From positions 1 to 29,451 of IMG/VR virus record IMGVR_UViG_3300007276_003333: 29,451 nucleotides of DNA; one strand, given 5' to 3'. The stretch is from a virus. Numbering within the stretch: the first letter of the stretch is position 1; every line of letters starts with the position of its first letter. A program made the position numbers and the translations under genes. Below, one piece after another: positions 1-29,451 of the stretch. The notes beneath the pieces were generated by a model, which made no database searches, had not been told where the DNA came from, and worked only from the letters and a program-made list of their open reading frames with translations.

Positions 1-4
1 TAAA

Positions 5-199
5 TTATTTTTTTCGAGACTTACCTGCGGCATTTAGAGCTATTGCTACTGCTTGCCGTCTTTGAGCCTCTTTCTTAGTTACACCCAATCTTTTCGCTAA
101 AGTACTAACGCCTTTAGATCGAGCCTTTGAGGGTTTTTTCATTAGCTCTGTTATGTTCTTTGAGATAGCCTTTTTAGACTTACCTCTTTTAAGAGGCAT
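5..199 (-). CDS. Small basic phage protein, unknown function
   Basis: This is a 64-residue, strongly basic protein, rich in Lys and Arg throughout, with no membrane segment. It starts KRGKSKKAISKNI and ends RRQAVAIALNAAGKSRKK. A KGKSKK...ISKNI start and a QAVAIAL..AGKS end recall small basic proteins of unknown function that I have seen in marine and other phages. Here the two conserved ends are separated by a longer, Lys/Ser/Thr-rich middle (about residues 20-46) than I expect for that group. The ATG overlaps the last codons of the upstream 121-residue gene by 11 nt and has no Shine-Dalgarno sequence, so translation is probably coupled. The charge suggests nucleic acid or acidic-protein binding, but no function can be assigned. 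Confidence 0.7.
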   Translation of the reverse strand: MPLKRGKSKKAISKNITELMKKPSKARSKGVSTLAKRLGVTKKEAQRRQAVAIALNAAGKSRKK

Positions 200-554
200 T
201 AGTTATATATCTGTAAGAAGGAGGCATCATATCATCATCTAATACTTCTGTTACCTCTTCAAGTTCGTCCATTATATCTTCTATAAGTTCTTCTGTAGCT
301 GTTGATTCGTTATCACAGTCACAATCAGTACCACAAGAACAAGAATCACTGTCTCCCATATCTGAACCATATACTAAATAGTCTCTAGCAGAATTAATAT
401 AGGCAGAAGAAACAGCTAGTTTATTTGTCCACCAAGTAGGCAAAGAAGCTTCTTCATCTGAAGGAAGAGCATTAAGTATATCTTTAGCATCTTCAATAAT
501 AGTTTGCATCATACGTCTAGATGAAGCAACATCAGTGTGTCCGTCTTTATTCAT
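189..554 (-). CDS. Conserved-looking phage protein with Cys cluster and acidic tail
   Basis: This 121-residue protein of unknown function has three visible parts. Residues about 1-65 form a predicted helical domain with the block LPTWWTNKLAVSSAYINSAR, which I recognise only as a recurring phage motif without a known role. Next is a tight cysteine cluster, CSCGTDCDCD (C-x-C-x3-C-x-C), that could bind a metal or be a modification site. The rest is a very acidic stretch (EELIEDIMDELEEVTEVLDDD) ending in a short hydrophilic tail. The start has a Shine-Dalgarno AAGGAT 6 nt upstream, and the gene follows one of the two real gaps in the window, where a promoter-like sequence lies. It sits directly downstream of a radical SAM gene. 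A role as that enzyme's partner or substrate is pure inference from position and cysteine content. Confidence 0.75.
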   Translation of the reverse strand: MNKDGHTDVASSRRMMQTIIEDAKDILNALPSDEEASLPTWWTNKLAVSSAYINSARDYLVYGSDMGDSDSCSCGTDCDCDNESTATEELIEDIMDELEEVTEVLDDDMMPPSYRYITNAS

Positions 555-586
555 AGCTTATCCTTTACAAATTAATTCTTACATGT

Positions 587-615
587 AGAATACTTTAATT
601 TTTTGGTTATGGCAA
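587..615 (-). promoter_or_regulatory. Possible sigma70-type promoter
   Basis: Reading the minus strand, TTGCCA (610-615, 5 of 6 matches to TTGACA) is followed after exactly 17 nt by TATTCT (587-592, 4 of 6 matches to TATAAT). The start codon at 554 is about 33 nt beyond the -10 element. The element lies in one of only two sizeable gaps in the operon, just after the radical SAM stop codon. It could drive the two small genes at 5-554 separately. In such AT-rich sequence chance matches are common, so this is tentative. Confidence 0.3.
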
Positions 616-625
616 ATTTTTAAAC

Positions 626-1627
626 TTAGGCTTCTCTCACTTGGGCGTTTTGACTATGTGAATCAAATAAAACTTTCTTACCAGTAGTGAGATTTTCCTC
701 AGTTTTTTCAATTGAAGATACAATTTTTCCACATTGAGACTTACATAAACTAAAAGATCTATCATAACCTTTTAAATAATTTTGTAACTTAGTCCAATAT
801 TCATAACTTAGTATCTTCTCTAAAGGAACATACAGTCCGTTAAATAGATTTTCAAATTTTGGAGGATAATAAAAACGAGACTGTGATTCATCATAATAGT
901 GACCGCCCGTCCAACAACATCTAAATACTAAACCCTCTGGAGATACATACCACTTACCCCAATTATCCCATACACATTTTATGACTCGTTCAGCTTTGTC
1001 CATATTTTCTTTATTCTTTTTAGAATGTATAAACTTACCACTTTTAGGAGCAAATACATCTCTAGAAGTTTTAACAGTAGAAAATGTATGAAAATTATGA
1101 TCTAAAGCCATTTGCCTAGCTTCTTCTACCTGATGTTTATTGTGTTCAAATACTATATACTTCCAATGTACTTGTGCATTGTTTGTTTTAATTACAGAAC
1201 ACGCATTATTAAATACATCTTCAAATTTAGTATTAATTCTATACTTGGAGTGAGTATCTGATAGACCATCCATATCAAAATTAATTATATCACGTTTTGT
1301 TAGTATATTACCTACATCTGTCCAATAGTTATGATTATGTATACCACCATTAGTATGTATTAAAATTCTAGTATCATGTTGCTTAACATATGTTATAATC
1401 TCACGAAACTGTTTATTCATAACAGAATCACCAAAATTACCATTAATAACTAACCATTCTAAATTTTTTAACAGCTCAGGATAGAATAGCTGTTTAAAAC
1501 TATCTAATGATATAGTATATTTTTTATCATTTAAATTAATACGAAGAGGCTTAACTCTGTGACAAGCTGGGCATTTAGCATTACATCTAAAAGTTAGCTC
1601 AGTTGTAAGTTGTCTATACTTTCTCAT
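626..1627 (-). CDS. Radical SAM enzyme with C-terminal SPASM/twitch-like cysteines
   Basis: This 333-residue protein has the radical SAM cluster motif C15-x3-C19-x2-C22 (CNAKCPAC) right at its N-terminus, in the usual beta1-loop position (LTTELTFRC). It would bind a [4Fe-4S] cluster and cleave S-adenosylmethionine to a 5'-deoxyadenosyl radical. Where most family members have GGEP it has GNFGD (63-67), followed by further alternating strand and helix signals (ILIHTNGG, INFDMDG). The C-terminal part has C218, a C237-C238 pair after WYVSPEGLVFR, and C295/C299 (CKSQC). This resembles a SPASM or twitch auxiliary-cluster domain, typical of peptide- and protein-modifying members. The ATG overlaps the stop of the upstream fibre gene (TAATG), so translation is likely coupled. 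The substrate is unknown. The fibre, the repeat-bearing acidic protein or the Cys-rich 121-residue protein next door are candidates by position only. Confidence 0.88.
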   Translation of the reverse strand: MRKYRQLTTELTFRCNAKCPACHRVKPLRINLNDKKYTISLDSFKQLFYPELLKNLEWLVINGNFGDSVMNKQFREIITYVKQHDTRILIHTNGGIHNHNYWTDVGNILTKRDIINFDMDGLSDTHSKYRINTKFEDVFNNACSVIKTNNAQVHWKYIVFEHNKHQVEEARQMALDHNFHTFSTVKTSRDVFAPKSGKFIHSKKNKENMDKAERVIKCVWDNWGKWYVSPEGLVFRCCWTGGHYYDESQSRFYYPPKFENLFNGLYVPLEKILSYEYWTKLQNYLKGYDRSFSLCKSQCGKIVSSIEKTEENLTTGKKVLFDSHSQNAQVREA

Positions 1628-3303
1628 TAGGTTGGGGGATTAAAAGAAGTAATCTGTATAACTAAGCCATCAGGGATTAGTGCATCTTTAAAAGTGACCT
1701 TACCTGATCCTGCTGTGTATATATAATCTGTTGTTTTAGCCTGCATAATACCATTTATACTAACAGATATATTATCAATAGCAGTAGGATTACCTCCTAC
1801 TGGAGTAGCTACAAAAAAGTTATTATTCCCACTACCTTCTCCATCTGCGCTTGATATAGCATTCACTTTTCTTTGTAAACCCACAGCAATATTAGAAGAT
1901 ACTACATTAATATTAGCATTTAGTCTAGTAAAGGTTATAAAATCATTAGCTTGAAAACCGGCAGTACTACCTTTACTATCTAGTTGTGTCTGAATTGCGC
2001 TAGTGACCCCATCAAGATAACCAATCTCTGTTGAAGTTACGTCAGATACATCTACTTTACCTGATCCGTCACTTACAATTGCCCTACTCGCAGTTAAGTT
2101 ACCCGTGGTTATAGAAGAAACAGCACCCGCTATATTGGCAGCTCTTCTAGCCTCAATGGCAGTAGACTCTGTTACACCTGCCGTTAGTTGTGTCTGAATT
2201 GCACTTGTAACACCATCAAGGTAACCAACTTCAGTAGAAGTTACAGCAGAGATAGCAATTTTACCAGACCCATCAGATACTACAGCTCTAGAAGCTGTTA
2301 GATTATCCTTATATACAGTAGATACAGCTCCTGATCTATTATCTGTAATAGCTGTATTTAAATCCGCACCATTATATTTTATAGTAGACGCACTAAACTG
2401 TCCCGTAACGAGATTAGCTGCTCCTGTAGGGCTAATAACAACATTACTATCAGGGTCACGAGTTTCGGATAACGTAAATGATTTAGCAGATTCATCATAA
2501 AAAAGAGTAGCATTTCCTTCGTTACCACGATTAAAGAATATACCCACATCAGCGCTAGGAGTACCTGTTACAGAGTTAGCTAACATAAGGAATCTATCTT
2601 GTATAACAGCATTGATAGTATTAGAAGTAGTGGTGTCGCCATTTACAATTAAATTACCTTGAATTACTAAATCGTCTGCCATAGTAATTTGACCAGTGAA
2701 GTTTTTAGTGCCTGCTATTACACCAGCAATATTAGCTTCAGCCGCATCTACATTTGCTTTAACAGAATTAGTATTCGTAACTCCAGCATCGAGTTGTGTT
2801 TGAATTGCGCTAGTGACCCCATCAAGATGATCAATCTCAGTAGAAGTTACATCAGACACGATTACTTTACCTGATCCATCACTTACAATTGCCCTACTCG
2901 CAGTTAAGTTACCGGTAGTTATAGTGGATACGGCACCTGCTATATTAGCTACTCTTCTAGCTTCTACAGCAGTAACATTAGAAGATGTTTGATTTAAATT
3001 GGCAAGCAACTGTATAGTATTTGCTGCATTAAGATTTACGTTTGCTAGCAGGCTAGCAGTGTTACCGCTGCTTGCAGCTACATTTAATGAAACTGCTGCT
3101 ATATTAGCAGAAGTTTGATTTAAATTAGCAGTCAGTAAATTTATATTAGTAGTAAGGCTAAAAGCATTAGCGCTAGTAGCAAAGTGTTTAGCCTCAATTG
3201 ATTTTATACCATACAGTCTAGTAGTTAGAGAACTATTAGCCATTTTTTCTGCAGAGACTGCGTTTGCTTCTAAAACTGTTGATGTTACACGCGTAAGCGC
3301 CAT
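1627..3303 (-). CDS. Repeat-built tail fibre protein
   Basis: This 558-residue protein is rich in Ala, Asn, Ser and Thr, as fibrous virion proteins are. It opens with MALTRVTSTVLEANAVSAEK, a start often seen in phage fibres. Residues about 50-115 are a helical, heptad-like Asn/Ala region with two related units (LLTANLNQTSANI and LLANLNQTSSNV). Three copies of a roughly 41-residue module follow at about 131-171, 333-373 and 401-441, each reading close to NLTASRA-VSDGSGK-TSTE-LDGVTSAIQTQL. Between the first two is a beta-rich domain (about 205-320), and the C-terminal 100 residues look globular and beta-rich, possibly the distal tip. A clear ribosome site, AAGGAG, lies about 6 nt before the ATG. 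It is probably a structural fibre contacting the cell surface. The module is widespread in phage fibres and bacterial surface proteins, so the receptor cannot be predicted. Confidence 0.8.
   Translation of the reverse strand: MALTRVTSTVLEANAVSAEKMANSSLTTRLYGIKSIEAKHFATSANAFSLTTNINLLTANLNQTSANIAAVSLNVAASSGNTASLLANVNLNAANTIQLLANLNQTSSNVTAVEARRVANIAGAVSTITTGNLTASRAIVSDGSGKVIVSDVTSTEIDHLDGVTSAIQTQLDAGVTNTNSVKANVDAAEANIAGVIAGTKNFTGQITMADDLVIQGNLIVNGDTTTSNTINAVIQDRFLMLANSVTGTPSADVGIFFNRGNEGNATLFYDESAKSFTLSETRDPDSNVVISPTGAANLVTGQFSASTIKYNGADLNTAITDNRSGAVSTVYKDNLTASRAVVSDGSGKIAISAVTSTEVGYLDGVTSAIQTQLTAGVTESTAIEARRAANIAGAVSSITTGNLTASRAIVSDGSGKVDVSDVTSTEIGYLDGVTSAIQTQLDSKGSTAGFQANDFITFTRLNANINVVSSNIAVGLQRKVNAISSADGEGSGNNNFFVATPVGGNPTAIDNISVSINGIMQAKTTDYIYTAGSGKVTFKDALIPDGLVIQITSFNPPT
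1981..2913 (-). repeat. Three intragenic fibre-module repeats
   Basis: The three protein modules of the fibre gene are also visible as DNA repeats, at about 1981-2103, 2185-2313 and 2791-2913. The outer two are the closest pair and are offset by exactly 810 nt. They share an identical 28 nt block (1991-2018 and 2801-2828) and an identical 35 nt block (2069-2103 and 2879-2913). The middle copy encodes nearly the same peptide but differs at many third positions. This suggests recent duplication or gene conversion between the outer copies. Confidence 0.85.
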
Positions 3304-3319
3304 ATTAGCTCCTTAAATA

Positions 3320-3916
3320 TTATACTTCATCATCATCTAATTGTTCAAAGAACTCAGCTAAAAAGTCTACTGTTTCTAATGAAGTATTATTAAATCTATC
3401 TTCTATTCTTTTATTTAGTATATCTAGAGAAGTATGATCTTCGTGCAAAGAAGTAGCTAAAGAGTTATTTTCTTCTGAAGGTTCTAACTCTTCAAAAAAT
3501 TCAGCTAAGAAATCTTTTTGCTCTAATGGCTCTGAGTCTCCTTCTTCAAAAAATTCTTTTATAAAATCCTCAACCTGCTCGTCAATTGTAGGAGGTTTTA
3601 ATAATTCGTCGTACACCTCCTCAATACATACTTTTTTTGTTAATGTTATAATCCAGTCAATTAAGTCAGGCTCTAAAGTTTCTCTTTTATCAATCCACTG
3701 TCTCTCACTTACGGTACTACTACCTCTTTGTTCGTAATATATACCAATAATAGGTCCGGCAACTAATTCCTGTATTTTTGGTTCTCTTTCTAAAATTTTA
3801 GAAAAAGGAAAAGCTCTGGATATTAATGGTCCTTTTGTGTCTTCCGTTACCTCTCTATATTCAAAAAATACAAACTCTTGATCCATCTCATCTATGTGAA
3901 ATTTAATATATTCCAT
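3320..3916 (-). CDS. Acidic protein with repeated DF(L/I)xEFFE motif
   Basis: This 198-residue protein is unrecognised. Residues 1-105 look like a compact mixed alpha/beta domain (start MEYIKFHIDEMDQEFVFFEY; later PDLIDWIITLTKKV). The remainder is a very acidic, low-complexity tail in which the same short peptide occurs three times: DFIKEFFEE at 117-125, DFLAEFFEEL at 135-144 and DFLAEFFEQL at 184-193. They are separated by Glu/Asp/Ser-rich linkers. Such spaced amphipathic helices could act as multiple docking sites for another protein. The gene lies between the collar fibre and the repeat fibre, with a GAGGG ribosome site upstream, so a fibre-assembly or fibre-attachment role is reasonable but unproven. 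No peptidase or chaperone motif is visible. Confidence 0.7.
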   Translation of the reverse strand: MEYIKFHIDEMDQEFVFFEYREVTEDTKGPLISRAFPFSKILEREPKIQELVAGPIIGIYYEQRGSSTVSERQWIDKRETLEPDLIDWIITLTKKVCIEEVYDELLKPPTIDEQVEDFIKEFFEEGDSEPLEQKDFLAEFFEELEPSEENNSLATSLHEDHTSLDILNKRIEDRFNNTSLETVDFLAEFFEQLDDDEV

Positions 3917-3926
3917 ATTTATCCCT

Positions 3927-5186
3927 CTATGTTTTTATTATATATCTTGTTACAGCATGTGGAACCACTGCTGTATGTGTATGACCACCTGCACTGACGG
4001 CTGTTAAAACAGTTATACCACCTGCGTCTTTTACACCAGTAGAAGCAGATCCTGTGGACGTAGACAAGGAAGCTGATCCAGATGCGGTTGTGAGTGTACC
4101 TCCTGAAGCAAAGCTTCCAGCACCATTACCTAGGGAGCTCATTGCAGCTCCTTCTCCTATTAGTGTTTTGTCTTTAAAATCAGGAGCTGCAAAAGTATTG
4201 CCTGCATCGTCTCCTGCACCATAAGTTGTACCTATAGCAGCAAATAATGCTGGGTAAGTTGCACGAACTAAACTTTGCCCAGTACATCTAACCCAGCCAG
4301 AAGGAGTTGTTGAATGGGCGAAAGCTACGATAGTACCTACAGGTATTAAGGGAACAGGTGAAGTACCAGAACCTGTAATAGCAGATTGTAATATAACATT
4401 TGCTGCTATAGGTGCATAGGTACCATCCTGTTGTATAATATTTAGCCCATTTTTAGTAGATGCAACTCCTGGCATATGAGCTAAGGACACATTAGCACTA
4501 GAGCTACCAAAATTAAATAGTATAGCAGTATTATCACTAGATCCTATACTTGATATTTTAAGTGCTGCATGTCCTACACCAGTAGCTTCTGGAAACCATT
4601 TTTTACCGCCACCAGCTGTGGTTGCAGTTACTGATAGATTATTTGTACTTACTCCACTTGTTGTTAAGTTAACTCTATCAGAGGTGACACCACTAATAGC
4701 AATCATAGTATTAACAACTTGACCAGTTCCAGGAGTCCCGATATCAAAGAATGAAGCATCGTTTGAGTTATTACTTGTTTTTAAATATACCCTAGAGTTA
4801 GATGCTAGTGTTCCGTTTTCAGACACAGTGGCTACAAGCTCACCTATATCGTAATGACTAACATTAGACATCATAGATACAATGCCATTTTCAATCCTAT
4901 GACCTATACCTACTCTAGTAAAGTTACCACCAATATGAGAACTTTTTTTAGTAGTAGAGTCAGAAATAAATAGAGCATTAACATTTGCATTAGCAAATTG
5001 CATTATAGTACCATCAGGCACAGCAATACCATCACCAGAGGCGGTAATATTTACAGTAGCAGGAGGACTAGAGCTTCTAAAATTGGTTAAAAGCGACCTC
5101 ATAGAATTATTAAACTGAGTACGTGCACCATTTAGTGACGTACCCGATGTTGGTTCAATATATGTATTTGAATCTACTAAAGCCAT
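3927..5186 (-). CDS. Tail fibre protein with tail-collar domain
   Basis: This 419-residue protein has a long beta-rich N-terminal region rich in Ser, Thr, Asn and Gly (about 1-280), then a recognisable phage tail-collar domain at about 281-345. The collar reads PVGTIVAFAHSTTPSGWVRC, GQSLVRATYPALFAAIGTTY and NTFAAPDFKDKTLIGEG, the usual order of P-x-G-T, P-x-G-W, YPALF and F-x-x-PDF elements. A Ser/Gly/Thr-rich linker follows, and the end is GGHTHTAVVPHAVTRYIIKT. The His pair in the HTH motif and the terminal YIIK are common at the tips of trimeric collar-type fibres. The gene starts directly after the J-like gene stop, with an AGGAGT ribosome site overlapping the end of that gene. It is expected to be a distal receptor-facing fibre or tip protein. 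Its role fits J-proximal fibre genes in other siphophages. Confidence 0.85.
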   Translation of the reverse strand: MALVDSNTYIEPTSGTSLNGARTQFNNSMRSLLTNFRSSSPPATVNITASGDGIAVPDGTIMQFANANVNALFISDSTTKKSSHIGGNFTRVGIGHRIENGIVSMMSNVSHYDIGELVATVSENGTLASNSRVYLKTSNNSNDASFFDIGTPGTGQVVNTMIAISGVTSDRVNLTTSGVSTNNLSVTATTAGGGKKWFPEATGVGHAALKISSIGSSDNTAILFNFGSSSANVSLAHMPGVASTKNGLNIIQQDGTYAPIAANVILQSAITGSGTSPVPLIPVGTIVAFAHSTTPSGWVRCTGQSLVRATYPALFAAIGTTYGAGDDAGNTFAAPDFKDKTLIGEGAAMSSLGNGAGSFASGGTLTTASGSASLSTSTGSASTGVKDAGGITVLTAVSAGGHTHTAVVPHAVTRYIIKT

Positions 5187-8100
5187 TTATACTCCTGTTG
5201 CTGTTAACATTACGGACATACCTGAAGAGGTTGATGCCGCTCCGCTATCGTCACTTTTAAATACTTGAAAGCTTACTGATTGATTTGACGCTGCAGTAGT
5301 TACTACTATATGAGGTTTATTAGAATCTTCATCTATCATTGAGTAACTTATAACAGGTCTAGTTAAAAAACCTGCACTAGTAATATCAACAACTTTAGTA
5401 GTTGCATCATATGCAATAGTATCTGTAAAAGTAACTGTATCCTTCTCTATAGTATACCTAAATTTATCAATTGTAAAGTCAAATTCATCAGGTTGGTTAT
5501 TTTGCACAATAAATTTTAATTGAAATTGTCTAAAGGTTCTACTACCCGCTTGATATGTTTGAAAACCATCATTTACTGCTGAACCTACAAATTCATTTAT
5601 GTTTACATTACCATTAGCATAATATAAATCAGCATTTGCAGCGGTAGTTGTTCTAATTAAAGTTTGACTAGTAACTGCTCCTAAACTGCCTGCAAAAGTA
5701 TCACCAGAGCCAGTATCAATATACTGTTTAAAATTTACTAACTTATAACTACTTGCAGCAGTTGTTATATTTGCTAAAGCATTGCCCCCAGTAGCATCAC
5801 CATTAGCAAAATAAGAAGCTCCTAATCTAATCTCGTCAGCATCTATTGTGCCAGCTATTAGGGCATAAGAATTAGCATTAGCATAATCTCCTTGATCTAA
5901 AACACCAGAAGATGTATACGTGCCAAAACCACTGGAATTAAGAGCAGAGGTTCTACCAGCATCAGTGTATAGTTGAACACTAGTAGCATTTACTCTATTA
6001 ACATATAGTTCTCTATCATTTATTTGAGTCATACCATTTACATCATGAATAATAATTCTATTACCATTTACTAACCCATGCTCACTACCACTAGTAGTTA
6101 CCACTGCAGGACTAGCTTTGGTAATTCCCGTAATAGTTATAACATTGCCTGTATACTTACCATCATCCCAAATAGCAAATACATTACCTGCTGCACCACC
6201 AGTCATAAAAGTCTTATTATTTGCATCAAATCTAGGATTTACTACAGCAGTATTACTAACTCCTAATACATGCCCAATGCCTCCAAAACTTGCATCTTTT
6301 AATACACCCACAGTACCAGAGGCATCTGTTACACCAGATAAATATGTTTCTTTAGAATCATTAAAAGTAGTCTCAACTGCTTGAGTACCTGTGATATCTA
6401 CAAATACAGCACCTGTTACAGTGCTGCCCGCATCTCTAATTGATGTTATATATTCCGCAGACTCACTAGCTAATAAATCAGTTGATGCAAAAGCAGCAGA
6501 AAAACCACTAGCAGTACCATTAGCATTATCAACTACATTAGATTCAGTAGCTCCAGGAGGTTTTGCAAAAGCTAACCCCGCAGTATTAGAAGAAGCAAAA
6601 GATGGAAAGTTAGTCTCTGCACTATTATCATTAGTCTTACCCGCAAAGGCAGTACTTGGATCATCTTCATTATAAGCTTTTATAACGGTACTTCTAACAG
6701 GTCTAGTAGTAGTTAAAGTTATAGCAACAACATCATCACTAAAATTACCACTGGTATCTCTAGTTCTAGCTAAATATGTAAATTCTCCAAAAGTATCAAT
6801 AGGAATTGATTTACGAGCAGTACCTGCTGAAACTGTAACTAGATCATCAGCTACAACAAAATTTTCAATGGATGCTGATTGAACACCTGAGATACGTTTT
6901 ATCACTACTTCTTTTAGATCAATGTCTGAAAGTTCGCCATCTATTGTACGTGGATAAGACCATAATAAAGTAATTTGATCAGTTTGTTGTCCTCCTGTAA
7001 AATTAAATATATTAGCAGGTTTAGCTGTTTTACCAACAATAGATTTACTTACTGTAGCAGTTATACCTCTTATTTCTTTATTTAAAGGTACAATTCTAAA
7101 TACTATATTTCTAGTATCACTAGTTTGGCCTCTATTTACTCCATTAACAGTAAACCTAAGTTTACCATCAGAATCTACACCCGTAGCAGGTACTTTTACA
7201 GTATTAAAAGAAGTTAAATCAGTACCACCATCATCTACACCTACGTCATCAACTGAATCTAATTTATATGATATTTCATAATCTGTAACATTTTGTTGTA
7301 GAATATGATCGAATTGTATAGTAACACGTACAGCTACTCCACCAGTTTGCTCACGGTATAAAGATTCTACAATATTAATATTTTCTACTTTTTGTATAGG
7401 AATAGGATCAATGTTTAAGGATTTACTATTAAAAGCGCTAGTCCTACCACCTCTAGTTTTATTTCTAGCTCTTATAGAAGTAGTTCCTACATCTAAATCT
7501 GGTATTATCATATCTTTAGTTAAAAATATAGATTCAAAATCAGATCCAACTTCTAAATGATATACTCTATTATTGGCTAAGACAAATCTACCTGGAAAAG
7601 CAGCAGTATCATAATCAAAAGTGCCTGAACCTCCTGAAATATTTCCTAAAGAACCTACAGGATCAGGAGTTATATTTGTAAAAGTAAATCCTGCTAAATT
7701 AGAATTAGGCTTAGAACCTGTGTGTATTCTAAATATTGAATTAGCAGTTAGTGCAGCATTGTATTTAACAGAAAGAGGATCATAACTAGTAGTAACAACA
7801 CTAAATACATTAGCATGGGAAGATTGTACATTATCTCCTATCTCAAATACAGGCACAGTATAATAATCTACTTCTGTTCTAAAAGCTGTTTCACTAGCAG
7901 TGCTTGTGTATATTATATTTGCATTATTTAAAGGAACTGTATCATTTTTATTAAAAACAAACTGACCACTAGTTTTTTGAACCCCGTCTACAAATAATCT
8001 AACAAAAGCTTTATCTCTAGGTGTTACTGGTAAATCAATAGTAGTAGTGCTAGCACCATTTATTTCACCACTTTTTACATAAGTATCTTCGTAACCAGAT

Positions 8101-11100
8101 ACATAAAAACTATTATTAGAATAATGTCTCGAATCTAAAAGTTGGTTTAAAACAACATAAAAAGGAGCTTCAGGTATCTTATTAACCAGTGTTACGTCAC
8201 TAGTTCTTTTATTTTCTATTTTTAATTTATCTGTAGCAAGAGTATATCCAGTAATAGGTTGACTTAAATCAGTTATAATACCTGCATATCCTACAAAATT
8301 TAATAAGCCCTGTTGTTGATCTTTTTCATTAATAGGAATAGTAACATGATCTGTACCTTTTAAGGCGCCAAAAACACCAGAATCATTAGCACCTAACAAA
8401 TCAGTTTGAAAATTTTCATCGAATACTTGACCAAAACCTTGTAAAGTTAATTCTATATTACCGTCTTGAGTACCACCAACAGTATCTACAACATTAACAG
8501 CAGTACATAATAATTTAACCTCACCCACAACACTACTAAAACCATTTTTACCAGATAAAGTTACAGGATTTACATCACCTATTAATACATTTGAGTGTTC
8601 TACATGAATGACTTGATTATTAATACCAGATAAGTTTGCATTTGCTACTAAGCTAGCTCCTAATGGTTTAGATAATTCATATTCTGTAACATAAGTAATA
8701 CCAAAACCATCTTTTTCTGTTGATGTTTTTATTAAACCATCAATAATTACTGATCCATCTAGTTTTCTTCTAGCACTAGTAACAAAATCAAATTGAGGAA
8801 CAGGAGGTACTGATAATGCAGATTGTATATCTGTATACGCAGTAGGTTTGTAATCAATAAAAGTATCAGAATCTACATATACATTAGATATATATTCAAC
8901 AGCTTGTAGCTTAACTTCTTCATCATCCATTTCTCTTTCTATTTGTGTTACTTTAAATAGTTTATCACTTTTAGCTCTATATATATCACCTTCAGAGTCT
9001 ATTTCTCCAAAAGTCCATAAATCTCCCTTAGCAGGAGCTGTATTAGCAGTAAAAGCAGTATAGTTATCCCATACTCTAGTGATAGGATTATATCTTTTAA
9101 TAGGGTTTACAACAGCTTGATCTATACCAGAATTTACAGCATCAGTAGTTGTTAATGCAAATTTAGTTTTAGATAATATATATACATCAATCTTATCATT
9201 AACCATTTTTATAACTCTAAGTACTAAAGGACCAGTATTAGAAGTAAAATCTGTAGAAGCTAAAGAAGGAACAGTATAGTGTTCTAGAAATACATTAGTA
9301 TTGCTTGCTTGAACTGGAGAGTCTGCTCTTATCTTACCACCAAAACCATAGGCCACACCATTAACTTGTTGTGATACTGCAATTACATCTCCAGGTACTA
9401 ACTGTAATGCATCAGTGCTAGTAGTAAAATTACAAGTTCTTCGTAAATATCTAGACGAAGCAATCTGATATTGAGCATATCTAAGAGCTTGCCCTCTTCG
9501 AGTAACACCGGGTACGTCTAATGACTCTAAATTTTCTATCTCAGTTTTTCTAATACCATCATTACTTCCTAGTTGATCTATACGTACTGTTTCTCTTTTA
9601 TAATGATTACCTGGATCTACGTAGCTAACATCTGCCCCTGTTAGCACATCGCTTTCTTTATTACCTGCTATTATAAAAGTATCTTCTTTTATATTAGTCT
9701 CATTAAATACCATAACAGGAGTTTCGTCAGGTAAATCACATGCCATAGTTATCTTACCATGTGCATATATTAGAGCTCCTCTAAAACTAGCAGCTAAAGC
9801 ATTAATAGTATCAAATGATTGTTTTTGATCTGCAATAATACAGTTTAAAGTAAATCTTCTTTCTTTTATCTTAGTACCTTGAGCTATACCTAATTGATTC
9901 TCTCGTGTGCTTGTAAAAGTATTTCTAGGTTTACTTCTAAAAGTACCGTCAGCAATACCGTCTACCCCTACAAAATTACCGGTAGTATAGTCACAAGCAT
10001 CACAGTATTGAGCTATTTGATAAAATCTATATTTATCAATATTGCTTTCTGGTACAGCCAGTCCATATGTTTTATTTGTTAATATATCATATATAATCCA
10101 TACAGGATTTTGTGACCATGAATATACAAAAGTACCGTCCCAAGTACCATTATATATATTAATAGTAGAACTAGTTTGTACAGCTGTGCCTGTTTGTTGT
10201 AAGTAATAACCAGCAGTTGCAGCACTATCAGCACCTGTAGCAGGAACTTCTATATGTCTCCAATCAATTTCTCCATTAACTAAAGTAGGTTGATTATAGT
10301 TAGTAGGAACCTTATGTAACAAACCTTTTACTAAGCTAGTAAAAGTAGGAATACCACTATGTTCATCAGTAGCTTTTAATGCAAAGCCTATATGAGCAGT
10401 TCTAGGATATGCTTGTGGAGAATTTTCTATTTCATTCCATCCAAGTAGTCTCACATCATCAGTTGTACCAGAACTAGAAGAATCACTAGATGTCTTACTA
10501 ACTGAAAATCTATAACCATTAGTGCTTTTACTAGCTTCAGGTATTTGAATCTTTACGTTAAATTTAAAAGCAACAGTTGTTTTGCCACTTACAGTTTTAC
10601 TAGCACTAGCAATTTGAGTTGATCCAGTACTATCAAAAACTGTAATACCTACTGATAAGCTGTGTCTTAGAACATCGCCTTTATTTGTTATTCTTTGTAG
10701 AGATCCTATTTGAAATTGAAATTCCAAAGCATCCCAGTCTTTAGCAGAAGTTTCTTGTAAGGTAACTCCAGAAGCGGGTATGCCGCTACTACCATTTTTT
10801 AATGAAACAGGAGATGCAAAGTTTTGTGGAGTGGTAGTAGTCTCACCAAATACGTCTAATCTACTTTGTACTGGTGTACCAGTAGTAGATAGTGTTTTAA
10901 ATTTTTTAGTTTGTTCAAGACCATCTCCATCTAAATTAACTAAATCATCAATAGAGCTATCCCCAAGTTCTATATCTTGAGGACCATTAGGGTTAATCCT
11001 ATATAGCGGGCCTTCTCCAAGTCCTACTACTATAAAAAGAATATCAGTAGAAAATAAACTTTGAGGATCTTCTACGGGAGTATGTGGCTCTTGTTGTGCC

Positions 11101-11177
11101 CCACCTTTACCGCCTTTAGCACCTTGTATTTGGGGAACAAGAGTATTTGAATGATTAACAAAATTTCTAATCGCCAT
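5187..11177 (-). CDS. Central tail tip / host specificity protein, lambda J-like
   Basis: This 1996-residue protein is much longer than lambda J (about 1130). Its place directly after the I-like gene matches lambda I-J order. Residues about 40-620 look like the J core that forms the tip hub: PLYRINPNGPQDIELGD, NPVWIIYDILTNKTYGL at 357-373, the block around FRGALIYAHGKITMACDLPD (465-484), and RRGQALRYAQYQIASSRYLRR at 560-580. The rest is a long string of beta-sandwich-like segments, including a fibronectin-III-like stretch (ITLLWSYPRTIDG onward). A domain at about 1676-1757 (VNGNRIIIHDVNGMTQIND) also occurs in the L-like protein. The C-terminal part is beta-rich and probably carries the receptor-binding surface. 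The start overlaps the I-like gene by 11 nt, with a GTAGGAG ribosome site upstream. It should close the tail tube, guide DNA exit and determine host range. Confidence 0.9.
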   Translation of the reverse strand: MAIRNFVNHSNTLVPQIQGAKGGKGGAQQEPHTPVEDPQSLFSTDILFIVVGLGEGPLYRINPNGPQDIELGDSSIDDLVNLDGDGLEQTKKFKTLSTTGTPVQSRLDVFGETTTTPQNFASPVSLKNGSSGIPASGVTLQETSAKDWDALEFQFQIGSLQRITNKGDVLRHSLSVGITVFDSTGSTQIASASKTVSGKTTVAFKFNVKIQIPEASKSTNGYRFSVSKTSSDSSSSGTTDDVRLLGWNEIENSPQAYPRTAHIGFALKATDEHSGIPTFTSLVKGLLHKVPTNYNQPTLVNGEIDWRHIEVPATGADSAATAGYYLQQTGTAVQTSSTINIYNGTWDGTFVYSWSQNPVWIIYDILTNKTYGLAVPESNIDKYRFYQIAQYCDACDYTTGNFVGVDGIADGTFRSKPRNTFTSTRENQLGIAQGTKIKERRFTLNCIIADQKQSFDTINALAASFRGALIYAHGKITMACDLPDETPVMVFNETNIKEDTFIIAGNKESDVLTGADVSYVDPGNHYKRETVRIDQLGSNDGIRKTEIENLESLDVPGVTRRGQALRYAQYQIASSRYLRRTCNFTTSTDALQLVPGDVIAVSQQVNGVAYGFGGKIRADSPVQASNTNVFLEHYTVPSLASTDFTSNTGPLVLRVIKMVNDKIDVYILSKTKFALTTTDAVNSGIDQAVVNPIKRYNPITRVWDNYTAFTANTAPAKGDLWTFGEIDSEGDIYRAKSDKLFKVTQIEREMDDEEVKLQAVEYISNVYVDSDTFIDYKPTAYTDIQSALSVPPVPQFDFVTSARRKLDGSVIIDGLIKTSTEKDGFGITYVTEYELSKPLGASLVANANLSGINNQVIHVEHSNVLIGDVNPVTLSGKNGFSSVVGEVKLLCTAVNVVDTVGGTQDGNIELTLQGFGQVFDENFQTDLLGANDSGVFGALKGTDHVTIPINEKDQQQGLLNFVGYAGIITDLSQPITGYTLATDKLKIENKRTSDVTLVNKIPEAPFYVVLNQLLDSRHYSNNSFYVSGYEDTYVKSGEINGASTTTIDLPVTPRDKAFVRLFVDGVQKTSGQFVFNKNDTVPLNNANIIYTSTASETAFRTEVDYYTVPVFEIGDNVQSSHANVFSVVTTSYDPLSVKYNAALTANSIFRIHTGSKPNSNLAGFTFTNITPDPVGSLGNISGGSGTFDYDTAAFPGRFVLANNRVYHLEVGSDFESIFLTKDMIIPDLDVGTTSIRARNKTRGGRTSAFNSKSLNIDPIPIQKVENINIVESLYREQTGGVAVRVTIQFDHILQQNVTDYEISYKLDSVDDVGVDDGGTDLTSFNTVKVPATGVDSDGKLRFTVNGVNRGQTSDTRNIVFRIVPLNKEIRGITATVSKSIVGKTAKPANIFNFTGGQQTDQITLLWSYPRTIDGELSDIDLKEVVIKRISGVQSASIENFVVADDLVTVSAGTARKSIPIDTFGEFTYLARTRDTSGNFSDDVVAITLTTTRPVRSTVIKAYNEDDPSTAFAGKTNDNSAETNFPSFASSNTAGLAFAKPPGATESNVVDNANGTASGFSAAFASTDLLASESAEYITSIRDAGSTVTGAVFVDITGTQAVETTFNDSKETYLSGVTDASGTVGVLKDASFGGIGHVLGVSNTAVVNPRFDANNKTFMTGGAAGNVFAIWDDGKYTGNVITITGITKASPAVVTTSGSEHGLVNGNRIIIHDVNGMTQINDRELYVNRVNATSVQLYTDAGRTSALNSSGFGTYTSSGVLDQGDYANANSYALIAGTIDADEIRLGASYFANGDATGGNALANITTAASSYKLVNFKQYIDTGSGDTFAGSLGAVTSQTLIRTTTAANADLYYANGNVNINEFVGSAVNDGFQTYQAGSRTFRQFQLKFIVQNNQPDEFDFTIDKFRYTIEKDTVTFTDTIAYDATTKVVDITSAGFLTRPVISYSMIDEDSNKPHIVVTTAASNQSVSFQVFKSDDSGAASTSSGMSVMLTATGV

Positions 11178-11877
11178 CGAACTGCGCTCCTACACTAATT
11201 TGGTCTCCACTACCATGAGGAATAGAACTTATATATCCACTTAAAAATTGACCAGCTACTCTATGTTGGCCATATATTAAAGCAATAGGAGTACCACTCT
11301 CAGAACTATTAGTTAGACTACCAAACATTCCATTATCTCTAGTAGTAGATTCTGTAGTTTTTTGTTGTTGTCTAGCCGCAGGAGACTTAGTAAACATTCT
11401 TCCTATAATAGACATACCTATATTTAAAGCCATGCTACCTAACATACTCATACCTTTACCTGCAGCAAGAACACTTTTCATAGCAGTACCCAGTTTAATT
11501 GCTGCTGCTTGACCTCCAGGAGTTATAGCTAATACTAAAATAGCAGCAATTAAAAACATTTTTCTACCTGATTTACCACCGCCGCCGCATATATTAGGAA
11601 CTAAATGTATAGTATCTCCGTCTTTAAAATGTTTAAGTTCTAGCATTTCTTCAGTAATCTCTTTTAGATTACTGTCAAGTAGAGAAAAAGATTCATCAGA
11701 TTCACCAGAACCAATCTGTGTCATATACTTAGAAAATTTAGGGTGCATAGCTTTAAGATAATACATAACATCCGCTGCAATATACGCATCAAAAGTATAT
11801 TCTTTTTCTTCAAAAAACTTATTATATGCTGAATGTATTTTAATATTAATTAACAAGATGTTCTTCCTTAAACTCAT
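11167..11877 (-). CDS. Tail assembly protein, lambda I-like (beta-grasp plus membrane segments)
   Basis: This is an I-like tail assembly protein. The N-terminal about 95 residues look like a ubiquitin-like beta-grasp domain: an opening strand ILLINIKIH, a helix AADVMYYLKAM, and a closing strand GDTIHLVPNI. The four-glycine run of GGGGKSGRK follows. Next are hydrophobic segments (MFLIAAILVLAIT and a Gly/Ala/Met-rich helix), then the typical I end, GTPIALIYGQHRVAGQFLSG. In lambda-type phages I lies between K and J and is needed for tip assembly; it is not thought to be abundant in virions. The JAMM gene just upstream is a candidate to cut after the glycines, as comparative-genomic work has proposed for this family pair. 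I report the nearby ATG at 11877. However, the only good ribosome site (AAGGAAG, 11863-11869) points to a TTG at 11856, which would begin the protein at the first strand. Confidence 0.82.
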   Translation of the reverse strand: MSLRKNILLINIKIHSAYNKFFEEKEYTFDAYIAADVMYYLKAMHPKFSKYMTQIGSGESDESFSLLDSNLKEITEEMLELKHFKDGDTIHLVPNICGGGGKSGRKMFLIAAILVLAITPGGQAAAIKLGTAMKSVLAAGKGMSMLGSMALNIGMSIIGRMFTKSPAARQQQKTTESTTRDNGMFGSLTNSSESGTPIALIYGQHRVAGQFLSGYISSIPHGSGDQISVGAQFDGD

Positions 11878-12217
11878 CAAATATGAGTGCGTCTACCTTA
11901 TGGTCTAGCCAATATATAAAAAATTTATTATTAAAACCTACTAAAAACTTATATTCTTGAAAAGCTGCACTTACTTTGTCTTCTCTACTAGGTATAGGAT
12001 TTTCTTCACCAGGATGGGAATGAAAAATACCCCATATATTACCATCATTTCTAACTAAATCTGCAGGATCTAATATAAAAGTTGTTTTAGGATAAGGAGA
12101 GGTATTAGTACAACGTATATAAGTAAAATCATTAGTTATAATTCCTACACATTCTCTAGGATAATCTTGCATAGCGTGTGCATTCATATCCTCAACTAGT
12201 TTTACAAATCTTTCCAT
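11846..12217 (-). CDS. JAMM/MPN metalloprotease, N-terminal half of a lambda K-like function
   Basis: This 123-residue protein is one JAMM/MPN domain, a zinc-dependent peptidase fold. The catalytic Glu is E22 (PRECVGII), and the zinc ligands are H66 and H68 (FHSHPG) with S77 and D80 (PSRED). The usual spacing is HxH-x7-S-x2-D. Here eight residues separate H68 from S77, one more than usual, in a proline-rich loop. In lambda, protein K carries such a domain fused to NlpC/P60. Here it is a separate gene overlapping the NlpC/P60 gene by 16 nt and ending inside the start of the I-like gene. A G-rich sequence (GGGGG) precedes the ATG. Its likely job is processing a tail-tip partner such as the I-like protein, or acting on peptidoglycan together with the adjacent peptidases. 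Confidence 0.88.
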   Translation of the reverse strand: MERFVKLVEDMNAHAMQDYPRECVGIITNDFTYIRCTNTSPYPKTTFILDPADLVRNDGNIWGIFHSHPGEENPIPSREDKVSAAFQEYKFLVGFNNKFFIYWLDHKVDALIFDEFKEEHLVN

Positions 12218-12627
12218 CTATATACCCCCGTAGTATATTGTTTATAGTAATTCCCATAAGGAGCAATCCAACTTTTATGATCTATCATAGTTTGTAGTAT
12301 TTTATTTCTATCTACGTATAAAGCACAATGATTAGTTATATTTGTAGAACCTAAACTCATAGTTATAATATCATAAAGCTGTGGTTCTTTAACTTTTCTC
12401 CACCCTGTTTTCTCGTTTGCGTTTATTTCAAAAAATCTTTCCTGTGTTTTACTATACCAATCTTCATCTACTATTTTACAAAAGTCAGAAGTAGTATAAG
12501 GAAAATCTATTTCTAATTCATTTAGATACACTAACTTGCAGAGATTAAAACAATCAATCCCTGTCTCAGCACTATTACCTAAATGTAAGTATGGAAAATC
12601 TTTGTATTTGTTATACCAAGCTGTCAT
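12202..12627 (-). CDS. NlpC/P60 family cysteine peptidase (tail-associated), copy 2
   Basis: This 141-residue protein has the NlpC/P60 order of catalytic motifs. The nucleophile is C26 in GIDCFNLCKLVY (the family DC-x-x-L block), the general base is H100 in TNHCALYVDRNK, and the third polar position falls at Q112 (ILQT), where many relatives have His or Asn. Family members cleave bonds in peptidoglycan stem peptides. In lambda K this domain is fused behind a JAMM domain and helps the tail tip breach or assemble at the wall. Here the JAMM domain is the next gene, overlapping by 16 nt. The gene overlaps the preceding NlpC-like gene by 17 nt and lacks a strong ribosome site, implying coupled translation. 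This copy keeps the canonical Asp-Cys pair, so it is the better candidate for the active K-type peptidase. Confidence 0.82.
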   Translation of the reverse strand: MTAWYNKYKDFPYLHLGNSAETGIDCFNLCKLVYLNELEIDFPYTTSDFCKIVDEDWYSKTQERFFEINANEKTGWRKVKEPQLYDIITMSLGSTNITNHCALYVDRNKILQTMIDHKSWIAPYGNYYKQYTTGVYRWKDL

Positions 12628-13000
12628 GTCTATAAATCGAATGTATACTCTCTACCCAATAGTCTGATAAAGTTTCTACACACGAAATTCCCCCTTCTTC
12701 GATATGTAACATTTTAGATGGCATTAAGTACATTCCAAAATGTATTACTAAATTTGTTTTTTCTGACTTAAATGCTATTACATCATAATCTTTGGCGTTT
12801 GTCAAACTTACTTTTTTAGCACATTGAGCTGCCCAATTATCTATACTAGTTGTAGTAAATTCTTTAATCCAATGCTTAGATAGGGGATAATCAGGCAAAG
12901 AAAATTGTAACCCTAGATTAATATAATAAAAGTTTCTGATTATAGTAATACAGTTTACTTCATCATAAGAATGACGTAAACCTATAAAGTCTCGTACCAT
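12611..13000 (-). CDS. NlpC/P60-like cysteine peptidase (tail-associated), copy 1
   Basis: This 129-residue protein is a second, divergent NlpC/P60-type domain. The proposed nucleophile C17 lies in SYDEVNCITIIRNFYY, with Asn in place of the usual Asp before the cysteine. The general base is H87 in VIHFGMYL, and H99 (KMLHIEEGG) fits the third position. The following GISCVETLSDYW resembles the region after the active site in phage K-type proteins. A good ribosome site (CGGAG, about 8 nt before the ATG at 13000) and a 19 nt overlap with the radical SAM gene place it firmly in the operon. It is only distantly similar to copy 2, so the pair is not a fresh duplication. It may act on the cell wall or, if the substitution weakens catalysis, serve structurally. 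Confidence 0.75.
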   Translation of the reverse strand: MVRDFIGLRHSYDEVNCITIIRNFYYINLGLQFSLPDYPLSKHWIKEFTTTSIDNWAAQCAKKVSLTNAKDYDVIAFKSEKTNLVIHFGMYLMPSKMLHIEEGGISCVETLSDYWVESIHSIYRHDSLV

Positions 13001-14193
13001 AAGGCAAACTCCGGAAAAGTTTCAGTAAAAGATTCATTACGTAATTTATCAACTCTTTCAGTTTCTTGTTTAAATTTTAGTAATTGATCACTTTCATCTA
13101 TACTAGTCATATAACTTAGCCAATTTTTTAGTTGTTCTAAATCATACACTGTTAATATTGTTCTATATTCTTTAATAAATTTTTTATATATAGCTAACAC
13201 TTGTTTTTTAGACTCTTTAGGTAAACAAGTAATTTTTTGATAAGAAGGATCGGTTTGCGTAGATCCATAAAAATCAAAACCATTACGTTTACACCATAGT
13301 ATCAAATCAGGCATAGAAGTTATACTATATATATTTATAACACAACTTATTGTCTGTATATGGTCTTTAAACATAATAGCATGTTTTTCAAATTTAGACC
13401 AGGATAATCCTTTTCTAGTATACTCTACGCGACTTCCGTACCCATCTACACTAGGCCACAAAGATACTTTTTTAAAGTTAAGCCACAGATCAGGTAGATT
13501 ATATTTTTTAAATTTAGAATAACTTAAATTAGTATTGTAACTTATATGTATATTTTTAGCATAACCAGATTCTATAAGTAGATTAAGCATTTTATAATGA
13601 CCTTCTTGTATAAAAGGTTCACCTCCTGCAAAATATACTTCTTCTAGATTAGGAATAAATTGTGGAACGTCTGCCCAAAAATCTTTATTATCAGTATAAT
13701 GATCCATAGTTTTAGACCATCCCATTTCTAAGGTATCAGTATACCAACTAGTAGAAGCATCAGGACCACACATTCTACATTTGAAATTACACAAGTTACC
13801 AAATCTAATGTCTAAATAAGTGGGATTATTATCTAAACTACCATCTGTATTAGTTCTAGATTGTAAATATGCATCTTTTGCAAATCGTCTATTTACTTGT
13901 AATCTATTACTATCACTACCTTGTTTTTCTTTTTCATAACAAGCTTTTATACATTCGATAGGTATTTTATTTTTTAAAAAATTTAAACGTGTACTTTTGT
14001 AATGACCACTATTCCATATACTACTTAATGACTGATCATAAGTTCCTACTATAGTACTACCTGCCTGAAACTGTGCATGACAACATAAATGATAATTACC
14101 ATTTAATCCTCCAAAAATATGCATCCAAGGAAGTATACAACCTTTTACTTTATTGTTTAGGAATTGTTCGTCCTGTTGCAGGGAAGCCTCCAA
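12982..14193 (-). CDS. Radical SAM enzyme with N-terminal twitch-like domain, inside the tail-tip operon
   Basis: This protein of up to 403 residues has the radical SAM motif C135-x3-C139-x2-C142 (CNFKCRMC) followed by a clean GGEP at 190-193 (YFAGGEPF), both in the expected positions of the partial TIM barrel. Ahead of the barrel is a cysteine-bearing module: C19 (GCILPWMHI), the pair C37-C38 (NYHLCC), then C81 and C85. It resembles the twitch/SPASM auxiliary-cluster fold placed N-terminally, as in radical SAM proteins known from marine myophages. The start is unclear. No ATG exists before residue 24. The frame opens with TTG at 14193, but the strong GGAGG (14187-14191) sits 5 nt before a CTG at 14181. 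The gene overlaps the L-like gene upstream and an NlpC/P60 gene downstream, so it is co-translated with tail-tip proteins. The substrate is unknown. Confidence 0.88.
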   Translation of the reverse strand: MEASLQQDEQFLNNKVKGCILPWMHIFGGLNGNYHLCCHAQFQAGSTIVGTYDQSLSSIWNSGHYKSTRLNFLKNKIPIECIKACYEKEKQGSDSNRLQVNRRFAKDAYLQSRTNTDGSLDNNPTYLDIRFGNLCNFKCRMCGPDASTSWYTDTLEMGWSKTMDHYTDNKDFWADVPQFIPNLEEVYFAGGEPFIQEGHYKMLNLLIESGYAKNIHISYNTNLSYSKFKKYNLPDLWLNFKKVSLWPSVDGYGSRVEYTRKGLSWSKFEKHAIMFKDHIQTISCVINIYSITSMPDLILWCKRNGFDFYGSTQTDPSYQKITCLPKESKKQVLAIYKKFIKEYRTILTVYDLEQLKNWLSYMTSIDESDQLLKFKQETERVDKLRNESFTETFPEFALWYETL

Positions 14194-16417
14194 AATGTAT
14201 AGAGTTATTTCTAATAGTACACGCTAATATATTTTTACCGCATATATCTCCTTCAGGACCTGAAGCAGTTTGATTATCTACACCAATAGGATTGGTATTA
14301 GCAGTAAGACTAGTACCTGGTATAGTACCACCTCCGGGCCCAGGATACTGACACTCTTCTCCTTTATATTGCCACTGACAAGTATTCTTATAATATTTAC
14401 GTCTAGGAGTTACTTGTTTAAAATACTGAAGCCAAGTAACTAAGCCAAAGGCAGCAGTGGTATCACCTAAAGATTCTAATTGATCTATCTTAAATCTATC
14501 TTCAATGTATGATTCAGTATCTACATCATCATTTATAATAAAAATAGAATCTCCTATAGAAGTATTAGCTTCTAAATCACCAGATAAGAATAAAAATCTA
14601 TTTTCCTCTATACTCTCAATAGTAGCAGAAGTTGAACCTTTTGATGACCGAACATTATCTCCTACTCTATAAGGCATACTATTATATACTTCAAGTACAT
14701 TTCCTGAAACATACTTAACAGAACTATGCTCAGGCCAAACATCTAAAAAATTAGCAAAAGTAGTTTTAATATTGACTACAGCACCTTGTAGATCTCTAGA
14801 ATCATTTTTAAGCTCTTGCCAAGTTCCTGCAACTGCATCTGTTTGAAATTTTGTAAAAGAAGCATTAGCTTGTCCATAGTATCCTTCTATAGCAGAGCTA
14901 TAATTTAGACCTTTTGCTCGTGCCGCAGTTAAAGTGTCAAAAGCAACTTCTCCTACATTACCTACTTGTGCAGGAGTAAAGTTAATAGTTCTGGGGTCAA
15001 TACCATGACAAGGTATACCATTAACATTAGCAACACATGAATTAGAAGTATTGTTACCCACAATAAAAGGATCTTCAACCAGTGCTGATATAATATTATC
15101 AACATTAAATATTGTTAAAGTAAGTTCATTAATTTTTCCATCAGTGCCTTGACTAATACTTGAGACATCTACAGGAAAGGGTATATAAGAATCTCCATCA
15201 TAAGTTACATTATAGTTTAAATCAGAAATTAAATCACCAGCTACATCCGCAAACTTTAAAGGAAAATTAGTAGGCCAAGCTCTACCTTCACCATCTTCTG
15301 TAGGATTACCTTCGGGAGTGATTGGAAACCACTCACCAGGATAATATATCTCATATAGTCGTACTATAGGATTTTGTGTAAAAGCATTTTTTTCGGCTAT
15401 AAAAGAACTAGGAACTTGTGAAGATATGGTAGCTGACGCAGTTTGTTGAGATGACACAAATATATTAGCAATAAAAGGAACGCTTGTTAAACTACTACCT
15501 TCATCAATAAATAATATTGTTCCATTAGGGATACTATTTGGGGCGTCAGATATAGTTAATTGAGTAGTACTATCTACACTAGTGACAGTTTGTGAGCTAG
15601 TATATCCATTGCTATTTGGGGAGTTGACTACGTATCCAGCGTTTATTCCTGAAGTATCAGCAACTGTTAAAGTGCTGATAAGACTTGCTGTGCCTGCACT
15701 TGAATACGCAGTAAATGAACTAGTATCGACAATACTAAAAGTATCTTCATCTATAACTGTAATTGTATAAACATTTCCATTAACTTGTGTCATACCTACT
15801 ACATTTGAAAATGCAATACGATTCCCTGTACTAAATCCATGTGCAACAGCTGTTACAACACCTGGATTAGCTCTTGTTATAGCTGTAATTGTTTTACTAG
15901 TACCTGCTGTGCCACCTGTATTAGCAACACTAAAAGTTAAAGGGTCTGCTCCCCCACTACCCAACTTACTATCTGCTATAGTAATAACATCGCCTATAAC
16001 AAATCTATCTCCACCTGCTGTAACTGATACGGCTGCTGCACCTGAACCATCTATTACTACACTAAAAGTTGCGCCAGTGCCTACACCGGTTTTTGTATAA
16101 TCAGAATCGCTGATAGCATAAGTTCCTGCTGTGCGATCAGTATCTGCAGCACTTATGCTAGTAATTGTTAATATAGGAGTAAATACTGTGGTAGTAAGTC
16201 TAGCACCCCCTATAACAGAAGCACTAGAAGTTATTGTCTCACTAGTATGAAACTCTTGTAATACGTTATTTAATTTAACTTTTAACTCATTAGTTGTTTG
16301 ATTAACATTAGCAATTAATGCTACAGTAGAACTCGTAGAGCCTACAACAGAATTACCAGGAACAAACCCAATTGCATTGTTAACAGTAAGTATTACGTCA
16401 TAATTTCTAGCAGTCAT
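14150..16417 (-). CDS. Minor tail protein, lambda L-like, with C-terminal Fe-S cysteine signature
   Basis: This 755-residue protein is far longer than lambda L (about 230). The C-terminal part (about 345-755) matches L: INELTLTIFNVDNIISALV, LQGAVVNIKTTFANFLDVWP, and the tail RRKYYKNTCQWQYKGEECQY with a second pair ICGKNILACTIRNN and HFGGFPATGR at the end. The cysteines are C680-x8-C689 and C726-x6-C733. The within-pair spacings equal those I recall for lambda L, where four cysteines hold a [4Fe-4S] cluster. The N-terminal 340 residues are extra, beta-rich and Ser/Thr/Ala-rich, and include a module at about 175-245 (AHGFSTGNRIAFSNVVGMTQ) shared with the J-like protein. Start and upstream stop overlap as TAATG. 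L-type proteins sit in the tip ring between tube and J. Confidence 0.87.
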   Translation of the reverse strand: MTARNYDVILTVNNAIGFVPGNSVVGSTSSTVALIANVNQTTNELKVKLNNVLQEFHTSETITSSASVIGGARLTTTVFTPILTITSISAADTDRTAGTYAISDSDYTKTGVGTGATFSVVIDGSGAAAVSVTAGGDRFVIGDVITIADSKLGSGGADPLTFSVANTGGTAGTSKTITAITRANPGVVTAVAHGFSTGNRIAFSNVVGMTQVNGNVYTITVIDEDTFSIVDTSSFTAYSSAGTASLISTLTVADTSGINAGYVVNSPNSNGYTSSQTVTSVDSTTQLTISDAPNSIPNGTILFIDEGSSLTSVPFIANIFVSSQQTASATISSQVPSSFIAEKNAFTQNPIVRLYEIYYPGEWFPITPEGNPTEDGEGRAWPTNFPLKFADVAGDLISDLNYNVTYDGDSYIPFPVDVSSISQGTDGKINELTLTIFNVDNIISALVEDPFIVGNNTSNSCVANVNGIPCHGIDPRTINFTPAQVGNVGEVAFDTLTAARAKGLNYSSAIEGYYGQANASFTKFQTDAVAGTWQELKNDSRDLQGAVVNIKTTFANFLDVWPEHSSVKYVSGNVLEVYNSMPYRVGDNVRSSKGSTSATIESIEENRFLFLSGDLEANTSIGDSIFIINDDVDTESYIEDRFKIDQLESLGDTTAAFGLVTWLQYFKQVTPRRKYYKNTCQWQYKGEECQYPGPGGGTIPGTSLTANTNPIGVDNQTASGPEGDICGKNILACTIRNNSIHFGGFPATGRTIPKQ

Positions 16418-18030
16418 TAATCATATGTCTCTTGCAATTTAAAACTAACAGTGTAAAAGTTTTCTGTTAAACTAGTACCTGCTGATAAAACTTGACTTAT
16501 TTGTAAATCTCCATCAAATCTTGTACTAATTGTACCAGCTTCATTCAGATGTGACAAGTCAAAACTAAAAGATTCAAATTCTCCACTTCTAGCATTATAA
16601 AAATTTTCAATTGCAGTTCTTTCTACTCCTGATATGTTAGTATATGTTAAATCATAAGCTCTGAGACCTCTTCTAGATTTTAATCTTCTCTTTTCATAAC
16701 CTGCCTGTGATGTAAAGGTATTTACTGCAAATTTCTTACTAGTTGAAAATCCTGAATCAGGTTTTCTATCAGCCATAGAATTAAATCTATCACTAACACT
16801 AACAGAAGAATCAAATATTCTAAGAGATAACGTATCTTCAGGATATATAGTTCCTAAAGGGGCTCCACCTATTACTGTGGCAGTAGTAGTTAAGGAGTTT
16901 ATAGTATCTGTTCTATATCTAGCACCCTCTGCTATACGTACATACTCAATTTTACCTTTATATCGTTCTTGACTTGCTGCTGAGCCTCCAGATACATCAT
17001 CATTTGCCCCAATAGTTAATGCTCCTGTAAAAATAGCTACACTAGGATTATAGTTTACATGACTTACTAGTATATCTTGAACATATAAGCGTAAGTTAGC
17101 AGTAGTTTTATCATAAGATACTGCAACACTATATGAAGTACCTCCATTACAGTTACCTCCGTATATTTCTGTTAAGGATCCTCCTTGATTTATGATAAGA
17201 CCTACATTAGCATTTGATCCTACAGTTCTTAGTGCATAATAATTAGAAGCATCTTGAAAACGTGCCAATACAGTTTGGTTAGAACTCATACTAGCACCTG
17301 AATCAGGAGTTATAATAGTATCAAAAGTAAATGATGTTTCTTGTCCTATATTAAAAGAATTACTTGAAGGAACATTTATAAACTTAGACGCATCTAGCAC
17401 AACATTGGACCCACTAAAACTAGCTGAACCACTATTTATAGTAACAGTATGAGCTTTAGGACTTGAATCTGTTAAATTACCAGCAAAATTAGTTAACAAA
17501 CCTACAGCTGCATTGTCACCTATGTCTATACCTTGATAACCTAACGTAACAGAAGGGTATGTGTAAGAAGTTGTTTGTTGAAAAACACCAGAAGCATATA
17601 CTATAAAGTCACTAGTACTAACTACATTGACACTTGCTGGAAAAGAAAAAGACTCAGTAACTCCGTTTACAATATAGTTATTACCATTGATTACTGTAGG
17701 GGCTGTATTACTAAAATCTGCTGCTACCACTTCAGGAAATGTTCTAGTTAATCTATATCTTTCAGGTAGTGTTATAGTTTTTACAACTAACTCAGTAGCA
17801 TTAGGAGCTTCTGCAAATGTTATGGTTTGTCCTGCATTAGATAGACTATAGGTAGCAGTGGACTGTAAAATACCATCATCAAAAGCTGTTACTTCTCCTT
17901 TACTAATAACAGTACTAGGTAAATTAAAAGTTACTCTAGTTGTTCCAGTATTATTAAAAGTTGAAGTAGCTACAACAGAAAAAGCTGTTATAGGAGCTTG
18001 TGCATCATCAGGGTAGGTAGCAGTAGTCAT
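16417..18030 (-). CDS. Minor tail protein, lambda M-like, with inserted LamG-like domain
   Basis: This is a 537-residue protein; lambda M is about 110. Residues about 418-537 look like the M/DUF2460-type domain: ADRKPDSGFSTSKKFAVNTF, YEKRRLKSRRGLRAYDLTY, then a helix and loop reading RTAIENFYNARSGEFESFSF, and a closing strand FYTVSFKLQET. This fits its position between the tape measure and L genes (lambda H-M-L order). N-terminal to it, residues about 165-372 resemble a concanavalin/LamG-type jelly roll (NVVLDASKFINVPSSNSF, ETSFTFDTIITPD, NYYALRTVGSN, YSVAVSYDKTTANLRLYVQD and GKIEYVRIAEGARY). The first 160 residues are further beta-rich sequence. A ribosome site AAGGAA precedes the ATG. The M domain should cap the tube end, and the lectin-like domain would project from the tip and could bind surface glycans. 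The fold call is by eye. Confidence 0.8.
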   Translation of the reverse strand: MTTATYPDDAQAPITAFSVVATSTFNNTGTTRVTFNLPSTVISKGEVTAFDDGILQSTATYSLSNAGQTITFAEAPNATELVVKTITLPERYRLTRTFPEVVAADFSNTAPTVINGNNYIVNGVTESFSFPASVNVVSTSDFIVYASGVFQQTTSYTYPSVTLGYQGIDIGDNAAVGLLTNFAGNLTDSSPKAHTVTINSGSASFSGSNVVLDASKFINVPSSNSFNIGQETSFTFDTIITPDSGASMSSNQTVLARFQDASNYYALRTVGSNANVGLIINQGGSLTEIYGGNCNGGTSYSVAVSYDKTTANLRLYVQDILVSHVNYNPSVAIFTGALTIGANDDVSGGSAASQERYKGKIEYVRIAEGARYRTDTINSLTTTATVIGGAPLGTIYPEDTLSLRIFDSSVSVSDRFNSMADRKPDSGFSTSKKFAVNTFTSQAGYEKRRLKSRRGLRAYDLTYTNISGVERTAIENFYNARSGEFESFSFDLSHLNEAGTISTRFDGDLQISQVLSAGTSLTENFYTVSFKLQETYD

Positions 18031-18041
18031 ATGTTATTTCC

Positions 18042-21000
18042 TTATCCGCTTCTCAGAGCGTTTCTGATAGGTCCGTTGCTTTGTAGATCTCTCATTACGA
18101 CATCAATTACGATCTTATCAGCATCAAATTTAGGTTGTCCTTGCTGTTCAGCAGATTTAGGCTCGCCCTCATTAACAATGTTAAATTGTACATTACCCAT
18201 ACCAGCAGCGCCAGTAGCGTTCATCCTACTTAAATTACCTGCTCCTATAGATTTAGCAGCTGGTCTACGCATTACAAACTCACCAGGCTCTAACATGGCA
18301 GGTACACGATCACGAAGAGCATTTACCTGCCCTCCAGCAGCCATATTTCTAACACCAGTCATACCTACTAATCCACCAGTAGCAGCACCACCAAACATAC
18401 CCATGATGGTTGACATAAAGCCTCCACCGCCACCAGCAGCACCGCCGCCAAACATTCCCATAATGCTTGACATAAGGCCTCCGCCACCTCCGGCTCCGCC
18501 TCCACCAAATAAGCTACCAAGACCGGATGTTACACTACTAAATATATTACCAAGTGATCCACCTAAACCTTTAAATGTATCTAAAGCTGTAGTACCAAAG
18601 TTACCAATACCTTCTTTCATACTACCAAACACATTCATAGCTTTCTCTTTAAAGCCGTCAAAGAATTCCATACCTTTTTTCTCTACATCTTCTTTCATTT
18701 TTTCAGCAGGACTTGGTCCTCCTGCACTACCTGATGTAGTAAGTAAAGCACCGTCTATAACTTTAGCATTATCAGCACCTTTTTCTTCATTTAATCCTAA
18801 TCCTGGAATAAGATTGCCAACTAATCCTCTAAAGGCATCTTTAGCAGGTTCTATAAGAGTTTTTTGTAACACAGTTTTACGTATGTTTTCAAAAGTATCT
18901 GCAAATATATCACCCAAGCCATCTTTAATAGATTTACCTTCTGCTATATTATCAAATACCTTGTTAATGGCATTTCCGAGTCCATCATTGATATTTGTAA
19001 TTAACGCTTCAACCATATCTTTTAATTTTGCTTCAGCTGTTAGTTGATACTCTAAGCGTTCTTTAGTAATTTTAAATAGTTCCCTAGCTGCGGAAGCTTC
19101 TGCTCCTGCGGCTTGCATCTTAGCTACAAAATTTGCTTCAATCATTTCTTCTTCTAAACCTAGCATTTCTCCTTGTTTAATAAACTGCGCAGCAGCCTGT
19201 GCTGCTCTTGTATCTAGATGTAACAAGTCTTGTACACGATTCTTAGAGTTTAAATCATTAATTTTTCGTATAGACTCTAACTCCATTAATAAACCAGTTT
19301 GTTCTAACTTTCTAATTTTTTCTTGGGTATCAAAATTATTATTAGTAAGAGCATCTTGACCAGTTTTAATATCACCAGATCTTTGTTTATTAACACCAAT
19401 AGCAGACAGAGCATCTTCTATAGTTTGATTTAATTTTCTATCTGCGTCTGTTTGTATAGGCATGTCTGTTCCAGCTACTTCAGCTTGTTTAGCAAGAGTA
19501 TCCATATCTAATGCTCTTTTATCTTGTATAAATTTATACTGTTTTTCAAGCAAGTCTAGATCAAATAAACGCTGTTCATTTGCAAGTCTATTTTTCTCTA
19601 GTGCGTCAGCTCTTTGAGCTATAAGTATTGCCTCTTGTCTTTTAATTGTATCTAATGCTGTTTGCTTAGCCTCTAAACGCATTCTATCTTCTTCTGCTAG
19701 TATAGCTTGCTGTGCCAATAACATTTCTTTTTCTTCTGCAAATGCTTCAACACTATTCTTCTTCTCTTCAGCTAATAATTCTTTTTTACGAGTAAGCTCT
19801 TCTAAAGCGGCAGCTCTTTCTTCTTTAGCTAACCCAGCTTTAACACCTGCACTAGCTAGTGCAGCTTTTAAATTAACTTCTGCTAATTTAACTTGTAACA
19901 TTACAGTATCTCTCTGATTCAAGATTGATCTATCTAATTTATTCTGTAATGTAGCTGTTTCTTTTGTAGCGGCAGCACTAATACCCGCTTGTGCACCAGA
20001 AGCAGCAGCATTTGCCTTAGCCATATTTATATCGCTTTGCATTTTAGCTCTTTTTTGGTCCATTTTGAAATCTGCAAGATTAGCGGCACGATTAGAAGCA
20101 TTTATACTTTGTGTTTGTTTAAGACTATTTAATCTAGCTTTATCTACAGATAAAGATGCGGTATCGAGTCGTTGTTGTATTTGGCCTGTTTTTTGTATAA
20201 CTTTCTCATTGTTAAGTAACTTTTGAAGTTCTAGTTGTTTTTTAAGAGCAGTTATCTGTTTATCAAATTCAACAGTTTTTTCTTGTTGTTTTTGAATCTC
20301 TTGTGTTACAGCGTTTAATAGCTGACCTTGCTGAATACGTACTTGATCCTCAAGAGCCTTCTTTTGTTTTTCAAGATCTGCTAATTTTTCAGCAGCCCCT
20401 GCTTTAGTAAGATCTCGATTTCTTCTTACTAAGTCCCCTTCTAAATTACTAGCTTCTTTAATAAGACGTATTTGATCATCAATAGCAGTTAATTTTTCTT
20501 TATTAATAGTTATATTTTCTTGTAATCGAGTCTCAATACTTTGTTTTTCTAGTTCTAAAAGTTGGTTTGCTTTGTCTAATAATGTTTGTTGTCCAGTAGC
20601 ATTATTATTTATTTTATTTTTTTCAACATCAGCTATATCAGTAATTAATTTTTTCTGATCATCTAACAAACGATTTTGTTCTTCTAATCCACCTATTACT
20701 TGACTTTGATCTGCTAAGTCAGATAGACCTCCTAATTGAGCAGGAGTACCTGTTACCATAGCATGAGTTCTTCTTCTTTGTATCTCAAGTGCTGCTTGTT
20801 TTTCTACTAATTTAAGTTCTTTAATTACTGATTCATTTCTTGCTTTAAGAATATCAATTTGATCAAGTTTTTGTTGAGTATTAATACGAAGAGTTTCTAA
20901 AGCTGCGTTTTTCTCTAACTCAATTATTTCTTTTCGCAGAGTATTAGCTTCCATTTTAAATTCTAAATCTTTTATAGCATTTTGTAATTTAATTTTTTCA

Positions 21001-24000
21001 AAGTTTTGCTCTCTTATTAAAAATGCTTTTTCTGCCTCTAAACGCTCGACCTCTAAAGCCACACCTCTTAGTCTGATATTCTCAGATTCTTGAGCGGCAG
21101 CAAGTTCGTCAGAAAGAAGACGTTCAGTCTCTGTTACCTGATCATCAAGTAATTTCTTTTGGTTATTAATATTATCCGTAACTAATTGATTTTGTAAAAT
21201 AGCAGCAGCAGCTCCTGACAACTGATTGTCAGTAATTAATTTTTGTACTCTTATCTGTTCACTAGCCTCAAAAGAAGCTCTTTCAGTAGAAGCATTAATT
21301 TTAGCAGTTTCTCTTGTAGATTTTTCTATCTGGGCATCTACATTTGCTATTTGTTTTTTAATGTCTAGTTGTTCTATAAGTGCTTGTGATACTCTAAATT
21401 CATTATCTGATCTGAGTCTATCCAGTGTAAGTTGCTGTTCTGACTGTCTTAAAGACTCTTCTCTTGCAAATCTAATATTTGCTTGATCAGCTTCTCTCTC
21501 AGCAAGTTCTTGTTGTTTTTGTTGAATACCAGCCTGTGCTTCTAAAAGTTCTAGTTCTCTTTCTAGACCTTTAATTGTATCTTGAATAGCAAAGTTTTCT
21601 GCTTTTATAGAATTTAGTAATTGTGCATTGTGAATATTAGCTTGATCTATTAATGCCTCTTTTTGTGCTTCTAAATCTGCTAGCTTATTAGCATTTTGTT
21701 GACCTTCAAGAGCAGACTGTGCCGCCGCCTTTTGTTGTGCAAGTGCAAAATTTGCTTTTTCAGCATCTATCTTATCTTGTATAGCTGATAACTGTAACAC
21801 AGTTAAAGCACCTTGCCTTGCAATCTCAGAATCAATATTTGCAATTCTTGCGTCATTTAAGCTATTTTCAAGATTTAAAAGTTCTATTTTATCTTTAAAT
21901 TGTTGTTCTGTAGCTTGGGCCTGTATAACACCAATTTCTCCAACTAAAACTTCCTGTTGGGTAAGTGCTGTATTCTGCGCTTCTAGCTGAGTTGTTAGTT
22001 CAGTGCTAGCAAGCAGTCTATCTATATTTGTAGTATCCATCTCAGGATTCGCTTCTACAGCTAAGTCTTTTCTTGCAGCAATATCCGCTTTAGAAAATTT
22101 AATTTGATCAATTAAAAATTGATTTTTAGCTTTAAGTAAGGTATACTCATTTTGTCTGTTTTCTGAAGCAAGTCTATCCGCAGTTGCAGCTGCAGTTCTT
22201 TGTAGCTCTAATACTGCAATTTGTTTTTTATTTGTTTCAGTAGCTGCTGCAAGTTCTATTCGTGAATTATCAAGTTTTTTTACTTCTAACTCTAAAGCAC
22301 TCATTACAAAATCTTTTTCTTCTGTAAGTCTCTTAACTGTTAAATTAGAAATTTCTTGTTCTATAGATAATGCAGTATCAGCAGCGTCAGCTGCTACTTC
22401 AGCAGTTCTTTTACTTTCTTCTATTTTTGATTGTATTACTTGCCTCTCTTGCTCAAGACTTTTAAGTTTTAAACTACTTTCAATAGCGGCAGCAGCGGCA
22501 CCGCTAATACGATTATCTGCAATAAAGTTTTGGACTTTAATTTGGTCTTCAGTAGCAGATCTAGCTGCACCAGCTTTTGCTGCTATAGCAGCACCTTCTG
22601 CTTGAGCAGTTAAAAGTTGATTCTCTATTGCAAGAATTTCTTGTCTTACTTTCTTTTCATTAATGAGTTGATCTGTTAAGTTGTTAGCAATATCAAGTGT
22701 TAACTTTTCAATCTCTAAAGCATGCTCAGAAACTTTCAATGCTTCATCACGAGACATTTTTTCCATAGCTAAGACTGTTAAATTATTTTTTTCTATATCA
22801 TGTAGCTGCTGAGCGACTCTTGCTTGAACACCTAAAGCGTTTTTCTCATTCTCTAGTGCTGTTAATTTTCTAGTACTGAGATCGTCATTTAGTCTTTTTT
22901 CTTCATTAGCTTGGCGAAGAGCTGCTTCAGCTGTTTGATTAGCTACAAGAGCAACCATTTCTTCACTTTTTATTTTTTCATCAATAGCTGCAAGGCTGGT
23001 AGTAAGTGCCTGTGCTTCCTGTTGATCTGCAAGATTAAGAGTTTCGAGTTTATTACTTAATAGACTCTTCTCAGCTTTAAGCTCTTGTAGTGATCCAGCT
23101 TGTTTTGTTCTTAATAATTCTAATTCTTTTACACCTAGAGCTTCTATATTAGCTATTTTAGTGTCTGCTAAGCCTAATTCTGCTTCCAGTATTTTATCTA
23201 TACCTTCTGCATTAAGAGTTATTTGTGTTTCCTGTTGGTCAAGAATGTCACCTTGTTTAAGAAAAACAGCTCCCTGAGTGTCTGCTAATGTATTTAAATC
23301 TGCTATAAGTTTTGTAGATAAGTCAAGTGCTGGAATAGGAGCAGTTGAGGTATCTTTAATTATATCTACTACTTCAGCTAATTTGTTTATCGCAGTCGAA
23401 AACTCATATACAAATGCTTCATTAACTTCTGCAAGTTTCATCTGCCTATCTAAAATAGTTTGATCAATTACTCTTATAGCTCGTTGAGCTGCTATGTTTA
23501 TTCTATCTTTATCTAGTTTTATCTTATTAAGGTCTGCATCACGTTTAAGATTATCTTTTTGATCTTTTATAGCTTGTACAGACTGCCTAGTTTTAGCTGC
23601 TTGTATAGCTATTTCAAGTTGATTCTGTGCTTCAAGCTGTGAAATCTCTTTATCAATCTGATCTTGTCTATCTTTTATAATTTGTCTTTCTATATTTATT
23701 TTAGTATTTTCAAATTCTGCTTGCTCATTAAGTATATTTTTCTCTTCTTGTAAGGAAGATACAGCTAAGTCTTTTTCCATGCTAATTAGTGCTTTTCTTT
23801 GTTCTAATTGAGTATTAGCGCCTTGAGCAGCATCAGTTTCTAATAGTCCTCCTTGAATACCTACAGCAGATTCTTTTGCAGCTAAAACAGCAGCAGCAGC
23901 TCCCTGTCTTTGGGCTATAACTATTTCACGTTGTATATTAAGTCGTTTATTATTTTCGGCAGTCATAGCAGCTTCTTGCTCAAACTGTTGTTGTTGTATA

Positions 24001-27000
24001 TTATTAACAGCTTTTAAAAGTTCTAACCTTTTTTCAGTCACCTTTATCATCTGTTCACGACCAGCTGCAGCTTCTCTAACTTCTATCTCTTTAATAGTTT
24101 CGGCTACTATCAGACCTTTAATCATCATTTCATGATTTAAAATTTTAAGCTGATCTTTAAGTTTTTGTTCTTTTTTTGACTCTGCCTCAATCTGTGTTGT
24201 AAGATTTTTTGACATCTCTAAAGCAACACCTTTTGCTGCTTTTTGAGCTTTACGTCCTTGTGCAACTTTATCCTCATCAGCTTCATTCATTTTAAGCTGT
24301 TCAGCACGTATACCTTTGAGTCCGTCAAATTGTCTATTTAACTCTCTTACTTGATCTTTACGAGTTTTAAATCCTTGTTGTGCTATAGCTGCTTCCTGGC
24401 TTGCTAATGTTAATAGTTCTCGTTGATTTGTAAGTCTCGTTTCATCATCCGTAGCTAACGTACCATACTGACTAATATCACCACTGCTTATAGCATTATC
24501 AGCTGCTTTAATTTGTGACCCAAAAGCTTTGTCTATAGCTTTACCTAAAGCTTCACTTCTTTTGAGTTCATCATTATAGGCTTCTAATTGTTTTAATTCT
24601 TTTTCTAATCGTTGGAATAATGGAGTGTTCTCTTTACCTTGATCTTTTATTGCTTCTAACTGACTCTTTATCCCAAATATACCTTTAGACATAGCACTAG
24701 AAGTAGTAGCCCCATTTTCAAAGCCGTTAGTAAGATCTGATAATGTACTGTCAGCAATAACAAAAGCTTCTGCAAGGTCTTTTACTTCCTTGCTTTGTAT
24801 AGCGTAATCAAATTTACCACCTATTTTTACTAATTTTTCCCCAAATAGGTCAATATCTTTGCCATCAAATACTTTTGATATACTCTCTCCTATATCTTCT
24901 ATACTTTTACCAGTAGCTTGAGATAAACCTGCAGCTAAAGCAGGGTAAGATTCCATTCTTTTTTCCAAAAGATCTTGAAACTTTTTCTCTATAATTAAGT
25001 TTTCTCTAGCTGTTTGAAGTGCTTCAGACTCGGGATTTTCTTCATAAAGTCTATTAATTTCTTTTATGGTTTCTGTAATTTTATTTTGTATAAATAGCTG
25101 TTTCTCAGCATTAGTAGCTTCAGTTTTTTGTGTACCTCCAGCACTAGCCTTAATATTTCTTCTGAATCTCTCAATATTTAGTATTTTATCGCTAAGTTCT
25201 GCTTGCATCTCTAGTAATTTATTTTGTCTTTCTGTATCCAGTAGATTAAATTTAGTGAACTGACCATTTACAAGCATTAATTTATTTTGTTCAAATATTA
25301 ATTCATTTGCTCTTTCTATTTCGCCAGTAAGAGCAGCTGAACCACCCATTTTCGGGCCTTCAGCCGAGTTAATTGTAGTACCTGCAGCAGTATCTATAGC
25401 TTCTTGGCCTACGTCTATTTGACCTGTTATACCCTCTTTTTTTCTTGCCTGAAAATTCTTAAACTTGGCTGTACCAGCATTAAGCTTATCAAACTTTTCA
25501 AAACTCGCATCAACCATGTCATTTCTAGTTTTAAATATAACTGCTTCATCTTTTACCGCATCTCTAAGTGCAATTACTCTTGCCTTAATACCTTCAATAG
25601 CCTCAGTATCAGAGCCTATTGATTTAAACTGTTCTGCTATACTTGCTCCTGATGCTGAGGTAGTACTAATTAAAGCTGCAAAACCATCATCTAATCTTTT
25701 TGTAGCAGCAGTTATAGCTGAGAATCTATCTAGAACTGCTCCTAAAATATCTACATCAAAAATAGTTCCTACTAATTGTGCTACAGCTATAATACCAAAA
25801 ATAGCATTTACTGCTTTCCCTAAGATATTAAATGCAACACCTAAACCTCTTACGCCTGTTTGTAGTAGCTCAGTAGTTCTAGCTAAACCTCTAGAAGCTC
25901 TATTAGAACTATTTATTGCCTCAGTGTTAATCTCTATCAGTCTATTTAAGTATCTCCTACGAGGAGCACCCTCTGCTAAAAGATCTCTATTTCTTTCTAA
26001 AACTGCATTATTTGCTCTAAGAGCTCTGGTATTATTTAACGTACCATCACTTTGTGCAGCTACAGCCCTACTTAGTTCAGCTGTATTTTCTGCAGTTTCT
26101 CCTGCTATACGAGGATTAAAAGAGCCTTGTCTTTGTTGGCCATCATTTGTATTATAAGCGTGATCTCTAGCTGTTTGTGCACTGGTCTCTACACCAGATA
26201 AATCTAAAGTGCCCATATTAGCAGCAGCATCTGACATTCTAGTAGTAAATGCTGCTAGACTCGCTATACCATTTGTAGCAAACCCCCCAACAATAGCACC
26301 CGCTTTACTAAATACAAGAGTTAATACCCCTAAGAATAAGAGCATGGTATTACCAAAATCATTTTTGAAAAAGTTTACAACAGGCAGCAAGAACTCATTA
26401 ATTAGTTGCCCAAACTGAGTTCCTAATTCTACTACTTTTACTGATAATTGTTCTAAAGATTTTTGTGCGGATTGACCATTAACATCAATATTTGCAAATT
26501 TTCTAGTACCTTCGTCAATAACAGCATTAAGAAAGGCTTGTCGTCTTTCAAAATCTGTCATGGTACTAGCAGCAATGTTCATTTTACGTGCATAAGCATC
26601 AACAGCTGGTTCTATTCTTGTAAAAATACCCAATTCGTCCAGCAGTTCAGGTTCCATCTTAGCAGCACCGCGAACAACACGAGTCATAGCATCTGTTAAA
26701 TTTCTACCTAATGCACGAGAAGCACCAAGAGCTACTTTAGATAAGTCTTCAATTTGTTTTGTATTAAAACCTGAAGATAGTGCTAAGTTAGCTGAATTAG
26801 AAGCTTCTTCAAGAGTAAGTTGTCCTTGTGTAATATCTTTTATAGATTGAAGAATCTTAGGACCAGATTGACCTATTTCAGAAGCAAGTGCAGAAGTACC
26901 TCTAACAATATTTTCTGCTTGAGCTGCTTTAGATAATGCGTCAAAAGCTGCTTGTAAAGCAAATACAGTGGCTGCAGCACCGGCATATGCACCAACTAAA

Positions 27001-27161
27001 CCGCCCAATCCTTGAGATTGAGCGGCAAAAGAACGTCCAGCAGACGCAGAAGCTTGTCCAAGTCTAGTTTGACTTCTACCAAGAGTATCGGTAGCATCAG
27101 TTACACGGTCTGCTCCACTTTCAACAAAATCAGTTCTTATGGTATTTCTAATAGTAGCCAA
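18042..27161 (-). CDS. Tape measure protein
   Basis: This 3039-residue protein sits directly after the chaperone pair, as in lambda-like tail operons. Residues 1-250 resemble TP901/PhageMin-type tape measure starts (GVYAGAA-like Gly/Ala helix, then ELGQSGPK-like and NLTDAMTRVVRGAAK segments). Hydrophobic stretches occur at about 267-294 (TMLLFLGVLTLVF) and 427-467 (FGIIAVAQLVGTIF). Residues about 500-2750 are almost continuous coiled coil, rich in Ala, Glu, Lys, Gln and Leu. A Gly/Met-rich segment follows (about 2885-2940), and the C-terminal motif PAMLEPGEFVMRRPAAKSIG (about 2952-2973) is typical of tape measures. The start is TTG, since no Met occurs in the first hundred residues and AAGGGGAT precedes it. 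At about 0.15 nm per residue it predicts a tail near 450 nm. It sets tail length and is ejected with DNA. Confidence 0.95.
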   Translation of the reverse strand: MATIRNTIRTDFVESGADRVTDATDTLGRSQTRLGQASASAGRSFAAQSQGLGGLVGAYAGAAATVFALQAAFDALSKAAQAENIVRGTSALASEIGQSGPKILQSIKDITQGQLTLEEASNSANLALSSGFNTKQIEDLSKVALGASRALGRNLTDAMTRVVRGAAKMEPELLDELGIFTRIEPAVDAYARKMNIAASTMTDFERRQAFLNAVIDEGTRKFANIDVNGQSAQKSLEQLSVKVVELGTQFGQLINEFLLPVVNFFKNDFGNTMLLFLGVLTLVFSKAGAIVGGFATNGIASLAAFTTRMSDAAANMGTLDLSGVETSAQTARDHAYNTNDGQQRQGSFNPRIAGETAENTAELSRAVAAQSDGTLNNTRALRANNAVLERNRDLLAEGAPRRRYLNRLIEINTEAINSSNRASRGLARTTELLQTGVRGLGVAFNILGKAVNAIFGIIAVAQLVGTIFDVDILGAVLDRFSAITAATKRLDDGFAALISTTSASGASIAEQFKSIGSDTEAIEGIKARVIALRDAVKDEAVIFKTRNDMVDASFEKFDKLNAGTAKFKNFQARKKEGITGQIDVGQEAIDTAAGTTINSAEGPKMGGSAALTGEIERANELIFEQNKLMLVNGQFTKFNLLDTERQNKLLEMQAELSDKILNIERFRRNIKASAGGTQKTEATNAEKQLFIQNKITETIKEINRLYEENPESEALQTARENLIIEKKFQDLLEKRMESYPALAAGLSQATGKSIEDIGESISKVFDGKDIDLFGEKLVKIGGKFDYAIQSKEVKDLAEAFVIADSTLSDLTNGFENGATTSSAMSKGIFGIKSQLEAIKDQGKENTPLFQRLEKELKQLEAYNDELKRSEALGKAIDKAFGSQIKAADNAISSGDISQYGTLATDDETRLTNQRELLTLASQEAAIAQQGFKTRKDQVRELNRQFDGLKGIRAEQLKMNEADEDKVAQGRKAQKAAKGVALEMSKNLTTQIEAESKKEQKLKDQLKILNHEMMIKGLIVAETIKEIEVREAAAGREQMIKVTEKRLELLKAVNNIQQQQFEQEAAMTAENNKRLNIQREIVIAQRQGAAAAVLAAKESAVGIQGGLLETDAAQGANTQLEQRKALISMEKDLAVSSLQEEKNILNEQAEFENTKINIERQIIKDRQDQIDKEISQLEAQNQLEIAIQAAKTRQSVQAIKDQKDNLKRDADLNKIKLDKDRINIAAQRAIRVIDQTILDRQMKLAEVNEAFVYEFSTAINKLAEVVDIIKDTSTAPIPALDLSTKLIADLNTLADTQGAVFLKQGDILDQQETQITLNAEGIDKILEAELGLADTKIANIEALGVKELELLRTKQAGSLQELKAEKSLLSNKLETLNLADQQEAQALTTSLAAIDEKIKSEEMVALVANQTAEAALRQANEEKRLNDDLSTRKLTALENEKNALGVQARVAQQLHDIEKNNLTVLAMEKMSRDEALKVSEHALEIEKLTLDIANNLTDQLINEKKVRQEILAIENQLLTAQAEGAAIAAKAGAARSATEDQIKVQNFIADNRISGAAAAAIESSLKLKSLEQERQVIQSKIEESKRTAEVAADAADTALSIEQEISNLTVKRLTEEKDFVMSALELEVKKLDNSRIELAAATETNKKQIAVLELQRTAAATADRLASENRQNEYTLLKAKNQFLIDQIKFSKADIAARKDLAVEANPEMDTTNIDRLLASTELTTQLEAQNTALTQQEVLVGEIGVIQAQATEQQFKDKIELLNLENSLNDARIANIDSEIARQGALTVLQLSAIQDKIDAEKANFALAQQKAAAQSALEGQQNANKLADLEAQKEALIDQANIHNAQLLNSIKAENFAIQDTIKGLERELELLEAQAGIQQKQQELAEREADQANIRFAREESLRQSEQQLTLDRLRSDNEFRVSQALIEQLDIKKQIANVDAQIEKSTRETAKINASTERASFEASEQIRVQKLITDNQLSGAAAAILQNQLVTDNINNQKKLLDDQVTETERLLSDELAAAQESENIRLRGVALEVERLEAEKAFLIREQNFEKIKLQNAIKDLEFKMEANTLRKEIIELEKNAALETLRINTQQKLDQIDILKARNESVIKELKLVEKQAALEIQRRRTHAMVTGTPAQLGGLSDLADQSQVIGGLEEQNRLLDDQKKLITDIADVEKNKINNNATGQQTLLDKANQLLELEKQSIETRLQENITINKEKLTAIDDQIRLIKEASNLEGDLVRRNRDLTKAGAAEKLADLEKQKKALEDQVRIQQGQLLNAVTQEIQKQQEKTVEFDKQITALKKQLELQKLLNNEKVIQKTGQIQQRLDTASLSVDKARLNSLKQTQSINASNRAANLADFKMDQKRAKMQSDINMAKANAAASGAQAGISAAATKETATLQNKLDRSILNQRDTVMLQVKLAEVNLKAALASAGVKAGLAKEERAAALEELTRKKELLAEEKKNSVEAFAEEKEMLLAQQAILAEEDRMRLEAKQTALDTIKRQEAILIAQRADALEKNRLANEQRLFDLDLLEKQYKFIQDKRALDMDTLAKQAEVAGTDMPIQTDADRKLNQTIEDALSAIGVNKQRSGDIKTGQDALTNNNFDTQEKIRKLEQTGLLMELESIRKINDLNSKNRVQDLLHLDTRAAQAAAQFIKQGEMLGLEEEMIEANFVAKMQAAGAEASAARELFKITKERLEYQLTAEAKLKDMVEALITNINDGLGNAINKVFDNIAEGKSIKDGLGDIFADTFENIRKTVLQKTLIEPAKDAFRGLVGNLIPGLGLNEEKGADNAKVIDGALLTTSGSAGGPSPAEKMKEDVEKKGMEFFDGFKEKAMNVFGSMKEGIGNFGTTALDTFKGLGGSLGNIFSSVTSGLGSLFGGGGAGGGGGLMSSIMGMFGGGAAGGGGGFMSTIMGMFGGAATGGLVGMTGVRNMAAGGQVNALRDRVPAMLEPGEFVMRRPAAKSIGAGNLSRMNATGAAGMGNVQFNIVNEGEPKSAEQQGQPKFDADKIVIDVVMRDLQSNGPIRNALRSG
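18381..18491 (-). repeat. Tandem Gly/Met repeat in tape measure C-terminus
   Basis: Two adjacent units of 54 and 57 nt (18381-18434 and 18435-18491) encode near-identical peptides, GGGGGLMSSIMGMFGGGAA and GGGGGFMSTIMGMFGGAA. Each joins a glycine hinge to a short hydrophobic helix. The differences are scattered point changes and a codon indel. The hydrophobic units could contact membrane or the tail tip during ejection, which is inference. Confidence 0.85.
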
Positions 27162-27180
27162 CAGTTATCCCCTTATACTT

Positions 27181-27483
27181 TTACTTACGTGACTTTGCTT
27201 GCTGGGCATAATATTTTCCTAATAAAGATTCTGCTTCTTTTAATAGATTAAATACTGCACGTCTGTCATCAATTTCGTAGATATCCATGATAGTACCGAG
27301 ACCACTATAGTCTTTTCCTAGCCAAGTACCGTTCATGCCTTCCCATATGTCAGGAAGAGCATTAAGAACAGTTAGAGCTTGTTGACACTCTAGAGATAGA
27401 TTAGAACCGTCTTGAGGTAAATCTTCCTCTTTTGGCTCCCAACCCATCTGTTCGCACATCAATAGATATTGATCTGCTGTCAT
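27181..27483 (-). CDS. Tail assembly chaperone, T-type frame (expressed by -1 frameshift)
   Basis: This is the downstream frame of a G/T-type chaperone pair: 100 residues from the in-frame ATG (MTADQYLLMCEQMGWEPKEE), with helical content and a Lys/Arg tail (QQAKSRK). Its position between the short chaperone and the tape measure is that of lambda T. The frame stays open upstream of the ATG to 27531, and the added codons read LTDYLQSSFGGGG. Ribosomes that slip back one base at 27522-27528 would therefore make a 256-residue fusion (143 plus 113 residues). The ATG does have GGAGG nearby, but only 1 nt away and inside the proposed hairpin, so independent initiation looks poor. The fusion is expected to bind the tape measure and recruit tail tube subunits, then be absent from the virion. 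Confidence 0.85.
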   Translation of the reverse strand: MTADQYLLMCEQMGWEPKEEDLPQDGSNLSLECQQALTVLNALPDIWEGMNGTWLGKDYSGLGTIMDIYEIDDRRAVFNLLKEAESLLGKYYAQQAKSRK

Positions 27484-27489
27484 ACCTCC

Positions 27490-27528
27490 ACCCCCAAAAG
27501 AACTTTGGAGGTAGTCAGTTAGTTTTTT
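27490..27528 (-). promoter_or_regulatory. Programmed -1 ribosomal frameshift site and stimulatory hairpin
   Basis: In the minus-strand reading of the short chaperone, the last codons are aca aaa aac taa, containing the slippery heptamer A AAA AAC (27528-27522) directly before the stop (27521-27519). After a 9 nt spacer, ACCTCCAAAG (27512-27503) pairs with TTTTGGGGGT (27499-27490) around a TTC loop, giving about ten pairs with two G-T wobbles. The -1 frame has a TGA at 27534-27532 and then no stop until 27181. The slip must therefore occur in the 13 nt that hold the heptamer. The same short sequence also encloses the ribosome site of the downstream ATG. This is the architecture conserved in lambda-like tail chaperone genes. 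Confidence 0.85.
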
Positions 27529-27950
27529 GTGTCAGTTTCGCCTTTTTTAACGGAAAACTGCTCAAAGTCATTCATAGTATCTGTTACAAATTGATCAAAA
27601 ATTGTTGAATTTTTCAAAAGTTCAATTGCATCTTCCATAGAATACTCTACTTCTTCACTGGCGTCCATTGCTGAAATGTCAACAGGTAAAAGAACCGGTA
27701 AATGTTTTACCTTGAGTCCTTTCCATCCTGCAACAGCTTTTTCTGCATATGCTTCAAGAAATTTTTCATTGTCAACTTCTTCTTCACGTTGACGAGTACG
27801 TTTGTTAAACTTATAGGTAAGTGCTTTGTTACGTACTTTCATAAGATCTTCGCGTGTAAGATAACGAAGATGAATTTCAAAACCTTCAATATCTGGAAAC
27901 TCAACCCAGGTTGCGGTTTCTTTGGCGATTAAACCTTTAATTTTACTCAT
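27519..27950 (-). CDS. Tail assembly chaperone, G-type
   Basis: This 143-residue protein lies between the tail tube and the tape measure, the lambda G position. It reads MSKIKGLIAKETATWVEFPD, then IHLRYLTREDLMKVRNKALTYKF, a Lys/Arg/Glu-rich patch and a C-terminal helical acidic segment (EEVEYSMEDAIELLKNSTIF and DFEQFSVKKG). The pattern of an N-terminal beta region (substrate-specification style wording such as EFPDIEGFEIHLRYL) and a C-terminal helical region is typical of siphophage chaperones. The frame is open to a GTG at 27983. I choose the ATG at 27950 because GAGGGG (27959-27964) sits 8 nt upstream, whereas the GTG has no ribosome site and lies in the repeat region. Its final codons contain the frameshift site. 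It should coat the tape measure during tail assembly. Confidence 0.85.
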   Translation of the reverse strand: MSKIKGLIAKETATWVEFPDIEGFEIHLRYLTREDLMKVRNKALTYKFNKRTRQREEEVDNEKFLEAYAEKAVAGWKGLKVKHLPVLLPVDISAMDASEEVEYSMEDAIELLKNSTIFDQFVTDTMNDFEQFSVKKGETDTKN

Positions 27951-27977
27951 AATTTTTTCCCCTCTAGGATAATAAAC

Positions 27978-28074
27978 GAACACCCACTACGTATCTGCTT
28001 GTCTTTGGTGAGGGGGAACCTAGACTCGCAAGTAATGGGTGTTCTTCTGGTTAATAATGTGGTGTTCCCCCTCA
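27978..28074 (-). promoter_or_regulatory. Interleaved inverted repeats (possible pseudoknot or attenuator)
   Basis: This lies within the 144 nt gap (27951-28094) between the tail tube stop and the chaperone start. In minus-strand order: TGAGGGGGAAC (28074-28064), GAACACCCATTAC (28044-28032), GTTCCCCCTCA (28019-28009) and GTAGTGGGTGTTC (27990-27978). The first and third arms are perfect 11 bp complements. The second and fourth pair over 13 bp with one G-T wobble. The pairs cross, as in an H-type pseudoknot. The third arm also holds CCCCTC, complementary to the chaperone ribosome site GAGGGG (27959-27964), so the arm has two competing partners. No strong U-tract follows, so a classical terminator is unlikely. 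The rest of the gap is AT-rich with no other feature. Confidence 0.65.
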
Positions 28075-28094
28075 GAAACACATTAATTTTTTAG

Positions 28095-29405
28095 TTAGCT
28101 TTTGATAGCTACAATTTCAACTTCTCCGCCATCGCCTTTATTAGCATCAGTTTCCTGCGCTAAGAAATCGACACTCATAGAGATAACATCTTCAGTTTGA
28201 ATCGCTGGGAAACTAAACTGTGCTGCATTCATTTGGAAAGCAACATATGGAGCAGTAGTTCCGCCAATAATAACATTAGCATTAGATGTTTGAGCAGAGT
28301 TAGTGCGACTATCTTCACTAATATTACGTAAGAATCCTGCAGACTCTAAATCTCCACTACGTAGATACATAGTAGTAGAACCACTTACAGATCTAGTTCC
28401 TGAGAACTGACCAATTGGCTCATTAAGTGCAGAGATTTGCTCTGGAGTGAGATATGTAATATTGTTATTATACTCGAAGTTCATAGAAGTTACTGGGAAA
28501 GTAAACTTTTCATCAGAAGCTGATGCAGTTGCTTTATGGTGGAACTCAATAGCACTCAAACGATTCTTAATAAATGAGTTAGTAGTTACTGTACCAGCAA
28601 CATTCATAGTATTAAATGGGTGATAAGAAGATGCTGCGCTAAGTGCATGAGCATTAGAGTTACCCACAACAGCTGTACCACCAGCATTTTTAATACCACC
28701 AAAGGTTGCAACAGCAATATCTCTAGGAGCACCTGTAAGTTCTTTCATAACAGTACCGAATCCGCTCCAAGTAACAGTAGCAATATCTTCGATACCTGCA
28801 TCAACAGATGCTGAATTAACAGTAGCTTTATCTACCTGATAAATAACATTATCAAGTTTAAAGTACATAAAGTATTCTGGGGCAACAGCCCAATTAGATG
28901 TTGAAGCGTGAATACGAGTTCCAGCTGCGATAGTATTAGTTTTTAGAGTACCACCAGTTTGCCAAATAGATTGCTCTGCTACACGAGTAGCTGCTACTTG
29001 CGATTTTGCAGCAGCAAGAGTACTTGAAGTAAGAGCTTGCCACATATACCAATCTGCAAGAGGTTTTGTATTACCTGATTCATTAGTTTTTGCAGTAGTG
29101 CCGTTAGCAGCACCAGTAGTTTCTACGCCTGTTGGACGCATATATACTTGAATATTCCAATCAACAGGGTTGATTGCAGTATTAAATCTTTGTTGTGAAC
29201 GATCAGGGCTAAGACCTGATTCGAGGGAAGTGATGTCTTGAGTAGCTGATGTAGAAGTAGCAGCAAAACCAGCCAATACCTCAAGTTTCCAGGTGTTAGC
29301 TGGAGTCATCGCAACAGCAACTGAGGCAGAACCACTAGTGGTACCAAGTATGTCAACTGTTGAAAAGAACACTTCAGAATTTCTCTGTAAATTGAGAGAT
29401 GCCAT
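28095..29405 (-). CDS. Major tail tube protein (probable)
   Basis: This 436-residue protein is rich in Ala, Ser, Thr and Asn, with predicted beta strands throughout and no membrane segment or signal peptide. It begins MASLNLQRNSEVFFSTVDIL and ends with FSFPAIQTEDVISMSVDFLA followed by an acidic tail. The residues SVDFLAQET near the C-terminus are of the kind seen at the last strand of tube proteins. The assignment rests mainly on position: it is the last gene before the frameshifted chaperone pair and the tape measure, where siphophages place the tube gene. A strong ribosome site (AAGGAG, about 7 nt before the ATG) fits a highly expressed structural protein. It is longer than lambda V (about 250), so it may carry an extra Ig-like or surface domain. 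It would polymerise around the tape measure. Confidence 0.75.
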   Translation of the reverse strand: MASLNLQRNSEVFFSTVDILGTTSGSASVAVAMTPANTWKLEVLAGFAATSTSATQDITSLESGLSPDRSQQRFNTAINPVDWNIQVYMRPTGVETTGAANGTTAKTNESGNTKPLADWYMWQALTSSTLAAAKSQVAATRVAEQSIWQTGGTLKTNTIAAGTRIHASTSNWAVAPEYFMYFKLDNVIYQVDKATVNSASVDAGIEDIATVTWSGFGTVMKELTGAPRDIAVATFGGIKNAGGTAVVGNSNAHALSAASSYHPFNTMNVAGTVTTNSFIKNRLSAIEFHHKATASASDEKFTFPVTSMNFEYNNNITYLTPEQISALNEPIGQFSGTRSVSGSTTMYLRSGDLESAGFLRNISEDSRTNSAQTSNANVIIGGTTAPYVAFQMNAAQFSFPAIQTEDVISMSVDFLAQETDANKGDGGEVEIVAIKS

Positions 29406-29426
29406 GTTATTTCTCCTTAATTTTCT

Positions 29427-29438
29427 AGCCTATAGGCT
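29427..29438. repeat. 12 bp perfect palindrome upstream of tail tube gene
   Basis: AGCCTATAGGCT is a perfect 12 bp palindrome about 22 nt upstream of the tail tube start codon and 10 nt upstream of its ribosome site. As RNA it would be only a 4 bp stem with a TATA loop, and no U-tract follows on either strand. It might be a protein-binding site or a weak processing hairpin, or it may be chance. Nothing else is visible between it and the window edge. Confidence 0.35.
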
Positions 29439-29451
29439 GTGTTTAGATTAA

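Follow-up and report, generated by a model that had tools for sequence, protein, structure and literature searches.

Long-tailed phages presumably need far more tube protein than tail assembly chaperone or tape-measure protein, and how such an expression step is set within one operon is rarely known. The question is raised by a viral DNA of 29,451 nucleotides, the IMG/VR record IMGVR_UViG_3300007276_003333 (positions 1 to 29,451, hereafter the window), in which an element at 27,978 to 28,074 separates a major tail (tube) protein gene from a tail assembly chaperone gene. The first-pass annotation of this DNA noted two long inverted repeats here and proposed that they let tube protein be made in large excess over chaperone, by attenuation, RNA processing or ribosome-site masking. 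The tube protein shows 29% identity to the My1 major tail protein, and its nearest isolate relatives are found in T5-like phages at less than 30% identity. Since all of the surrounding genes are on the minus strand, the RNA is the reverse complement of the window letters. In this RNA the tube stop codon is followed after a few bases by hairpin A, and then by a linker, hairpin B, a U-rich tract, the GAGGGG ribosome-binding site and the chaperone ATG (Table 1).

Table 1. Features of the tube-chaperone junction, listed in RNA order
Feature	Position	Strand	Description
Major tail (tube) protein gene	28095..29405	(-)	436 aa, upstream cistron; PHROG 3575 major tail protein, E=5e-45
Tube stop codon	28095-28097	(-)	
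Hairpin A	28062..28081	(-)	GUGUUUC / GGAACAC stem, 28075-28081 with 28062-28068; loop holds GAGGG
Kissing strand 1	28064..28074	(-)	UGAGGGGGAAC; perfect complement of 28009-28019; GAGGGG invariant in 99/99
Hairpin B	27978..28044	(-)	67 nt; base stem P2 = 28032-28044 with 27978-27990, 13 bp
Upper hairpin B	27995..28031	(-)	P3 UUGC/GCAG (28028-28031 with 27995-27998)
2x2 purine internal loop of hairpin B	28026-28027, 27999-28000	(-)	
P4 of hairpin B	28022-28025 with 28001-28004	(-)	GUCU/AGAC
GG/CC pairs of hairpin B	28019-28020 with 28007-28008	(-)	
Kissing strand 2	28009..28019	(-)	GUUCCCCCUCA; 28009-28018 = hairpin B apical loop; CCCCUC invariant in 99/99
GAUAC	27991..27995	(-)	3'-side bulge between P2 and P3, plus neighbour
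U-rich tract	27969..27977	(-)	GUUUAUUAU; directly 3' of hairpin B
Chaperone ribosome-binding site	27959..27964	(-)	GAGGGG; complementary to loop B, identical to hairpin A loop
Chaperone start codon	27950	(-)	ATG
Tail assembly chaperone gene (G-like)	27519..27950	(-)	143 aa, downstream cistron; PHROG 313 tail assembly chaperone, E=9e-15

Gene context of the junction

Among the consensus promoter matches in a scan of 27000-29451, none fell in the tube-chaperone gap or near the element. RNA structure was not found to extend into the chaperone gene, as synonymous variation was barely reduced at its start (0.28 in codons 1-10 vs 0.30-0.51 in the other full blocks).

Several neighbouring features were also observed. 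The chaperone ORF ends in ...A AAA AAC TAA, a classic -1 slippery heptamer (27519-27528, minus strand), an inverted repeat ACCUCCAAAG...UUUGGGGGUGGAGGU lies past its stop codon (27484-27521, minus strand), and its -1 frame enters the next ORF (27181-27483). The AAAAAAC motif occurs at the 3' end of the chaperone gene in 91/93 distinct relatives, and the second ORF there is often without a start codon; for these two reasons the second ORF is probably made as a G/GT-type frameshift fusion with the chaperone. A very long tape-measure-like ORF of 3039 aa follows (18042-27161, minus strand), having a UUG start with AAGGGG before it. The tail module further contains a radical SAM protein with a SPASM domain (12982-14193, minus strand; Pfam PF04055, PF13186), and the ORF at 626-1627 (minus strand), which has no Pfam match, resembles another protein of this kind in carrying a CxxxCxxC-like motif close to its start. 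In the tail tip region (12202-13000, minus strand), two neighbouring overlapping NlpC/P60-family ORFs were found, followed by a JAB-domain ORF (11846-12217).

Fold of the junction RNA and its conservation

The two inverted repeats exist exactly where the first-pass annotation had placed them, and they interleave. The 13-nt pair (27978-27990 with 28032-28044) has 12 Watson-Crick pairs and one wobble, and the 11-nt pair (28009-28019 with 28064-28074) is perfect. Folded alone, the minus strand gave -34 kcal/mol with the long hairpin B dominant, and this value beat all 200 dinucleotide shuffles.

Relatives were collected by chaperone and tube searches in IMG/VR, which yielded more than 100 junction-spanning loci, mostly metagenome fragments, and from these 99 distinct upstream regions were extracted. 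They were sorted into seven groups, I-VII, defined by the P2 stem sequence and not by a tree; the window belongs to group I. All 99 regions could be parsed into the layout of hairpin A, hairpin B and loop-loop helix, with GAGGGG...CCCCUC in the right order around P2. The loop of hairpin A in relatives is UGAGGGG, on a stem of up to 13 bp that has been re-invented in other groups (CUAG/CUAG, CUACGC/GCGUAG, AUUCAUG/CAUGAAU). The length of hairpin B stays within 64-75 nt across all groups and is exactly 67 nt in two thirds of the 99 sequences; P2 measures 11-16 bp in relatives, and lower and upper stem lengths trade off within the hairpin. Constrained folds gave an order common to the groups, consisting of P2, a 3' bulge (usually GAUA), a stem of 3-5 bp, a small and mostly purine internal loop, an upper stem and a loop of 10-12 nt. 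A few members depart from this order, and L365, a sequence of group III, gave another fold. Besides the kissing-loop core, GAU and the next A are the sole near-invariant letters across the groups. The bulge may kink hairpin B and thereby let hairpin A reach the loop.

The loops UGAGGGG and CCCCUCA are complementary in 96/99 sequences. The invariant GAGGGG/CCCCUC core by itself says nothing on pairing, and the support for pairing is found in the covarying edges of the crossing helix. Its first pair is UA in 96 of the 99 sequences, CG in 2 and CA in 1; the eighth is GC in 61, GU in 17 and AU in 16, and the ninth is AU in 54, UA in 11 and GC in 6. In two sequences, L399 and L403, both loops are altered together, to CGAGGGGG and CCCCCUCG.

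Covariation of the whole structure was measured on an alignment of 40 sequences, in which standard pairs filled 97.8% of the pair cells. Two-sided changes, counted per cell and ignoring kinship, numbered 105; shuffles gave 28 (0/500), and sliding the partner by 1-3 columns gave 6-26. They were seen in 12 of the 14 alignment pairs of P2, where 98.5% of the cells were paired, and in 4/4 counted pairs of the hairpin A stem. Since the wobble pairs of P2 (55 cells) would turn into A-C mismatches in an RNA read from the opposite strand, the functional RNA is that of the minus strand.

Covariation of the arms in homologous phages had been suggested as a way to check the repeats, and the arms are indeed kept, with massive compensatory change in P2 and hairpin A and with covariation at the edges of the crossing helix. 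These compensatory changes, together with the covarying loop-loop edges, indicate that the element is an intramolecular kissing-loop pseudoknot of near-fixed dimensions, in which hairpins A and B are locked by a loop-loop helix. The first-pass annotation had left the choice between an H-type pseudoknot and two exclusive hairpins. The H-type or kissing topology stands, as both stems coexist and both P2 and the crossing helix covary, and the exclusive hairpins are not needed.

Distribution and novelty

A pattern scan covering the core of groups I and II gave at least 205 matches. Among the matches listed, 197/205 had the tube gene upstream and the chaperone gene downstream, and the other 8 were at contig ends. 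None of 84,980 genomes of bacteria and archaea contained this core pattern. A covariance model made from the 40 sequences found one significant copy in the window and one in each of four other genome records; it misses two diverged group III records in which the element can be recognised by direct reading. The model found nothing significant in eight T5-like isolate records; in these records a minor tail gene lies between tube and chaperone, and the gaps are of a few bases or the genes overlap. Chaperone homologues are present in T5-like isolate phages. A DNA-level search of isolate phage records with a 651-bp stretch returned no match. The window contains one other TGAGGGG, which belongs to the complement strand of this element. 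Comparative evidence shows that the element occurs, among the matches listed, as one copy per genome and always at the tube-chaperone junction. A trans-acting or multi-copy role was rejected on the basis of the one significant copy per genome. A genome-sized record of 112,794 bp (L162, IMGVR_UViG_3300003177_000010) has one copy of the element and a diverged chaperone (54% identity), and it offers a good reference for the lineage.

Searches against Rfam 15 gave no gathering match in the window. At a loose threshold (E <= 10), the region 27880-28160 gave two sub-threshold matches, the best at E=0.69, and ten loci of other groups gave none at E<=1. The earlier remark that no named RNA family has this layout is in line with these searches. 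No description of the element was found in a literature search, which lay mostly outside subscription papers, so that this absence is no proof of novelty. The element is a new RNA family, absent from Rfam 15.

Expression across the junction and comparison with known systems

Directly after P2, positions +2 to +7 are 74% U overall (68-87% each) and 0% G in the 99 sequences, and the signal ends at +8; the background of U is 30% in the linker between hairpins A and B and 32% upstream of other genes. At least four U were found in the six tract positions in 83/99 sequences. Groups V and VII have a strong tract; in group I some members have a weak one or none. A terminator score, calculated with a published formula and used as supportive only, was positive for all 16 members of groups IV, V and VII and for roughly half of those in group I. 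A U-tract after hairpin B is the layout of an intrinsic terminator, and it points to partial termination or to 3'-end formation of the tube mRNA.

The element probably sets the amount of chaperone relative to tube protein. As a structured RNA that acts in cis and keeps the tube and chaperone cistrons apart, it would lower the expression of all genes past the tube gene (chaperones, 3039-aa tape measure and tip) relative to the tube. An expression drop ahead of the tape-measure-like ORF would benefit the phage. The likeliest step, which we rank first while holding it only tentatively and at somewhat less than an even chance, is RNA 3'-end formation at the U-tract, with hairpin B acting as an intrinsic terminator that is weak and leaky. 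Hairpin B would be held in a fixed shape by the kissing fold, which would also cap the tube mRNA against 3' decay, and a minority of transcripts would read through to the downstream genes. A second, translational layer is possible, involving loop B and the GAGGGG ribosome site in those groups that keep the complementarity. The attenuation proposed by the first-pass annotation agrees with the U-tract, which occupies a constant position behind hairpin B in each of the seven groups but is absent in a few group I members. Against leaky termination, P2 and the U-tract would suffice for it, which leaves the invariant kissing loops, the GAUA bulge and the constant length of hairpin B unexplained. Moreover, terminator hairpins are usually shorter than 67 nt, many members have a negative terminator score, and in five group I sequences (L310, L317, L320, L321 and L324) the complete fold is followed by a tract with 0-2 U. 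These five sequences are natural test cases for the terminator idea.

A translational switch has also to be considered, although we regard it as rather unlikely. Loop B would pair either with the hairpin A loop, leaving the chaperone site free, or with the chaperone ribosome site, turning chaperone synthesis off; a ribosome finishing the tube gene would melt hairpin A, free loop B and lower chaperone initiation. The ribosome site is complementary to CCCCUC in the hairpin B loop, and it is mimicked by the upstream arm, both as annotated at first. The site is also abnormal: 59% of chaperone leaders contain GAGGGG and 99% contain GAGG, compared with 0.4% and 11%, respectively, of the leaders of other genes on these contigs, the control leaders being taken from mechanically found ORFs of which some starts are wrong. 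At least 6 contiguous complementary bases occur in most sequences of groups I, III, IV, VI and VII, and 8-10 in most of group II, and the short distance of hairpin A from the tube stop codon would suit such a switch. The masking part of the original proposal nevertheless holds incompletely, since the 13 sequences of group V have an intact fold but GAGAGG as their site, with only 4 complementary bases in a row. In every group the loop-loop pairing is clearly stronger than the loop-site pairing (by ~8 kcal/mol in group I), and the loop change to CCCCCUCG in L399 and L403 is not followed by the ribosome site. The linkers between P2 and the site go down to 7 nt, and the loop, ~26 stacked layers off, would be hard to reach with P2 formed; GAGG is, furthermore, complementary to 16S rRNA as well. 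Recognition by a protein is a further possibility, to be viewed with some doubt, in which the kissing fold would bind a protein encoded by phage or host (with the tube or chaperone protein regulating its own synthesis), or would serve as a nuclease site and as a stabiliser that separates two mRNAs. The only features present in all seven groups are of the tertiary type, namely the invariant core of the loop-loop helix, a bulge on the 3' side that is usually GAUA, a small internal loop and a hairpin length that hardly varies, and such conservation is expected of a recognised three-dimensional shape and not of a simple hairpin. However, nothing in the sequence names a protein, and both the binder and the cleavage site are hypothetical.

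Two other readings have far less in their favour. A self-cleaving ribozyme cutting the tube-chaperone mRNA might be imagined from the pseudoknotted fold with its few invariant unpaired bases, but it is very improbable, as no Rfam ribozyme family matched in any group tested and no conserved junction lies outside the fold. The HDV-like helix order (nested double pseudoknot P1-P2-P3-P1'-P4-P2') was not found, the upper hairpin B stems enclosing the crossing strand. That the repeats arose by chance or are neutral, without function, deserves almost no weight: an interleaved stem pair of at least 11 bp does appear in 1/60 dinucleotide-shuffled whole windows, but in seven groups the element has survived an almost complete turnover of its letters, with compensatory changes, and the covariation refutes this reading.

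The U-tract and the site complementarity are not universal and the fold is universal, so the fold must have a job of its own, which may be holding the shape of hairpin B, protecting the end of the tube mRNA or binding a protein. A broader proposal, in our opinion unlikely, is that this RNA family belongs to a broad T5-like lineage in which the kissing complex would sense tube translation or transcription and set the chaperone dosage via leaky termination and ribosome-site capture, keeping the tube:chaperone ratio. A single element at exactly the tube-chaperone step, with its shape kept while the letters change, offers a clear target for work on structure and function, and the 99 natural variants, some without the U-tract and some without ribosome-site complementarity, separate the two proposed mechanisms.

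Structured RNAs are known from other phage and bacterial operons. The T4 gene 32 mRNA has a small autoregulatory pseudoknot in its 5' leader that is bound by the product of the gene itself. The present element is likewise a phage mRNA pseudoknot upstream of a coding region, but its binder is only hypothetical. Mu-gpT-DE is a candidate phage structured RNA downstream of a Mu-like phage head gene, and it shares with our element the position of a conserved phage RNA downstream of a major structural gene; it differs in phages, gene and fold, and no Rfam match of any kind was obtained for our element. The EAR (epsC) element is a structured, pseudoknotted RNA of processive antitermination that lies in the middle of an operon. 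The epsC pseudoknot is mentioned in PMC2864571. Like EAR, the junction RNA is pseudoknotted and located inside an operon and not at its 5' end, but no Rfam match to EAR was obtained at the element (E <= 10) or at ten other loci (E <= 1).

In repZ of the IncI-alpha plasmid ColIb-P9, a pseudoknot just upstream of the ribosome site is tied to translation (PMC8383071). The pseudoknot ahead of a ribosome site is common to both systems, and no membership is claimed; repZ is under antisense RNA control with a different sequence and layout, whereas in the junction RNA the crossing strands have hairpin B between them, and the loop finds its complement in the ribosome site itself. Expression of repZ also needs a leader peptide. 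In T7, most transcripts end at a terminator that follows the major capsid gene, and the expression of genes 11 and 12, which lie downstream, depends entirely on read-through (PMC5592923). Unlike the junction RNA, this T-phi, located after gene 10, is a plain terminator for a phage-type RNA polymerase; the element folds over 100 nt into a kissing-loop structure whose loops are invariant, and its role in termination is a prediction from the sequence. We claim no membership, but T-phi offers a precedent for leaky termination behind the gene of a major structural protein: the element, too, lies directly after a structural gene, where leaky termination would set the ratio of the downstream products.
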